A stretch of 64,000 bases of DNA, taken from positions 1,644,439-1,708,438 of the forward strand of contig NZ_JH470338.1 in assembly GCF_000239695.1 (NCBI RefSeq), given 5' to 3'. The translations under genes and the position numbers were made by a program. The notes under the pieces are model-generated. The model was not told the origin of the DNA. It ran no database searches and was given only the letters and a program-made list of their open reading frames with translations. Below, piece by piece: positions 1-64,000 of the stretch (position 1 is its first letter; the number at the start of each line of letters is the position of its first letter). Source of the stretch: Actinomyces graevenitzii C83 (lineage in GTDB: Bacteria > Actinomycetota > Actinomycetes > Actinomycetales > Actinomycetaceae).

Positions 1-66
1 ATCGCCAAGGCTGTTAAGAACGCCCGCGAGATGGCCCTGCTGCCCTACTCTTCCAACGCTCGCTGA
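1..66 (+). CDS. rpsR: 30S ribosomal protein S18, C-terminal end (partial)
   Basis: The frame is open from the first base and ends with a TGA at 64-66. The 21 visible residues end in the typical S18 tail (NAREMALLPY followed by a short basic end). S18 binds the 30S platform next to S6. The gene lies 15 bp upstream of rplI, the usual ribosomal-protein order (rpsF, ssb, rpsR, rplI), so the two are probably co-transcribed. The start and most of the protein lie outside the window. Confidence 0.93.
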   Translation: MAKAVKNAREMALLPYSSNAR

Positions 67-81
67 TAGGGAGGACTAGCA

Positions 82-537
82 ATGTCAACCAAGCTCATCC
101 TCACCCACGACGTCACCAACCTCGGTGTCGCCGGTGACGTAGTTACCGTTAAGGACGGCTACGCCCGTAACTACCTAGTGCCCCGCAAGCTGGCCACCCC
201 GTGGACCAAGGGCGCTCAGCGTCAGATCGACCAGATGGCCGAGGCTCGCCGCCGCAACGCCATTGAGTCCCTGGAAGCCGCCCAGACCGCTCGCGCCTGG
301 CTAGCCTCCAACGTGGTTACCGTTGCCGCCGTTGCCGGCGCTAACGGCCGCCTGTTCGGTGCTGTAAGCACCTCTGACCTAGCTGAGGCCGTTAAGGCTG
401 CCGGTGGTCCCGCGATTGACCGTCGCAAGATCCAGCTGGCCCGCCCGGTTAAGGCTCTGGGCCGTCACTCCGCTAGCGTGCGCCTGCACCAGGACGTGAC
501 TGCTCCCCTGGAGATCAACGTTATCGTGGCTCGCTGA
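82..537 (+). CDS. rplI: 50S ribosomal protein L9
   Basis: The product is 151 residues, the normal length for L9, which binds 23S rRNA domain V at the base of the L1 stalk. The N-terminal signature is clear: a short beta segment followed by GxVVxVKDGYARNYLVPR near residues 18-35. A long connecting helix follows, rich in Ala, Arg and Glu, then the C-terminal domain. The ATG sits behind a good ribosome-binding site (GGGAGG at about 69-74). The gene is the last in the rpsR-rplI transcript and is followed at once by a strong hairpin that also serves the convergent dnaB gene. Confidence 0.97.
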   Translation: MSTKLILTHDVTNLGVAGDVVTVKDGYARNYLVPRKLATPWTKGAQRQIDQMAEARRRNAIESLEAAQTARAWLASNVVTVAAVAGANGRLFGAVSTSDLAEAVKAAGGPAIDRRKIQLARPVKALGRHSASVRLHQDVTAPLEINVIVAR

Positions 538-563
538 AGCTAGTTGCGCTAATTAACGCAGCT

Positions 564-598
564 AAATGGCCGCTCACCGGTTTGGTGGGCGGCCATTT
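564..598. terminator. Bidirectional hairpin between rplI and dnaB
   Basis: A 10-bp outer stem (AAATGGCCGC at 564-573 with GCGGCCATTT at 589-598) plus an inner CACC/GGTG pair closes a small loop. The A-rich and T-rich stem ends suit termination from both sides. It lies midway between two convergent genes. Confidence 0.8.
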
Positions 599-620
599 GC
601 GTCGGCGCCGTCGTCGCTAA

Positions 621-1997
621 TTACTCACTGTAAGGGTCCGCGCCCACCGCTTCGCGGGCCATATTGGCGAAGCAGGAGACGTGCCCACGGAAGGAAACCG
701 GGATAGTGCGGGTCTCACCATTGCGGTGCTTAGCCACAATAATGTCGGCCTCACCGGGGCGGTTTTCCTCCTCATAGTATGAGGGGCGGTGCAGCAGCAT
801 AATCAGGTCCGCATCCTGTTCCAATGAGCCAGACTCACGCAGGTCACTCATCTGGGGCTTGCGGTCGGTACGGTTTACCGGGCCACGGTTAAGCTGGGCG
901 GCGGCAATCACCGGAATCTCCAGCTCCTTAGCCAGCAGCTTCAAGGCGCGCGAAAACTCCGAAACTTCCTGCTGACGCGACTCCACGCGGCGTCCACTAG
1001 TCATCAACTGCAGATAGTCAATGACAATCAAACCCAGGTTGAACTGCTGCTTTAGGCGTCGGGCTTTGGCGCGGATCTCCGGCATGGTCAGGTTGGGGGA
1101 GTCGTCCACATACAGCGGCGCCTCAGAAACCGGGCCGTAATGCTTAGCCAGGCGCTCCCAGTCGCGATCATCCATTTTGCCGCTGCCGCGCAGCTTATTT
1201 AGCAGCACATTAGACTCCGCCGACAACATGCGCATCATGATTTCCATGCGCCCCATTTCCAGCGAGAAATAGCAGGCCGCAATCTTGTGGTGAATTGCCG
1301 CCGACCGGCAAATATCTAGGGCCAGCGTGGACTTACCCATGGCCGGGCGCCCCGCAATAATTATCATCTGCCCCGCCTGCAAGCCACCGGTGAGCTCATC
1401 TAGCTCAATGAACCCCGTGGGCACGCCCCGCATCCCCTTATTGTCGCGGTTTTGGGCGGCTTCAATCTCTAAATTGGCGTCGTCAAGGATGTCACCCACG
1501 CGCACGTAATCCTCAGAGTTGTTGCGCTCAGAAACCGCGTAAATTTCGGCTTGGGCTAGGTTTACTAGCTCGTCGACGTCGCCGCCGTCAGTGGCGTAGC
1601 CCAGTTGCGTCACGCGCGTACCCGCCTCCACCAGGCGGCGCATAGTGGCGCGTTCACGCACAATACGCGCATAGTAGGCGGTGTTGGCCGCCGTCGGCAC
1701 TGTAGCAATCAGGGACGCTAAGTAAGGGGCCCCACCCACTTTTTCCAGGTTGCCCTGGCGCTGGAGCTCATCAGCTACCACGATGGGGTCAGCCGGTTCC
1801 CCACGCGAATAGACACTAATGATGGCGTCAAAAATCTGCTCGTGGGCGTGGCGGTAAAAGTCAGAGCCTTTAATTTCCTGCAAGGCGTCAGCGATGGCGT
1901 CCTTGCTCAGCAGCATGCCCCCCAAGGTGCTCATTTCCGCAGATTCATCCTGAGGTGGGATGCGGTCGAAAATATCTGCGGTGTCGCGCGGCTCCAT
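621..1997 (-). CDS. dnaB: Replicative DNA helicase DnaB
   Basis: This is the hexameric 5'-3' helicase that opens the replication fork. The 458 residues match an intein-free DnaB. The N-terminal all-helical domain (about residues 15-115) begins PPQDESAEMSTLGGMLLS. The RecA-like domain has Walker A GRPAMGKSTLAL near residue 216, Walker B-like LIVIDYLQLM near 320 and an arginine-rich C-terminal motif. Mycobacterial dnaB often carries inteins; none interrupts Walker A or the other motifs here. The order rpsR-rplI-dnaB is typical of the origin-proximal region in Actinomycetota. The upstream region holds DnaA-box-like sites that could couple dnaB to initiation. Confidence 0.97.
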   Translation of the reverse strand: MEPRDTADIFDRIPPQDESAEMSTLGGMLLSKDAIADALQEIKGSDFYRHAHEQIFDAIISVYSRGEPADPIVVADELQRQGNLEKVGGAPYLASLIATVPTAANTAYYARIVRERATMRRLVEAGTRVTQLGYATDGGDVDELVNLAQAEIYAVSERNNSEDYVRVGDILDDANLEIEAAQNRDNKGMRGVPTGFIELDELTGGLQAGQMIIIAGRPAMGKSTLALDICRSAAIHHKIAACYFSLEMGRMEIMMRMLSAESNVLLNKLRGSGKMDDRDWERLAKHYGPVSEAPLYVDDSPNLTMPEIRAKARRLKQQFNLGLIVIDYLQLMTSGRRVESRQQEVSEFSRALKLLAKELEIPVIAAAQLNRGPVNRTDRKPQMSDLRESGSLEQDADLIMLLHRPSYYEEENRPGEADIIVAKHRNGETRTIPVSFRGHVSCFANMAREAVGADPYSE

Positions 1998-2039
1998 GGC
2001 TGACCTTTCTGGGCTGCTGTTTTGGTGGGGGGTTTAAGT

Positions 2040-2103
2040 CTTAGCCAGACTGAGCCTTAGCAAGGCTAAGCCCTAGCGAAACTAAGCCTTAGCGAGGCTA
2101 AGC
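2040..2103. repeat. Four tandem 16-bp quasi-palindromes upstream of dnaB
   Basis: Units at 2040-2055, 2056-2071, 2072-2087 and 2088-2103 share the pattern CTTAGCNNNGCTAAGC. The second and fourth are near-perfect inverted repeats (CTTAGC with GCTAAG). The first and third carry changes in one arm. They lie 43-106 bp upstream of the dnaB start codon, so they fall in its leader or promoter. They could be an operator array for a dimeric repressor or a folded leader; no known factor is recognised. Confidence 0.8.
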
Positions 2104-2235
2104 CGACCGACGTCGTCGACAAAAACACCCCTCTCAGACTGGCACAAAACCACTTAGGCGACCAGAGGTTAAGCTACCGGCTGGGCCACTGTAGAGGGTG
2201 CGAGGGGCAGTTGGCAAATCGAAAAATCGCTTCGC

Positions 2236-2410
2236 TGTGGGTAATGCAAAAAAGCCTGTGGGCAATGCCTGTGTATATGTGGAAAAACCTGGGGAAAACT
2301 GTGGAAAAGGATGTGGCTAGCGCAGATCACATTCTGAGAAATGCTGTTATTGCAACGAAAAGTGTCTGTGGGGAAAGTGGATAAAAAATTGCTCCCAAAT
2401 CTGTGGAAAA
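2236..2410 (-). promoter_or_regulatory. Row of DnaA-box-like 9-mers upstream of dnaB
   Basis: Read on the minus strand the sites resemble the DnaA box TT(A/G)TCCACA. On the plus strand they are TGTGGGTAA (2236-2244), TGTGGGCAA (2257-2265), TGTGGAAAA (2278-2286) and TGTGGAAAA (2300-2308). TGTGGGGAA (2367-2375), AGTGGATAA (2376-2384) and TGTGGAAAA (2402-2410) follow. The first four start 21, 21 and 22 bp apart, two helical turns each, all in one orientation. Each differs by about one or two bases from the consensus. The row lies between dnaB and the MATE gene; no dnaA or dnaN is in the window, so this need not be oriC. Confidence 0.6.
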
Positions 2411-2547
2411 CTCGTCAGACCTGGGGAGAACTGGTGTGCGGGGGCTTGACGCAGTGGTACAAAACTGCTTCAAACTTCTTCAAATTGCTTTCAAAAGCTG
2501 GACACAACTAGTTAGCGCGGCCAGCGAGGGTTAGGCTCACCAACAGT

Positions 2548-4098
2548 ATGAGTACAGCAGTTTCCCCCTCCCCTGAAGTCTCTTCCCCAGAAGGTTCTCC
2601 TCTTGAAGGCTCTTCCACGGCCGGCGCCGATGCTACTGGCGCTGGCGCCGGTACTGCCGGGGCCGCGAGCGCCGGTACTGCCAGGGCCGCGAGCGCCGGT
2701 CAAGGCGCCGACGCGCCCTTTACCAGCCCGGCTGACAAACTGCGCGGGCGCGAACTTGACCGCCAAATCCTGGCCCTGGCCCTGCCAGCCCTGGGCGGGC
2801 TGGTGGCCTCGCCGATTTTTGTCATGATCGACTCCTCCATGGTTGGCCACCTGGGCGCCGACCCTCTGGCGGCGCTGTCGCTGGCCTCCTCCATTTTGAC
2901 CACGGCAGTGGGCCTGTTCGTGTTCCTCACCTACGCCACCACGGCCACAACCGCACGGCATTTCGGGGCCGGGCGTCGTCGTGAAGGGCTAAAAGCGGGG
3001 CTGGACGGAATCTGGCTGGCGGCCCTAATCGGCGTGGCGGTGGCCGGCGTAGCGATGGTGTTTGCGCCCCAGATTGTGGCGGCGATGGGAGCTAAGGCGT
3101 CGGTGGCGACTAACGCGGTGGCGTACCTGCGCATGGTGCTGCCGGGGCTGCCGGGGATGCTGGTGGTGCTGGCGGCCACAGGCACGCTGCGCGGGCTGCT
3201 GGACACGCGCACGCCGTTCATTGTGGCCCTGGCGGGGGCGGCGCTAAACACGCTGCTCAACGCCTTCTTCCTGTATGTGGTGGGGCTGGGGGTGGCCGGC
3301 TCGGGGCTGGGCACGGCCTTGGCGGAGCTGTCGATGGGGGCGGCGCTGGTGACCCCGATTGCCCGCGCGGCCCACGCTGAGCAGGTCAGTTTGCGTCCGC
3401 GCCTGGCCGGGCTGCGCGCCTCCATGGGGGAGGGGCTGGGGCTGTTTGTGCGCAATATTTCTTTGCGCGTGGCCATTTTGTCTACCGTGTGGGCGGCTAC
3501 CGCTTTAGGGGCGACGGCGCTGGCTTCCTACCAGGTGGTTAACGCCCTGTGGGGGGTGTGCTCGTTTGGGCTTGATGCCTTGGCGATTGCGGCGCAGGCG
3601 CTGATTGGTCAGGCACTAGGGCGGGCTGCCGAGGCGCGCCGCCGTGGCGACAAGGATGCTTTAGCGCAGGAAGATGCGGCAATTAGCCGGATTTTGCGCC
3701 GCTGCATGGGCTGGACCCTGGGCGTGGGGGTGGCTGTGGGGCTGGTTGTGGCCGGGGGCGCCAAGTGGCTGCCCTGGTTCTTCACCTCTGACGCACCCGT
3801 GCGCGAACTGGCTTTCTGGCCGCTACTGGCCATGGCGGCGTCGTTGCCGCTGGTGGCGGTGGCTTTCCTGTACGACGGCATTTTGATGGGGGCTGGCGAC
3901 GGGCGGTACCTGGCGGTGGCCGGCGTAATCAACCTGGTGCCATACCTGCCGGCGATCTTGCTGCTGGTCAACGCCCATGAGGGCCTGAGCGACAATGCGG
4001 CGCTGATGCTGCTGTGGGGGGCGTTTGCATTCATTTTCATGGGGATGCGGGCGCTGACTACCGGCTGGCGGATCCACACCGACGCCTGGAAAAAATAA
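2548..4098 (+). CDS. MATE family multidrug exporter (DinF-like)
   Basis: The product is a cation-coupled drug/toxin antiporter of the MATE family in the cytoplasmic membrane. From about residue 70 the protein shows the family start (RQILALALPALGGLVASPIFVMIDSSMVGHLG in outline) and about 12 hydrophobic segments with an internal duplication. The first ~66 residues are a Ser/Gly/Ala/Pro-rich, probably disordered extension, absent from most homologues. Part of it is encoded by a 24-bp tandem repeat. A TAGGCT hexamer at 2532-2537 places a transcription start only a few bases before the ATG at 2548, so the message may be almost leaderless. A 79-bp hairpin element follows 27 bp after the stop. Confidence 0.9.
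   Translation: MSTAVSPSPEVSSPEGSPLEGSSTAGADATGAGAGTAGAASAGTARAASAGQGADAPFTSPADKLRGRELDRQILALALPALGGLVASPIFVMIDSSMVGHLGADPLAALSLASSILTTAVGLFVFLTYATTATTARHFGAGRRREGLKAGLDGIWLAALIGVAVAGVAMVFAPQIVAAMGAKASVATNAVAYLRMVLPGLPGMLVVLAATGTLRGLLDTRTPFIVALAGAALNTLLNAFFLYVVGLGVAGSGLGTALAELSMGAALVTPIARAAHAEQVSLRPRLAGLRASMGEGLGLFVRNISLRVAILSTVWAATALGATALASYQVVNALWGVCSFGLDALAIAAQALIGQALGRAAEARRRGDKDALAQEDAAISRILRRCMGWTLGVGVAVGLVVAGGAKWLPWFFTSDAPVRELAFWPLLAMAASLPLVAVAFLYDGILMGAGDGRYLAVAGVINLVPYLPAILLLVNAHEGLSDNAALMLLWGAFAFIFMGMRALTTGWRIHTDAWKK
2645..2700 (+). repeat. 24-bp tandem repeat inside the MATE gene
   Basis: Two 24-bp units (2645-2668 and 2669-2692) that differ at one base, plus 8 bases of a third. 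They encode the repeated, Ala/Gly-rich residues of the disordered N-terminal extension. The unit keeps the reading frame, so copy number could vary without breaking the gene. Confidence 0.85.
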
Positions 4099-4125
4099 CT
4101 GCAGGTGGAAACAGGCAGGCACATA

Positions 4126-4204
4126 AATACAGGCAAAATCATCCCTTCCCTATAAAAAATTCATGGGGTTTTATAGGGAAGGGATGAAATGTCAGTATTT
4201 GTGA
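4126..4204 (+). repeat. 79-bp hairpin element, copy A
   Basis: A perfect 18-bp stem (CATCCCTTCCCTATAAAA at 4140-4157 pairs with 4169-4186) surrounds an 11-nt loop. The ends form an imperfect inverted repeat starting AATAC and ending GTATT plus TGTGA. It lies 27 bp after the MATE stop codon. The same 79-bp unit recurs at 4501, 4762 and 17201. It has no T-tract right after the stem, so a terminator role is possible but not typical. Confidence 0.9.
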
Positions 4205-4500
4205 GGAGGCCTGGGGAAGAGGGCCTAGAGAAGAGTGGCCGGAGAAGGGGAACCGGGAGCAGCGTGCCAAAAACTGTTTTCTTACAGAGGCCTGGATGTC
4301 CGCGCTGTGCGTCGCTGCGCTGGTGATCGCAGGAGTTCCCTAAACAGATGCTTGGATGGTGCACCTAACGGCTGTCCCAAATGTGACCCTGGTGGGGTTC
4401 CTTGCTAGACCGCTAGACCTTCACCCCTGGGTAGTTTTCGCGTCCGGGCAGTATCTCGGCGCCGGGACAGCACTTTATGCCCGGATGTCCGGGCACTCAT
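4205..4500. other. Non-coding stretch between hairpin copies A and B
   Basis: I see no credible gene here. The short frames that cross this stretch run straight into the hairpin repeats and show no recognisable domain. GC-rich short repeats are present, including a CCCGGATGTCCGGG-like inverted repeat near 4480-4493. It may be remnant DNA between repeat insertions. Confidence 0.5.
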
Positions 4501-4579
4501 TTACAGATACGCAGATATCGTCCGTTGCCTATAAAACCCCATGGAAAAATTATAGGGAAGGGATGATTTTGCCTGTATT
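4501..4579 (-). repeat. 79-bp hairpin element, copy B
   Basis: This is the reverse orientation of copy A, aligning over its full 79 bp. The stem is weaker: two G:G oppositions interrupt the CGTCCGTTGCCTATAA arm. Beyond its right end the unit TGCCTGTATTT is repeated once more, at about 4580-4591. Confidence 0.88.
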
Positions 4580-4638
4580 TATGCCTGTATTTGACTGTGC
4601 CGACTAAGTCCATAAGTTATACAAAAAGTTAAAAAGTA

Positions 4639-4674
4639 GGGGCCCCAGGTAACCCCTTAATACCTGGGACCCCC
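4639..4674 (-). terminator. Rho-independent terminator downstream of the pdxK-type kinase gene
   Basis: On the minus strand a strong GC stem (GGGG and CCCAGGTA pairing across a loop; arms 4639-4651 and 4661-4674) is followed by a T-rich run, the complement of 4621-4638. It lies about 220 bp past the kinase stop, so the kinase message would run through hairpin copy C. Confidence 0.8.
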
Positions 4675-4761
4675 ACAGATCATGGGAAAACCGGCTCGGT
4701 TCAGCCTTTCAGCCTTGCGGCCTTGGTGGTCGGCGCTGCGGCCGGCGCTGCGGCCGGCCCC

Positions 4762-4840
4762 TCACAGATACGGAAAAACCGTCCGTTCCCTATAAAACCC
4801 CATGGAAAAATTATAGGGAAGGGACGATTTTACCTGTATT
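4762..4840 (-). repeat. 79-bp hairpin element, copy C
   Basis: Same orientation as copy B. The stem CGTCC-G-TTCCCTATAA pairs with TTATAGGGAA-G-GGACG, leaving one G:G mismatch. It lies 57 bp downstream of the convergent kinase stop. Past its right end the DNA carries many CTGT-type microrepeats (about 4841-4890). Confidence 0.9.
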
Positions 4841-4896
4841 TGTCTGTGCCTGTCAGTCTGTCTGTGTCTGTCAGTCTGACTGTGCCTCTGAAGGCC

Positions 4897-5709
4897 TCAG
4901 AGGGTAGCGGATGCGCCGCCCTGGTAGACGTAGCTGAAGGGGGCGTTGCCGTGCATACGGTTCTCGATGGAACTGAGCACTACCTGCTTGGCGTCGCGCA
5001 CTGCCTGCAGCGGTGCCACGCCCTTAGCTACCTGCGCGGTAATGGCGGCGGCCAGAGTGCAGCCAGCACCAGAAACTCGCTCGGAGCCCACTGCCGGCAC
5101 TTCCAGCACCTCTAGCTGCTCGCCGTCGTAGTAAACATCCAGCGCAGTGCCGGTGCCCAGCAGGGTGCCAGCCTTAGCCACCACCACGGGCACACCCTGG
5201 TCGTAGATGGCCTTAGCAGCGTCCTTAAGCTGCTCCACACTGGTGATCTCGCCGCGACCAGAAAGCACCTGGGTCTCGAACAGGTTCGGGGTAACAATGC
5301 TGGCCTTGGGCAGCACCTGGGCGCGCAGAGCATTGTCCACATCCAGGGCCGCGCCGGGCTCCTGACCCTTGCAGATCAGTACCGGGTCCAGCACCACCTG
5401 GGGGAACTTGTAGGTATCTAGTGCCTGGGAGACCACCTCGATGGTGGCCGGGGTGCCCAGCATGCCGATCTTTACAGCATCAATGTGGCTGTGAACGCTG
5501 GCGGCCGCCTCAATCTGGTCGGCAATCACCTGCGGGTCAACCGGGACGAAACGGTGGCCCCAGTTGTTGTTGGGGTCAAAGGAAACAATGCAGGTAAGCG
5601 CAGTGCAGCCAAATACACCCAGTTCGTGGAAAGTTTTTAGGTCAGTCTGAGCGCCGGCGCCGCCGGAAGCCTCAGAGCCAGCAATTGCAAGTGCAATGGG
5701 AGTAGCCAT
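4897..5709 (-). CDS. pdxK: Pyridoxine/pyridoxal kinase, PdxK-ThiD type (PfkB superfamily)
   Basis: The enzyme phosphorylates vitamin B6 vitamers, possibly also HMP, with ATP. The 270-residue protein begins with the substrate loop AIAGSEASGGAGAQTDLKTF and ends with the anion-hole motif SGAGCTLAAA (near residue 225). Segments FDPNNNWGH and LDPVLICKG are closer to Bacillus PdxK than to true ThiD proteins, so I favour B6 kinase over thiamin synthesis. It stands alone, convergent with the MATE gene. A palindrome 52 bp upstream could be its operator. Pyridoxal phosphate enzymes are not enriched nearby; the adjacent serine dehydratase is an iron-sulphur type and does not use PLP. Confidence 0.8.
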   Translation of the reverse strand: MATPIALAIAGSEASGGAGAQTDLKTFHELGVFGCTALTCIVSFDPNNNWGHRFVPVDPQVIADQIEAAASVHSHIDAVKIGMLGTPATIEVVSQALDTYKFPQVVLDPVLICKGQEPGAALDVDNALRAQVLPKASIVTPNLFETQVLSGRGEITSVEQLKDAAKAIYDQGVPVVVAKAGTLLGTGTALDVYYDGEQLEVLEVPAVGSERVSGAGCTLAAAITAQVAKGVAPLQAVRDAKQVVLSSIENRMHGNAPFSYVYQGGASATL

Positions 5710-5760
5710 ACGGATAGTTTGCCCCCTTAATAGCGGCCTTGGCTAGGGTAGAGATGGTGT

Positions 5761-5778
5761 AGTTAGTTATTACTAACT
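5761..5778. promoter_or_regulatory. Perfect inverted repeat upstream of the pdxK-type kinase
   Basis: AGTTAGTTATTACTAACT is a 7-bp perfect inverted repeat with a 4-bp spacer, 52 bp upstream of the kinase start and 197 bp upstream of the serine dehydratase start. The size and AT-rich symmetry suit an operator. The binding factor is unknown. Confidence 0.5.
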
Positions 5779-5963
5779 CAGTTATGTCTTGAGTATTGTC
5801 TGGTTACCCCCGCAAATTGATTAACGACGACGCCGCCCGGGTTTGCTCTGATGCTTGCGTCTGTCGGGCAATAATTCACGACGCCGCCGTCCACCGCCTG
5901 CCTGCGTCCCCTTAAGCTAAGCGCATACCTACCCGGGCACAGCCCAGACAAAGCTAAATGCGG

Positions 5964-5969
5964 CATTAT
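5964..5969 (+). promoter_or_regulatory. Minus-10 box for a leaderless sdaA message
   Basis: The CATTAT hexamer has A at position 2 and T at position 6. Counting seven bases on from that T puts +1 on the A of the ATG at 5976. No ribosome-binding site is visible. Confidence 0.5.
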
Positions 5970-5975
5970 TAGAAC

Positions 5976-7538
5976 ATGACCGCACTCAACACCAATGCGC
6001 TAACGGCCCTGCCGGTTGTCCCCGAAGTTGATGGAGAACTAATCACCCCCGCCGCACTGATGGCTGGCGCAGTTGACCCCGAGCTGGCCTCGCGTCCCTT
6101 AAGCGTATTTGACCTGATGCGAGTCGGAATCGGCCCCTCCTCCTCCCATACTGTGGGCCCCATGCGTGCCGGGGCTGCATTTGGCGCTGCTCTCGTGCGC
6201 AACCTTGAGCGCCGTCGCCAAGCCGCTGCGCTACCTCAAGTAACCCGCCTGACCGTAGAGCTATACGGCTCGCTGGGGGCCACCGGGCGCGGACACGCCA
6301 CCGACCGCGCCGTCGTCATGGGCCTGGGCGGCTACAACCCCAAAACTGTCCCCCAGGAAGTGTGCGCCAACTTCTGGGACCAGGTGGAAGCCCAGGGCTA
6401 CGTGCAAATGCCGGGGCTAGGCCAGGTACCCTTCTCCACCAGCAAAGACATCATGTTCCTACCCGGGCGCGTGCTTTCCTACCACGTCAACGGCATGACC
6501 CTAACCGCCTACGACGCCGCCGGGGCGGAAATCCTACGCCGCACCTACTTCTCCGTGGGTGGCGGCTTTGTGATGGAGGATGTGGGCAGTGACGGTCACC
6601 CCGAAATCCGCGCCCTGGCCACAGCCGAAACCAAAGAAGTCAGCGCCACGTTAGCCCCCTACCCCTTCTCCAGCGCCAACGAGCTGCTAGCCATCTGCCG
6701 GCGCACCGGGCTACGCATCAGCGACGTGGTGCTAGCCAACGAGGTCTCCGCCCGCACCGAACAGGAAGTAATCGACTACATCCGCCTGCTCGAAACCACC
6801 ATGATGCAGTGCATCGAGGCCGGCTGTAAGGCCCAGGGGGTACTGCCCGGCGTGCTCGGTGTCCACCGCCGCGCCAACGCCCTCTACCAGCGCCTACTGG
6901 CGGAGGAGAAAACCCCCGCCGACGCCTACTGCCGCCGTGACCCGCTGCGTGGCATGGACTGGGTTAACCTCTACGCGCTCGCGGTCAATGAGGAAAACGC
7001 CGCTGGTCACCGTGTGGTTACTGCCCCCACTAATGGCTCGGCGGGGATTATGCCGGCGGTTTTGGCTTACTACCGCCACTTCTGCCCGGGTGCTAACGAC
7101 GACGGCGTGCGTCGCTTCATGCTGGCAGCTACCGCCGTGGGGGCCCTGATCAAGACCAACGCGTCGATTGCTGGCGCTGAGGTGGGCTGCCAGGGCGAGG
7201 TGGGTTCAGCTTCCTCTATGGCTGCGGCGGGCTTAACTGAGGCCCTGGGTGGCACCCCTGAGCAGGTGGAGAATGCTGCTGAAATCGCCATGGAACACAA
7301 CTTAGGGCTCACCTGCGACCCGGTTGGTGGCCTGGTGCAAATTCCTTGCATTGAGCGCAACGCGGTGGCCAGTGTGAAGGCTATTAACGCCTCGCGTATG
7401 GCCCTGTGGGGCGAGGGCCGTCACCAGGTCAGCCTGGACACGGTTATTGAAACCATGCGCCAAACCGGTGAAGACATGCTCTCCAAGTACAAGGAAACCT
7501 CCCTGGGTGGCCTGGCTGTAAACGTCGTCGAGTGCTGA
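5976..7538 (+). CDS. sdaA: L-serine ammonia-lyase (single-chain, iron-sulphur type)
   Basis: It deaminates L-serine to pyruvate and ammonia with a [4Fe-4S] cluster. The 520-residue chain fuses the beta domain (about 45-215, with SVFDLMRVGIGPSSSHTVGPMRAG in outline) to the alpha domain (about 235-515). The alpha domain holds APTNGSAGIMPAV, cluster cysteines in GCQGEVGSA and the CDPVGGLVQIPC pair. A 40-residue N-terminal extension precedes the beta domain, somewhat longer than the usual single-chain enzyme. It is transcribed away from the kinase and has its own likely leaderless promoter. The two-component pair follows 46 bp later with no terminator seen. Confidence 0.95.
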   Translation: MTALNTNALTALPVVPEVDGELITPAALMAGAVDPELASRPLSVFDLMRVGIGPSSSHTVGPMRAGAAFGAALVRNLERRRQAAALPQVTRLTVELYGSLGATGRGHATDRAVVMGLGGYNPKTVPQEVCANFWDQVEAQGYVQMPGLGQVPFSTSKDIMFLPGRVLSYHVNGMTLTAYDAAGAEILRRTYFSVGGGFVMEDVGSDGHPEIRALATAETKEVSATLAPYPFSSANELLAICRRTGLRISDVVLANEVSARTEQEVIDYIRLLETTMMQCIEAGCKAQGVLPGVLGVHRRANALYQRLLAEEKTPADAYCRRDPLRGMDWVNLYALAVNEENAAGHRVVTAPTNGSAGIMPAVLAYYRHFCPGANDDGVRRFMLAATAVGALIKTNASIAGAEVGCQGEVGSASSMAAAGLTEALGGTPEQVENAAEIAMEHNLGLTCDPVGGLVQIPCIERNAVASVKAINASRMALWGEGRHQVSLDTVIETMRQTGEDMLSKYKETSLGGLAVNVVEC

Positions 7539-7584
7539 GTAGGGGGAGTCTTCCCTAAGCGTATTAGTAGCGCGCAGCAGCTAA

Positions 7585-8328
7585 ATGCAGTGTGATAGAG
7601 CTATGACAGCCACAAACGCCACCACTTCCGATGCCAGCCAGGTCAAGGTGCTAGTGGTCGACGACGAAATTGTCCTAGCCGATCTTCTAGCCAGCGCCCT
7701 GCGCTATGAAGGCTGGGAGGTTACCACCGCCCACACCGGTGCCGACGCCGTGCGCCTGGCCCGCGAAATCTCGCCTGACCTGGTGGTTCTAGACATTATG
7801 CTGCCAGACTTTGACGGCCTTGAGGTGCTGAGCAAGATCCGTCGCAATGACCCGGACATCTCGGTGCTGTTCCTGACCGCCAAAGACTCCATTGCTGACC
7901 GGGTGGAGGGCCTAAGCGCCGGTGGGGATGACTACGTAACCAAGCCCTTCAGCTTGGAAGAGGTAGTGGCCCGCCTGCACGCCCTGCTGCGCCGCTCCGG
8001 CTCAGTGGTGGCCCCGCCCAGTAACGAGCTGGTGGTGGGCGATTTACGCATGGATGAAGACTCCCACGAGGTGTGGCGCGGCGAAGACCCAATTAAACTC
8101 ACCGCCACCGAGTTTGAGCTGCTGCGTTTCTTCATGGAAAACCCGCGCCGGGTGCTGTCTAAGCCGCAAATCCTGGACCGGGTATGGGACTACGACTTTG
8201 GCGGCCAAGCTAACGTGGTGGAGCTTTACGTCTCCTACCTGCGTCGCAAGATCGATAAGGGACGCGCCCCCATGATTCACACCGTGCGTGGGGTGGGCTA
8301 CATGCTCAAGGTCGCTGAGGAAAACTAA
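7585..8328 (+). CDS. OmpR-family response regulator
   Basis: The receiver domain (about residues 20-135) has the acidic pocket VVDDE, the phospho-acceptor Asp in LVVLDIMLPDFDG, the Thr in FLTAKDS and the Lys in YVTKPF. A winged-helix DNA-binding domain follows (about 150-245, ending HTVRGVGYML). Neither start is marked by a good ribosome-binding site; the ATG at 7603 would shorten the protein by six residues and is equally plausible. The sensor kinase starts on the next base after the stop. It resembles the TrcR/MprA group of actinobacterial regulators; the signal is unknown. Confidence 0.93.
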   Translation: MQCDRAMTATNATTSDASQVKVLVVDDEIVLADLLASALRYEGWEVTTAHTGADAVRLAREISPDLVVLDIMLPDFDGLEVLSKIRRNDPDISVLFLTAKDSIADRVEGLSAGGDDYVTKPFSLEEVVARLHALLRRSGSVVAPPSNELVVGDLRMDEDSHEVWRGEDPIKLTATEFELLRFFMENPRRVLSKPQILDRVWDYDFGGQANVVELYVSYLRRKIDKGRAPMIHTVRGVGYMLKVAEEN

Positions 8329-10011
8329 TTGTTTAGGGCTATAAAGCAGCTTCTGGCCTCGGCACGCGGTTCGGCGAGCGGCTGGGAACGCAACTGGCAA
8401 CCAAGTGCCGCCCAGTGCGCCCAGCACCCCCAGGTAGAGGCGGGGCGGCGTCGTCGGCTGTGGGCCCACAAAAAACTGAGCCTGCGTCGCATGATTGTGC
8501 TGACCGTGGTGGCCGTGGTGTTTGTGCTAGCTGGGACGATTGGCTGCCTTAGTACCTGGGCGCTGGAAGCTTCACTGATGGACCGCGCCGATATTCGTGT
8601 GCAGGCCGCCTCCCAGCGCGGTAACACTCGCCGTCACAGCGAATCCACCGAAAAAAACGTCGCCCAGCAGCTACTGCAAACCTATGGCAGTGACAGCAGC
8701 GACTATAACCCGCCCGCCGGCCTAGACGCCCCCGGGCAGGCTGCCGGCACCCTGGCCCTGCTGCGTAACCGCCAAGGGGTGGTGGCCAGCGCTTACATCA
8801 ACAATGAAGGCAAATACACCTACCTGACTCGCGACCAGATAAACACCCTGATGGCAGCGCTTAACTCAGGTAAAACCAAGCCTTTCACGGTGTATGTGGA
8901 GGGGCTGGGCACCTACCGGGTACTGGTTACGCGCGACTCGGTTAGCTCCGACGCCGTACTTACCGGGGTGTCTTTAGCTGATGATGAAGCCCTGATCGGC
9001 CGCCAAATGATTATTGAGGTGCTGCTGGTGGGCAGCGGTGTAGTTCTGGCGGCGGTGGTCTGCTTTGGCTTGGTGTCTAGGTTTTTGCAGCCTCTGCGGC
9101 GCGTGGCAGCTACCGCTCGGCAGGTAGCTACGCAGCCTATGGATAGCGGTGAGGTACAAATTGAGCGCCGTGTAAGCCTTGCTGACCTGTGTTCTTCCAC
9201 TGAAGTGGGGGAGGTGGGCACAGCCCTTAACACCCTGCTTGACCACGTCAATGATGCTTTGGAGGTGCGTCAACGCTCCGAAACCCAGGTGCGTCAGTTT
9301 GTGGCTGACGCTTCCCATGAGCTGCGCACGCCCCTGGCCGCTATCCGTGGTTACACCGAGCTGGTGCGTAGCGGGCGTGAGGGTGATCAGCTTAGCGAGA
9401 TTTCCCAGCAGGCCATGGACCGTATTGCTAGTGAATCGCTGCGCATGAGTGAGCTGGTTAATGACTTACTGCTGCTGGCGCGCTTGGATGCGGGCCGGGA
9501 GCTGGAAGATGAGCTGGTGGATTTAGCTCCGGTGCTGATTGAGTCGGTGGCAGACGCGCAGATAGCTGGCCCTGATCACACTTTTGAGCTGGATTTAAGC
9601 GCTGTGTTTGGGGCAGATGAGGATCTTGATGAGCAGCTGCCGCTGGTGCGCGGTGACGAGCAGCGCCTGCGTCAGGTGCTAGCTAATTTGCTGGCTAATG
9701 CCCGCCTGCACACTCCCGCCGGCACGCATGTGTGGGTCAAGCTGCTGCAAGAGGGCGATGAGTACCGCATTGTGGTGGCTGATAACGGGCCGGGTATTTC
9801 CCCGCAGCTGCGCGGCAAACTGTTTGAGCGCTTTACTCGCGCTGACGCCTCACGTAATCGCCAGGGCGGCTCTACGGGCTTAGGGCTGGCTATTTGCGCC
9901 GCTATTGCCCAGGCTCACGGCGGTAGCGTGCAGTTGGCTGATTCGGCTAGCTATCTCGACGACGCCGCCCAAGGCGCCTGCTTCGTGCTCAGTCTGCCTG
10001 TGGCCAGCTAG
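8329..10011 (+). CDS. Membrane sensor histidine kinase, partner of the upstream regulator
   Basis: A TTG start directly abuts the regulator stop codon, which implies translational coupling. The 560 residues carry a basic cytoplasmic N-terminus of about 50 residues, a membrane segment near 55-78 and an extracytoplasmic sensor of about 145 residues. A second membrane segment lies near 228-250, then a HAMP linker, the HisKA box (FVADASHELRTPLAAIRGY, phospho-His) and the ATPase domain with N-box (ANLLANARLHTP), VADNGPGI and STGLGLAI. The long N-terminus before the first helix is unusual; an internal start could remove it. Downstream lies a GC-rich direct repeat rather than a clear terminator. Confidence 0.92.
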   Translation: MFRAIKQLLASARGSASGWERNWQPSAAQCAQHPQVEAGRRRRLWAHKKLSLRRMIVLTVVAVVFVLAGTIGCLSTWALEASLMDRADIRVQAASQRGNTRRHSESTEKNVAQQLLQTYGSDSSDYNPPAGLDAPGQAAGTLALLRNRQGVVASAYINNEGKYTYLTRDQINTLMAALNSGKTKPFTVYVEGLGTYRVLVTRDSVSSDAVLTGVSLADDEALIGRQMIIEVLLVGSGVVLAAVVCFGLVSRFLQPLRRVAATARQVATQPMDSGEVQIERRVSLADLCSSTEVGEVGTALNTLLDHVNDALEVRQRSETQVRQFVADASHELRTPLAAIRGYTELVRSGREGDQLSEISQQAMDRIASESLRMSELVNDLLLLARLDAGRELEDELVDLAPVLIESVADAQIAGPDHTFELDLSAVFGADEDLDEQLPLVRGDEQRLRQVLANLLANARLHTPAGTHVWVKLLQEGDEYRIVVADNGPGISPQLRGKLFERFTRADASRNRQGGSTGLGLAICAAIAQAHGGSVQLADSASYLDDAAQGACFVLSLPVAS

Positions 10012-10069
10012 CGCTAGTTTCCATCTGGCCGGCGCGCCACGCGCGGTGGTCCGGTGCGGCTTTGTGCCG

Positions 10070-10233
10070 CCTAGCCTGCTGGTGGCCGCCGCCGGTGGCC
10101 ACTGCTGTTCCTGATGCACAGGCGGTCTTGCCGCCACGCGCCGGTGGCGCGGTACGGGTTTGTGCTGCCTAGCCTGCTGGTGGCCGCCGCCGGTGGCCAC
10201 TGCTGTTCCTGATGCACAGGCGGTCTTGCCGCC
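10070..10233 (+). repeat. Direct repeat with 98-bp period after the sensor kinase
   Basis: A 66-bp segment is present twice without change (10070-10135 and 10168-10233). The bases before and after each copy are also similar, which gives a period of 98 bp. Each copy contains two small hairpins: GTGGCC with GGCCAC, and GGCGG-TCTTG-CCGCC. It may end the kinase transcript as a tandem structure. No protein is supported in either strand. Confidence 0.85.
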
Positions 10234-10491
10234 GCGCGCCGGTGGCGCGCAGAGTGCAAGTGTTTTCGCGTGTGAGATGAATAGCTAAGCAATTTTTTCT
10301 TCTCTAAACACAGCATGTGGGAAAAACTGCGTGCCCGGCCTGGGGGAAGTGGGGATAAACCGCCTTGAACTGGAGCTAAGGGGAGGGCGTGGGGCGACGT
10401 CGGAAAAAAGCAGCTAAACCGGCGCAAAAATGGCCACTTAACGCGTGGTGTAGCCCGGGCACACTAAAAGGAAGCGCGCAACGCAGCGAAA
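10234..10491. other. Non-coding stretch between the repeat and the nrd promoter
   Basis: No gene is supported. A DnaA-box-like TGTGGGAAA lies at 10316-10324 and GGGGATAAA lies near 10351, in the opposite orientation to the trio further down. The open frames here are shadows of repeats. Confidence 0.4.
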
Positions 10492-10544
10492 GTATCCACA
10501 GCGGCGGCGCCAGTTGTCCACAAATTCCGGGAGGTTTATGCACA
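10492..10544 (+). promoter_or_regulatory. Three DnaA boxes at 22-bp spacing upstream of nrdHIE
   Basis: GTATCCACA (10492-10500), TTGTCCACA (10514-10522) and TTATGCACA (10536-10544) are in the same orientation with starts exactly 22 bp apart. The middle one equals the high-GC Gram-positive DnaA box; the third fits the loose TTWTNCACA rule. They lie about 170-220 bp upstream of nrdH. In E. coli DnaA binds the nrdAB promoter; a similar link is inferred here. Confidence 0.65.
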
Positions 10545-10712
10545 GATTCGGTGGCAGACACATCATCTTGGGGTGTTGGCGCTTTCGCACCCCTAGGGGT
10601 AGTGTTTTCTATTGCCGGTCGGAATATGCCGGCCGCGTGTTACAAGCGTGTTGTTTCTAGCTCTGGTCTCCCCGCCAGACAGACCCATCAGGATTGAAAG
10701 GCACAAATAAAA

Positions 10713-10961
10713 ATGGCGATCACCGTCTACTCCAAGCCCAACTGCGTGCAGTGCAACGCCACCTACCGCGCCATGGACAAGGCTGGCCTTTCCTACTCCA
10801 CCGTCGACATCTCGGTAGACGCTCAGGCGCTAGAGCAGGTTAAGGCTCTGGGCTACGTACAGGCTCCGGTAGTTATCGCTGGCGATGACCACTGGTCCGG
10901 TTTCCGCCCCGACAAGATCAAGGCTCTAGCTGTAGCTAACGCCACCGCAGTTGCCGTCTAA
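10713..10961 (+). CDS. nrdH: Glutaredoxin-like protein NrdH
   Basis: This small redoxin passes electrons from thioredoxin reductase to the class Ib ribonucleotide reductase. The 82 residues form a thioredoxin fold with the active site CVQC near residues 11-14 and the family tail GFRPDKIKAL. A purine-rich AAAGG lies about 12 bp before the ATG, slightly far. It is the first gene of nrdH-nrdI-nrdE. The 114-bp gap to nrdI contains an 8-bp stem-loop that may tune message levels. Confidence 0.95.
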   Translation: MAITVYSKPNCVQCNATYRAMDKAGLSYSTVDISVDAQALEQVKALGYVQAPVVIAGDDHWSGFRPDKIKALAVANATAVAV

Positions 10962-10971
10962 GTGGCTCTAC

Positions 10972-11003
10972 GAGCGACGTCTACCTGCTGGTGGGCGTCG
11001 CTC
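10972..11003 (+). other. Stem-loop between nrdH and nrdI
   Basis: GAGCGACG (10972-10979) pairs with CGTCGCTC (10996-11003) across a 16-base loop. There is no T-tract, so it may be an RNA-processing or partial-attenuation site rather than a terminator. Confidence 0.45.
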
Positions 11004-11075
11004 AACTGCGTCTTAGGGCGCATCATTGCCGGCCCGCTAGCCGGTGGGATTAACTTGCAACACAGGTCGTGACCA

Positions 11076-11477
11076 ATGGCGCTTTTAGTGTATTTTTCCT
11101 CCACCTCTGAAAACACACATCGCTTCGTAAGCAAACTGGGTATGCCCGCTAAACGCATCCCCCTGCTGCCAAGCCAGCCGCCGCTGGAAGTAGATGAGCC
11201 ATATGTGCTGTTAGTCCCAACCTACGGTGGTGGCAGCATCAAAGGTGCAGTCCCCAAGCAGGTCATTAAATTCCTCAACAATCCCCACAACCGTGAGCTA
11301 TGTCGTGGCGTTATCGCTTCTGGCAATACCAATTTTGGTGCCGCCTACGGCCTGGCTGGTGACATAATCTCTAATAAGCTAAAAGTCCCATATCTCTACT
11401 GCTACGAGCTGTTGGGAACTCCCAAGGACGTAGAGACCGTAAAGCAAGGATTGGAAAAGTTTTGGCAGACACTCTGA
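11076..11477 (+). CDS. nrdI: Flavodoxin-like NrdI
   Basis: NrdI is an FMN protein that supplies the oxidant to assemble the dimanganese-tyrosyl radical of NrdF. The 133-residue sequence starts [17 protein letters not shown], the phosphate-binding loop of the family. It continues with PTYGGG and a [14 protein letters not shown] segment that contacts the flavin. Its 3' end overlaps the TTG start of nrdE by 16 bp, so the two are translated in series. Confidence 0.95.
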
Positions 11478-13618
11478 CTGATACCGGCAGTGAGTCGGTA
11501 CGTTCCCCTGAACTGGACTACCACGCTCTAAACGCCAAGCTGAACCTTTACGGCGCTGACGGCAAGATCCAGTTTGACGCCGATCGCCAGGCTGCACGTC
11601 AGTACTTCCTGCAGCACGTAAACCAGAACACGGTGTTTTTCCACGACATCGAGGAAAAACTCGAATACCTGGTTGAAGAGGGCTACTACGACCCCACCGT
11701 GCTAGCCAAGTACCGTGAAGGCTTCCCCAAGGAGGCTTTCAAAGCCGCCTACGCCCACAAGTTCCGTTTCGAAACTTTCCTGGGGGCCTTCAAGTACTAC
11801 ACCTCCTACACCCTCAAAACCTTTGACGGCAAGCGCTACCTGGAGCGTTTTGAGGACCGCGTGGCCACAGTCGCCATGGCCCTAGCCGACGGCGACGAGC
11901 AGCTAGCGCTAGACCTGATTGAAGAAATCATGTCTGGCCGCTTCCAGCCAGCCACCCCCACCTTCCTAAACGAGGGTAAAGTCCAGCGCGGCGAGCCTGT
12001 ATCGTGCTTCCTGGTGCGCATCGAGGACAACATGGAGTCAATCTCGCGCGGGATCAACTCAGCCTTGCAGCTATCCAAGCGCGGTGGCGGCGTCGCCCTG
12101 CTGCTAACCAACCTACGCGAGATGGGCGCCCCCATTAAGCGCATCGAAAACCAATCCTCCGGCGTCATTCCCGTAATGAAGCTGCTGGAAGACTCCTTCT
12201 CCTACGCCAACCAGCTGGGTGCGCGTCAGGGCGCCGGGGCCGTGTACCTGCACGCCCACCACCCCGACATCATGCGTTTTTTGGACACCAAACGCGAAAA
12301 CGCTGACGAAAAGATCCGTATCAAGACCCTGTCCCTGGGTGTGGTGATCCCCGACATCACCTTCGAGCTGGCCAAGAAGAACGAGGACATGTACCTGTTC
12401 AGCCCCTACGACGTCGAGCGCGTCTACGGGGTGCCCTTCTCCGAAATTTCGGTGACGGAGAAGTACCACGAAATGGTCGACGACGGCCGCATCCGTAAGT
12501 CCAAGATCAACGCCCGCCAGTTCTTCCAGACCATAGCTGAGCTCCAGTTTGAATCTGGCTACCCCTACGTGATGTTTGAGGACACGGTCAACAAGACCAA
12601 CCCCATTAAGGGCAAGGTGGTCATGTCTAACCTGTGCTCGGAAATCTTGCAGGTTTCTGAAGCTAGCGAGCTAAACGCAGACCTAACCTACGCCCACGTG
12701 GGTAAGGACATTTCCTGCAACCTGGGTTCGCTAAACATCGCTAAAACCATGGATTCACCTGATTTTAGCCGCACCATCCGCACCGCTGTGTGGGCGCTAA
12801 CCGCCGTCTCAGACCAGACCGACATTGAGTCTGTGCCTTCCATTCAGCGCGGTAACCGCGAATCGCACGCCATTGGCCTGGGCCAGATGAACCTACACGG
12901 TTTCCTGGCGCGCGAATCCATCCACTACGGCAGCGAAGAAGCCCTGGACTTCACCAATGTTTACTTCGCCAGTGTGCTGTTTGAGGCCCTCAAAGCCTCC
13001 TGCGAGCTGGCCCGCGAGCGCAATGAGCGTTTTGTCGGTTTCGAAGAATCTAAGTACGCCACCGGCGAGTTCTTTGAAAAGTACCTAAACCAGGATTTTG
13101 TGCCCACCACTGAGCGTGTAAAGGAACTGTTTGCCGCTTCTAGTGTGCACGTGCCCAGCCGTGAAGATTGGGCTCGGCTGGCCCAGCAGGTGCGTGAGTA
13201 CGGCCTGTACAACCGTAACTTGCAGGCGGTGCCGCCCACCGGCTCTATTTCTTACATCAACAACTCCACCTCCTCGATTCACCCGATCGTGGCCAAGGTA
13301 GAGATCCGTAAGGAAGGCAAGATTGGGCGTGTCTACTACCCGGCCCCCTATATGACTAACGACAACCTGGAGTACTACAAGGACGCATACGAGATTGGCT
13401 ATAAGGCCATTATCGACACCTATGCGGTGGCTACCCAGCACGTTGACCAGGGCCTGAGCTTAACCTTGTTCTTCCCGGACACCGCCACCACCCGTGACCT
13501 GAACAAGGCCCAGATTTACGCCTGGCGTAAGGGCATAAAAACCATTTACTACGTGCGTCTACGTCAGGCAGCCCTGGAAGGCACTGAGGTAGAAGGCTGC
13601 GTCAGCTGTATGCTGTGA
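11462..13618 (+). CDS. nrdE: Class Ib ribonucleoside-diphosphate reductase, alpha subunit
   Basis: The catalytic subunit reduces all four NDPs to dNDPs. At 718 residues with no N-terminal ATP cone it is class Ib. Visible features are the substrate-site segment ATPTFLNEG, cysteines in VSCFLV and SCNLGSLN, the NLHGFLARE segment, the phosphate-binding PPTGSIS loop and the redox tail GCVSCML at the very C-terminus. The TTG at 11462 inside the end of nrdI gives MADTLTD and is the likely start, since no nearer ATG keeps the family N-terminus. A strong terminator follows 49 bp after the stop, which separates it from nrdF. Confidence 0.97.
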
Positions 13619-13666
13619 GGCTTGGCCCTGCACAGTAATCTGTGGCCTTACACCATAATTTCGCTG

Positions 13667-14827
<1,161 letters not shown>

Positions 14828-14844
14828 GTCAGCTAGGGAGCTAC

Positions 14845-15582
14845 ATGCATACCGTAACTTTCGGACTGCCCTTTAACGGCGTCGTCCCCCTATGGCACGA
14901 AGACGGGCTGATCACCTGGCACCAAAGCGACATTGACCTGGCTGAAGTGCTGGGGCTGGGGCTAGTTGAGGAGCGTGAAATCACCGAGGGGGCCCCTGCC
15001 GGCTGGAGTGAGCGGGTGGAGGTGGGCCGCCTAATGGGCAACATTTTGGAGCTCAAGGCCATCACCCCGACAGGTAAGCGCGCCATTAAGGATGTGGGGG
15101 CTGGGGCCCGCATCGGCATCAGTGACCCGCTGCCTTACCAGGAGGCTATGGGCGAGTTTTTCGACGCCGACGCTTTCAGTGTGCATATCGCTCGGATGCT
15201 GCTGCGTGGGGCGCGCGATGGGCTACTGACCGTGTTTACGCTGCACGAGTCGGGCAACCCCCAAACGCATCACCTGCTGAGCGTGTCTTCCACCCTGGAT
15301 GAGTTGGGATACATGTATTTCCACCTGGTCACCATGGTGGATATGAGTGAGGTTCCCAGCTGGGCGGGTTACTCTAAGTCCGACGGCGTCACTAGCTTGG
15401 ATATGAGCATTAACTACTCTGATCTGCTGGGTAGGGCGGAAATTAACGGCGTGGAGACCGCTGGTGAGGCGCTCGACGCCGGCAAGCTGATTAGCTTTGT
15501 GCGTCCGGCTGTCGATGCCTTGCTAAAGCCTGGTTTCCCCTTCGCTTTGGGGGCCAGCGTGTTTGGCCCCAAGCAGGCCTAG
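14845..15582 (+). CDS. Uncharacterised protein downstream of nrdF
   Basis: I do not recognise this 245-residue protein. It has no signal peptide or membrane segment and is acidic to neutral, with an alternating hydrophobic pattern typical of a globular alpha/beta fold. Notable segments are PLWHEDGLITWHQSD at the N-terminus, a strongly conserved-looking TPTGKRAIKDVGAGARIG in the middle and HESGNPQTHHLLSVSSTLDELG after it. The ATG follows a usable AGGGAG site and lies 17 bp after nrdF, so it is probably co-transcribed with nrdF. Its codon use, including CTA leucines, matches neighbours. A role linked to nucleotide reduction is only an inference from position. Confidence 0.8.
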   Translation: MHTVTFGLPFNGVVPLWHEDGLITWHQSDIDLAEVLGLGLVEEREITEGAPAGWSERVEVGRLMGNILELKAITPTGKRAIKDVGAGARIGISDPLPYQEAMGEFFDADAFSVHIARMLLRGARDGLLTVFTLHESGNPQTHHLLSVSSTLDELGYMYFHLVTMVDMSEVPSWAGYSKSDGVTSLDMSINYSDLLGRAEINGVETAGEALDAGKLISFVRPAVDALLKPGFPFALGASVFGPKQA

Positions 15583-15583
15583 C

Positions 15584-15615
15584 AGCGGGTAGGCCAAACA
15601 GCGGGTAGGCCAAAC
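15584..15615 (+). repeat. Two tandem 16-bp repeats
   Basis: AGCGGGTAGGCCAAAC occurs twice in a row (15584-15599 and 15600-15615), just after the stop codon of the preceding gene. No function is apparent. Confidence 0.85.
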
Positions 15616-15744
15616 AGCTGGCTCTAACGCCCTACCTGCGGCCGCTCCCGGCGCCGGGACTGATTGTCCGGCCCTGGCCGCCAAGGCTGCGCCGACAGGC
15701 CGACGCGCGCGGCCCTGCGCTAGGCGCCGGGGCTACGTATTTGG

Positions 15745-15775
15745 CGGGCAGTGCTTAACTGGCACTGCCCGTTTT
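15745..15775 (+). terminator. Rho-independent terminator
   Basis: CGGGCAGTGC (15745-15754) pairs with GCACTGCCCG (15762-15771) and is followed by TTTT. It ends the nrdF transcript and lies only 14 bp before the promoter hexamer of the next gene. Confidence 0.9.
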
Positions 15776-15788
15776 GTGTGCAGATTCC

Positions 15789-15794
15789 TATAGT
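15789..15794 (+). promoter_or_regulatory. Minus-10 box for a leaderless M20 gene message
   Basis: TATAGT ends seven bases before the A of the ATG at 15801, so +1 would be the start codon itself. Confidence 0.6.
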
Positions 15795-15800
15795 TGAACT

Positions 15801-17201
15801 ATGCGCGACCTTAGCCAGCCCACTGTGCCCTCCCGAGCTTTTTACGACCAACTTGCTGTAGAAACCGAAAAACGCCGTCAAGCTAACCCCACCGCCACCG
15901 CCTTAGATCCCCACGGCGGTGCCAGCATCCAGCTGCGTGAAGAACTAAAAGCCCACATTGAGGCTTTGGCCCCGCAGATCGTGGCGCTAAGCCAGGGTAT
16001 TCACGCTCACCCAGAGGTGGGTTACCAAGAGTTTTATGCCGCCGACGCCGTCGCTAAGCTGCTGCAGGCCCATGGCATTGAGGTTGAGCGCGCCAGTTTC
16101 GGCATGGAAACCTCGCTGCGCGCTCAAATCGGCGGCGAGGCCGCTGCTACGGCCGCCGGCGCCGTCGTCGCAGCTGACGCAGACCGCAGCGAAAAGCAGC
16201 CCACAATCGCGATTTTGTGCGAGTACGACGCCCTACCCGGGGTGGGTCACGGTTGCGGTCACAACGTCATGTGCGCCAACTCCGTTGGGGCCTTCCTAGC
16301 CCTAGCTGAACTGGAAAAAAGCCACCCTGGCGCGCTAGGCGGGCGGGTTATCCTGCAAACCACCCCGGCTGAAGAATGCGACACCGCCAAGGAAATCCTG
16401 GCCCAACGCGGCATGCTAGAGGGTGTGGACGCCGCCATCCAAACCCACTCCTACGCCTACGACCTGGTGGATCAGGCCTGGCTGGGGGTACGCCGGATGC
16501 GCGTAGTGTTCCACGGGGTTTCCGCCCACGCCGCCAGCGCCCCCTTTATGGGCCGCAACGCCCTGGACGCAGTGACGGTGGCGCAGGTGGGTATGGGTTT
16601 GCTGCGTCAGCACATGCTGCCCTCAGACCGTATGCACGCGGTGGTTACCGACGGCGGGCTGGTACCTAATGTGGTGCCTGAGCGGGCAGAAATGAGTGTG
16701 ATTGTGCGTTCGCTGGATGCTGCCACGCTGCGCGACCTGGTGGCGCGGGTGGAGGATGTGTTCCGGGGCGCCGCCCTAGCTACCGGCTGTGGGATGGAGA
16801 TCCTTACCGGTGAAACCACCAATGAGATGCCGGTGCGCGCCAATGGCCCGCTTAGCCAGGCTTGGGTGCGCGCGCAGAACACAGTCGGACGCACGGTGCT
16901 GCCGCGTGGGGTGATTACCGAGGTGATTGCGGCAGGCACCGATTTTGGCAATGTGTCCCAGCGCGTGCCCGGGATTCACCCGCTGATCAAGATTGCCCCC
17001 GAGGGTACGGCCCTGCACACTCATGAATTCGCGACGGCGGCCGGCTCGCCGCTAGGCGACCGCGCGGCTGTGGATGGGGCTTGGGGCCTGGCCAGTGTGG
17101 CCCTGGATTACCTCAGTGACCCTCAACTGCGTCAGGCCGTGCGCGCTGACTTCGAGGCCAGTGGTGGGGTAGTGGACGTGGCCTCCTTCTGGGAGAAGTA
17201 A
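15801..17201 (+). CDS. M20 family metal-dependent amidohydrolase
   Basis: This is a zinc-type amidohydrolase/aminoacylase of the M20D group, related to AbgB and PM20D2-like proteins; the substrate is probably an N-acylated amino acid or dipeptide. In 466 residues it shows HAHPEVGYQE near residue 70, GHGCGHNVMCAN near 150, a PAEECDTAKE glutamate pair near 193 and the lid domain starting VVFHGVSAHAA near 235. The C-terminal metal ligand is in LHTHEFATAAGS. It has no signal peptide, so it acts in the cytoplasm. The likely promoter makes the message leaderless. The TAA stop overlaps the first base of a 79-bp hairpin element. Confidence 0.9.
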   Translation: MRDLSQPTVPSRAFYDQLAVETEKRRQANPTATALDPHGGASIQLREELKAHIEALAPQIVALSQGIHAHPEVGYQEFYAADAVAKLLQAHGIEVERASFGMETSLRAQIGGEAAATAAGAVVAADADRSEKQPTIAILCEYDALPGVGHGCGHNVMCANSVGAFLALAELEKSHPGALGGRVILQTTPAEECDTAKEILAQRGMLEGVDAAIQTHSYAYDLVDQAWLGVRRMRVVFHGVSAHAASAPFMGRNALDAVTVAQVGMGLLRQHMLPSDRMHAVVTDGGLVPNVVPERAEMSVIVRSLDAATLRDLVARVEDVFRGAALATGCGMEILTGETTNEMPVRANGPLSQAWVRAQNTVGRTVLPRGVITEVIAAGTDFGNVSQRVPGIHPLIKIAPEGTALHTHEFATAAGSPLGDRAAVDGAWGLASVALDYLSDPQLRQAVRADFEASGGVVDVASFWEK

Positions 17202-17279
17202 ATACAGGCAAAATCGTCCCCTCCCTATAAAAAAATCATGGGGTTTTATAGGGAGGGGACGAAATGTCAGTATTTGTGA
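17201..17279 (+). repeat. 79-bp hairpin element, copy D
   Basis: This has the same orientation and length as copy A and sits directly on the stop codon of the M20 gene. The 18-bp stem (17215-17232 with 17244-17261) is perfect although two base pairs differ from copy A. Those differences are matched on both arms (A-T to G-C, and T-A to C-G), so the pairing is maintained. Confidence 0.92.
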
Positions 17280-17336
17280 ACCAAGGGCCGTGGCCCTGGC
17301 CGCCGGGCCGCACCCAGACCGGTCATACTGCAAGGC

Positions 17337-17371
17337 GGCGCCGTTGACGCAGTTTCTACGACGACGGCGCC
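17337..17371. terminator. Possible terminator hairpin between convergent genes
   Basis: GGCGCCGTTG (17337-17346) pairs with CGACGGCGCC (17362-17371) with one wobble. No T-tract follows, so the assignment is weak; it lies 13 bp past the DUF885 stop. Confidence 0.4.
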
Positions 17372-17383
17372 CGGCGCGGGTGT

Positions 17384-19075
17384 TCAGGCTAGCGCCTCGC
17401 GCAGCACATCCAGGCCCACGCTACCAATAGCCAGTGCGCGAGAGTGGAATTCCTTAAGCGAGAACTCCTTGCCTTCACGGGCGGCCTTAGCGGCGGCGTC
17501 GTCGCGAATAGACTCCCACAGACGCTGACCCACTGCGTAAGCCGGCGCCTGCCCCGGCCACCCCAGGTAACGCTCCAGCTCAAAGGACAAGAAGCCCTCA
17601 GCCATAGCCACATTGTGGGTCAGGTAAGCCCAGGCGCTGTCGCGATCCCACTTACCCTCGCCAACCCCGGGCAGAGCCGCCAGCTCAGCCGGGCGCTGCT
17701 TGCCGGTGTGCACACCAATGTCTAGCACCACGCGGGCCGCGCGCAGACGCTGGGAGTCGAGCATACCCATGCGGTCACCCAGGTCATCCTGCCAGCCCAG
17801 ATCGGCCATGAGGCGCTCAGCGTAAAGCGCCCAGCCTTCGCCGTGCCCAGAAACCCAGCACAGGTGGCGGCGCCAGTCGTTGAGCTCATCGCGCAGGTAG
17901 GTCTGCATACCCAGCTGCAGGTGGTGGCCGGGAACGCCCTCGTGGAACACGGTGGTGCGCTCCTGCCAGGTGTTAAACACGGTGGTGCCGGCGGGCACAG
18001 ACCACCACATACGCCCCGGACGCGAGAAGTCATCGGAGGGGCCGGTGTAGTAGATACCGCCGGTGGAGGAGGGCGCAATGCAGCATTCGATGCGCTGCAG
18101 CGGGGCGGGAATGTCAAAGTGGGTGCCGTTTAGGCCGGCCACGGCGGCGTCGGCGGTTTCCTGCATCCACTTCTTCAGCGCGTCGGTGCCGTGCTGCTGG
18201 TAGCGCGGCTCCTCGTCCAGGCGCTTGAGGGCTTCCTGCACGCTGACGCCCTCGCCGTACAGCTCGCGGGCCACTTCGCGCTGCTCAGCATCGATGGCGG
18301 CCAGGCGCTCGCGGCCCCACTCGTAGGTTTCGTCTAGGTCAATGGTGGCGCCTAGGAATTCGCGCGAGAACAGCTGGTAGCGTTCACGCCCGACGCCGTC
18401 CTGCTCGCCCGCCTGGGGCAGCAGCTCGGTCTCCAGGAAGTTAGCGAAGTCGCCGTAGGCTGCCTGGGCGCTGGCTGCGTTGGCGGCTAGCTCCTTGCGT
18501 AGGGACTCTGGCAGGGCCTGGGTTTCGGGGGAGGACACTAGGGTCAGGAATGAGGAGGACTCGCCGGCTTGGTTGTGGGCTTGCCCGGCCACGGCGCGCA
18601 CCTGGCGGGAGGCGGCCACCTGCCCACGGCTGGCGGCTAGGCGCAGGGACTCGACGTGACCACCCAGAGCCCGCTTGACGTCGCCTAGGCGGGCGCTGAT
18701 GTTGGCCCAGTCCTGCTCGGTCTCGGTGGGTAGCAGGTCGAATAGGTCGCGGATGTCCTGCGAGGTGGAGGCGATGTTGTTGAGGTTGCGTAGCGGCTCG
18801 CCGGCTTCGGCTAGCTCAATCGATAGCCCTAGGCGTTCGCGCATGGCGGCTACGGTTACTTCGTCGACGGCGTCGGTGGGGGCTACTTCATCCAGCTTGG
18901 CTAGGGTTTCGCGGTCTAGCTGGGTGTATGCGTCTAGACCCTGGGGGGAGAAGTCGTCTAGGACGTCGTGGCGCTCGCCTAGGCCGGTGGAGGAGCCGGT
19001 CATCGGTGAAAGCTCAATTACCTTGGCGGTGTACTCGTTGGCGATGGCGTCAATTGCGCTTGGTTTGTGACTCAT
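17384..19075 (-). CDS. DUF885 family protein, predicted metallopeptidase
   Basis: A 563-residue cytoplasmic protein of the DUF885 family, related to M32-like zinc peptidases. The key motif is HEGVPGHHLQLGMQ in the last third, an HEXXXH-like site. GHGEGWALYAERLM follows downstream and supplies the third ligand Glu. The C-terminal region GWPGQAPAYAVGQRLW is also a family hallmark. The N-terminal half is helical with many Glu/Ala residues. No signal peptide is seen, although some relatives are exported. It is divergent from the phosphatase gene, with about 35 bp between the starts, and is convergent with the M20 gene. Confidence 0.88.
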   Translation of the reverse strand: MSHKPSAIDAIANEYTAKVIELSPMTGSSTGLGERHDVLDDFSPQGLDAYTQLDRETLAKLDEVAPTDAVDEVTVAAMRERLGLSIELAEAGEPLRNLNNIASTSQDIRDLFDLLPTETEQDWANISARLGDVKRALGGHVESLRLAASRGQVAASRQVRAVAGQAHNQAGESSSFLTLVSSPETQALPESLRKELAANAASAQAAYGDFANFLETELLPQAGEQDGVGRERYQLFSREFLGATIDLDETYEWGRERLAAIDAEQREVARELYGEGVSVQEALKRLDEEPRYQQHGTDALKKWMQETADAAVAGLNGTHFDIPAPLQRIECCIAPSSTGGIYYTGPSDDFSRPGRMWWSVPAGTTVFNTWQERTTVFHEGVPGHHLQLGMQTYLRDELNDWRRHLCWVSGHGEGWALYAERLMADLGWQDDLGDRMGMLDSQRLRAARVVLDIGVHTGKQRPAELAALPGVGEGKWDRDSAWAYLTHNVAMAEGFLSFELERYLGWPGQAPAYAVGQRLWESIRDDAAAKAAREGKEFSLKEFHSRALAIGSVGLDVLREALA

Positions 19076-19098
19076 GAGGCAAGTTTAGTCTTACGTGG

Positions 19099-19104
19099 AA
19101 TAAT
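19099..19104 (+). promoter_or_regulatory. Minus-10 box for a leaderless phosphatase message
   Basis: AATAAT ends seven bases before the GTG at 19111. No ribosome-binding site precedes that start. Confidence 0.5.
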
Positions 19105-19110
19105 AAGGGC

Positions 19111-19695
19111 GTGGCTATGTCATACCTTTCTTTACTTCCGGCGTTTGAACGCCTGCCTTACCGCGTGGTTATGGTGTGTACCGGCAATATTTGTCGCTCG
19201 GCTATGGCCCAGATTGTGTTGGCGCAGCGCCTGCGTGAGCTGGGGGTAAGTGAGGTGGAGGTTAGCTCTGCCGGGGTTTCTAATGAGGAGCAGGGCAACC
19301 CGATTGATTACCGCGCTGCCCGCCTGCTGCGTGAACAGGGCTACAAGAGTAATGACATCAGCACCCACCGGGCCGCTCAGATTACTGACACCCAGCTGCG
19401 TCACGCTGATCTGCTGCTAGCCATGACTGCCAGTCATCAGCGGGAGTTGATTCGCCGCGCCCAGAAGCTAGGCGTAGACCCGGGCCGCGTACAGCTTTAC
19501 CGCATCTATGACCCGCACTGCCGCGAGCAGGTGGAGGCAGCCTGGCAGGGGCAGGGCAGTCTGACTGGTTTGAATGTGCCAGACCCCTGGTATGGGGATG
19601 AAGACGATTTTCGCGACACTCTAGATGTGGTTGAGCGCGTCAGTGAGGTTTTGGCGAAGAATCTAGCCCAGCTGGTTGAGGTACAGGAGCCTTAA
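19111..19695 (+). CDS. Low-molecular-weight protein-tyrosine phosphatase
   Basis: It removes phosphate from phosphotyrosine. The signature CX5R is present as VCTGNICRSAMAQ (Cys23 to Arg29) and the general-acid Asp lies in VPDPWYG near residue 152. The 194 residues exceed the usual 150-160 because of extra sequence before the DPWYG motif. The GTG at 19111 and an in-frame ATG at 19117 are both possible; a leaderless promoter favours the GTG. The stop overlaps the start of the lipoprotein gene (TAATG), so the two are translationally coupled and may share a cell-envelope role. Confidence 0.92.
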   Translation: MAMSYLSLLPAFERLPYRVVMVCTGNICRSAMAQIVLAQRLRELGVSEVEVSSAGVSNEEQGNPIDYRAARLLREQGYKSNDISTHRAAQITDTQLRHADLLLAMTASHQRELIRRAQKLGVDPGRVQLYRIYDPHCREQVEAAWQGQGSLTGLNVPDPWYGDEDDFRDTLDVVERVSEVLAKNLAQLVEVQEP

Positions 19696-21488
19696 TGGCT
19701 GTTAAAGCTAGGTCTAGGCTGGGTGCGCTGGGCACGACGTCGGCACGCGTCAGTGCCACGGCAGTACGCGTCAGCACGACGGCGGCACACGTCGTCGCCG
19801 TTGCGGGGCGCAAGCTACGCGTTAATGCACACTCAAAAACCCGCCGTAAGCTGCAAACCTTGACGGTGGCAGTGTCTGCATTGGCGCTGCTGGCCGGTTG
19901 CGGGCCTAGCCAGCCGCGAGTGGCCGTGGCTCCTACCGCAACCTATAAGGCTGAGGTGGTACGGGATATGCCCACGACGCCGGCGGGGGTGGCGGCTAGC
20001 TGGCTGCTTTACAGCATTTCTAACTCCAAGAGCATTACTCAGGCGCAGATCCGCTCGCATTTTTCGCAGTCACTACTTAAGCAGACATCGTCTAGTAACC
20101 TTTACAACTCTCTCACGAAACTGCGTGCGGCCGGCCCGTATACGATGCTCGGCTATGAGGACAGCGGTAACCGCCTGCTAATTGGGGTGCAGGACTCCAA
20201 TGGCAGGCAGATCAGTATTGATTTGGTGGCTGATTCGCGCAGCCAGATTGTTTCGCTGACTTTTGGGCGCCTGGGCAGGGTTCCGGTTATCACCGATGAG
20301 GCTAGTTTGGCTCGCGCCCTTAATGAGGTTGGCGACGACGGCTCTGGCGTGCGTCGTGCGGCTTCAGCTTCCCAGCCGCGCTACCAAAGCAGTTTCTTGG
20401 TTGCCCGCATCGATACGTTAAATGGCTGCGGCTCTCCCTTGACACTGTCTAATGCTGATGATCAGATGCCAATTGGGCGCCTGGTAGACCTTTACACCCT
20501 GGCTGGGGTGGCGGAGGCCGTGATCGACGGCGGCGTCGAGATTAACCAGGACGCTACTGTCTTGCCGTCCATGATTGCTCAAGGTTATGGGCGTAATGAC
20601 GCCACCATGATTGGCAAGAAATATCCTCTGCGGGTGGTGGCCTCCCACACTATCCACGAATCTGACCCCACTAGCGCCACCATGTTGATGAAGACGGTGG
20701 GGGCCGATGGGATCCGCGCCGCTGCTCAAAACACTGGCAAACAGGATTTAACCTCTTTCTCGCCGCTATTGACGCCCCGTGCGGTGGGACAAATTGCCTG
20801 GTCAGACTCGGATTTGCGGTTTTATTGGCGTGAGGCCAATAAGCAGCCTGAGCAGCAGCGCCAGGCTCTGCGCACAGCCTTGGTGAACTCGCTTTCGCGC
20901 GGGAGTGTGGCCATGGATCCGAACCGCTACCAGGATGTGCTGTGGCCGGAGGGGATCGGCTGGTTTGCCTCAGCTCGCGAGATTTGCCGTGTGCAAAGCT
21001 ATTTGGGTCAGTTGAGCCGGCGCGATGTTAACGCCGATATTTTGCTGCGTAATGCCATGGTGGTTGAAAACGGTGTGCATATTGACTCTAGCCAGTGGAC
21101 TTATGCCACCTATGTGGGCACCGAATCGCCTGGTCAGCTAGCTATGACCTGGGTGCTGACCAGTCCGGCGGGGGCGCGTTACTGCCTGGTTATGATCCTG
21201 GCGGCGCGCGACAACACCACTTTGCCTTCGCCGCTATGGTTGCAGGCGGTGGCCCGGCAGGTGATCGACCGGCTGCCTATCTGGATTGCAGCTAAAGAAC
21301 CTAAAGCTAGCGTCACTGCCACTGCTACAGCCACAAACCCCACCGCCAAGGCCACGAAGGCTAAGGCCAGTAAGAGCAAGGCCACGAAGGGCTCCAAACG
21401 GGCTAGCCAGAGCCCCGCCCCGGCCACACCCGCCCCTAGTAGTGCCTCCACTGCTCGTCCCGATAAGAGCACTTCCAGCCCGCATTAA
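19695..21488 (+). CDS. Lipoprotein with a degenerate beta-lactamase-like (serine hydrolase) domain
   Basis: The 597 residues start with a long basic n-region, a hydrophobic segment and the lipobox LLAGC (Cys69), so it is probably a membrane-anchored lipoprotein. Residues about 230-515 resemble class A beta-lactamase-fold lipoproteins such as LpqF. The expected SxxK is RLVD (262-265), SDN reads SDP (323-325), and the usual K-(T/S)-G-type strand reads YVGTESPG (473-480). The catalytic Ser and both Lys therefore seem lost, which suggests a binding rather than hydrolytic role. The C-terminal ~65 residues are Ala/Lys/Thr/Pro low complexity, perhaps a wall-contacting tail. The domain assignment rests on alignment by eye. 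Confidence 0.65.
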   Translation: MAVKARSRLGALGTTSARVSATAVRVSTTAAHVVAVAGRKLRVNAHSKTRRKLQTLTVAVSALALLAGCGPSQPRVAVAPTATYKAEVVRDMPTTPAGVAASWLLYSISNSKSITQAQIRSHFSQSLLKQTSSSNLYNSLTKLRAAGPYTMLGYEDSGNRLLIGVQDSNGRQISIDLVADSRSQIVSLTFGRLGRVPVITDEASLARALNEVGDDGSGVRRAASASQPRYQSSFLVARIDTLNGCGSPLTLSNADDQMPIGRLVDLYTLAGVAEAVIDGGVEINQDATVLPSMIAQGYGRNDATMIGKKYPLRVVASHTIHESDPTSATMLMKTVGADGIRAAAQNTGKQDLTSFSPLLTPRAVGQIAWSDSDLRFYWREANKQPEQQRQALRTALVNSLSRGSVAMDPNRYQDVLWPEGIGWFASAREICRVQSYLGQLSRRDVNADILLRNAMVVENGVHIDSSQWTYATYVGTESPGQLAMTWVLTSPAGARYCLVMILAARDNTTLPSPLWLQAVARQVIDRLPIWIAAKEPKASVTATATATNPTAKATKAKASKSKATKGSKRASQSPAPATPAPSSASTARPDKSTSSPH

Positions 21489-21763
21489 AGCTGACGCCCG
21501 CATTAAGTCGACCAGCCCGCGTTAAAAGCCGACGGCGCCGGGCTGCCTGCGTCCCGTCCGATGCGTCCAGGTGCGCCGCGCGTGTGCCTGCGCTGCTCCC
21601 GCGCGCCCTGGTTTTAATGCGAACGCTTATAAATCTGGCTATAAGCCCAGGTCAACAGCTAGCGCTATAAATACCCCTAAAAAATAAGTGTTCATATTGT
21701 AGACATCACAAAGGTAAAGCTTGCCAGGGGACCTTATACCCGCTTAGCCTGAATTTAGTTAGA

Positions 21764-21849
21764 CCATCAAGAGCAGCCGAGAGACCTGGATCGTTGAAGC
21801 TGCAGCAACCCCCCATTTCGGGTGCGGGTGCTACTGCCAGGAACGATGG
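21764..21849 (+). ncRNA. SAM riboswitch (SAM-I/S-box type) controlling metNIQ
   Basis: The core contains ATCAAGAG, then GAGAGA, then TTGAAGCTGCAGCAACC in the right order for an S-box, followed by a hairpin and a TGCCAGG segment. P1 is formed by CCATC (21764-21768) and GATGG (21845-21849). The 3' strand of P1 overlaps the ribosome-binding site of metN (GGAGGT at 21848-21853). Binding of S-adenosylmethionine, which stabilises P1, should therefore mask the site and block translation directly. No T-run terminator is visible between P1 and the ATG. Confidence 0.88.
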
Positions 21850-21857
21850 AGGTGAAT

Positions 21858-22928
21858 ATGAGTCAACCAGAAGTAGACCAGCAGCACTCTATGTTGTCGC
21901 TGCGTGATGTCCACAAGGTATACAAAATCAAGCCCAAGGGTATTGCTTCAATGCGTACTCCTGCGCGTGAAGTACGTGCGCTAAATGGCTTAAATCTTGA
22001 GGTTGCAGCTGGCACCATCCACGGCATTGTAGGTACCTCCGGGGCCGGTAAATCCACCCTAGTGCGCTGTCTAACCGCGCTAGAAACCCCCACTAGCGGC
22101 ATCATCACTGTAGACGGACAGAACCTGTCTGACCTAAACCAGCGTGACCTGCGTGAAGCCCGCCGTAAGATCGGCATGGTGTTCCAGCACGCCAACCTAA
22201 TGGATGCGCTAACCACTGCACAGAATGTGGCTTACCCCTTGGCTTTGGCCCGTGCCCCCCACGGTTACCGCCGTGAGCGTGTAAGCAAAATGCTGGACCT
22301 GGTGGGTCTAACTGATCGCGCCGACTCCTACCCTTCACAGCTATCGGGTGGCCAAAAGCAGCGTGTGGGTATTGCCCGCGCCCTGGCTGATGAGCCCAGT
22401 GTGCTGCTGTGCGACGAGCCCACCAGCGCCCTAGACCCCGAAACCACCCGCTCTATCTTGGATCTGATCCGCTCCGCCCGCGACACCTTGGGCGTGACCG
22501 TAGTGATCATTACCCACGAAATGAGCGTAGTGCGCTCCATCTGTGACTCGGTCAGCCTGCTTGAAGCCGGCCAGATCGTCGAAGGTGGCCCCATTGACGA
22601 GGTAGTTTCCCAGGTAGATTCGCGACTTTCGCGTGAACTGGTACCGCTACCGGAAGTTAGCGAGAAAGTGCTCGGGCGCGGCGACGTCGTCGTCGACCTG
22701 GCTATTACCGCTAAGAAGGGCCAACCCGCAGCCGCCAAGATCCTGACCATTGCCGCTGACCGTGGCGGTGACGTGGCCGGGGGCGTATTCCAGACCATTG
22801 CGGGGGCCCAGATTGGCCGCCTGGCAATTACCGTTGAACCCAGCCGCGCCCAGGGCCTAATCGACGCCTTGGCTGACGCTGGGGCTAAGCCAAGTTTGCG
22901 CGACACTAGCAAGGAGGTGGCAGCATGA
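21858..22928 (+). CDS. metN: Methionine ABC transporter, ATP-binding protein
   Basis: This ATPase drives methionine import with MetI and MetQ. Walker A GTSGAGKST lies near residue 60 of the shortened protein, the signature LSGGQKQRVGIARAL near 163 and Walker B VLLCDEPTSALD follows. The C-terminal ~75 residues form the NIL (ACT-like) domain that senses methionine and shuts off transport. I start at ATG 21858, 5 bp after GGAGG, giving 356 residues. The longer frame would begin inside the riboswitch and is rejected. The stop overlaps metI by 4 bp. Confidence 0.96.
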   Translation: MSQPEVDQQHSMLSLRDVHKVYKIKPKGIASMRTPAREVRALNGLNLEVAAGTIHGIVGTSGAGKSTLVRCLTALETPTSGIITVDGQNLSDLNQRDLREARRKIGMVFQHANLMDALTTAQNVAYPLALARAPHGYRRERVSKMLDLVGLTDRADSYPSQLSGGQKQRVGIARALADEPSVLLCDEPTSALDPETTRSILDLIRSARDTLGVTVVIITHEMSVVRSICDSVSLLEAGQIVEGGPIDEVVSQVDSRLSRELVPLPEVSEKVLGRGDVVVDLAITAKKGQPAAAKILTIAADRGGDVAGGVFQTIAGAQIGRLAITVEPSRAQGLIDALADAGAKPSLRDTSKEVAA

Positions 22929-23671
22929 TGGGAATCGGTGAATGGCTATGGGATCGTTTCCTGGACATCTCCGACGCCACCGGGCTCACGGGCGCTTTTG
23001 GTGAAGGCACCTGGTTTGATAACCGAGCCGTGCGTTTGAAGATGGGTCCGGCAATTGACGAGACCCTGTACATGACTTTCGTTTCTGGCGCTATCACCGT
23101 GGTGCTGGGTTTGGCGCTGGGCATTGCCCTAGTGTCTACCGGTCACCGTGGCCTGACCCGCAACCAGGCGGTTTACCAGGTTCTTAGCGCCATCGTTAAC
23201 GTGGGGCGCTCCATGCCCTTCTTGATCTTAATGATCGCTATCATCCCGCTTACCCGCCTGCTGGTCAGCGACACCACCAGTTGGCAGGCGGCGGCAGTCC
23301 CGCTAACCATTGGGGCTATCCCCTTCTACGCGCGTTTGGCGGAAACCGCGCTCGACGGCGTCGAGCAAGGAAAAATCGAAGCGGCCCTGATGCTGGGGGC
23401 CTCCCGCATCCAAATAACCTTCGGTGTGCTGGTGCGTGAAGCCCTGCCCAGCCTGATCCAGGCGGCCACAGTCACCCTGGTGACCCTGCTGGGTTACTCG
23501 GCGATGGCGGCCTCCATTGGCGCCGGTGGCCTGGGTGCCCTGGCCTTGCAATACGGCTACCAGCGCTACCAAAACGACGTAATGATCCTGACGGTAATCG
23601 TCATCGTGCTCATTGTGGGCGTCATCCAGGTGGTTGGCGACATGCTCAGCCGCTTGGCTGACCACCGCTGA
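22925..23671 (+). CDS. metI: Methionine ABC transporter, permease
   Basis: The membrane subunit has 248 residues and five or six hydrophobic segments. The EAA coupling loop EAALMLGASRIQITFGVLVREALP lies in the second half, in outline, and docks onto MetN. The ATG overlaps the metN stop by four bases (ATGA), and an in-frame ATG follows immediately. The N-terminus, WLWDRFLDISDATG, is slightly longer than in MetI of E. coli. Confidence 0.95.
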   Translation: MMGIGEWLWDRFLDISDATGLTGAFGEGTWFDNRAVRLKMGPAIDETLYMTFVSGAITVVLGLALGIALVSTGHRGLTRNQAVYQVLSAIVNVGRSMPFLILMIAIIPLTRLLVSDTTSWQAAAVPLTIGAIPFYARLAETALDGVEQGKIEAALMLGASRIQITFGVLVREALPSLIQAATVTLVTLLGYSAMAASIGAGGLGALALQYGYQRYQNDVMILTVIVIVLIVGVIQVVGDMLSRLADHR

Positions 23672-23778
23672 TCCAACACCAGCTTGGCGCGCCCAGTGCC
23701 AACCAAACTGTGGCGCGCAACAGCCAAGCGGCACCACCAGAACTACTTTCCCCACCTAAATTCACAAGGAACAAAATC

Positions 23779-24645
23779 ATGGCAACTGCACTAATCTCTC
23801 GTCGTAGCTTCACCGCTGGCTCGCTAGTGGCCGCCAGCGCCGCCGTACTAGCCGCCTGCGGCTCCTCCAAGAAGAAGGGCGGCGACTCCCTACCCAAGGG
23901 CATCACCGAGAAGGACGGCACCTACACCATCAAGATCGGCTGCTCCCCGGTACCGCACGGCGACATCCTAGAGTTCGTCCAGTCCAACCTGGCCAAGAAG
24001 GAAAACCTGAACCTAGAGATCAAGCAGATCGACGACTACCAGACCCCCAACTCCTCTCTGGCTGACGGCTCCCTAGCCGCCAACTTCTACCAGACCCCCA
24101 ACTTCCTGGAGCTGCAGGAAAAGGAGAAGGGCTACAAGTTCGAGTCCCTGGCCAAGGTGCACGTTGAGCCCATGGGCCTGTACTCCAACAAGCACAAGAA
24201 GCTGGCTGATCTGCCCAGCGGCGCCAAGGTAGTACTCAACTCTGACCCGGCTAACACTGCCCGTGGCCTGAAGCTACTGGAAACCGCCAAGCTGATCACC
24301 CTGGACCCCAAGGTTGACCTGCCCACCGACACCGACGTCACCTCCAACCCCAAGAACCTGAAGTTCACCCTGGTGGAGGGCGCCCAGACCGCTCGTAACC
24401 TCGACGACGCCGACCTGGTGGTGCTAAACGGTAACTATGCCCTGGCTGCTAAGAAGAACCCGGCCAAGGACGCCCTGCTGCTGGAGAGCGGCACCAACTC
24501 CCCCTACGCCAACCTGCTGGTGGTGCGCGAGGAGGACAAGGACAACGAGCAGCTCAAGAAGCTGGCCAAGCTGCTGAACAGCGCTGAGGTCAAGAAGTTC
24601 ATCCAGGAAAAGTGGACTGACTCCTCGGTTATCCCCGCATTCTGA
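23779..24645 (+). CDS. metQ: Methionine-binding lipoprotein
   Basis: The NlpA/MetQ-type solute-binding protein has 288 residues. The signal peptide has a twin-arginine-like start (ISRRSFTAGS) and a lipobox VLAAC, so it may be exported folded through Tat and then lipidated. NlpA-family features follow: IKIGCSPVPHGDILEF, YQTPNFLE and the methionine-pocket segments near DPANTARGL and LDDADLVVLNGNYA. I choose ATG 23779 behind AAGGAA rather than the in-frame GTG at 23710, because only the shorter form gives a normal signal peptide. Two large inverted repeats follow the gene. Confidence 0.95.
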   Translation: MATALISRRSFTAGSLVAASAAVLAACGSSKKKGGDSLPKGITEKDGTYTIKIGCSPVPHGDILEFVQSNLAKKENLNLEIKQIDDYQTPNSSLADGSLAANFYQTPNFLELQEKEKGYKFESLAKVHVEPMGLYSNKHKKLADLPSGAKVVLNSDPANTARGLKLLETAKLITLDPKVDLPTDTDVTSNPKNLKFTLVEGAQTARNLDDADLVVLNGNYALAAKKNPAKDALLLESGTNSPYANLLVVREEDKDNEQLKKLAKLLNSAEVKKFIQEKWTDSSVIPAF

Positions 24646-24652
24646 TGCGCAG

Positions 24653-24757
24653 GTGCCTAATGCCCGGGCGGCATGCCTGGCAAGTGAGCCGGCAGGTGCT
24701 GCGGCGGCAGTAGCGCCCGGGCAGCAGTGCCCCGGAGCTCCGCCCGGCATTAGGCAC
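24653..24757. repeat. Long inverted repeat after metQ
   Basis: GTGCCTAATGCCCGGGCGG (24653-24671) and its complement at 24740-24757 match except for one extra C. The 68 bases between them hold further GC-rich stems. It could be an mRNA-stabilising 3' structure or a small mobile palindrome. Confidence 0.75.
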
Positions 24758-24771
24758 AGCGTTAGATAATA

Positions 24772-24803
24772 AAAAGGTGTGGCCCCTAGGGGTCACACCT
24801 TTT
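24772..24803. terminator. Bidirectional terminator between metQ and upp
   Basis: AAAAGGTGTGGCCCC pairs with GGGGTCACACCTTTT around a TA loop, with one wobble. A-rich and T-rich ends make it a terminator on both strands. Confidence 0.92.
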
Positions 24804-24928
24804 GTATTAGTGCCGTTAGCGGTGCCGGCTGGCAACCGGGCGCCTGCTAACAATCAGCCGGCCGGCAACCGGGGTGAGCGCCGCGCCACCGCAGTTACGG
24901 CCGCTAGCTGCCGGCGCCGATTAGAGCG

Positions 24929-25567
24929 TCAGTCAACCACGCCGTAGAGGCGGTCGCCGGCGTCGCCCAGGCCGGGGACGATGTAGGCGTTTTCGTTGAG
25001 GTGGTCATCCACGGCGGCAACCACGATGGTGACGTTGGCGCGGTCGCCCACGGCTTCCTCAACAGCCTTGAGGCCCTCGGGGGCAGCCAGTAGGAACAGG
25101 GCGGTTACGTCCTTGGCGCCACGCTCAAGTAGGTAGTCAATGGCGGCGATCAGGGTGTGACCGGTGGCTAGCATCGGGTCCACAATGAACACCTGGCGGC
25201 CGGATAGATCCTGGGGGAGACGGTTGGCGTAGGTTTCGATCTCTAGGGTCTTCTCGTTACGGCTCATACCCAGGAAGCCAACCTCAGCGGTGGGCAGTAG
25301 GCGAGTCATACCCTCAAGCATGCCTAGGCCGGCGCGCAGGATGGGTACCACCATGGGGCGTGGGTCGGCAATGCGGCGGCAGTGGGCGGTGGCCACGGGG
25401 GTGACTACCTCGATTTCTTCGGTGTGTACCTCGCGGGTGGCCTCATAGGCCAACAGGGTAACTAGCTCGTCTGCGAGCTGGCGGAATACGGGAGAAGGGG
25501 TCTCCTTATTACGTAGGACAGAAAGCTTGTGGTCAATTAGGGGATGGTCTGCAACATGAACACGCAT
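24929..25567 (-). CDS. upp: Uracil phosphoribosyltransferase
   Basis: It converts uracil and PRPP to UMP in pyrimidine salvage. The length of 212 residues is standard. The PRPP loop [11 protein letters not shown] lies near residue 130, and the C-terminal uracil-binding segment reads [15 protein letters not shown]. The N-terminus [27 protein letters not shown] is typical. It is convergent with metNIQ and divergent from tadA, the order found in many Actinomycetota. Confidence 0.97.
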
Positions 25568-25645
25568 AGTGCAAGTTTACGGTTAGGGTGCGCCTTGAGC
25601 TAGCGGGTAGGCTGACCTTAGCCCGTAATTGCAAGGAGGTGGCTG

Positions 25646-26164
25646 ATGCATAGTTATGAAAATGGGGGCGGCGGACAGCTGCGCGGTGAGGCTTTGACCT
25701 GCGCCGTTCAGGAGGAAAAGTACGGTCCGGCCATGGAGTTAGCGCTGCATCAGGCGGCTTTATCTGCGCAATTGGGGGAGGTGCCGGTAGGTGCCGTGGT
25801 AATTAACGACGACGGCGAAGTCATCTCCCAGGGTCGCAACCGCCGTGAGGAGCTCAATGACCCCACCGCTCACGCCGAAATTTTGGCACTGCGTAGCGCT
25901 GGGGCCAAGTTGGGTACGAGTCATTTGGAGGGCTGTACCCTGGTGGTGACTTTAGAGCCATGCGCGATGTGTGCGGGGGCTATGCTTTTGGCCCGCCTGA
26001 AGCGAGTAGTGTTTGCCGCCTGGGAGCCGAAAACGGGGGCTTGTGGCTCGCAGCGTGACTTGGTGCGTGATGTGCGCGCCACGCACCGCCTGGAGGTGCT
26101 GGCGGGGTTGCGCCAGAGCCAGGCACAGGCGCTGTTGGAGGATTTTTTCGCCCAGCGCCGCTAG
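25646..26164 (+). CDS. tadA: tRNA-specific adenosine deaminase TadA
   Basis: It edits A34 of tRNA-Arg(ACG) to inosine. The zinc-deaminase motifs are HAEILAL (near residue 75) and LEPCAMCAGAML (near 110). An N-terminal extension of about 30 residues is kept because a strong AAGGAGGTG site lies just before ATG 25646; an internal ATG at 25733 lacks such a site. The C-terminal EDFFAQRR matches TadA. A tRNA-Ser gene follows about 150 bp later. Confidence 0.95.
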   Translation: MHSYENGGGGQLRGEALTCAVQEEKYGPAMELALHQAALSAQLGEVPVGAVVINDDGEVISQGRNRREELNDPTAHAEILALRSAGAKLGTSHLEGCTLVVTLEPCAMCAGAMLLARLKRVVFAAWEPKTGACGSQRDLVRDVRATHRLEVLAGLRQSQAQALLEDFFAQRR

Positions 26165-26310
26165 CGGGGTGGCTGGCTTTGGGGGCCGACGTCGTCCGCG
26201 CAGCTGTCACTGCCTGCGCGCCTGGTTTTGGGCGTGCACTTTTGTGTGAGTGCGGCTGGGTAAGTAAGGTTTGCGTATTGGCTGTAACCTCCGGTAAATT
26301 GGGCAGCCGA

Positions 26311-26398
26311 GGTAGCGTGTCCGAGCGGCCGAAGGTGCAGCACTCGAAATGCTGTGTGGTGCAAGCCACCCCGGGTTCGAATCCCGGCGCTACCGCCA
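26311..26398 (+). tRNA. tRNA-Ser (anticodon CGA)
   Basis: The acceptor arms GGTAGCG and CGCTACC pair perfectly. The anticodon loop is CTCGAAA, there is a long class II variable arm, the T-loop reads GGTTCGAATCC and CCA is encoded. It reads UCG serine codons. A terminator follows six bases later. Confidence 0.97.
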
Positions 26399-26403
26399 CT
26401 AAT

Positions 26404-26434
26404 TCCCGTCATGCAATGCGTGGCGGGATTTTTT
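26404..26434 (+). terminator. Terminator for tRNA-Ser(CGA)
   Basis: TCCCGTCATGC pairs with GCGTGGCGGGA (two wobbles, AAT loop) and is followed by six T residues. Confidence 0.88.
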
Positions 26435-26540
26435 GTTTCCGACGGCGCAGGGTGCTGCACGGTAGTACGCGGTGCGGTGGGCTGTGCGCGGGGCGGCGTC
26501 GTCGAGAAAAGTGGGGCCGGGAAAAGCGGGAGTAAATAAG

Positions 26541-26573
26541 GCATAAAAAATCCGGAACCTGACGGTTCCGGAT
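26541..26573 (-). terminator. Terminator for tRNA-Ser(GGA)
   Basis: On the minus strand ATCCGGAACC pairs with GGTTCCGGAT (26550-26573) and a T6 run follows (complement of 26545-26550). It lies four bases past the end of the minus-strand tRNA. Confidence 0.92.
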
Positions 26574-26576
26574 CGG

Positions 26577-26664
26577 TGGCGGAGGATGGGGGATTCGAAC
26601 CCCCGAGGGCTTGCACCCAACACGCTTTCCAAGCGTGCGCCATAGGCCACTAGGCGAATCCTCC
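26577..26664 (-). tRNA. tRNA-Ser (anticodon GGA)
   Basis: GGAGGAT and ATCCTCC form the acceptor stem. The anticodon loop TTGGAAA gives GGA, which reads UCC and UCU. A long variable arm, T-loop GGTTCGAATCC and encoded CCA are present. It faces the other tRNA-Ser gene, each with its own terminator between them. Confidence 0.97.
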
Positions 26665-27441
26665 TAGCAAACCGCAAAGCGGCTACGGTCGAAAATCATA
26701 ACTGATTAATTGCGCCTGGCGCTACTTGTGGATAGACAAAAAATGTATGCGGTAGGTCACGCACAGGTGGAAAATGCATTTAAGTGTGGCTTAGGTTACG
26801 TTTTGCTGTGCATTTGCCTGCTTCTAGTGCTGTAGGAGAGCTAATTTGCCGCTGTCTAGCTCGGTTTGCGCATGGCAAATTACCGGCTGCAGTTTGCTGA
26901 CTGTAGCTTGCCGGTGGTGGCAGCGCATTGGGGAGAAATGGGTGAGCGCTAACAGCCTTGCTAACGTGGCTAATAAATTCTTAACGCACCTCTAAACTTG
27001 CTGTGAAGTGCGAAAATATTTTGCACCAAATCCTTAGGCGGCTAGTTGGAGGCTTGGATTTTTCTTAGAGATCATGCGGGCTTTGTGCACACTCTTTCAA
27101 AGTTAATGACTCTGGCGTAGTGCGTTGTAGTTAGTCTCTGAGGGAGAGCTTGGAAGCTATATGCCAGCATCCATTCTTTCGTCTCACATATCAGGATAAA
27201 AATGGTGGATAGTCGCGATTTTAGTCGCTCACGGGTAGATAAAGGCCTCTGAGTGTACCTTTGTGGAGCGGCAAACTGAAACCTTGCCGCAACTTAGCTG
27301 GTGGTGGCTGTGTTCAAAAATATAGATCACTTGATAGTCGTAGCTTGCAAAGTGAGAGCAATCAAGGTTAAATAACTTCCGTAACAATTTAATAAATCAC
27401 GGACACAAGTCCGCAACCATAAATACTCGGAAGGAAAATCC
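26665..27441 (+). promoter_or_regulatory. Long AT-richer region upstream of lsr2
   Basis: The 777-bp gap holds no supported gene. It is visibly more AT-rich than its neighbours. It has a near-palindrome GTGCGAAAATATTTTGCAC (27008-27026), a DnaA-box-like TGTGGATAG (26727-26735) and a small perfect hairpin CGGAC-ACAA-GTCCG (27401-27414) about 27 bp before the lsr2 start. Lsr2 binds AT-rich DNA, so autoregulation over this region is likely but inferred. An unannotated small RNA is possible. Confidence 0.5.
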
Positions 27442-27768
27442 ATGGCACAGCGTGTGGAGACCATTCTCATCGACGACATTGACGGCTCTAGTGCTGCAGA
27501 GACCGTTAACTTCGCTCTAGACGGCGTTAACTACGTCATCGACCTAAACTCCGAAAACGCTAGCCGTCTACGCGCTGACCTACAGGAGTGGATTAACTAT
27601 GCGCGCCGCGCCCGTAACGGTCGTCGTCGCACCACCACCCCGGCTGTTTCTAACAGCGAGTCCCGCCGCATGCGCGAATGGGCCAAGGAGCACGGTTTCC
27701 AGGTCTCTGACCGTGGCCGCGTCTCCGCTGAGATCCGTCAGGCTTACCTAGCTGAGCAGGGTCGCTGA
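27442..27768 (+). CDS. lsr2: Lsr2, nucleoid-associated xenogeneic silencer
   Basis: This small DNA-bridging protein coats AT-rich, often foreign, DNA and silences it. The N-terminal dimerisation domain has VETILIDDIDGSSAAETVNFALDG in outline. The C-terminal helical domain has the AT-hook-like RGR in SDRGRVSAEI, with REWAKEHG before it. The length of 108 residues is usual. A GGAAGG site lies about 10 bp before the ATG. The gene stands alone with a long upstream region and its own terminator. Confidence 0.95.
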   Translation: MAQRVETILIDDIDGSSAAETVNFALDGVNYVIDLNSENASRLRADLQEWINYARRARNGRRRTTTPAVSNSESRRMREWAKEHGFQVSDRGRVSAEIRQAYLAEQGR

Positions 27769-27915
27769 TTAATTTAGCGCCAGCTTAACCAGACTTAACT
27801 GAATAATTAAATTCAAAACAGGTGTCTATAGGCATCTGTCAGGTAAGTGCCAATAAAACGGTAGTAAATAACTGCTGCGATATTGGTTGTGCTGGTGTCT
27901 AAGTTTTATAGCTCG

Positions 27916-27960
27916 AAGTGCTCGTGCAGTATTTGCTGTGCGGGCACTTTCGTTTATTTA
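27916..27960 (+). terminator. Terminator after lsr2
   Basis: AAGTGCTCGTGCAG (27916-27929) pairs with CTGTGCGGGCACTT (27936-27949) using three wobbles; a T-rich run follows. It lies about 150 bp past the lsr2 stop. Confidence 0.75.
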
Positions 27961-28368
27961 ATGACGCGCTGACTTTGGCTTCAAGATTTGCGGCCAAGGA
28001 TTAAAGCCGGTAACCGATGCGGCCTGGGCGATTAAAGGTGGCGTCTGCGGGGGCTCTGAGCGACGCCGCTGGTGCTGTGTGGATGGTGCCGCTCATGCTA
28101 GCCGGCGTTGCTCGCGCTGGCCAGCGTCGCTCATACCGGGCGGACGGCCTTTCGGCGTCGACGGCGCAGGTAGATGATGTGGCGAGCGCAGGTAGGGATA
28201 CCTGCAGCGTAGGGCAGCGCTACGAGGTGGCAGGGCAGATGGGGGAGTAGTGGTGCCGGGCGTCGTCGACGGCGAATAAGGGGTGCCAGCCGGCGCTTAC
28301 AGCCCCTCAGACTGTGCCTAAGGCCTCGTTTAGGTGCTTTAGCTCTCGCAAAAGCGTGCAAGTGCTGG
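27961..28368. other. Non-coding stretch before gpmA
   Basis: About 400 bp with no credible gene. A 77-codon frame at 28017-28250 has no ribosome-binding site and no domain. The stretch contains several CGTCGACGGCG-like short motifs (near 28158 and 28262). Confidence 0.4.
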
Positions 28369-28374
28369 CAAAAT
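28369..28374 (+). promoter_or_regulatory. Minus-10 box for a leaderless gpmA message
   Basis: CAAAAT ends eight bases before the ATG at 28382, and no ribosome-binding site is present. The same hexamer precedes the purine permease gene near 61320. Confidence 0.5.
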
Positions 28375-28381
28375 AGCTTTC

Positions 28382-29119
28382 ATGGCTTACACCCTCGTAC
28401 TGCTCCGCCACGGCGAGAGCGAATGGAATGCAAAGAACCTATTCACCGGTTGGGTTGACGTGGCCCTATCGGACAAAGGCAAGGCTGAGGCCGTGCATGG
28501 TGGTGAGCTGCTAAAGGAGGCCGGTGTTCTACCGGACAAGCTATTTACCTCCATGCTGCGCCGCGCCATCATGACCGCGAACCTAGCCCTAGATGCCGCT
28601 GATCGTCACTGGATTCCGGTTGAGCGCAACTGGCGTCTAAACGAGCGTCACTACGGCGCCCTGCAGGGCAAGAACAAGAAGGAAATCCGCGACGAGTACG
28701 GCGAGGAGCAGTTCATGCTCTGGCGTCGTTCCTACGATGTGCCGCCGCCGGCCATCGAGGCTGGTAGCGAGTTCAGCCAGGACGCTGACCCGCGTTACGC
28801 CGGCGAGCCGGTACCTGCCACCGAGTGCCTCAAGGACGTTATCGCCCGTCTGCTGCCTTACTGGGAATCCACCATCGTTCCCGAGATCAAGACCGGCAAG
28901 ACCGTCATGATCGCGGCCCACGGTAACTCCCTGCGCGCCATCGTTAAGCACCTGGATGAGATCTCCGATGAGGACATCGCCGGTGTCAACATCCCCACCG
29001 GTATTCCGCTGGTTTACGAGCTCGACGAAGAGACCCTCAAGCCCATCAAGAAGGGTGGTCGTTACCTAGACCCCGAGGCTGAGGCCAAGATCGCTGCTGT
29101 TGCCAACCAGGGTAAGTGA
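28382..29119 (+). CDS. gpmA: 2,3-bisphosphoglycerate-dependent phosphoglycerate mutase
   Basis: It interconverts 3- and 2-phosphoglycerate in glycolysis. The 245 residues show the phosphohistidine motif [18 protein letters not shown] at the N-terminus, the second histidine in [17 protein letters not shown] and the segment [16 protein letters not shown]. These are hallmarks of the cofactor-dependent form. It is monocistronic, with a perfect 16-bp terminator about 65 bp after the stop. Confidence 0.97.
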
Positions 29120-29185
29120 GCTAGTTTTATAACTAGTTAACTTTTTGGTTGCTAATAGCTAGTAATAGCTACAGATAGCCGCATA

Positions 29186-29231
29186 ACTGTGGGGCGAGTG
29201 CGAAAAGCACTCGCCCCACAGTCGTCTTATT
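29186..29231 (+). terminator. Perfect 16-bp hairpin terminator after gpmA
   Basis: ACTGTGGGGCGAGTGC (29186-29201) pairs perfectly with 29207-29222 around a GAAAA loop. The tail CGTCTTATTT is only moderately T-rich. Confidence 0.88.
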
Positions 29232-29249
29232 TCGGTTTGTAACCGGTTC

Positions 29250-29376
29250 CAGTTTTGGCTTTGGTGACCGGGCGCCAGTTTTGGCTTTGGTGACCGGCAT
29301 CGGTTTTGGCTTTGGTGACCGGGCGTCAGTTTCGGTTTTGGTGGCCAGCATCGGTTTTGGCTTTGGTGACCAGCGC
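29250..29376 (+). repeat. Five tandem 25-26-bp repeats downstream of gpmA
   Basis: Units start at 29250, 29276, 29301, 29327 and 29352, with the core GGTTTTGGCTTTGGTGACC. Units alternate between 25 and 26 bp and end in GGGCGC/T or GCAT, so adjacent pairs form a 51-bp higher-order unit. There are no spacers, so this is not CRISPR. It probably varies in copy number between strains. Confidence 0.85.
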
Positions 29377-29499
29377 CAGCTGATGCGTTAGCAACTAGAC
29401 ACACTGTCCTATGGCGATTGGTTATGTTATGAATATAAGTTTAGGCGTGGAGTGGACTACATGTTGCACGGGCGAGAGCAAAATTAATGCGCCTGCTGG

Positions 29500-29505
29500 T
29501 AGAAT
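29500..29505 (+). promoter_or_regulatory. Likely minus-10 box of carD
   Basis: TAGAAT follows CTGG, resembling an extended -10, and lies 33 bp upstream of the chosen ATG. No clear -35 was seen. Confidence 0.4.
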
Positions 29506-29537
29506 ATAAGCTAGTTGTATTAGCCCGGAGTGTGTTT

Positions 29538-30020
29538 ATGACCTTTAAAGTTGGCGAGACAGTGGTCTACCCCCACCATGGTGCGGCCCGAATTATTAAA
29601 ATTCAGGACCGCAAGGTTCGTGGGGAAACGCGGGTTTACCTCACTCTTGAGGTGGCGCAGGGAGATCTAACCATTATGGTCCCTGCTGAAAACGTTGAAG
29701 AAATTGGTGTTAGGGACGTAGTAGACCAGGACGGTCTAGAGCACGTTTTCGAGGTGCTACGCACTGAGCAGGTAGAAGAGCCAACCAATTGGTCGCGTCG
29801 CTATAAGGCAAATCAGGAAAAGATTGCTTCCGGGGACGTACTTAAGGTTGCTGAGGTAGTACGTGACCTATCGCGTCGCGACACTGATCGCGGCCTAAGC
29901 GCCGGCGAAAAGCGCATGCTCGCCAAGGCACGTCAGATTTTGGTTTCAGAGTTGGCATTGGCACAGAAGGTTGAAGAAACCGCTGCTGAGCAAATTCTGG
30001 ATGAAGTTCTAGCTGACTGA
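29538..30020 (+). CDS. carD: CarD family transcription regulator
   Basis: CarD binds RNA polymerase and stabilises open complexes, notably at rRNA promoters. The protein begins [19 protein letters not shown], the RNA-polymerase-interacting Tudor-like domain. The C-terminal helical domain contains the W in [15 protein letters not shown] that wedges into the DNA minor groove, and [19 protein letters not shown] in outline. I choose ATG 29538 (160 residues, the family length) with GGAG about 10 bp upstream; the longer frame adds 17 unrelated residues. It leads the isoprenoid-cysS-rlmB block. Confidence 0.96.
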
Positions 30021-30039
30021 TAAGCGCGTTTATATCCCA

Positions 30040-30843
30040 ATGAGTGCTTGCGTTGCGGTTTTAACTGCGGCAGGCTCGGGCACCCGCCTGGGTTGTCAGG
30101 GCCCTAAAGCTTTGGTGGAACTAGCTGGCCAGAGTTTGGTGCGCCGCGCAGCAGCCGGATTATTCGCCTGTATGCAGGTCGATGCGGTGGTGGTTACCGC
30201 CCCGGCTGATTATCTAGAGGTTTTTAAAGCTGAGCTGGCTGATTTTGACAATTTAGTGGTTGTGGCCGGCTCAGATGTTTCGCGCCAGGCCAGCGTGGCT
30301 AACGGTTTGGCTGCGGCAGTTGAGTTAGCGCCGCAGGCAGATGTGGTTTTAATTCACGACGCCGCCCGTTGCTTAACCCCGCCCGCTGCTATTGCCCGTG
30401 TGATCGACGCCGTACGCGCGGGTAACCCGGCAGTGATACCGGCTCTGCCGGTCACTGACACAATCAAAGCGGTAGGCCCCGCCCGCCCTCAAGCTGAGAT
30501 CGCGGCTGCGCCAGCCGCAGCTGGCACGCCAGCGCCCGCAAATGCGCCGCTGTCTAGCCCTACCCAAGTTGAGCCGGTGCTCGAAACTGTAGACCGCCGT
30601 CGGCTGCGGGCCGTGCAAACCCCGCAAGGCTTTGAACGCGAAACCATTTTGCGCTCCCACCAGCTTGGCGCCCAGGCAGCAGCCAGTGAATCCAGCGCCG
30701 CCTCAGATGACGCAGGCCTAGCTGAGCAGGCCGGCTACCCGGTGGTGGTTGTGCCCGGAGATACCCTCAGCTTTAAAATCACCACCCCCATTGATCTGGC
30801 CCTAGCACAAGTGTGCGTAAACCAAGGTCTAGCTGATCTTTAA
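30040..30843 (+). CDS. ispD: 2-C-methyl-D-erythritol 4-phosphate cytidylyltransferase
   Basis: The third step of the MEP isoprenoid pathway joins CTP and MEP. The nucleotide-binding loop AVLTAAGSGTRLG is at the N-terminus. Further motifs are GSDVSRQASVANGL, LIHDAARCLTPP and TPQGFERETI. The 267 residues exceed the usual ~230 because an Ala/Pro-rich insert (about residues 145-177) sits between PVTDTIKAV and LETVDRRRLRAVQTPQ. The insert lies on a surface loop in known structures and probably does not disturb catalysis. It is 19 bp after carD and 9 bp before ispF. Confidence 0.94.
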   Translation: MSACVAVLTAAGSGTRLGCQGPKALVELAGQSLVRRAAAGLFACMQVDAVVVTAPADYLEVFKAELADFDNLVVVAGSDVSRQASVANGLAAAVELAPQADVVLIHDAARCLTPPAAIARVIDAVRAGNPAVIPALPVTDTIKAVGPARPQAEIAAAPAAAGTPAPANAPLSSPTQVEPVLETVDRRRLRAVQTPQGFERETILRSHQLGAQAAASESSAASDDAGLAEQAGYPVVVVPGDTLSFKITTPIDLALAQVCVNQGLADL

Positions 30844-30852
30844 GGAGTAGCC

Positions 30853-31353
30853 ATGGCGCAATTTTTGCTACCTCGCACCGGTATCGGTATGGATGTGCAC
30901 GCTTTTGCGACTGAAGGCTCGGGGGTGCCCATGCACCTGGCCTGTCTGGAGTGGCCGGGGGTGACCGGCCTAGCAGGCCATTCTGACGGCGACGTCGTCG
31001 CACACGCGTGCGCTGACGCACTGTTCGCAGCCGCCGGGCTAGGTGATTTAGGCAGTAATTTCGGGGTGGACCGCCCTGAGTTTAAAGGTGCATCCGGCGC
31101 CACCTTGCTAGGTGAGGCTGCCCGGCGTGTACGCGCTGCCGGTTATGAGATCGGCAATGTGAGCGTGCAGCTAGTTGGCCAGCGTCCGCGCGTAGCGGGC
31201 CGAATTGCCCAGGCCAACGCGGCACTGAGCCAGGCAGCTGGGGCCGATGTACAAATGAGCGCCACCACCACCGACCACCTAGGTTTCCTAGGCCGCAGTG
31301 AGGGCCTAATGGCAATTGCTAGCGCCCTGGTTTACACCAATACGCCCGCCTAA
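30853..31353 (+). CDS. ispF: 2-C-methyl-D-erythritol 2,4-cyclodiphosphate synthase
   Basis: The fifth step of the MEP pathway is carried out by a zinc enzyme that acts as a trimer. Asp and His ligands are in GIGMDVHAF, and [25 protein letters not shown] follows in outline. The segment [17 protein letters not shown] forms the nucleotide pocket. At 166 residues it is of normal length. The ATG has AAGGAG 8 bp upstream and lies close behind ispD, the common arrangement. Confidence 0.96.
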
Positions 31354-31376
31354 AACTATTACTTTAGGGTTTCGGG

Positions 31377-31382
31377 TAGCCT
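31377..31382 (+). promoter_or_regulatory. Minus-10 box for a leaderless cysS message
   Basis: TAGCCT ends seven bases before the GTG at 31389. The identical hexamer occupies the same place in front of the LytR_C gene (46487-46492). Confidence 0.55.
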
Positions 31383-31388
31383 TATAGG

Positions 31389-32873
31389 GTGAGTACCCTC
31401 AAGAGTGAACCCTCCCTGAAACTGTATGATTCGGCCAGCCACGCCCTCGTGGCGCTAGCCCCTACGGTTACCCCCGGTAAGGTCACGATCTACCTGTGTG
31501 GTGCCACCGTGCAGGGCAGCCCCCACATTGGGCATATGCGCTCAGCCATTGCTTTTGACGTACTAACCCGCTGGCTAGAGTACTGCGGCCAAGAAGTCGT
31601 GCTAGTACGCAACGTAACCGACATTGACGACAAAATCCTGGCTAAATCCGCGCAGGCCGGCGCCCCCTGGTGGGCTTGGGCCTACCGCTATGAGCGCGAA
31701 TTTTCTGCCGCCTACCAGGCTCTAGGGGTTAAAGACCCCACCTACGAGCCCCACGCCACCGGACACGTACCGGACATGATTGACCTGGTGCAGCGCCTGA
31801 TCGACGCCGGTCACGCCTATGTGGGTAGCCCCGGCAACGTCTACTTCTCAGTGCGTTCCCTGCCCGACTACGGCTCACTAACCAACCAAAGCCTAGACCA
31901 GCTGCGTTCAACTGAGGATGAATCCCAGATTGACGACGCCGTCGAAGCTGACAAACGCGACCCGCGCGACTTTGCCCTATGGAAAGCCGCTAAACCTAGT
32001 GAACCTGCCGACGCCTCCTGGGACACCCCCTGGGGACGCGGCCGCCCCGGCTGGCACCTAGAATGCTCAGCCATGAGCCGACGCTACCTGGGCGACACTT
32101 TCGACATCCACGGCGGCGGCATTGACCTGCGCTTCCCCCACCACGAGAATGAGCAGGCCCAATCCCACGGCGCCGGCTGGCCCTTTGTGCGCATCTGGGT
32201 ACACAACGCCTGGGTGACCATTAAGGGTGAAAAGATGAGCAAATCCCTAGGCAATTCCCTAGTTGTCTCTGAACTGCTCAAACAGTACTCAGCTCCAGCT
32301 TTACGACTGGTTATCGGTACCACCCACCACCGCTCCACGGTGGAGTTCAGCCCCGACACTCTAGAAGACGCCCAAGCCCTGTGGGACCGCTTCAGCGGGG
32401 CCCTGGAACGCGCCGTGAAACTGGCTCCTGAGCTAGCTGAAGTTGATTTGGCGCAGGTAGCGGTCACCAGCGAGTTCCGCGCCGCCATGGATGATGACCT
32501 CAACCTGGCTGGGGCCATGACCCAAATTCACGCTGCCCTCAAGCGCCTAAATGTGGCCCTAACTGAGGCTGAAGCCGGTAAGGGCGAAGCTGCGCAGGTA
32601 GCTGAAGCCGCCAACCAGCTACGGGTGATGCTTGATATTTTGGGGCTAGATCCACTTTCACCGGTTTGGGCCCGCGCTGGCGTAAGCGAGGAAAACGCAG
32701 ACAATGCGGCCCTAGCTGCCCTGGGTAACCTGGTGGAAAACCTACTAGAGCAACGCGCTAGTGCCCGCAAAGAAAAAGATTGGGGTCGCGCTGACGCTAT
32801 CCGTGACGCCTTGGCTAGTGCCGGGGTCGTGGTTGAAGACTCACCTACCGGTGCCCGCTGGCACCTGGGCTGA
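31389..32873 (+). CDS. cysS: Cysteinyl-tRNA synthetase
   Basis: A class I synthetase of 494 residues. The zinc Cys is in YLCGATVQG, the HIGH motif follows at residues 46-49, [10 protein letters not shown] and HHENEQAQS carry further zinc ligands, and KMSKS lies near residue 285. The C-terminal ~100 residues form the DALR and anticodon-binding region, which separates it from MshC, the shorter mycothiol ligase. It starts with GTG and probably has its own leaderless promoter within the ispDF-cysS-rlmB cluster. rlmB follows 15 bp later. Confidence 0.95.
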
Positions 32874-32888
32874 TAGATAAGGAATCCC

Positions 32889-33887
32889 ATGCCTGGAAAT
32901 GACCGTCCCCACGGCGCTCGCCGTCGTCCTGGTAGTAAAAAAGGCCCCCAGGTTGGCACTGGTGGGCACCGCCGCAAGGCCCTAGAAGGGCGTGGACCCA
33001 CCCCCAAGGCAGAGGACCGCCCCTATCACCCTAAACACAAGGCCAAGCTGCGCGCTGAGGCTAAAGCCGCTGCCGCCCAACCCACCCGTGAACGTCAGCT
33101 AGAAAAGATCCGCAACCGCATTGCGGTGCCCGCAGACCACGAAATTATTTGTGGCCGCAACGCCTGCGCCGAAGCGGCCCGCGCCCGCGTGCCCGTCACG
33201 CGCGTATTCATGGCGGTATCCGCTGAAAACGATGACCGCCTAGGGGCTGTGGTACGCCGCGCCACCCTGGAGGGCGCGCCCGTATTTGAAGTCACCAAGC
33301 TGGAGCTGGAAGCCCTCACCCAGGGCGCCGTGCACCAGGGCGTGGCCATGGAAATTGCCGCCTACGACTACGCTGACGCCCTAGAGCTACTAGATCGCGT
33401 CAGCGCCACCGGCCGCAAGCCCCTATTTGTGGCGCTAGACCAGGTCACCGACCCCCACAACCTAGGTGCGGTGCTGCGTAGTGCGGGTGCATTTGGGGCC
33501 GACGGCGTCATCATCCCGCAGCGTCGCAGTGCAGACGTTAACGCCACCGTGTGGAAGGTTAGTGCTGGCGCCGCCGCGCGCGTGCCGGTAGCTAAAGAAA
33601 CCAACCTGGTGCGTACGCTAGAAGCCTTCAAGGCACGCGGCTGCTTTGTGGTGGGTCTAGACGGTAACGGCAGCGTTAGCGTCGATAACCTAAACCTGGC
33701 CGACCAGCCGCTAGTGCTGGTAACTGGGGCTGAAGGCAAGGGCCTATCACGCCTAGTGCGTGAGACCTGCGACGAAATCGCCTCGATTAGCATCCGCGCC
33801 GCCGTTGAAAGCCTCAACGCGGCTGTGGCCACCGGTATCGCCCTATATGAGGTAGATCGGGTGCGCCGTACCACTCAGGGCGATTAA
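32889..33887 (+). CDS. rlmB: 23S rRNA 2'-O-methyltransferase RlmB (SpoU/TrmH family)
   Basis: It methylates G2251 of 23S rRNA, the P-loop of the peptidyl-transferase region. The N-terminal ~75 residues are a basic, probably disordered extension typical of actinobacterial RlmB. A substrate-binding domain follows from about residue 82 (EIICGRNACAEAAR), then the SPOUT knot domain with ALDQVTDPHNLGAVLRSA, LVTGAEGKGL and SIRAAVESLNAAVATGIALYE. AAGGAA lies about 8 bp before the ATG. It ends the carD-led block. Confidence 0.95.
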   Translation: MPGNDRPHGARRRPGSKKGPQVGTGGHRRKALEGRGPTPKAEDRPYHPKHKAKLRAEAKAAAAQPTRERQLEKIRNRIAVPADHEIICGRNACAEAARARVPVTRVFMAVSAENDDRLGAVVRRATLEGAPVFEVTKLELEALTQGAVHQGVAMEIAAYDYADALELLDRVSATGRKPLFVALDQVTDPHNLGAVLRSAGAFGADGVIIPQRRSADVNATVWKVSAGAAARVPVAKETNLVRTLEAFKARGCFVVGLDGNGSVSVDNLNLADQPLVLVTGAEGKGLSRLVRETCDEIASISIRAAVESLNAAVATGIALYEVDRVRRTTQGD

Positions 33888-33963
33888 TCCCTGATAATAG
33901 CTATTGGTTGATGCGGGTCGGGCATGGCGCCCGACCTGCCAATTGCTATAAGGAGTTAAGGCA

Positions 33964-36270
33964 ATGGACGCCTCCACGTTGAATCTAGGTGGCGCGCTGG
34001 CTTACGGCGCGGATTACAACCCAGAGCAGTTCGACGACGCCACTTTTGAGCGTGACCTGGAGCTAATGCGCCAAGCCCAGGTGAACATGGTGAGCCTGGG
34101 GATCTTTTCCTGGACGCGGCTAGAACCCAGTGAGGGCAACTACCGCCTGGACTGGCTGGAGCAAATCATTGACCGCCTGTGGCAGGCAGGTATTAGCGTA
34201 GATCTGGCTACCGCCACTGCCTCCCCGCCAGCCTGGTTGGGGCGTCACTACCCTGATACTTTGCCGGTGCGTGCAGATGGCACCGTTTACTCTTGGGGCT
34301 CACGCCAACAGTATTGCCCCAGCTCATACCGGTTTAGAGCGGCCGCTAATGCGCTCACGGCGCGCCTTGTGGAGCATTTTGCCGCCCACCCGGCAGTGGC
34401 GGCCTGGCATGTTTCTAACGAGTACGGCTGCCATATTCGTGAATGTTTCTGCCAGCAGTGCGCGCAGGCTTGGCGCGACTGGCTTAAAAAGCGTTACTGC
34501 TGCCTGGACGCCTTAAACCGGGCTTGGGGAACCAATTTCTGGTCCCAGTTCTACACCGACTGGGAGCAGGTGATTCCTCCGCGTATCACCCCCAGTTTCG
34601 CTAACCCCAATCAGATGCTTGATTGGCGTCGCTTTAGTAACCACACTTTGAAATCCGCTTACCTGTCTGAAGCTGCCCTGATTCGCGCCGGGCTAGCTAA
34701 AGCAGGCCGGGACGTGCCGGTAACCACCAACTTTATGGATGCCTTTGAGGCACTGGATTATTTTGACTGGGCTAAAGACATTGACCTGGTAACTAACGAC
34801 TCCTACCCGGACCCGGCTGATCCGCGTGCTGGCCACCAGCTGGCTTTCACTGGGGATCTGATGCGTGGACTAGGCGATGGGCGCCCCTGGCTGCTTATGG
34901 AGCAGGCACCCGGCGCGGTGCAGTGGCGAGCCCGTAACGCGGTAAAAGCCCCGGGGGAGTACCTGCTTTGGTCCTTGGCTCACGTCGCCCATGGGGCCGA
35001 CGGCGTCATGCAGTTCCAGTGGCGCCAGTCGGTTGCGGGGGCGGAAACTTTCCACGGCGCTATGGTGCCTCACAGTGGCACCCAGTCAATGCAGTGGCGT
35101 CAAACCGTGGAGCTAGGCCAAGTATTAAAGCGCCTAGCGCCAGTGGTAGGTCAGCGCAGCCAAGCCCAGGTGGCCATCATGCTGGACTGGCCCTCAATGT
35201 GGGCCCAAAACGCCGCCATTGGTCCTGATGAGGCCACCCACGGCCTGCAAATTCCGCCGCTAAGCGCCCCCGCTGGCAGCGCCCTACGCGCCGCCCAGGC
35301 TTGGCACGCTAGCTGTTTTGAAGCCGGCTATGCGGTAGACATTGTCCAGGTGGATGCTGACCTGGATGATTACAGCCTGATCGTGGTCCCAGAAATCTTC
35401 ATGACCTACCCCCAGCTAGCCCAGCGGCTAAACCAAGCCGCCAGGGGTGGCGCGCAGGTAGTAATTACCGCCCGTACCGGCGTCGTGGACCAAAGTGGGC
35501 ACGCCGTCGTCGGCGGCTATCTAAGCCAGGGGCCCAGCGCAGACTACCCGACCACCAGTGGCAACCATCTAGCCTGCGCCCACCACGCAACCCCGGAGGA
35601 AGCCCCCGCTACCAGCGTAGCCATGAGCCAGGGTGAGCAAGAAGAAGCCCCCGCCGCAACCATGAGCCTGGCCGAGCTGACCGGCGTGCGGGTACTGGAC
35701 CAAATCCCGGTACTCGCCGCCCCCGTCTCCGCCTGGAACTGGGAAGGCGAGCCTGACTCCTCCCAGCCCCTAGCCCAAGCCGTAGCCAAAGGCCTAAACC
35801 GCAACCTGCAATTCACCCTTGACGCCCACGGCCCCCTGGCGCGGCTACTAGCCCGCAACGAAAACGCCCCGCTGGTGGCTTACGGCTGGAGTGAAAACCT
35901 GGCCATCAACGACGACGTCGAAATCCTGGCCTCCTACGCCAACGGCCGCCTAACCGGGCAAGGTGCCATCACCCGCCGCCCCCAAGGTGCCGGGGCTGCC
36001 TGGTACATCAGCTGCGACCTAACCCCCGCCGCGCGCGCACACCTACTCAAACTGGCTGGCGCCTACGCGCGTCTACGCCCAGTATTTGCCCACCCGCTAC
36101 CGGCCGGGGTTAGCGCCCAACGGCGCGGCAACTGCCTATTCCTGCTTAACTTCGCCGCCACCAGCGCCGAAATAGCCGGCGTGGTGGGCTACGACCTAGT
36201 CGGGGCGAACCAGGTAACCGGACACCTAGTGCTACCCCCACGTAGCGGCGCAGTTATCCAAATGGCCTAA
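33964..36270 (+). CDS. Beta-galactosidase, glycoside hydrolase family 42
   Basis: It cleaves terminal beta-galactosides, likely short oligosaccharides, in the cytoplasm. The 768 residues begin GADYNPEQFDDATFERDLELM, a family hallmark. The acid/base Glu lies in WHVSNEYGCH (near residue 153) and the nucleophile Glu in LLMEQAPGAVQW (near 312). The C4 cluster CFCQQC matches the zinc site of the group. An extra Ala/Ser/Glu-rich segment (about residues 525-560) interrupts the trimerisation domain. AAGGAG lies 9 bp before the ATG. No sugar transporter or LacI regulator is adjacent; the sugar-ABC ATPase gene lies 3 kb away. Confidence 0.93.
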   Translation: MDASTLNLGGALAYGADYNPEQFDDATFERDLELMRQAQVNMVSLGIFSWTRLEPSEGNYRLDWLEQIIDRLWQAGISVDLATATASPPAWLGRHYPDTLPVRADGTVYSWGSRQQYCPSSYRFRAAANALTARLVEHFAAHPAVAAWHVSNEYGCHIRECFCQQCAQAWRDWLKKRYCCLDALNRAWGTNFWSQFYTDWEQVIPPRITPSFANPNQMLDWRRFSNHTLKSAYLSEAALIRAGLAKAGRDVPVTTNFMDAFEALDYFDWAKDIDLVTNDSYPDPADPRAGHQLAFTGDLMRGLGDGRPWLLMEQAPGAVQWRARNAVKAPGEYLLWSLAHVAHGADGVMQFQWRQSVAGAETFHGAMVPHSGTQSMQWRQTVELGQVLKRLAPVVGQRSQAQVAIMLDWPSMWAQNAAIGPDEATHGLQIPPLSAPAGSALRAAQAWHASCFEAGYAVDIVQVDADLDDYSLIVVPEIFMTYPQLAQRLNQAARGGAQVVITARTGVVDQSGHAVVGGYLSQGPSADYPTTSGNHLACAHHATPEEAPATSVAMSQGEQEEAPAATMSLAELTGVRVLDQIPVLAAPVSAWNWEGEPDSSQPLAQAVAKGLNRNLQFTLDAHGPLARLLARNENAPLVAYGWSENLAINDDVEILASYANGRLTGQGAITRRPQGAGAAWYISCDLTPAARAHLLKLAGAYARLRPVFAHPLPAGVSAQRRGNCLFLLNFAATSAEIAGVVGYDLVGANQVTGHLVLPPRSGAVIQMA

Positions 36271-36335
36271 AATCTCTAGCTTTTTAAAGCAAACTTGAGA
36301 CAATAAGAACCTAAATGTCGACAATGGGAGGCATC

Positions 36336-37574
36336 ATGGCTGATAACGCCCCTAACTTCATCCGTCGAAGCGGCTTTATAAGCTCGGTTAAGGCAGACGA
36401 TCAGACCATCGATAAGGCGCTAGCTAACTTAGGTGTGCTGGCGCTACTCGGTGAGCCGGTGCTGCCCCAGCACCGCTCGATCAGCGTACTAGTTAGCGAC
36501 CAAAACCAGGTGGCTACCGTCAAAAATGGCGAGCTAGCCCCCGGCCTAGACCTATCCGACCTGGTCTACAAGCTAGCCACAGAGCTAGAAGCCGATGTAC
36601 TAATCGGCCCGGCCCGCTACGACGCCTCAGCCGGTTCCGACGAGGACTACGAACCCGACTACGCCGCCCTGCGCGTAGCAGTGCTCACCCCGATGAGCCC
36701 CTACACCGTACCGCTACAATCCACCCTGCTAGAGCGCACCCTGGCGGTAGTGAACCTGCCCGAAATTGACCGCCGCCTGGTGCTTTACGCCGGTGATGGG
36801 CTCGAAATCGGTGACCTAGGTTGGGACGAAGAGCAGCTACCGAGCCTAGTGCTGCGCTCCTACAAGGGGGAGCTGAGCCTAGCGGCGATCACCAGTGGGG
36901 ATCTAGACGACGACTCTGAGGTAGTCACTGTCTTGCGCCGTCGTGAATGGATGGTGTGGCCCAAGGGGCGCATCTCCAAGGACCGCAAGGATGAATTAAC
37001 TGCCGCCCTGGCTGCTCCCACCCACGCTGCTGAGCTCAGCCTGGTTACCCCGAATGCTGACGTTGAGGCTTTGGATAAGGCTCTGGCTGCAGACAGCGGC
37101 AATGGTGTCGACGGCGCCGGCCCGGTGCTAGAGGCCCTGGGACTGCCGCAGTGGCTAGGTCCCTGGCTGCGCGGGGAAATCGCCACCAGCGCTGTGGAGG
37201 ATGTAGTAGTGCACGAACCGCGCGGCTTGAGCAACGCGGTGGGCCGCAGTGTTTCCATGATGCTAGACGACTCGGCCGTGTCCGGCCCCAGCTTCTGGCA
37301 GGGCTACACCCGTACCGTCACCGACCAGCCCTGGCTGTTTAGGGCTGCCCACCTGCTAGAGGCAGGTGCCGGTGGGGCGCTAGTGGGCACGGCCCTAACC
37401 CGCCGCCTACGTAAAGGTGGGGGCCTGAGCGGCACCCTGCTAGTTATGGGCGCGGGCCTAGTGGTAGATAGCGCGGCAGAGTTTGCCTTGGCGTCTTGGA
37501 CCCGTGCGCGTGAGCTGCGCCGCCGCGCGGTTGTGGCCGAGCGTGAAGCCCGCCGCGCCGCTGCCGCACAGTAA
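36336..37574 (+). CDS. Uncharacterised protein with C-terminal membrane segments
   Basis: I do not recognise this 412-residue protein. ATG 36336 is chosen because GGGAGG lies 4 bp upstream; an earlier in-frame ATG at 36315 is not needed. Residues 1-270 look globular and acidic (many Asp, Leu, Val). A WLFRAAHLLEAGAGGALVGTAL segment near 335 and GTLLVMGAGLVVDSAAEFALAS near 370 could be two short membrane helices. The tail is Arg/Ala-rich, likely cytoplasmic. A strong terminator follows. It may be lineage-specific. Function is unknown. Confidence 0.8.
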   Translation: MADNAPNFIRRSGFISSVKADDQTIDKALANLGVLALLGEPVLPQHRSISVLVSDQNQVATVKNGELAPGLDLSDLVYKLATELEADVLIGPARYDASAGSDEDYEPDYAALRVAVLTPMSPYTVPLQSTLLERTLAVVNLPEIDRRLVLYAGDGLEIGDLGWDEEQLPSLVLRSYKGELSLAAITSGDLDDDSEVVTVLRRREWMVWPKGRISKDRKDELTAALAAPTHAAELSLVTPNADVEALDKALAADSGNGVDGAGPVLEALGLPQWLGPWLRGEIATSAVEDVVVHEPRGLSNAVGRSVSMMLDDSAVSGPSFWQGYTRTVTDQPWLFRAAHLLEAGAGGALVGTALTRRLRKGGGLSGTLLVMGAGLVVDSAAEFALASWTRARELRRRAVVAEREARRAAAAQ

Positions 37575-37707
37575 AACCTGCTGAGCGCTAATATGCGCTG
37601 AGCGGCGCTGCGCGCGGTAGTGGCCCTGGCTGCGCGCGCTGGCACTGCGCGAGTGGCCTGAAAAGCGCCCTGAGATGCGCTAATACTGGGCGCGATTTAT
37701 AAACTTT

Positions 37708-37741
37708 GGCCGGCTAGTGGTTTTCCACTAGCCGGCCTTGT
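37708..37741. terminator. Perfect 13-bp hairpin terminator
   Basis: GGCCGGCTAGTGG pairs with 37725-37737 around a TTTT loop, followed by TTGT. It lies between two convergent genes and may serve both. Confidence 0.82.
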
Positions 37742-37796
37742 ATTGGTAGTGCCAGGCAATTTGGTTATGCCCAGCGTGAGCGGTGCCCGTGGTGGT

Positions 37797-37864
37797 GGTG
37801 GCGCCACGGTTTGGCGCCACCAGGCTGCAGCGCCCGTGGCGGTGGCGCCAGGTTTGGCGCCGCC
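37797..37864. repeat. Two tandem GGCGCC-centred hairpins
   Basis: GGTGGCGCCA/TGGCGCCACC (37797-37821) and GGTGGCGCCA/TGGCGCCGCC (37841-37864) are tandem copies with about 44-bp period. They lie just past the stop of the minus-strand DUF4032 gene and may form its 3' end structure. Confidence 0.7.
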
Positions 37865-37870
37865 AGGCGG

Positions 37871-39247
37871 CTACTCGCCCTTGAACTTCAAGTTGGCGGT
37901 AAAGCCCATAGGGTTGACGCTGTACTCCTCCACCGCTTCCTGGTCGCGGGCGGCGAATTCGGCGTCGTCTTCATCGCTGGTGCCCGTGGCGTAGTCGATG
38001 TCATCTAGAACACTGGGACGCAGCTGCTCATTACCGCTGATCACGGCATGTTCGTCGGGGCGGTTAGCCAACACATTGGCCACATAGTCAGCTACGGCGT
38101 CCTGCATAGAAACGTCATAACCGGCGGCCTCAGACATATACCAGCGGTGCTCAAGCACCTCGTGGAAGATTTCCGCAGGCTCCAGCTTGCGGCGCATCTC
38201 TACGGGCACAGCCGCAATAGTGGGCTCGAAAACGTCTGCCAACCAGGCGTGGGCAGCGATTTCCAGCGGCTCGTTTTTGCGGTTCCACAGGCTGCGGTAG
38301 GCTTCCAGATCGTTAAGCATCCGTCGGCCCTGGCCCTCTTGTACGTCCAGGCCGGTTAGGCGCATGATCTGGCGGTGGTAGTGTCCGGCGTCAACCACCT
38401 TGGGCTGGATAGACAGGTGGGTGCCGTCCAGGTCCGTGGTCATTGATAGTTCGCCGACGTCGAAACCCAGAGAGTTTAGACGCTCAATACGGTTAGCTAC
38501 ACGCCAACGCTCAGACATGGAGAAAGACTCTGCACCGGTGAGTACGTCCCACATCTCCAGGTAGCGCGTGACAATACGGTCACCGACGTCGATAGTGTCA
38601 ACGTCTTCCTCAAGTAGACCACCAGCCTGCAAGTCCATCAGTTCACCAATGATGTTGGTGCGGGCCAACTCAATGTCATACATACGCTTACCAGAGGTGA
38701 GGCCCTCAGGGTGGAGTTCACCGGTTTCGGCGTCAACTAGGTAGGCTGCGAAAGCCCCGGCGTCGCGCCTAAAGAGCGTGTTGGATAGGGACACGTCTCC
38801 CCAGAAGAAACCCAGCAGATGCAGGCGCACTAGCAGCACCGCGAGTGCGTCAATTAGGCGCGTGGCGGTTTCAGGGCGCATGTACTGGCTAAATAGGGCG
38901 CGGTAAGGCAGCGAGTAAGACAGGTGCTCGGTGATCAGTACCGAGTTGAGCTCTTCGCCATTGGCGTCAACGCGTCCGGTAATAACTGCGATTGGACGCA
39001 CACAGGGTGCCCCTAAACGCAGCAGGTCACGCAGCATTTCGTATTCGCGGTCGGCTACAAAGGAGCTAATTTCCTTAACTGCAATCACATTGGAGTTAAG
39101 GTTTACAAAACGCACGATATGGCGGGAAATACCACGCGGAAGAGCAGCCAGAACCTCTGGTGGCCACTGCTCTAGCGGGATATTCCAAGGTAGGTCGAGG
39201 AGCGCGGGATCCACGCTCATAGATTTGATGTTAATGGCCTGAGCCAT
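37871..39247 (-). CDS. DUF4032 protein with kinase-like fold
   Basis: The protein has 458 residues. The first ~270 resemble the lipopolysaccharide-kinase-like fold. The ATP-lysine-like region is VIAVKEIS, the catalytic-loop-like motif is FFWGDVSLSNTLFRR (near residue 152) and the metal-binding-like segment is YLVDAETGELH. DUF4032 follows in the C-terminal part. I choose ATG 39247 behind GGAAGG, six bases upstream; a GTG two codons earlier is less likely. It lies downstream of the sugar-ABC ATPase gene on the same strand, a pairing seen in many Actinomycetota, but a terminator-like hairpin separates them. Substrate unknown. Confidence 0.8.
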   Translation of the reverse strand: MAQAINIKSMSVDPALLDLPWNIPLEQWPPEVLAALPRGISRHIVRFVNLNSNVIAVKEISSFVADREYEMLRDLLRLGAPCVRPIAVITGRVDANGEELNSVLITEHLSYSLPYRALFSQYMRPETATRLIDALAVLLVRLHLLGFFWGDVSLSNTLFRRDAGAFAAYLVDAETGELHPEGLTSGKRMYDIELARTNIIGELMDLQAGGLLEEDVDTIDVGDRIVTRYLEMWDVLTGAESFSMSERWRVANRIERLNSLGFDVGELSMTTDLDGTHLSIQPKVVDAGHYHRQIMRLTGLDVQEGQGRRMLNDLEAYRSLWNRKNEPLEIAAHAWLADVFEPTIAAVPVEMRRKLEPAEIFHEVLEHRWYMSEAAGYDVSMQDAVADYVANVLANRPDEHAVISGNEQLRPSVLDDIDYATGTSDEDDAEFAARDQEAVEEYSVNPMGFTANLKFKGE

Positions 39248-39270
39248 GATCACCCTTCCACAGATGAATA

Positions 39271-39306
39271 AAGCGGGGTAGCTACCGAGTGGCAGCCACC
39301 CCGCTT
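39271..39306 (-). terminator. Terminator between ugpC-type ATPase and DUF4032 gene
   Basis: AAGCGGGGTAGCTACC and GGCAGCCACCCCGCTT pair over 16 bases with wobbles around GAGT. On the minus strand a T-rich TTATTCATC follows. It may be partial, since the DUF4032 start is only 24 bp on. Confidence 0.75.
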
Positions 39307-39379
39307 AGGTGTGTTAGGTATTTGGCGTCTGCCGCCGCGCTAATGGTAGCGCCGCGTAGTTGCCAAATCCGCTAGGCAC

Positions 39380-40507
39380 TCAGGCCGGCAGACGGTTACC
39401 CGTGGCGGAGGAGAACAGGTGCTCCTGGCCGGGGCGGATGCGCACGTGGATGACCTCGCCGTTGGCGGGGGCGGTGCGCGGAGGTACGCGAACGATCATC
39501 TGGCTGGAGTCCTCGCCACTGCCGAGCTTGTGGGCGGACTTTTCAGCACCCACCAGCTCGCCGTAGACGTAAGCGTCACTGCCCAGTTCCTCCACGAAGG
39601 AGATACGTACCGGGATGGAGTCTGCGTCGCCTTCGCTGACCACGTCGAGGGCTTCGGGACGGAAGCCGATGGTCAGGGTCTTGGCGTCTTCGGCAGCTAG
39701 AGCCTCAAGGGTGACGCGCGGTAGACGAATCTTGGCGCTACCCAGCTTGGCGACGTCGCCGTCGAGGTCGAAAGTACCCAGGTTCATGGCGGGGGAGCCA
39801 ATGAATCCGGCCACGAACTCGTTGGCGGGCTTGTCGTACATTTCGCGCGGAGAGCCTACCTGCTGGAGCAGGCCATCCTTAAGTACGGCGATACGGTCAC
39901 CCATGGTTAGAGCTTCAGTCTGGTCGTGGGTTACGTAGACCGTGGTTACACCCAGCTCACGCTGCAGCGAGGCAATCTGGGTGCGGGTCTGTACGCGTAG
40001 CTTCGCGTCCAGGTTCGACAGCGGTTCATCCATGAGGAATACCTTGGGCTTACGCACAATGGCGCGGCCCATGGCTACACGCTGACGCTGACCACCGGAT
40101 AGAGCCTTGGGCTTGCGCTCCAAGTATTCGGTTAGACCCAGGATCTTGGCTGCCTCTTTAACGCGGCGGTCAATCTCTTCCTTCGGGGTACCTGCGATCT
40201 TAAGCGCAAAACCCATGTTGTCGTGCACCGACATGTGGGGGTAGAGCGCGTAGTTCTGGAACACCATAGCGATGTCGCGGTCCTTGGGCTGGACGTCGGT
40301 GACGTCGCGGTCGCCGATTAGGATGCGGCCAGAGTTCACATCCTCTAGACCTGCGAGCATGCGCAAAGAAGTGGACTTACCGCAGCCAGACGGACCCACA
40401 AGTACCAGGAATTCGCCGTCAGCGATCTCCAAGTTGAGGGCGTCGACAGAGGGGCGGTCGTTACCAGGGTAGATCCTGGTTGCATGGTCAAAAGTTACTG
40501 ATGCCAT
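39380..40507 (-). CDS. ugpC: Sugar ABC transporter ATP-binding protein (MsiK/UgpC type)
   Basis: This is a shared ATPase that energises several carbohydrate importers. Motifs are Walker [11 protein letters not shown], the Q-loop in [10 protein letters not shown], signature [15 protein letters not shown], Walker [17 protein letters not shown] and H-loop VTHDQTEA. The C-terminal ~130 residues form the OB-type regulatory (TOBE) domain. The frame is open 38 codons further, but ATG 40507 has AAGGGAAG close upstream and gives the family N-terminus [11 protein letters not shown] (375 residues). No permease genes lie nearby, as expected for an MsiK-like multitask ATPase. Confidence 0.93.
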
Positions 40508-40837
40508 GACTTGCTTCCCTTCACCGGCAGGTACGTGCCGGACGATCCGTTGTGAAAGGTGTCCATGCGTGTCCGCACTGACACAAATCTCGTTTTCTTG
40601 CGGTTGAGGTTCATCCCCCAACCATGACCAAGTGTGTCATATGTAATAGCTGCTGGGTAGAGTTTGTTCAGAATTGCAGTTGTTATGTGTCTGTAATCAC
40701 TGAAGTGGTATCGCTGGACTGCTATTTTCACAGGAAACCATTAGCTTCGGGCGCGTAAGCTAGCCCGAGAAGTTAATTTTTAAACTACCGTGAGGTGGCG
40801 CGTCAGCGTCGGCTCCAGATACATGAGGAGTTCCCCA
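40508..40837. promoter_or_regulatory. Divergent promoter region between the sugar ATPase and DsbA-like genes
   Basis: A 330-bp gap with AT-rich parts. A short inverted repeat TCGGGC with GCCCGA lies near 40748-40769. No operator could be assigned and no gene is supported. Confidence 0.4.
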
Positions 40838-41728
40838 GTGGTGTCTTCCAGTAGTGCTCGCGCCGCACGTGAGCGCGCCAAGCAGCTACGCGCAGAGCAA
40901 GAACGCAAAGAGCGTCGTGGCAAAATTGCCCGCCGCACCGTTTTGGGGGTCGGTGGCGTAGCGATCCTAGGCGGGACAGCGGGTCTGGTGTTCTACGGGC
41001 GCTCGCATGAGGGAAGTGGTGGCGCTAAGGGCAAGGCCGCAAGCGCTGGCGACGTCGACTACACCAAGCTCGACGAGACCAGCCTCAAGAGCAAGCTAGC
41101 CAACCGTAAAGGCGTGCCTAAACTCGTACTAGTTGACGGCTCACTGCCCTTCGGTAAGGGTCCGGTGCCGGGCACAATGAACACCGGCACCAAGAACGTA
41201 ATCGAGGTTGTCTTCGACTACGCCTGCTCGCACTGTGCCGAGTTTGAATCTGTGCACGCCGCTGAACTTAAGGGCATTATTGACACCGGCAAGGCCACGG
41301 TAGTGCTGCGCCCCTGCAAGATCCTGGGCTCCGCCTGGTCTGACCTGGCCGACTCCTTCATGGGCACGGTGCTAGACCGCGAGCCCGCCAAGGCTTGGGC
41401 CATGCACACCGCTATCTTTGCGCAGCTAGAAAGCGCCATTAAGAGCGGCGCCCAGCAGTACCCCGGCATTGACGCCATCGTCAGCGCCGCTAACGCCGTG
41501 GGTCTAAAGGCAGACACCATCACTGACGCCACTAACTCGGCCCAGACCAATGCCTATGAAAACTGGACCAAGCTAGGCACCACCAGCTTCACCAACCAGA
41601 ACCTGGCCGGCACCCCCACCATCTTTATCAATGGGGTTAACGCAAACCTGGCCCAGCTGCAAGAGCAGGGGTCGCTGCAAAAGCTGTTGCTGCCCGGAGC
41701 CACAATCACCCCGGCCCCCACCAACTAA
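40838..41728 (+). CDS. Membrane-anchored DsbA-like thioredoxin-fold protein
   Basis: It is probably an extracytoplasmic thiol-disulphide oxidoreductase. The N-terminal ~35 residues are basic and helical, followed by a membrane anchor (RTVLGVGGVAILGGTAGLVFY, in outline). A thioredoxin fold follows with CSHC in FDYACSHCAEFE, the large DsbA-type helical insert and the cis-Pro loop LAGTPTIFING. I choose GTG 40838, seven bases after GAGGAG, over the longer frame from 40790, giving 296 residues. It lies divergent from the sugar ATPase and upstream of gpi with a terminator between. Confidence 0.88.
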   Translation: MVSSSSARAARERAKQLRAEQERKERRGKIARRTVLGVGGVAILGGTAGLVFYGRSHEGSGGAKGKAASAGDVDYTKLDETSLKSKLANRKGVPKLVLVDGSLPFGKGPVPGTMNTGTKNVIEVVFDYACSHCAEFESVHAAELKGIIDTGKATVVLRPCKILGSAWSDLADSFMGTVLDREPAKAWAMHTAIFAQLESAIKSGAQQYPGIDAIVSAANAVGLKADTITDATNSAQTNAYENWTKLGTTSFTNQNLAGTPTIFINGVNANLAQLQEQGSLQKLLLPGATITPAPTN

Positions 41729-41740
41729 GCCGTCACCTGG

Positions 41741-41777
41741 CCGCCGTCCTTATATTTAAGGGCGGCGGTACCTTTTT
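41741..41777 (+). terminator. Terminator after the DsbA-like gene
   Basis: CCGCCGTCCTTA pairs with TAAGGGCGGCGG (one wobble, TATT loop), followed by TACC and TTTTT. Confidence 0.9.
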
Positions 41778-41795
41778 AGTGCTGTCTTAGGCAGG

Positions 41796-41801
41796 TAGAG
41801 T
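41796..41801 (+). promoter_or_regulatory. Minus-10 box for a leaderless gpi message
   Basis: TAGAGT ends seven bases before the base preceding ATG 41809, so the transcript would start at or one base before the start codon. Confidence 0.5.
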
Positions 41802-41808
41802 GAGAACT

Positions 41809-43464
41809 ATGCGTAAACCTGTTGATGCAACCCAGACCCCGGCATGGGGCAAGCTAGAGCAGCTACACAAGGAGCTAGCTCCTAACCTACGTGAGTGGTT
41901 CGCCCAGGACCCAGCCCGCGCCGAGCGCTACACTTACCAGCTGGCTGACCTGCACGTGGACCTGTCTAAGAACCTTATTAACGACGACGTTCTCGCAGCT
42001 CTGCTAGAGCTAGCTGAGCAGGTGGATGTGGCCGAGCGCCGCGAAGCCATGTTCAACGGCGAGCACATCAACATCACTGAAGACCGCGCCGTGCTGCACA
42101 CCGCCCTGCGTCGCGCCGAGGGCGACACCCTAGAGGTCGACGGTCAGAACGTGGTAGCCGACGTACACGCCACCCTAGCCAAGGTTTACGCCTTTGCTGA
42201 AGAGGTTCGCTCTGGCGTTTGGCGCGGCGTCACCGGCAAGCCCATCTCCACCGTAGTGAACATTGGTATTGGTGGCTCTGACCTGGGCCCGGTCATGGTT
42301 TACGAAGCTCTGGCTCCCTACCGTCAGCCCGGCCTGGAGTGCCGCTTCATCTCCAACATTGACCCCACTGACTGCGCCGAGACTGTCGCAGATCTAGACC
42401 CCGAAACCACCCTGTTCATCATTGCCTCTAAGACCTTCACCACCTTGGAGACCTTGACCAACGCCCGCATGGCCCGCGACTGGTTCCTATCCTCCTTAGA
42501 GGCCAAGGGCATCTCCACCGAGGGTGCTATCGCTAAGCACTTCGTGGCCGTCTCTACCGCTCTGGACAAGGTAGCCGAGTTCGGTATTGACCCCAAGAAC
42601 GCTTTCGGTTTCTGGAACTGGGTTGGTGGCCGCTACTCCGTGGACTCCGCCGTGGGTACCGTTCTGGCCGTGGCCGTGGGTCCGGATAACTTTAACCACT
42701 TCCTAGCCGGTTTCCGCGCCGTCGACGAGCACTTCCGCAACACCGAGCCGGCCAAGAACGTGCCGCTGCTAATGGGTCTGCTCAACATCTGGTACGTGAA
42801 CTTCTTCGGTGCCGCCTCCCACGCGGTACTGCCTTACGACCAGCACCTACACCGCTTCGCTGCCTACCTACAGCAGCTAACCATGGAGTCCAACGGTAAG
42901 CGCGTGCGCTGGGACGGTACCCCGGTCACCTCCGCCACCGGCGAGATCTTCTGGGGCGAGCCGGGCACCAACGGTCAGCACGCCTTCTACCAGCTGATCC
43001 ACCAGGGCACCCAGCTGATCCCGGCTGACTTCATCGCCATGGCTAACCCGGCTCACCCGGTGCGCGACGGCGAGCAGGACGTGCACGAGCTGTTCCTGTC
43101 TAACTTCCTGGCTCAGACTGCCGCTCTGGCCTTCGGTAAGACCGAGGCTGAGGTGCGCGCCGAGGGCACCCCCGAGGAGATCGTGCCCGCCCGCATCTTC
43201 CCCGGTAACCGTCCCACCACCTCCATCCTGGGCCCCGAGCTGAGCCCGGCAGTGGTTGGTCAGCTGATTGCCCTCTACGAGCACATCACCTTCGTGCAGG
43301 GCATCGTTTGGGGTATCGACTCCTTCGACCAGTGGGGTGTGGAGCTAGGTAAGAAGCTGGCTCTGCAGATTGCCCCGGCTGTCTCCGGCGACGCCGAAGC
43401 TCTAGCCGCCCAGGACGCCTCCACCCAGGCCCTGATCAAGGCCTACCGCGAGCTGCGTCACTGA
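41809..43464 (+). CDS. gpi: Glucose-6-phosphate isomerase
   Basis: It interconverts glucose-6-phosphate and fructose-6-phosphate. The 551-residue length fits the long bacterial/eukaryotic type. Motifs are [23 protein letters not shown], the family pattern [18 protein letters not shown] in outline and [10 protein letters not shown] use ATG 41809 rather than GTG 41800 because the -10 box fits a leaderless start there. In the first 70 codons six of twelve leucines are CTA. A hairpin terminator follows 15 bp after the stop. Confidence 0.97.
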
Positions 43465-43478
43465 GCTTGGCTAGCTGA

Positions 43479-43518
43479 GTTGCTGCGGCTTAAACAGCCG
43501 CAGCGACTAGGTGTTTTA
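43479..43518 (+). terminator. Terminator after gpi
   Basis: GTTGCTGCGGCT pairs with AGCCGCAGCGAC (one wobble) around TAAAC, followed by TAGGTGTTTT. Confidence 0.78.
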
Positions 43519-43598
43519 GCTAGCAAGTCTTAAAAAGCACTTTGGCTAGCCGAGTTTTAAAAGCGCTGTAGCGCCAGAAGCTGTAGCTGCTAAAAGTA

Positions 43599-43627
43599 GT
43601 GGCCGGCCGTCATTGACGGCCGGCCAC
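43599..43627 (-). terminator. Perfect 13-bp hairpin terminator of the tetR gene
   Basis: GTGGCCGGCCGTC and GACGGCCGGCCAC pair perfectly around ATT. On the minus strand TACTTTTAG follows, supporting termination of the TetR message. Confidence 0.8.
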
Positions 43628-43679
43628 GCTGGCTTTGTAAGCGTTTTAGAGATGTTGCAGGGCTGTGTGCTAAGGCGTT

Positions 43680-44240
43680 TTAGCGCAGGCCCTGTTCCAG
43701 TACGCGCTTGGCGTAGGTTAGGCGCTGGCTGTTGTTAGCGAACTGCAAGCTAGGCGGTCCATCTAGGAGCAAGGTGGCTAGGCCATGCACATAGGCCCAC
43801 AGGGCCATTTGCTGTTCTTCGCTGGCTTGGGGGTAAATGTTTTCGCATAGCGCGCTTAGCTGTTTGCGTGAGCTAGCTACGGCGGAAACAAAGTTAATGT
43901 CGCTTTCTGGCGTGTACATGTCAGAGCGGAACATGATGCGGAAAACGCCGGGGTTTTCTAAAGCAAAGCGCACGTAGGCATAACCGATGGCAACCGCGTC
44001 ACCTTCATCGCGAGCGCTAGCCAAAACCTCAGACAAAGACGTGAATCCGCCTGTCACTAAAGCGGTAATGATGGCTTCACGATTAGTGAAGTAGTGATAG
44101 GGCGCCTGGTGAGTGCAGCCAGCGCGGCGGGCTACCTCGCGCATACTTAAGCCGGCAGGGCCGAACTCGTCGAGTAGCTGCGTGGCAGAAACCAAAATGG
44201 CGTCGCGTAAATTTGAGCTGGTTTTAGGCTGTTTGGGCAC
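43680..44240 (-). CDS. TetR family transcriptional regulator
   Basis: A 186-residue one-component repressor. The helix-turn-helix is at about residues 30-55 (LSMREVARRAGCTHQAPYHYFTNREAI in outline), typical of TetR. The C-terminal domain (ALENPGVFRIMFRSDMY) resembles the WHG/TetR_C_33 group that often controls efflux or detoxification genes. A perfect palindrome 26 bp upstream of its start is a likely autoregulatory operator. The zinc alcohol dehydrogenase beyond the tRNA-Thr gene is a possible target, but no second palindrome was found there. Confidence 0.92.
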   Translation of the reverse strand: MPKQPKTSSNLRDAILVSATQLLDEFGPAGLSMREVARRAGCTHQAPYHYFTNREAIITALVTGGFTSLSEVLASARDEGDAVAIGYAYVRFALENPGVFRIMFRSDMYTPESDINFVSAVASSRKQLSALCENIYPQASEEQQMALWAYVHGLATLLLDGPPSLQFANNSQRLTYAKRVLEQGLR

Positions 44241-44265
44241 GCCTATAGCATAGTCATTACGAAAG

Positions 44266-44280
44266 TTAGACGCTGTCTAA
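44266..44280. promoter_or_regulatory. Likely TetR operator
   Basis: TTAGACGCTGTCTAA is a perfect 6-bp inverted repeat with a 3-bp centre. Its TTAGAC arms are of the kind bound by many TetR proteins. It overlaps the expected promoter of the minus-strand tetR gene. Confidence 0.65.
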
Positions 44281-44464
44281 AATCATAGAAGTAGAAATAG
44301 CTAGCCCCATATTTGGTCACGAACTTCACTAAAACTACCGATATGGGCAGTTTCGATAATTTTATACGTCTATTTTGTGATGCTTATGTCACTAGATTGA
44401 AAATGTGGCCTACGTCGGCCCGCTTGCGTATAGCTAGCAAAATTTGCCAGACTTAGGCGGTAAC

Positions 44465-44540
44465 GCCGCTTTAGCTCAGTTGGTAGAGCAGCTGTCTTGT
44501 AAACAGCAGGTCATCGGTTCGAGTCCGATAAGCGGCTCCA
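44465..44540 (+). tRNA. tRNA-Thr (anticodon TGT)
   Basis: GCCGCTT and AAGCGGC form the acceptor stem. The D-arm reads TAGCTCAGTTGGTAGAGCA, the anticodon loop CTTGTAA gives TGT, the T-loop is GGTTCGAGTCC and CCA is encoded. Confidence 0.97.
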
Positions 44541-44726
44541 ATATTGGCTGCAAAGCTACATTTTTGGTCGCATATGGCCCTATGTGGCTGTGTATGGTGC
44601 GTTGGCACGAGCTGGCGCCCCGATCTGGCCCCTAAACTATCGCCACCTGAGAAACCCCAGCGCCTTTTAAACGCGCCCTTAAGTATCCTGTTAATAAGGC
44701 AAAATTCTTTGATTTAAGGATGCTTT

Positions 44727-45755
44727 ATGCGCGCAGTCATTATGAACGCCCCCGGCGAGGTAGTGGTCGAACAGCGCCCCCTGCCAGTTATCCAAAAGCC
44801 CACTGACGCCGTCATCAAACTAGCTGCCAGCTGCATCTGTGGCTCAGACCTGTGGCCCTATCGCGGTATCCGCCCGGTAGACCATGAGGCTATGGGCCAC
44901 GAATATGTGGGTGAAGTGGTTGAGGTGGGCGCCGAGGTTACCAGCATTAAGCCTGGCGACTTTGTGGTGGGCTCCTTCTGCGCCTCCTGTGGCGAGTGTG
45001 AAATCTGCCAGGCCGGCTACCCCTCACGCTGCCAGCGCGCCATCGAGGCTGGTGAGGCCTATGTGCGCGGGGCTCAAGCGGAATACCTGCGGGTGCCCTT
45101 CGCTGACGGCACGCTAGTGGCCACCCCCTCCAAGCCTGAACCGGAACTCATCCCTGACCTGCTGGCGGCCTCTGATGTGTTAGGTACTGGTTGGTTTGCG
45201 GCTGATGCGGCGGGCGCGGCTGCGGGTAAGACTATTGCTGTTGTTGGCGACGGCGCCGTCGGGCTAGGGGCGGTTATTGGCGCCGCCCAGCTGGGGGCGA
45301 AGCGCGTAATTGCCATGTCTCGCCACGAAGCGCGCGCCAAACTGGCCCGCGAATTTGGGGCTACCGACGTCGTCGCTGAACGCGGAGAAGCAGGTGCCGC
45401 CAAGGTTAAAGAGTTAACCGGAGGGTATGGGGCCCACGGCACTGCTGAAGCTGTAGGCACCGAGCAAGCCATGCAACAGGCCCTAGCCTCTACCCGCTAC
45501 GGCGGCTATGTGGGCTTTGTGGGCGTACCCCACGGCGGCACCATCAGCGTAGATCAGCTATTTGGCAAGGAAGTACACCTATTTGGTGGCCCTGCACCCG
45601 TGCGCCGCTACCTGCCGCAGCTGATCAAGCTGATCTTTGAGCGCAAAATCCACCCCGGCAAGGTGTTCGACCTGGTGCTACCCATTGAGCAGGCCGCCGA
45701 AGGCTACGCCGCTATGGACCAGCGCCGCGCCACCAAGGTGATGTTGACCTTCTAA
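44727..45755 (+). CDS. Zinc-dependent alcohol dehydrogenase family protein (MDR)
   Basis: A medium-chain NAD(P)-dependent oxidoreductase of 342 residues. The catalytic zinc site is in CICGSD and GHEYVGEV. The structural zinc cluster is CASCGECEICQAGYPSRC near residue 90. The Rossmann loop is VVGDGAVGLGAV near residue 175. It resembles the threonine/sorbitol dehydrogenase-like branch; the substrate cannot be told. AAGGA lies before the ATG. Its stop codon abuts that of the convergent ung gene with no spacer, and a perfect hairpin just inside ung may end its transcript. Confidence 0.92.
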   Translation: MRAVIMNAPGEVVVEQRPLPVIQKPTDAVIKLAASCICGSDLWPYRGIRPVDHEAMGHEYVGEVVEVGAEVTSIKPGDFVVGSFCASCGECEICQAGYPSRCQRAIEAGEAYVRGAQAEYLRVPFADGTLVATPSKPEPELIPDLLAASDVLGTGWFAADAAGAAAGKTIAVVGDGAVGLGAVIGAAQLGAKRVIAMSRHEARAKLAREFGATDVVAERGEAGAAKVKELTGGYGAHGTAEAVGTEQAMQQALASTRYGGYVGFVGVPHGGTISVDQLFGKEVHLFGGPAPVRRYLPQLIKLIFERKIHPGKVFDLVLPIEQAAEGYAAMDQRRATKVMLTF

Positions 45756-46430
45756 TTAATCCAAAGACCAATCAACCGGGCTAACGCCTTGCTGTTCCAG
45801 CAAGGCGTTAGCCCTTGAAAAGGGCTTGGAACCAAAAAATCCGCGTGAAGCACTCAGCGGTGAGGGGTGGGCGCTAGCAATAATCGGGGTGTTGCCCAGC
45901 ATAGGAGTCAGCGACTGGGCCTGGCGCCCCCACAAAATCGCCACCAGCGCGCTATCGCGCGCCACCAGGGCTTTAATGGCCGCCTCGGTAACCTTCTCCC
46001 AACCCCAACCTTGGTGCGAAGCCGCCTGACCAGGGCTAACTGTAAGTACGCGGTTTAATAGCAGTACCCCACGCTGACTCCACGGCGTCAAATCCCCACT
46101 AGTAGGAATCGGCACCCCCAGATCGGCGTGCAGCTCCTTAAAAATGTTTTGCAGCGACTTGGGTGGCTTAACCCCCGGCGCTACCGAAAAGCTCAAGCCC
46201 ACCGCGTGCCCCGGCGTCGGATAGGGGTCCTGGCCCACAATCAGCACTTTCACCGCCGGCAAAGGCTGGCTAAAAGCCCGCAGCACATTAGTTCCCGCCG
46301 GCAGATAGCCGCGCCCAGCAGACACTTCGGCGCGCAGACGCTGGCCGATTTCGTGAATTATGGGCTCCACCGGTTCCAGGGCGGGTAGCCAAGAAGGGTC
46401 AACAAGTTGGCTCAGCGGCTTAGCATTCAT
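45756..46430 (-). CDS. ung: Uracil-DNA glycosylase
   Basis: It removes uracil from DNA. Family 1 motifs are the water-activating loop [18 protein letters not shown] (Asp near residue 68) and the minor-groove loop [15 protein letters not shown] (His near 190). The length of 224 residues is normal. Its C-terminal codons for [11 protein letters not shown] form a perfect 17-bp hairpin in DNA or RNA, described separately. The stop is contiguous with that of the alcohol dehydrogenase gene. Upstream, 68 bp separate it from the divergent LytR_C gene. Confidence 0.96.
45778..45814. terminator. Perfect 17-bp hairpin inside the 3' end of ung
   Basis: GGGCTAACGCCTTGCTG (45778-45794) pairs perfectly with 45798-45814 around a TTC loop. 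It lies within ung codons 20 bp upstream of its stop and 23 bp past the stop of the convergent dehydrogenase. Since these genes have no intergenic space, this is the likely terminator for the dehydrogenase and possibly for ung. Confidence 0.75.
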
Positions 46431-46486
46431 GCCATAAGCCTAACCGGCTCCGATGTGTGCTGTGCTCAAAAGGGGCCTTAACCCGG

Positions 46487-46492
46487 TAGCCT
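46487..46492 (+). promoter_or_regulatory. Minus-10 box for a leaderless LytR_C gene message
   Basis: TAGCCT ends seven bases before the GTG at 46499, identical in sequence and placement to the cysS box. Confidence 0.55.
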
Positions 46493-46498
46493 GTTAGC

Positions 46499-47128
46499 GT
46501 GGAATACGAGTACCCAGCCGACGAATTCGACGAGCCCAATGACAGCGTCCTGCCCGCAGGAGTGCATCGCCGCCCCCTACCAGCCTGGCGCAACTGGCTA
46601 CCCCTACTACTAATTGTGGTGATTGTGCCCGCCCTAGCCTGGGGGGCCCTGGCCCTATTTAAAGTAGCTGGTGGCACCAACTCCAGTGTGGCCACCTCAA
46701 TTGCCACCAAGATGGCCAGCAATAAAACAACGGCTAAAGCCAAGGCGACGACGTCGGCCTCAACTGAGGCTAAACCCAATAAACCCAATGCCACAGTGAT
46801 AACCACCCAAGCACCTGCTCCTACCCCCACTCCCACCCCCACCCAGTCGATCGACTACACCGTGGGCATTACTGTGCATAACGGCACCGACACTGCCGGG
46901 CTGGCTGGCCGAGCCGGTTCTAGCCTGGAAGGGGCTGGGTTTACCTCTGTAACCGTCTCGCCCGGGGTTTACTCCCAAGAGACCCCCACTGAATCCACGG
47001 TTTACTACGCCAGTGAAGATCGGGAAGCTGTTGCTAAGGCAGTGGCTAAAGAACTGGGTATCTCCAATGTGGAACTGTCTGCTGAGCAGGCCAGTTCCAA
47101 CCCCATTGTGGTGGTTTTGCGCAGCTAA
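46499..47128 (+). CDS. Membrane protein with LytR C-terminal domain
   Basis: A 209-residue protein with a short acidic cytoplasmic N-terminus and one membrane helix (NWLPLLLIVVIVPALAWGAL). A Ser/Thr/Lys/Pro linker including PTPTPTPTQ follows. The LytR_C domain (about residues 118-208) starts YTVGITVHNGTDTAGLAGRA and ends NPIVVVL. LytR_C domains are found in envelope-associated proteins; the binding partner is unknown. It is divergent from ung and precedes groEL by about 80 bp before the CIRCE operators. Confidence 0.88.
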   Translation: MEYEYPADEFDEPNDSVLPAGVHRRPLPAWRNWLPLLLIVVIVPALAWGALALFKVAGGTNSSVATSIATKMASNKTTAKAKATTSASTEAKPNKPNATVITTQAPAPTPTPTPTQSIDYTVGITVHNGTDTAGLAGRAGSSLEGAGFTSVTVSPGVYSQETPTESTVYYASEDREAVAKAVAKELGISNVELSAEQASSNPIVVVLRS

Positions 47129-47207
47129 AGGCATCATTGGTGGCCGCTAGGCCCTAGCCTCACCCGTCCTGGCTGGAAGGTGGGTGTGTTTGCTAACGGC
47201 CTAGCGC

Positions 47208-47234
47208 CTTGCACTCGCAGGGCGAGAGTGCCAA
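47208..47234. promoter_or_regulatory. CIRCE operator 1 upstream of groEL
   Basis: CTTGCACTC, nine bases, GAGTGCCAA. It fits the CIRCE rule TTAGCACTC-N9-GAGTGCTAA with changes in the outer bases of each arm, and is the HrcA repressor site. Confidence 0.85.
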
Positions 47235-47242
47235 CATATTAG

Positions 47243-47269
47243 TTAGCACTCCAAACGTGAGAGTGATAA
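47243..47269. promoter_or_regulatory. CIRCE operator 2 upstream of groEL
   Basis: TTAGCACTC, nine bases, GAGTGATAA, one base off the consensus. Its start is 35 bp after that of operator 1 and it is 102 bp before the groEL ATG. Two CIRCE sites indicate tight HrcA control. Confidence 0.92.
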
Positions 47270-47370
47270 GACCAGCCGGAAGGTGAGGGTCTGGTTGCGC
47301 TGAGACATGAACAGCGTGGCCATACTCGTCCGTCGCGGGCACCACCCGGCATCCAACTTTGGAGAAATAA

Positions 47371-48990
<1,620 letters not shown>

Positions 48991-49014
48991 GCCGCTAAGC
49001 ATTAGCTATAGCCG

Positions 49015-49054
49015 CCTGGGCCTCGTGAAATGCACGAGGCCCAGGCCTTTTTAT
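49015..49054 (+). terminator. Terminator after groEL
   Basis: CCTGGGCCTCGTG pairs with CACGAGGCCCAGG around AAATG, followed by CCTTTTTAT. Confidence 0.93.
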
Positions 49055-49164
49055 AGCTATGGTTTATGGCCTTAACTGACTTGGTTTGCGCTTATAAAAC
49101 CAAGTTCTAACAAAGTGTTAGGTAACCGTCATGTTTGGACGGCCTGCCGTCGGCTGACACTGGC

Positions 49165-49170
49165 TAGCAT
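49165..49170 (+). promoter_or_regulatory. Minus-10 box for a leaderless L,D-transpeptidase message
   Basis: TAGCAT ends seven bases before the GTG at 49177. No ribosome-binding site was seen. Confidence 0.55.
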
Positions 49171-49176
49171 AGGGGT

Positions 49177-50616
49177 GTGTTGAAGTTGAAGTGTAAGCGC
49201 AGGGTTGTAGTAGCCCTGCTATCGGTGACGTCGCTAGTTGGTGCTAGCGCTGGAGCGGTTGCCTACGCTAACTCCTATACCTCGCGAGTGGTGCCCTCTA
49301 CTACTGTCTCGGGTGTGGATATCAGTGGGCTTAATACCAAAGCCCTAACAGCCAAGCTGGAACGAGCTACGGCTGAAACTAAATTTGTTATCACCACCGA
49401 CGGTAAAGCCTCAACCTACACTGCCAGCCAGCTGGGTCTAAGTCTCAACACTAAAGAGCTGGTAAAGCAGGCTATGGCTCCCAGTCGTGACGTAACCAAG
49501 CGTTACAGCGCGCTATTTGATGAGCACTCGCTGCAGGCCAAATTCTCCCTGAAAACCTCAGCAGTAACCGAGGTAGCCACCAAGCTAAATGCCCAGCTTA
49601 AAAACCCGGCTAAAGACGCCCAGGTGGTGCTAGCCGGTGACGGTGAAAGCCTAAGCGCCACCGCCGCCCAAACCGGTGAGCGGGTAGATTCTGCTGCCCT
49701 AGCCAAGCTAGTGCACGAAAAGGTACAGCTGGGTAAAACCGTCTCTATCACCGCCCCGGTAACTACCCACAAGCCCGACATTTCCACTGCCGAGGCCACG
49801 GCTGCCGCCGCCGGCGCCGCTAACATGCTTACCCCCACCGTCACTTTGACTGACGGCATTGACAGCTTTGGCGCCACCAACGCCGATAAAGCCAGCTGGC
49901 TCAGCTTCAAACGCACCAGCTCAGGTGTAAGCGTGGTGTATGACCAGGACAAGATCAAAGCCTGGGTAACTAAGGTAGCCAAAGGCACCGAAACCAAGGC
50001 GGCTGTCCCCAGCCTGCGCACCGTGGATGCTAAAGGTAACCAGGTGGCCGTAACCACCGTAGGGGACGTGGCCTACACGGCCTCCAACATTGGCCAGGTA
50101 ACCAGCGAAATGATTACCGCGCTAAATGCCGGTGAAGACTACTCTGGCTCCTTTGACTACGCCGAAGGCTACGTATGGCAAGACCGCCACCAGCCTGAAG
50201 GCAAGGAAGTAACCGCCTACCAGCCCGCCAGTAACGAAAAATGGGTTGATGTTGATCTAACCAACCACACCGTTACCGCCTATGTGGGCACCAAAATCGT
50301 GTGGGGGCCGGTAGGTATGGTTTCCGGCGCCCCTGACACTCCCACAGTTGAAGGTACCTTCAAGGTCCACCTCAAATATGAGTACCAGACCATGGAGGGC
50401 GCCAACTCAGACGGCTCTAAGTATGAAACCCCGGATGTACCTTGGGTTACCTACTTTGAGGGTGGTTACGCCCTGCACGGTGCCTACTGGCGTGACCGCT
50501 TTGGTTACGACGCCGGTTACAACGGCTCCCACGGCTGCGTAAACATGAAGGTGGAAGACGCCAAGTGGATCTACGACTGGGCCCCTGAGGGCACCACCGT
50601 AGTTTCACACTACTAA
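49177..50616 (+). CDS. L,D-transpeptidase with VanW-like peptidoglycan-binding domain
   Basis: An exported cross-linking enzyme that forms 3-3 bonds in peptidoglycan or attaches proteins to it. A signal peptide/anchor covers about residues 9-30 (VVVALLSVTSLVGASAGAVAYA in outline). A putative peptidoglycan-binding region follows, with repeats starting VDISGLNTKAL. The YkuD domain fills the last ~130 residues with catalytic SHGCVNM and HGAYW. A GTG start is used. Its stop overlaps that of the convergent WXG100 gene by four bases. Confidence 0.93.
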   Translation: MLKLKCKRRVVVALLSVTSLVGASAGAVAYANSYTSRVVPSTTVSGVDISGLNTKALTAKLERATAETKFVITTDGKASTYTASQLGLSLNTKELVKQAMAPSRDVTKRYSALFDEHSLQAKFSLKTSAVTEVATKLNAQLKNPAKDAQVVLAGDGESLSATAAQTGERVDSAALAKLVHEKVQLGKTVSITAPVTTHKPDISTAEATAAAAGAANMLTPTVTLTDGIDSFGATNADKASWLSFKRTSSGVSVVYDQDKIKAWVTKVAKGTETKAAVPSLRTVDAKGNQVAVTTVGDVAYTASNIGQVTSEMITALNAGEDYSGSFDYAEGYVWQDRHQPEGKEVTAYQPASNEKWVDVDLTNHTVTAYVGTKIVWGPVGMVSGAPDTPTVEGTFKVHLKYEYQTMEGANSDGSKYETPDVPWVTYFEGGYALHGAYWRDRFGYDAGYNGSHGCVNMKVEDAKWIYDWAPEGTTVVSHY

Positions 50617-50903
50617 CGCATCACGAACTGGCTGCGTACCTGCGCCTCAGTGCTGGAGTAGGTGGTGGCCGCGTTACCCAAAGCCAAGCTGATGTGCTCT
50701 AGGCAGGTGTTGACCTGGTTTTGGGCCTGAGCCCACTCGTGTTCGCAGGCCGCCGCCTGGGTGGCGGCCTGCCCCTTCCAGCTGGATTGCAAGGCCTTAA
50801 GGGCACTGTCTAGGGCTTGGGCATCGGCACGGATAGAGCCGCATAGGCGGCTGGCGCGAGCCGAGTTTGACTCCAACTCGTCAATGTTGGCGCTAATGAT
50901 CAT
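50613..50903 (-). CDS. WXG100 family (ESAT-6-like) protein
   Basis: A 96-residue helical-hairpin protein of the type exported by type VII secretion. The central turn is SSWKGQAA (W-x-G) near residue 42. The protein is acidic and Ala/Gln-rich, and lacks a signal peptide. The C-terminal YSSTEAQVR contains a Y-x-x-x-(D/E)-like pattern (YSSTE) used as a secretion signal. AGGAG lies about 8 bp before the ATG. No EccC/EssC-type secretion gene is within the window. A perfect 13-bp inverted repeat lies just upstream. Confidence 0.85.
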   Translation of the reverse strand: MIISANIDELESNSARASRLCGSIRADAQALDSALKALQSSWKGQAATQAAACEHEWAQAQNQVNTCLEHISLALGNAATTYSSTEAQVRSQFVMR

Positions 50904-50921
50904 GATGGGCTCCTAACTATG

Positions 50922-50952
50922 TTGAGGTAGCAGCGCTATGCTGCTACCTCAA
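50922..50952. promoter_or_regulatory. Perfect 13-bp inverted repeat upstream of the WXG100 gene
   Basis: TTGAGGTAGCAGC (50922-50934) pairs with GCTGCTACCTCAA (50940-50952). It lies 18 bp before the start codon on the minus strand, so it may act as an operator, as a 5' hairpin, or as a terminator for the upstream HD-fold gene. No T-tract is seen. Confidence 0.6.
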
Positions 50953-51136
50953 AGTTAGATCTAGGCGCCACTGGCTTGTTTGCAGGCTGTGGTTAAGTGC
51001 TGGGGGCGCAAAAACTTATCCACCTGTGCACAAAACCGGTGGCACGGCGCTCAGCTGGCTCAGTTAGCTAACAGCCGGCTCAGTTGGCTAAAGCGCAAGC
51101 GGCGCCTAGCACTCTCGCTGGGCGAGCAACTGCCTG

Positions 51137-52351
51137 TTAAAACTCTCCGTCTGGACTAATGTCAGTTACCACCGGAATCTCGCCAGTACGCTGGGCGCGG
51201 GCCTGAGCAGCCAACTTAGCGCGGCGCTCAACTACTTCCTGCATGGTTTGACGGGCTACCTCAGCAGCCTCTTGACGACTAGTTGTCTGCAGCGGTTTCT
51301 TCTTGGATTTAAGCAGGTGGTCAATATCGGCGATACAAGACTCCATAGTGGTGGCCTCACTGTGGCGCTCACCAGGGTGCGTCGTAGCTGACTTAACCTC
51401 CGCAGGTACCACCGGCTTGGGTTTATTGGAAACCGGCGGCACATAGGGCTCAGACTCCAGCTCTGCCTCAGCCACGGTAGCTGACCCGCTCGTAGCCGGG
51501 GCGGTGGCGGGAGTAGACGACGTCGTCGCTAAAGACCCGGCAACCGGCGCCGTACCTGCCACACTGGCTGCACTAGCCGCGCTTAACGCCACAGATTCAG
51601 GGGAGGGGGCACTTGCGGGGGTAACAAAACGGTCAAAGTCGACGACGGCGTCGTTGTCAGCCTCCAAAATAGACAGCTTGCTGCTTAACCGACGCAGCTC
51701 AGCCTCAAGATTTTCACGAGCCGGCAGCTCCCAATGCTGACCCAGGGGAGAGGCAAACAGGCGATCACGCGCTAGTAGCTTACGCACAATCGTGGTGCGG
51801 GTGCGCAAATAAGTCAGCAGCGGCAAATGTGCGTATTCAGAATAGATAAGGCGTGAATATTCGCGATAACGCTGGGGTTCAATAGCCAAACAACCCAAGT
51901 CCGCATCAGACAAAGCTGCCGCATCAATGTCGGAAGTAGGCAGGTCATGGCGGCGTAGATTCATAATCAGCTCAGAGACGCGGTTAGCGTTCTTCTCCGA
52001 CACGCCCGCCGCCGTCAGCTCCTCATAAGCCAAAGCAGCAGATGCAGCCTCATCCTCACCACCGTTACGGTGCATGGCCTGATCAGCAGAAACACTAAAA
52101 ATAGCGCCGTGATACCAGGCGGCTAGGCGAACCAGATCCGGGTTACGGGTCTCCTCGCTTAGCTCATCTACACGTGTAAGCAGATCAATTAAGTGGCGTA
52201 AGTTGTGGAACGCGCGATCCGGAGTGGACCACAGCGTGATCAGGTTGGTGCCCATGTCGCGAAGCTGCTCACGTGAGGCGCTAGCCCCAGCATGGCTCAT
52301 AGATTGCACATAGGCAGGAAGTAGCCACTGCGGTACGTCTGTGACGCCCAT
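51137..52351 (-). CDS. HD-fold protein with altered HD motif
   Basis: A 404-residue protein. Residues 1-215 match the family of predicted metal-dependent HD phosphohydrolases: HNLRH (49-53), then AAWYHGAIF where a WFHD-type motif is expected, and a later ADLGCLA and SEYAHL. The HD aspartate is Gly82 here, one base change (GAC to GGC), so activity may be lost. Residues 230-340 are a low-complexity Ser/Ala/Pro linker; the C-terminal 60 residues are helical and charged. I choose ATG 52351 behind GGGAGG; the longer frame adds 14 residues. Confidence 0.75.
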   Translation of the reverse strand: MGVTDVPQWLLPAYVQSMSHAGASASREQLRDMGTNLITLWSTPDRAFHNLRHLIDLLTRVDELSEETRNPDLVRLAAWYHGAIFSVSADQAMHRNGGEDEAASAALAYEELTAAGVSEKNANRVSELIMNLRRHDLPTSDIDAAALSDADLGCLAIEPQRYREYSRLIYSEYAHLPLLTYLRTRTTIVRKLLARDRLFASPLGQHWELPARENLEAELRRLSSKLSILEADNDAVVDFDRFVTPASAPSPESVALSAASAASVAGTAPVAGSLATTSSTPATAPATSGSATVAEAELESEPYVPPVSNKPKPVVPAEVKSATTHPGERHSEATTMESCIADIDHLLKSKKKPLQTTSRQEAAEVARQTMQEVVERRAKLAAQARAQRTGEIPVVTDISPDGEF

Positions 52352-52478
52352 AGGACAATCCTCCCAGCTCGGTAAGGTGATGCCAGCCAACAAGCAGGCA
52401 TATTGAAAAACAATCAGCTAGGCTACCGTTCCTGGCTGCAAATTTCTATGAAATAACTCTAAAAACATACTGTAAGTG

Positions 52479-54026
52479 TTACTCTACCACCGCATATTCG
52501 TTAGGCAGAATAATACGCACAGTAGCGCCGCCACCAGGGGTGTTTAGCATAGAGACCTTGCCTCGGTGCATCTTAATGATGGTAGCTACGATCGCCAGAC
52601 CCAAGCCAGAACCGCCAGTATTGCGGTTACGCGAGGACTCGGTGCGGTAGAAACGGTCAAACACCTTCTTGGCGTCAGCTGGGTCAATACCCGGGCCATG
52701 GTCGCGCACCTCAATAATGGTGTGGGTGCCGTTAGTGCCCACCGCGATCTCCACCGGGGAGCCGTCAGGCGAGTAAGCCAAAACATTAGAAAGCAGGTTG
52801 GTCAGCACCTGGCTTAGACGCTCACGGTCGCCGTCGATAAAGAGCTCTTCTTCCAGCTCTTCACCCTCCAGCGTGAGCACCTGAGTGTCGCGGTCAGGGG
52901 CCAGCACAATCAGGTCAGAGATAGCCTCACGCGCCAGCTGCGAAACATTGAAGTGGGTTACCTCCAGGGGCCGGCCCTCATCCATACGCGCCAACTGCAA
53001 CAGATCCTCAACCAGGCGCGCCATACGCTTAGCTTCAGACTCAATACGGCCCATAACCTCATCGGTTTGCTCCGGGGGCACCCCACCCATTTGGTACAGC
53101 TCGCCCCAGCCTCGCACAGTAGCCAGCGGGGTACGCAGCTCATGGGAGGCGTCAGAGATGAAACGCTGCATCCGCTCTTGGGAGTGGGTGCGCGCTTCAA
53201 AAGCATGCTCGTTTTGGGTGAGCATGGAGTTAAGTGAACGCTGCAGGGAGCCAATCTCTGTGTTGCTTGACTGGGTGACATTAATGCGGGCAGATAGCTC
53301 ACCTTTGGCGATTTTGCCTGCTACCGACTCAATTTCACGCAGCGGCCCTAGTGCGTGGCCCACAAACAAGGTGGCTACTGTGGCCGTCAAGCACAGCATG
53401 GCCACGCCGGTTAGGCCCAGCAGTAGGCGGGTGTGGTCGACGGCGTCGGCGGTGTCTTTCAGGGGCAGCGCAATTAGCACCCCACCGATGTATTCCTTAC
53501 CGTCACCGGAAGAAATTGGCAGGATGATGGCACGCCACTTGGCGCCGTCGATATTCGATTCAATGGTGAAGGGATTGGGTTTATAGGAGGCTACAGCTTT
53601 GCGGGAAAAATCTATGCCTTTAATGTTTGGGATGCCGTAATGCTCGGCGGTAGAGCTAGAAATCAGCTGACCAGAAGTGCCGTCAAACCATTTGCCGTAA
53701 ATGTAGTAAGTGGAGGGAATGGGGTTGGTTTGACCATTTTTAATTAGGGTCAGGGCTTGATTGCCAACTGTACGGGTGGCGCCGGTATCTACCAGTTGCG
53801 AATCTACTTGTTCTTGAAGGGTGTTTTCCAGTAGTAGCGAGGTGGATATCGAGGTCACCGCCACCGATAGCATCAGCAGCAAGGTGGTTATTATTGCCAG
53901 CTGATTAGTCAGCGGTAGTTTGCTCCAAAACCTTTGGAACAAACTACGTTTAGGTGGCGGTTGGGTGGGCTCGGCCGCATTTAGTTTGACTGGTGGGACC
54001 GAGGGAAGCGGTTGCCCATCACGCAT
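52479..54026 (-). CDS. Sensor histidine kinase (PhoR-like)
   Basis: A membrane kinase of 515 residues. The first membrane helix is near residues 40-62, and an extracytoplasmic sensor of about 140 residues follows. The second helix (LLLGLTGVAMLCLTATVATLFVG in outline) is near 210. HAMP comes next, then the phospho-acceptor box FISDASHELRTPLATVRG and the ATPase domain with NLLSNVLAYSP, RDHGPGID and SGLGLAIV. Its ATG overlaps the regulator stop by one base. A Pro-rich 25-residue cytoplasmic N-terminus precedes the first helix. Confidence 0.93.
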   Translation of the reverse strand: MRDGQPLPSVPPVKLNAAEPTQPPPKRSLFQRFWSKLPLTNQLAIITTLLLMLSVAVTSISTSLLLENTLQEQVDSQLVDTGATRTVGNQALTLIKNGQTNPIPSTYYIYGKWFDGTSGQLISSSTAEHYGIPNIKGIDFSRKAVASYKPNPFTIESNIDGAKWRAIILPISSGDGKEYIGGVLIALPLKDTADAVDHTRLLLGLTGVAMLCLTATVATLFVGHALGPLREIESVAGKIAKGELSARINVTQSSNTEIGSLQRSLNSMLTQNEHAFEARTHSQERMQRFISDASHELRTPLATVRGWGELYQMGGVPPEQTDEVMGRIESEAKRMARLVEDLLQLARMDEGRPLEVTHFNVSQLAREAISDLIVLAPDRDTQVLTLEGEELEEELFIDGDRERLSQVLTNLLSNVLAYSPDGSPVEIAVGTNGTHTIIEVRDHGPGIDPADAKKVFDRFYRTESSRNRNTGGSGLGLAIVATIIKMHRGKVSMLNTPGGGATVRIILPNEYAVVE

Positions 54027-54778
54027 CAGGAGTCCTTGGGTTCACGCATCATGTAGCCCACCCCGCGTCGGGTCTGGATTAATGGCGTCACCTTGCCGCC
54101 GTCAGGACCCTTGAGCTGGTCAATCTTGCGGCGTAGATAGGAAATATACGACTCAACAATAGCGGCGTCGCCATTCCAGTCATACTCCCATACGTGGTCA
54201 AGGATCTGGCTCTTAGAGACCACGCGACCAGAGTTAACCATCAGATAACGCAGTAGTTTGAACTCGGTGGGGGACAGCTCGATTTCCTGGCCAGCACGGC
54301 GTACCTCGTAGGCATCCTCGTCTAGGATTAGGTCTGCCAGCTGCAAAATATGGGAGCGCTCAGGCTCTACATTTTGGGTGCGACGCAAAATAGCACGAAT
54401 ACGTGCCACTACTTCTTCAAGACCAAAAGGTTTAGTTACGTAGTCGTCTCCGCCTACGGTTAATCCCTGGATCTTTGCTTCCATATCGTCGCGAGCAGTT
54501 AAGAACAAAATAGGTACTTTGATATTTCGTTCACGCATTCGCCTGGCAACAGTGAATCCGTCCATATCGGGCATCATCACGTCCAGAATTATTAAATCAG
54601 GCCTTTGGGTCTCGACGGCGTGCATAGCACCATTACCATCTTGAGCAGTTGACACGTCAAAACCCGCAAAGCGTAGCGAAGAAGCTAGCAGATCGCGGAT
54701 ATTGGGTTCATCGTCAACTACTAGTAGCTGAGCTTCGGGAGCGGTCTGATTCGGGGACATGCTTAAAGTATGAGGCAT
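54026..54778 (-). CDS. OmpR-family response regulator (PhoP-like)
   Basis: The 250-residue regulator closely follows mycobacterial PhoP in its receiver: VVDDEPNIRDLL, the Asp in LIILDVMMPDMDGF, FLTARDDMEAKIQGL and GGDDYVTKPFGLEEVVARIRAI in outline. A winged-helix domain ends RRGVGYMMREP. An in-frame ATG six codons later is also possible. The pair is arranged regulator then kinase. Phosphate or envelope-lipid control as in PhoPR of M. tuberculosis is only a family-based guess. Confidence 0.93.
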   Translation of the reverse strand: MPHTLSMSPNQTAPEAQLLVVDDEPNIRDLLASSLRFAGFDVSTAQDGNGAMHAVETQRPDLIILDVMMPDMDGFTVARRMRERNIKVPILFLTARDDMEAKIQGLTVGGDDYVTKPFGLEEVVARIRAILRRTQNVEPERSHILQLADLILDEDAYEVRRAGQEIELSPTEFKLLRYLMVNSGRVVSKSQILDHVWEYDWNGDAAIVESYISYLRRKIDQLKGPDGGKVTPLIQTRRGVGYMMREPKDS

Positions 54779-54841
54779 TGGCCTGAAGATTTCCTTGAAG
54801 CCCGTCCACTAAACGGACAGTAAGGTTAGCCACTTAGCGGA

Positions 54842-55417
54842 TTAGATGAATTGCTGCGGATCGAATTCTTCTAGCGGGATGATGCGCACGCGCGGCAATG
54901 GGCTGGTAAATGCACGCACATCAAGCTCCAGGTCGAATAGTTCCAATCCTTCGAGTTCCAGGGCAGCCAACTGTGTGTTCAGGAACTCTCTGAAGCAGAA
55001 TACACCTACCTGTACCCCTACCTGCAGCAGGCGCTCAATCTGTGGGATGTAGTCGCCGTCGTGGCTAGCAAGCAGCACGCGGGCAGGGGCGCCGCGCTCA
55101 GCGATAGCGTCCAGGGTGCGCTGGATGCCAATGTCTACTACTTTTTCTTCGGCCGATGCAGAAAGTGGAACCGGGCGATAGTCCATTGCTAGTAGGGCCT
55201 GTACAAAGCCCATTGGCATATGTCCGGAAGAAGCATTTAAGAAAAAAAGTCCGCGTGTTAGCGTGTCTTGATCCCAAATAGAGTTGCAGTAGTGCAATAC
55301 GCGATCCCAGCGTGGCCGCTCATCTGGGTCTGGGCGGCGTCCTAAAACACTTGTGCCTAGTGTTGCATCGATGTTTTCGCCGTCGACTAGAAGATAAGTT
55401 GGAGTGCCCATATCCAC
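54842..55417 (-). CDS. NYN domain protein, predicted RNase
   Basis: A 191-residue protein with a PIN-like NYN fold. Acidic residues expected in the active site are in LLVDGENIDATLG, KVVDIGIQRTLD and LLASHDGDYIPQIERL, the usual three-segment pattern. Members act as nucleases on RNA; targets here are unknown. It has no membrane segment. It lies between the PhoP-like regulator and pspA on the same strand, with two terminator-like hairpins upstream. Confidence 0.85.
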   Translation of the reverse strand: MDMGTPTYLLVDGENIDATLGTSVLGRRPDPDERPRWDRVLHYCNSIWDQDTLTRGLFFLNASSGHMPMGFVQALLAMDYRPVPLSASAEEKVVDIGIQRTLDAIAERGAPARVLLASHDGDYIPQIERLLQVGVQVGVFCFREFLNTQLAALELEGLELFDLELDVRAFTSPLPRVRIIPLEEFDPQQFI

Positions 55418-55462
55418 ATACTAATTCAAAAGTCTTGAATTTGTTTCTTAAAATGAAAAAAT

Positions 55463-55503
55463 TACGCGCCCAATTTTGGTCAATGACGTGAATCGGGCGC
55501 GTA
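55463..55503 (-). terminator. Terminator with T-run upstream of the NYN gene
   Basis: TACGCGCCC (55463-55471) and GGGCGCGTA (55495-55503) pair perfectly across 23 bases. On the minus strand ATTTTTTCATTTT follows. It ends read-through from pspA before the NYN gene. Confidence 0.8.
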
Positions 55504-55584
55504 CTCGCGTGTTGTTTTAGCTAAGGCCGCACCTAGCGGGGCAAAAATTTAGCGGCAAACTGCGGTTTTTACGGCTAGAGGCGC

Positions 55585-55627
55585 TTTAGTGCCAAGGCGA
55601 TAGCTAAGCGCTCACCTTGGCACTAAA
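55585..55627 (-). terminator. Hairpin directly after pspA
   Basis: TTTAGTGCCAAGG (55585-55597) pairs perfectly with CCTTGGCACTAAA (55615-55627). It lies 5 bp past the pspA stop and has no strong T-run; a second terminator follows. Confidence 0.72.
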
Positions 55628-55632
55628 ACATC

Positions 55633-56460
55633 TCAGTAGGAGGAGGTGTCGCCGGCGGCCTGGTTTTCAGCCTTCAGGGCGGCAAAGGCGGCGTCAATGT
55701 CGACGTCGGAAGCACCGGCGGTGATCTGCGGGGCGCTAGAGGGACGGTTGCCGGACTTCAGAGCGGCCAGACGTGCCTCAGCCTCCATCTGAGCGGAGGA
55801 GGACTCTAGGGCGGCAAACTGGGACTCCAGCGAGGTGCCTGCCAGCTCGGCCTGGCCGGCAGCCTGGGCCTCGACGCGGCGTACGCGGTCCTCGAAACGG
55901 CCCAGCGACGAGGTGGGGTCGGTGGTGTTGATCTGGTTGAGGGCGCTTTGTACCTTCACCTGGGCCTGCGCGGTGCGCTGACGTGCCACCAGCTCGTCAC
56001 GCTTGGACTTAAGGTCACCAAGCTTGGCTTCCATCTGGGTCAGGCCAGTCTTTAGCTGCTCAACCACCTGACGCTGGGAGTCAATGGAAGGCTGGGCGGA
56101 GCTGACCTTCTGCTCGGCGGTGATCTGCTTGGTTAGTGCAATCTTGGCCAGGTTGTCGAACTTGTCGGCCGCACCAGTGTCACCAGCAGCGCGTAGCTCA
56201 TCAGCCTTACGGGAGGCGGCCAGGGCCTTGTTGCCCCAGTCGGTAGCTTCAGCGGTGTACTTGGCCTGGTCTTTTTCGGCCATGCGTAGGTTACCGATGG
56301 ACTGGGCGACAGCCTGACGGGCTTCCACAATAGAGTTGGAGTAGTCGCGTACCAGCTGGTCCAGCATCTTTTGCGGGTCTTCAGCGCGGTCAATAAGCGC
56401 GTTAATGTTGGCGCGGGTCAGCTGGGAAATTCGGCCCAGGATCGTTTGCTTCTCAGCCAT
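55633..56460 (-). CDS. pspA: PspA/IM30 family envelope-stress protein
   Basis: A 275-residue coiled-coil protein that coats and protects the inner membrane. The N-terminus ILGRISQLTRANINALIDRAEDPQKMLDQLVRDY, in outline, carries the membrane-binding helix. Long heptad-rich helices continue to about residue 215. The C-terminal ~60 residues, with Ala/Ser-rich linker and DVDIDAAFAALKAEN, form a short acidic tail typical of actinobacterial members. It lies 64 bp downstream of the TPM-less coiled-coil membrane protein, a common partnership. Confidence 0.93.
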   Translation of the reverse strand: MAEKQTILGRISQLTRANINALIDRAEDPQKMLDQLVRDYSNSIVEARQAVAQSIGNLRMAEKDQAKYTAEATDWGNKALAASRKADELRAAGDTGAADKFDNLAKIALTKQITAEQKVSSAQPSIDSQRQVVEQLKTGLTQMEAKLGDLKSKRDELVARQRTAQAQVKVQSALNQINTTDPTSSLGRFEDRVRRVEAQAAGQAELAGTSLESQFAALESSSAQMEAEARLAALKSGNRPSSAPQITAGASDVDIDAAFAALKAENQAAGDTSSY

Positions 56461-56524
56461 GAGTTATACCTTTCGTTTTATTGCCTGCTTAATGGCAAGG
56501 TAGCACGGAGATGACGATTATTTT

Positions 56525-57985
56525 TTAAAAAAAATCGCCGAAGTCTATGTCGGAATCGCCGAAATTCGGGCCGCCACCCCAGTCATGGTTACCAATACTA
56601 CGGGTAACATTTCCGATTACGTCACCCAGCAGGATGCCACCTAGCATCATGGTGCCCATATCGATTCCGCTGGAGCCAATAGCGCGCGGCTGATTGGCGT
56701 TAAAACGGTTAATGTCCCGCTGGGCCTGGCCCTGGGCGCGGCCGATAAGCTGCTCGGCATGACCAATAGCCTGCCCGGCCCGCACCGGATCGTTCTTAAT
56801 AGTCTGCTTAGCCTCAGACGCCAGGCGTGAGGCTTCAGCCAGGTCAGTGCGGGCGGCGATCCCCACCGCACCACGGGCCGTAGAAATCATATTGGTAACT
56901 GCGTCAATAGAAGCGTCAAGGCGCCCCAAGCGCTGGTCAAGGCCGGCGCGGGCACGGTTATGTACCTCTTCCTGACTGCGGGCCTGCTCTAGGGCATTAT
57001 CCAAAGCAGCCTCAGCGGCGGTGAGCTCATTAAGCGGGGCCACCGGGTCTAGCTGGCTTTGGCTCAGCACTCGCTGGCCGGCGGCAATGGCACGCTGAGC
57101 GCGAGCCACTAGCGGGTCAAGCACTGCTGCGGGCACGGGCCCATTAGGCTGACCTAGACGCTTAGCGTCCTCAATGTCAGAGCTAATAGAGGTAATTGCC
57201 GCAGTTAAGTTAGCGGCCGCATTTTCCAGCAGGGAACGCGTAGCCATCACCTGGTTAGCCAGCTCACCAGCCTGGGTGACGGTAGAAGTAGCCAAGCGAA
57301 TCTGCTCAAGTGCCAGCACACTATTGCCGGCCTCATAGGTTTCTTTAGCCTGGGCCGCAGTCACCTGCGCGGCCTGCAACAGTTTAGCGGCGCGCTCAGG
57401 GGCGTCGGCCACAGAAGTTAGCGATTCAGCCGGGTAGGTGGCAGATAGTGCAACTAGCAGAGAGCGGGCGTTTTCAATGCTGACGTGCACTTCGTTGATC
57501 TGAATATTTAGCTGCGAGAGGGTGTCAGGAATATTGGCTAATGTATCGCGCTTAGAAGCAAACTTTTGCTCCTGGGACTTAATGGCGTTAGTGGCCCGCT
57601 GGCAGCGATCGAGCAGCTCATTAAGCATGTGGTGACGCTGCACCGGGGTCTCAGGGTTATCGTCGTCGAGCAGGCGACGTAGCTCAAAAGCCCGACTCAA
57701 CTCTGCCTTGGCGTTATCGATAGCCTTAGCAAAATCCTGAGTTTCAGAACTAGAAAACTGTGCCTGCGCAAAAGCCAGCTCCTGATCGGCGCTGTGTACC
57801 AGATCGTCGGCAGCCATCAGCGCAGAGTTAGCCTGCGCATCGAGCTGGTTTAGATCCACCCCGGGCCGCAAACCCGCAGTGGGGGCAGCCTCAATACGTT
57901 TACGCATATTCGAATTGGAAGTACTAAGCGCCACAATGGCGGCTAGCACAGCCCCAATTATGAAGATAAATAAAGCGGTTCCCAT
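56525..57985 (-). CDS. Membrane-anchored coiled-coil protein, TPM-protein relative without a TPM domain
   Basis: A 486-residue protein with an N-terminal membrane helix (residues about 3-22), a long helical region and a Gly/Asp/Phe-rich tail. The stretch LVHSADQELAFAQAQFSSSET and the following AFELRRLLDDDNPETP match the post-TPM region of actinobacterial TPM-domain proteins encoded beside pspA. The ~150-residue TPM domain that usually precedes the membrane helix is missing, and only 114 bp separate this start from the divergent next gene. A role in envelope stress with PspA is inferred. Confidence 0.78.
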   Translation of the reverse strand: MGTALFIFIIGAVLAAIVALSTSNSNMRKRIEAAPTAGLRPGVDLNQLDAQANSALMAADDLVHSADQELAFAQAQFSSSETQDFAKAIDNAKAELSRAFELRRLLDDDNPETPVQRHHMLNELLDRCQRATNAIKSQEQKFASKRDTLANIPDTLSQLNIQINEVHVSIENARSLLVALSATYPAESLTSVADAPERAAKLLQAAQVTAAQAKETYEAGNSVLALEQIRLATSTVTQAGELANQVMATRSLLENAAANLTAAITSISSDIEDAKRLGQPNGPVPAAVLDPLVARAQRAIAAGQRVLSQSQLDPVAPLNELTAAEAALDNALEQARSQEEVHNRARAGLDQRLGRLDASIDAVTNMISTARGAVGIAARTDLAEASRLASEAKQTIKNDPVRAGQAIGHAEQLIGRAQGQAQRDINRFNANQPRAIGSSGIDMGTMMLGGILLGDVIGNVTRSIGNHDWGGGPNFGDSDIDFGDFF

Positions 57986-58099
57986 AGTCTTTCCTGCCTG
58001 TTCGGCGTCCCTCCGTAGTCTATGTCAGGAGCCAATGAGACGCGCCATTCATTGAGAAAGTATTTCCCTTAGAGCTGTTAACGTGCTTCCATAGGCACT

Positions 58100-58942
58100 A
58101 TGTCCCAGGATTCCTCAATCACTGACGCGATTAATAAGACTCCAGTCCTCACTGTTTTCCAGCCTGCGTCTACAGTTGGCGTTGCGCGGTTTGGACAGTG
58201 GCTAGCTTCTGAGGGAGCAATCCTTAACACCATTGACTTAGGTGCAGATCAGCCGGTCCCAGCTTACAGTGAGCTAAACAGTGACGGCATCATTATTCTG
58301 GGTGGTCCCATGGGTGCTAACGACGGCGCCGACTACCCCTGGATAGAGCCGCTCAGTCAGCTGGTGCGTGAGGCCTACGCCCACGCCATGCCGGTGTTTG
58401 GTATCTGCCTGGGATCCCAGCTTTCCGCCCGCGCCCTGGGTGGACAGGTAGCTAGCCCCGCCCCCGGACAGGGTGAGAGCGGCCTGGCCAGTGTCTTCCT
58501 CACCGAAGCCGGCCAGGAAGATGAGGCTATTGCGGAAATGTTCGCCCAAGGTGACGCCGCTAGTGCCCGCGCGGATGTAGCCACCAATGAGGGCACCCAA
58601 CTGCCCGTGCCCGTAAACCACAACGACGCCGTCGTCGCACTACCCCCGCAAGCCAAACTGCTGGCCAGCTCAAAAGCTTGCCCCATTGAGGCCTGGCGCC
58701 TAGGCAGCGTGCTTGGCTTGCAGTGGCACCCCGAAGTTGTGCCCGAGCGCCTATATGTGTGGGCCAAGGAAAACGGCGCCCAAGCGGGCCTAGATGAGGC
58801 TGAGATCAAGCGCCAAGCCGACGACGTACTAGCCCAGGGGCGCCGCATTGACGCCATCACCTGCGCCATGGGTCGCACAGCTGCACGTATGTTGCTGCGT
58901 AAGGCCCGCGCCTATCGGGTCCTGCAAAGCGTCGTAGACTAA
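58100..58942 (+). CDS. Class I glutamine amidotransferase-like protein
   Basis: A 280-residue GATase1 protein. The nucleophile Cys is in FGICLGSQLSARALGG (near residue 109), and His and Glu lie in LQWHPEV (near 215). The oxyanion segment GGPMGAND is present. It resembles GMP-synthase-like amidotransferases found as stand-alone proteins; the acceptor is unknown. The C-terminal ~50 residues extend beyond the core domain. It is divergent from the TPM-less gene and overlaps no neighbour; the DUF3027 gene follows 5 bp later. Confidence 0.88.
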   Translation: MSQDSSITDAINKTPVLTVFQPASTVGVARFGQWLASEGAILNTIDLGADQPVPAYSELNSDGIIILGGPMGANDGADYPWIEPLSQLVREAYAHAMPVFGICLGSQLSARALGGQVASPAPGQGESGLASVFLTEAGQEDEAIAEMFAQGDAASARADVATNEGTQLPVPVNHNDAVVALPPQAKLLASSKACPIEAWRLGSVLGLQWHPEVVPERLYVWAKENGAQAGLDEAEIKRQADDVLAQGRRIDAITCAMGRTAARMLLRKARAYRVLQSVVD

Positions 58943-58947
58943 ACCAT

Positions 58948-59748
58948 GTGACCGATCAACGTTTAGGGGCGGCACCCACCGCCGCTCAGGCTGCGGCCGC
59001 CGCCAAAGACAAAGTGCTGTGTAGCGAGCAGGTAATTGAGGTAGCTCGCATGGCGCTAGCTGACATTACCGACCCGGCTAGCGTCGGTGACTATAGCGGG
59101 GCTGTTCCCACCGGCAAGCGCATGGTCACCCACCTGTTTGAATGCAACCTGCCCGGCTATCGCGGCTGGCGCTGGCAGGTGACTGTGGCGCGCCCCTCGC
59201 GAGCCCGCCAGGCCACTATCTGCGAGCTAGACCTAGCCCCCGGCGAGGATGCGCTACTAGCCCCTGCCTGGGTGCCTTGGGAGCAGCGCCTGCAGCCCTC
59301 GGATGTAAACCGTGGTGACCGCCTGCCCTTTCGAGAATTAGATGAGCGCCTCCAGCCCGGCTGGCAGTCCACCGACGACGCCGTAGCTGACGCCGTGGCC
59401 ATTGATGAGCTCTACTTGGGTCGCGCCCGGGTGCTTTCACCCCAGGGCCTGGCCGCCGCCGCCCAGCGCTGGTACGAGGGTGATCACGGCCCTACTGCCA
59501 ACGGTGTACGTCGCGCTCACGCCAACTGCTCTAGCTGCGGTTTCCTGATGCGCATTGATGGACCCATGCGTCGCCTGTTTGGGGTGTGCGCTAACGCCTG
59601 GTCTCCCGACGACGGCCAGGTGGTTTCCATGGATCACGGCTGCGGGGCCCACTCAGAAACTGACGTGCCCGAGCGAGAAACGGCCTGGCCTGCCAACGCA
59701 CCTATCGTGGATGAGGGTGCGGTAGAGGTCGTAGAGCCGGCCAACTAA
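58948..59748 (+). CDS. DUF3027 family protein
   Basis: A 266-residue cytoplasmic protein found only in Actinomycetota. Hallmarks are VTHLFECNLPGYRGWRWQVTVAR, LLAPAWVPWEQRL and a C-terminal Cys/His cluster (CSSCGFLMRI, FGVCAN, DHGCGAHSE) that probably binds zinc. The N-terminal ~20 residues are Ala-rich. It begins with GTG, five bases after the amidotransferase stop, so the two are co-transcribed. Proximity to a DUF2530 gene and an NCS2 permease gene is conserved in related genomes from memory. Function unknown. Confidence 0.88.
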   Translation: MTDQRLGAAPTAAQAAAAAKDKVLCSEQVIEVARMALADITDPASVGDYSGAVPTGKRMVTHLFECNLPGYRGWRWQVTVARPSRARQATICELDLAPGEDALLAPAWVPWEQRLQPSDVNRGDRLPFRELDERLQPGWQSTDDAVADAVAIDELYLGRARVLSPQGLAAAAQRWYEGDHGPTANGVRRAHANCSSCGFLMRIDGPMRRLFGVCANAWSPDDGQVVSMDHGCGAHSETDVPERETAWPANAPIVDEGAVEVVEPAN

Positions 59749-59803
59749 AAGCGCCGGCGCGCGGCTGGGCGGCGCGCAGCTGGGGCCGTGAGGCTGGTGC
59801 GGC

Positions 59804-61177
59804 TTAGATATCGCGGTAACGCAGGCTGAGGGCCTCGCCGGCAGCGACGTCGTCGACAGGGGTGCTGTTATCCTCACTTAACGGGCCGCGACCTAGGGCT
59901 TTGCGATATTCGTGCACGCCACCCCAAGCCATACCGAGCACCCCAATAACAATTCCGCACAGGCAAATTTCCAAAGCTGCCGAGCGTGAAGCCGTGGCAC
60001 CCAGCAAAATAGACAACCCTACCGCCGCCAGGGCCCAAATGCTGGTGCCCACAGCCATTAGGTGCAGCGCGTCCACATTTTCGGGGCCAACAGTGGGCAG
60101 GGACTTATAGTGCGCCAGATTGTGCTCAGTGTTTTTATCTGCCGGCGCCGGGATGGGCGCCTTGGGTTTAGGGCTGCGCTTAATGGATAGCGCTTTAAAG
60201 CGCTTAATGGCCGACGCCGGGGCGTCAGCCGATGCCGAGGCTGCCGGAAGCGGGGCCGGGGGCTGTGCCGGGGCTGCGGCTGCGGGTGTTGGGGCCGGGG
60301 CTGCGGCCTGAATTTGGGCCTGCGCCGGGGCCGGGATATTGGCTGACGCTGTCGGGCTTAGCGGGCCAGAGTGCGCAGGTCGAGAAGGCGCTGACTGAGG
60401 GGCCGGCGGCTGCGCAAACGCAGCTTGCGGGCGGGCCGGTTGAGAGTGCGCTGGCTGGGAGTGCGCTGGCTGGGAGTGCGCAGCTTGGGAGTGTGCAGCT
60501 TGGGGATGCGCTGGCTGAGGCATAGTCTGTTGAGAACGCGCTGAGTGAGGGGCCTGCTGTGGAGCTGGCGGTTGAGGCGCCTTCTGTTGAGGAGCCCTCT
60601 GCTGCTGAGGGGCTGGCGGGGCCATTAAGGGCGGTTGGGCGCCATTAGCTACATTGCCGACGACGCGGTTTGCTAACTGGTTGGCGTCGGCTGTGCGCTC
60701 GCGGCGTTTGCCGCCAAAGAGCTTGCGACGCAGGCGGCCAGCCTTGGAAGCAGACTGAGCGCGGGCAGCAGACTGGGGGGCTGGCGGCGCAAACTGCGCG
60801 GGGTAGCCGGGCGCTGGAGTTGTGGGGTAACTGGGCGCTGGGGCGGCGGGAGCTGCGGGGTTGTAGCCGGGCGCCGTCGAGCCAGGGGCCTGTAGATAGC
60901 GCGGATACTGGCCGGCGCGGGCGGCAGCGGCATTGGTGGCAGTGCCACGCTGGGCTGCAGTACGTCCCGCAGCGGCGCGGGCGGCCTGTGCTCGTTGTGC
61001 CTGAGCCTGCTGCGCCTGGGCTAGTTGTGCCTGCTGCGCCCGCATGACGGCCTCACGTTGGGCCGCTTCGCGCATGGCGGCTTCACGGGCGGCCATGGCG
61101 GCCATCTGCTGGGCTCGCTCACGCTGCGCGCGCTCACGCTGCGCGTGCTCAGCAGCAAGCTGCTCGTAGATCCCCAT
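59804..61177 (-). CDS. DUF2530-like membrane protein with a very long low-complexity N-terminus
   Basis: A 457-residue protein. The last ~90 residues have two membrane helices (VDALHLMAVGTSIWALAAVGLSILLG and LEICLCGIVIGVLGMAWGG, in outline) that match DUF2530, a domain of about 80 residues. The first ~350 residues are a Gln/Ala/Pro-rich, basic, disordered extension with QRERA heptad-like repeats at the start and AHSQP repeats (five or six copies) in the middle. Typical DUF2530 proteins lack it. It lies between the DUF3027 gene and the divergent purine permease, the usual place. Confidence 0.78.
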   Translation of the reverse strand: MGIYEQLAAEHAQRERAQRERAQQMAAMAAREAAMREAAQREAVMRAQQAQLAQAQQAQAQRAQAARAAAGRTAAQRGTATNAAAARAGQYPRYLQAPGSTAPGYNPAAPAAPAPSYPTTPAPGYPAQFAPPAPQSAARAQSASKAGRLRRKLFGGKRRERTADANQLANRVVGNVANGAQPPLMAPPAPQQQRAPQQKAPQPPAPQQAPHSARSQQTMPQPAHPQAAHSQAAHSQPAHSQPAHSQPARPQAAFAQPPAPQSAPSRPAHSGPLSPTASANIPAPAQAQIQAAAPAPTPAAAAPAQPPAPLPAASASADAPASAIKRFKALSIKRSPKPKAPIPAPADKNTEHNLAHYKSLPTVGPENVDALHLMAVGTSIWALAAVGLSILLGATASRSAALEICLCGIVIGVLGMAWGGVHEYRKALGRGPLSEDNSTPVDDVAAGEALSLRYRDI

Positions 61178-61313
61178 AGCCTCTCCTTAAGCCGGTCACC
61201 AGGTAGTTCGGGGCGCTTAGGCGCTAACTGCATACTACTAAGCTCTCCGATGGCAAAACTTGCTGTGATTTAGTTCTCTAATGGCGATATTGCCCTTTTC
61301 TGGACGCAAAAGT

Positions 61314-61319
61314 CAAAAT
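61314..61319 (+). promoter_or_regulatory. Minus-10 box for a leaderless permease message
   Basis: CAAAAT ends eight bases before GTG 61327, the same hexamer and spacing as at gpmA. No ribosome-binding site is present. Confidence 0.5.
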
Positions 61320-61326
61320 GGGGTAG

Positions 61327-62772
61327 GTGAGTACTGCAAGCGCTACTAACGCGCAACTAAGTCCGCTAGATCGGTTCTTTAAGATCTCCCAAAGGGGTTC
61401 CACCGTCGCCCGCGAAGTACGTGGTGGCCTGGTTACCTTCTTCTCTATGAGCTACATTTTGGTGCTCAACCCGCTTATCCTTAGCACTCCCCACGACGGA
61501 ATCGCTCCGCTGGGCACCACTGCCCAGATCGCTTCCGGTACCGCATTTATTGCCGGCCTTATGACCATCCTGATGGGTGTAGTAGCCAACTACCCGCTAG
61601 CTTTGGCTGCTGGTCTGGGCATTAACGCCATGGTGGCCTATACCCTGGTTGGTATGCACGGCATGACCTATGCCGACGCCATGGGTCTAATCGTGATTGA
61701 GGGTGTAGTCATCCTCCTACTAGTGCTAACTGGTTTCCGTGAAGCCGTGTTCCGCGCAGTTCCCGCCCAGCTCAAGACTGCTATCAGTGTTGGTCTGGGC
61801 CTTTTCATTGCGCTTATCGGTCTGATCGACTCCAAGGTGGTACGTCAGGGTGGCACCCCGCTAGAGCTCGGCCTGGGTGGCTCGCTACAGGGCTGGCCCA
61901 CGCTGGTGTTCATGTTCGGCCTATTCCTAACCCTGATTTTGATGGTGCGTAAGGTTCGTGGCGCCATCCTGATCGGTATTCTTTCCTCCACCGTGCTGGC
62001 CGTCATCATTGAAGCTGTTGCCCACCTAGGCGCTTTCAATGCTGAAAAGAACAAGACCGGCTGGTCTCTGGCCGTGCCGCACCTCAACGGCTCGCCTTTT
62101 GCTATGCCTTCCTTTGAAACCCTGGGTAAGTTCTCCTTGCTGGGTTCTATCGACAAGGTCGGTATTGTTTCGGTAGTCCTGCTGGTGTTCACCCTGCTGC
62201 TGGCCGACTTCTTCGACACCATGGGCACCATGATCGCCGTCGGTGCTGAAGGTGACCTGCTGGACTCTGAGGGCAACCCGCCCAAGACCCGCGAAATCCT
62301 GGTAGTTGACTCTCTAGCCGCAGTTGCTGGTGGTGTAGGTGGCGTTTCCTCCAACACCTCCTATATTGAGTCCGCCACCGGTGTTGGTGAAGGCGCCCGT
62401 ACTGGTTTGGCCAGTGTGGTTACCGGCTGCATGTTCTTCCTGTCAATGTTCATTGCCCCGCTGGTAAGCATGGTTCCCTACGAGGCGGCCACACCCGCCC
62501 TGGTAATCGTTGGTTTCTTGATGATGACCCAGGTGGCTGAGATTGACTGGACTGACCTGGAAATCGCCATCCCGTCCTTCCTGACCATCGCCATGATGCC
62601 CTTCAGCTACTCCATTACTAACGGTATTGGTGCTGGTTTCCTGTCTTACGTGGTGCTGGCTGTGGCTCGCGGCAAGGTAAAGCAGATTCACCCGCTGATG
62701 TGGCTGACTGCGGTGCTGTTCCTGGTGTACTTCACCCTGGCCCCCATTAAGGCCATTTTGGGTGTCAGCTGA
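61327..62772 (+). CDS. NCS2 family purine permease (AzgA/PbuG type)
   Basis: A proton-coupled adenine, guanine or hypoxanthine importer of 481 residues. It has about 12 to 14 hydrophobic segments. Family features are TFFSMSYILVLNPLIL near the N-terminus, the substrate-site ALAAGLGINAMVAYT and VIEGVVILLLVLTG. The helix-8 region LADFFDTMGTMIAVGAEGDLLD and SSNTSYIESATGVGEGARTGLAS (in outline) complete the set. It is divergent from the DUF2530 gene and has a strong terminator 22 bp after the stop. Confidence 0.94.
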   Translation: MSTASATNAQLSPLDRFFKISQRGSTVAREVRGGLVTFFSMSYILVLNPLILSTPHDGIAPLGTTAQIASGTAFIAGLMTILMGVVANYPLALAAGLGINAMVAYTLVGMHGMTYADAMGLIVIEGVVILLLVLTGFREAVFRAVPAQLKTAISVGLGLFIALIGLIDSKVVRQGGTPLELGLGGSLQGWPTLVFMFGLFLTLILMVRKVRGAILIGILSSTVLAVIIEAVAHLGAFNAEKNKTGWSLAVPHLNGSPFAMPSFETLGKFSLLGSIDKVGIVSVVLLVFTLLLADFFDTMGTMIAVGAEGDLLDSEGNPPKTREILVVDSLAAVAGGVGGVSSNTSYIESATGVGEGARTGLASVVTGCMFFLSMFIAPLVSMVPYEAATPALVIVGFLMMTQVAEIDWTDLEIAIPSFLTIAMMPFSYSITNGIGAGFLSYVVLAVARGKVKQIHPLMWLTAVLFLVYFTLAPIKAILGVS

Positions 62773-62793
62773 TTCCTTATAAGACCTATATAT

Positions 62794-62826
62794 AAAGGGG
62801 CGTGGCTTTTTGGCTGCGCCCCTTTT
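62794..62826 (+). terminator. Terminator after the purine permease gene
   Basis: AAAGGGGCG (62794-62802) pairs with CGCCCCTTT around a T-rich loop and a TTTT run ends the stem. Confidence 0.85.
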
Positions 62827-63009
62827 GGTTGCGCTTTTGGGTTTTGCCAGGTTGTTTAGGGCCGACGGCGCTCGCGGCTTTACTTGCTACCTTCAGTTTT
62901 CAGGGCGGTAGGGCGGCTGGAGATGGGCGCTCGCGGCTGGGGTGAGTGGTGACGCGGCGGGGACGGGGGCAGGCGTAAAATTTAGAACCTTAAGGAGGCT
63001 AGCTTTTAC

Positions 63010-64000
63010 GTGAGAGAAACTTTCGCATCCCTGAAATATCCCGCCTATCGCATCTGGTTTTTTAGTGCCCTGATTGCCAATATCGGCACCTGGATGCAGC
63101 GCATCGCCCAAGACTGGTTGGTGCTGCGCACACTTACTAACGATTCCGCCTATGCAGTGGGTGTGGTTAGCGCCCTGCAATTTGGGCCCTCCCTGCTGTT
63201 CTCGCCCCACGCCGGGGTGGTGGCCGACCGGGTTAATCCACGTAAATTACTGGTATGCACCCAGGGGTTAATGGGTTTAATTAGCGCCCTGCTGGCCGTG
63301 GATGTGATCAGTGGCCAGGTGCAGCTGTGGCATGTGTATGTGGCGGCAGCGCTGGCTGGGGTGGTGGCCGCCTACGACGCCCCGGTGCGCCAAACTTTTG
63401 TGGCTTCCATGGTGCCGGTTGGCTCGCTATCTAATGCGGTGGGTCTAAACGCCACCAGCTTTAACGCGGCCCGCCTGATTGGCCCCGCTTTTGCTGGTTT
63501 GGTTATTAACTGGGTTGGTGAAGGCTGGGTGTTTGGCATCAACGCGCTGACCTTCTTAATGCCGATGGCGGCGCTGATCTTGACCCCCAGGCGTCACTTT
63601 CGCGAGGTGGAGCGTTCTAAACCCAAACCCGGTCAGCTCCGTGAAGGGGTGGCCTACCTGCGTTCACGCAGCGACATCTTGGTGATTATGGTGGTGGTCG
63701 CCGTCGTTAGCGCCATGACCCTTAACTTCCCGGTTACCTTAGCGGCCATGGTGCGCTCTACCTTCCATATGGAGGCCGACGCATACGGCAATGTTTCTAG
63801 CTCCTTTGCTATCGGCTCGCTTACCGGGGCGCTAGTTGCGGCCCGACGCCGAGATGCGCGGGTGCGCCTGGTGATTATTGGCGCCCTGGGGCTGGGGGTA
63901 ACCACCTGCATTTTGGCTTTGATGCCTAATTACTACACCTTCATGGCGGCTTCTATCCCGGTAGGTTTCTTTGTGCTTAGCCTGCTTACCGCCGCCAACC
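63010..64000 (+). CDS. MFS exporter, EntS/DHA3-like (3' end beyond window)
   Basis: A GTG at 63010 behind AAGGAGG (62992-62998) opens a frame that runs to the window edge, at least 330 codons. The product starts with a short basic stretch, then WFFSALIANIGTWMQRIAQDW in outline. It continues with the loop GVVADRVNPRKLL between helices 2 and 3 and DAPVRQTFVASMVP further on. These identify the DHA3/EntS group of major facilitator exporters. About nine hydrophobic segments are visible. The start lies 240 bp after the permease gene and has its own promoter region. The substrate is unknown. Confidence 0.9.
   Translation, partial: MRETFASLKYPAYRIWFFSALIANIGTWMQRIAQDWLVLRTLTNDSAYAVGVVSALQFGPSLLFSPHAGVVADRVNPRKLLVCTQGLMGLISALLAVDVISGQVQLWHVYVAAALAGVVAAYDAPVRQTFVASMVPVGSLSNAVGLNATSFNAARLIGPAFAGLVINWVGEGWVFGINALTFLMPMAALILTPRRHFREVERSKPKPGQLREGVAYLRSRSDILVIMVVVAVVSAMTLNFPVTLAAMVRSTFHMEADAYGNVSSSFAIGSLTGALVAARRRDARVRLVIIGALGLGVTTCILALMPNYYTFMAASIPVGFFVLSLLTAAN

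Follow-up and report, generated by a model that had tools for sequence, protein, structure and literature searches.

ERIC/IRU elements are long intergenic imperfect palindromes of fixed length, with a conserved core, that lie near gene ends. REP elements of the GTAG and CGTC types are palindromic and intergenic, and PMC3733652 describes them as lying mostly between convergent or unidirectional open reading frames, near 3' ends. According to the same source, their units measure 20-40 bp with stems of 5-13 bp (GTAG) or 8-9 bp (CGTC), and REP subfamilies carry alternative complementary stem residues, some copies lying within genes. Bidirectional intrinsic terminators, as presented in PMC5381666, place a hairpin between convergent genes and show compensatory stem changes.

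Here we describe four copies of a repeat of about 80 bp, with both ends shared, in two intergenic regions of the window, that is, the whole 64,000-nt stretch of DNA analysed. We regard them, with moderate confidence, as a small lineage-specific family of long-palindrome intergenic repeats of about 80 bp and of the REP/ERIC/MITE-like kind, in the position of bidirectional terminators. The copies and their surroundings are as follows.

2548..4098, plus strand: MATE-family gene, upstream of copy A (Pfam MatE)
4125..4204, plus strand: copy A; stem 4139-4157 / 4169-4187 perfect, CATGGGG in the apex
4501..4580, minus strand: copy B; stem weak, right arm decayed
4636..4676, no strand: second hairpin in the MATE/kinase junction, outside the family (hairpin scan)
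4762..4841, minus strand: copy C; stem long, with mismatches
4897..5709, minus strand: phosphomethylpyrimidine-kinase-family gene, converging on copies A-C (Pfam Phos_pyr_kin)
15801..17201, plus strand: M20 peptidase-family gene, ending at copy D (Pfam Peptidase_M20)
17200..17279, plus strand: copy D; stem 17214-17232 / 17244-17262 perfect, M20 stop codon overlapped
17337..17371, no strand: second, imperfect hairpin in the M20/DUF885 junction, outside the family (hairpin scan)
17384..19075, minus strand: DUF885 gene, converging on copy D (Pfam DUF885)

A sequence-only reading of this DNA had placed four 79-bp copies here; their positions hold, the conserved block measures 80 columns, and the aligned block of the four copies bears out the shared ends and a real family. 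Similarity among the copies ends sharply at the element edges. A core pattern allowing up to three mismatches matched only copies A-D in the window and nothing in 100 dinucleotide-preserving shuffles. With a covariance model of copies A-D, searched with filters off on both strands, no fifth copy was found in the window, the matches beyond A-D being at chance level (best E 0.42). All four copies share the CATGGGG apex together with most of the left arm, and the letters flanking the apex are A-rich in A and D and T-rich in B and C. An apex inversion between A/D and B/C was dropped on inspection because the orientation of CATGGGG is unchanged. The terminal AAATAC/GTATTT is paired in A and D and has one mismatch in B and C, the outer parts being imperfect. 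The end motif is repeated adjoining copy B.

Copies A, B and C occupy the MATE/kinase junction and D the M20/DUF885 junction; both junctions are convergent, and both show the REP-like position near 3' ends of convergent or unidirectional genes. The first two bases of the copy D block fall within the M20 stop codon (TAA, 17199-17201), and copy A starts 26 bases beyond the MATE stop codon, which ends at 4098; two copies had been said to sit directly behind a stop codon, and only D touches one. According to a simple codon-model gene caller, 7 of the 42 window gaps of at least 40 bp are convergent, and because of this background the finding of two convergent family junctions (0.03) is only suggestive. 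Ten hairpins in the window exceed the scan threshold, and they are present in five of the seven convergent gaps, including both family gaps. Past the stems of A and D the minus strand reads TTTTGCC, and the plus strand reads AATGTCA and has no T-run; neither copy has the T-run on both strands after a GC-rich stem that characterizes a bidirectional terminator.

RNA fold z-scores are -9.3 for A, -8.7 for D, -4.8 for C and -0.9 for B. B and C, both on the minus strand, are reversed copies with weaker stems, as the sequence-only reading had it, and copy B shows no stability above that of shuffled sequence (40 of 200 shuffles fold equally well). A and D each form 19 consecutive Watson-Crick pairs, a perfect stem as claimed, counted at 19 rather than 18 bp. 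Two pairs distinguish their stems (A-T/G-C and T-A/C-G), with both arms changed in each, so the reported compensated differences are real and full exchanges; the chance of four stem substitutions falling as two complementary pairs is ~3e-4 under a simple uniform model. Departures of B and C from A/D are mostly broken rather than compensated pairs. Selection on the fold, which the same reading had proposed, cannot be demonstrated from the window family because it has four copies and A versus D is the only clean pair; DNA-level homogenisation of the arms would explain the same pattern of paired changes. Rfam 15 at gathering score gave five matches in the window and none at copies A-D, and a known RNA family was rejected on this ground; the matches in the window include an msiK and a SAM element, which together with protein similarity indicate a host within the Actinomycetaceae.

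Searches beyond the window gave no match to the family in related genomes. Both BLAST of the element and a covariance model of the family, the latter a check suggested with the sequence-only reading, matched 0 of 213 genomes of the Actinomyces dentalis family; with no known-positive genome in the set, both nulls are weak evidence. The exact core had no match in genome_contigs, and three element patterns had none in viral_contigs. An origin in a plasmid or phage was discarded, copy A having no match in plasmid or phage records; a 16-base piece matched seven viral stretches, and the second arm is absent from all of them. Among the literature matches listed, drawn from open-licence literature, none describes such repeats in Actinomyces.

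The element's forward reading frame has no match in the protein collection. One of the element's reading frames is open, and a protein search with it returned 15 predicted proteins (15 of 15 candidates). In these the element is read in frame and followed by end-motif repeats in varying number, and the apex variant is VIF in 12, VIF beside a changed neighbour in 1 and EKI in 2. Their common flanking segments suggest that they apparently represent one further locus, their ends being not all alike, and the frames could well be spurious genes. The possible restriction of the family to four copies, raised earlier, holds within the window, and the 15 proteins point to an apparent further locus.

The closest-scoring M20 match among the 213 genomes is 66% identical, and the protein collection contains proteins 97% identical to the M20 protein of the window. 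Among the 120 homologues listed (120 of 5220 matches), the C-terminus is SFWD in 102 and SFWEK, SFWKK, SFWEN or SFWDK in 18; the window protein ends in SFWEK, at the edge of copy D. This variability would fit an insertion polymorphism at D, without proving it.

We inspected M20 in 16 loci of relatives (L001, L013-L027). DUF885 follows convergently in six, and four of these six junctions contain a scoring hairpin: a perfect 31-bp stem in L014, a perfect 17-bp stem in L021 and imperfect stems in L016 and L017. The junctions of L013 and L015 have no hairpin over threshold. The L014 hairpin belongs to a repeat family of its own genome, G009, that is unrelated in sequence to the window family.

A covariance model of this comparator family, built from 12 copies (13 rows, one partial hit dropped), gave 49 matches at 25 distinct sites in G009 and matched 7 of the 213 genomes, with sites in G047 (11), G040 (4) and G050 (1) and single weak matches in G155, G162 and G166. 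In the alignment of these 12 copies, 93.5% of cells are paired, and changes on both sides are seen in 14 of the 32 pairs and in 40 cells. None of 500 shuffles reaches any of the five measures used, and the covariation score, 0.313, falls to 0.073 or less when the partner is shifted by 1-3 columns; the structure was drawn from one of the 12 sequences, a bias in its favour, and the gap is large. This strong covariation belongs to the G009 family, which is unrelated to that of the window.

Position was inspected at 40 sites of the G009 family (24 of the 25 in G009, 11 in G047, 4 in G040 and 1 in G050): 19 are convergent, 15 co-directional, 2 divergent, 3 within a gene and 1 at a contig edge. Compared with a background of 14 convergent gaps out of 80 in 140 kb of G009, convergent sites are in excess among the 36 intergenic sites (19/36, p = 1.6e-4) and among the 23 intergenic sites of G009 alone, where shared sites are not double-counted (p = 0.005). 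Judged by flanking genes, up to two per side, 9 of the 11 G047 sites and 3 of the 4 G040 sites have counterparts in G009; thus, these copies were mostly inherited in place. In 14 pairings of matching sites, 288 pairs are unchanged, 49 compensated, 37 changed on one side and still paired, 82 broken and 10 gapped, a rough comparison (one G047 site used twice, indels uncurated) that is less clean than the 12-copy covariation.

Other palindromes occur in these relatives. A second G009 palindrome has 6 matches in G047, 10 in G040 (both strands counted) and none in G037. G037 has its own unrelated palindromic family at 32 distinct places (12 convergent, 13 co-directional, 6 divergent and 1 at an edge); with 17 of 76 background gaps convergent, its excess at convergent gaps is weak, and divergent sites are not scarce. 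In 120 kb of G178 there are 11 hairpins and no repeat family seen by eye. Thus, this kind of repeat is found in several relatives, and not in every one inspected.

The comparators allow a distinction between causes of arm complementarity. If a folded RNA were selected, G-U should be tolerated above A-C on the transcribed strand. Using 34 of the 40 G009-family sites, we counted 6 G-U versus 11 A-C at 15 co-directional sites, and 10 versus 9 at the 19 convergent sites, which are transcribed on both strands; at 13 co-directional sites of the G037 family the counts are 5 and 5. Because G-U is no commoner than A-C where one strand is transcribed (11 versus 16 over both families), selection as RNA, part of the sequence-only reading, finds no support in these small numbers. 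The counts fit a DNA-level cause, either correction of one arm by template switching, an arm-correction process named in PMC8604942, or a need for palindromic DNA.

These counts bear on the possibility that the copies are bidirectional intrinsic terminators, alike through copying, with selection on the RNA hairpin behind the compensatory changes. The place between convergent genes, the strong stems of A and D and the hairpins in five of seven convergent window gaps all agree with it, as does the compensatory terminator evolution known from PMC5381666. However, the T-run is present on one side only, the outer arms and apex are conserved well above what a terminator needs, the junctions contain further hairpins, and co-directional comparator copies show no preference for G-U over A-C. 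We therefore find this explanation rather doubtful.

Mobility by a specific DNA transposon would make the family a MITE, moved in trans by a transposase that recognizes AAATAC...GTATT, its position at gene ends reflecting tolerance. Fixed length, shared ends, occurrence in both orientations and an M20 C-terminus that varies right at the boundary of D (in 18 of the 120 listed homologues it is not SFWD) speak for such movement. Yet neither the 4 window copies nor 23 comparator copies are flanked by a consistent target-site duplication; the window copies share no repeat of 2-9 bases outside their ends, the sole common 2-mer lying inside the element. The ends pair imperfectly, and no candidate transposase was identified: a search for a Y1 transposase (PF01797), the RAYT partner expected with REP elements of the GTAG type and another check suggested with the sequence-only reading, matched 0 of 8 related genomes, the positive control matching in 5 of 14 genomes. 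On this balance we judge the MITE explanation improbable. Local duplication of an unimportant palindromic stretch, neither mobile nor functional, would account for three of four copies inside 720 bp and for the end motif repeated beside B, but similarity stops at the element edges, D lies 12 kb away beside other genes and there is apparently one further locus, which makes this very unlikely.

The lineage-specific family of intergenic palindromes is favoured because of its shared, sharp-ended block, fixed length, both orientations, convergent junctions and the double changes between A and D, and also because of the apparent further locus and the pattern of position and covariation in the families of relatives. 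Counted against it are that B is hardly a hairpin, that two of six junctions in relatives are hairpin-less, that broken pairs outnumber compensated ones (82 versus 49), the weak G037 excess, the missing target-site duplication and the other hairpins in both window junctions. We suggest that the unit may have spread as a non-autonomous element into the 3' ends of genes, where the hairpin would be tolerated and could serve as a terminator or 3'-end shield for converging transcripts. Judging from the comparator families, the arms may be kept complementary at the DNA level, by template-switch correction, by selection for a folding palindrome or by both, and selection on one RNA strand is the disfavoured source. 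Transfer from comparators to the window family is by analogy only, because they are unrelated in sequence (the window model matching none of the 213 genomes).

More tentatively, the Actinomycetaceae may harbour an undescribed class of near-perfect palindromes of 60-90 bp, the window family included, made up of lineage-specific, unrelated families that are sited at 3' ends (often convergent), persist through speciation and have arms kept complementary at the DNA level. Template-switch correction or selection on an extruded hairpin could then let sequence turn over as shape persists.

Like ERIC/IRU elements, the window family consists of long intergenic palindromes of fixed length with a conserved core near gene ends, but it is shorter, unrelated in sequence and from another phylum. 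It resembles MITEs in being short, non-coding and of fixed length, in both orientations, with ends that may count as imperfect inverted repeats, and differs in having no target-site duplication and no known partner transposon. With the bidirectional terminators of PMC5381666 it shares a hairpin between convergent genes and compensatory stem changes; unlike them, its elements are repeats of one family in which the outer arms and apex are conserved, with a T-run on one side only. Its palindromic, intergenic character, its place near 3' ends and its complementary stem alternatives recall the REP elements as described in PMC3733652, whereas its stem of 19 bp and unit of about 80 bp exceed theirs, the aligned copies carry no GTAG at the element ends or hairpin foot, CGTC appears in C and D only, within the stem (A and B have CATC), and no Y1 transposase was found in 8 relatives. 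Thus, the REP- or MITE-like character first read from the sequence stands for anatomy and position, does not extend to REP membership, given tag and stem length, and is unproven for MITEs. For the window species alone, the family is a modest addition to known palindromic repeats. It provides a small, tractable setting in which to ask why such repeats collect at the ends of bacterial genes. The comparator families, at 25 and 32 places in single genomes and, for the first family, with many places matched in a sister species, make it testable whether compensatory changes arise from selection on RNA or from mutational copying of one arm onto the other.

At the edge of copy D of the window element, the roughly 80-bp long-palindrome repeat, we found that the C-terminus of the M20 protein (window positions 17190-17201) differs between close homologues, and does so precisely at that edge. 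Among the matches listed, the protein ends in SFWD in 102 of 120 and differently in the other 18. The 15 predicted proteins recovered by searching with the element's open reading frame (P0121-P0135) carry the element in frame, apex variants among them, and it is followed by end-motif repeats whose number differs from protein to protein. Short repeats of the CTGTCTGTGCCTGTCAG type, in part similar to the element's end motif, also occupy window positions 4842-4895, between copy C and the kinase-family gene.

Elsewhere in the window, a perfect 17-bp hairpin followed by CCGTTTTT (13666-13703) separates the large-subunit ribonucleotide reductase gene from the next gene. Additionally, we observed a tandem pair of 98-bp copies with 94% identity (10044-10239) and two serine tRNA genes, with anticodons CGA and GGA, facing one another (26311-26664).

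In three related genomes, the comparator palindrome, unrelated in sequence to the window element, has an in-frame copy within a response-regulator gene. This copy lies in the linker from the receiver domain to the LuxR-type HTH, at an identical position across the three species:

Comparator palindrome within the response-regulator gene
L144:3047-3131, genome G009
L133:2986-3070, genome G047
L139:3000-3084, genome G040

A further related genome, G037, has its own palindromic family at 32 places (loci L151-L179), made up of nested CACGACC / GGTCGTG units that are frequently arranged in longer arrays.
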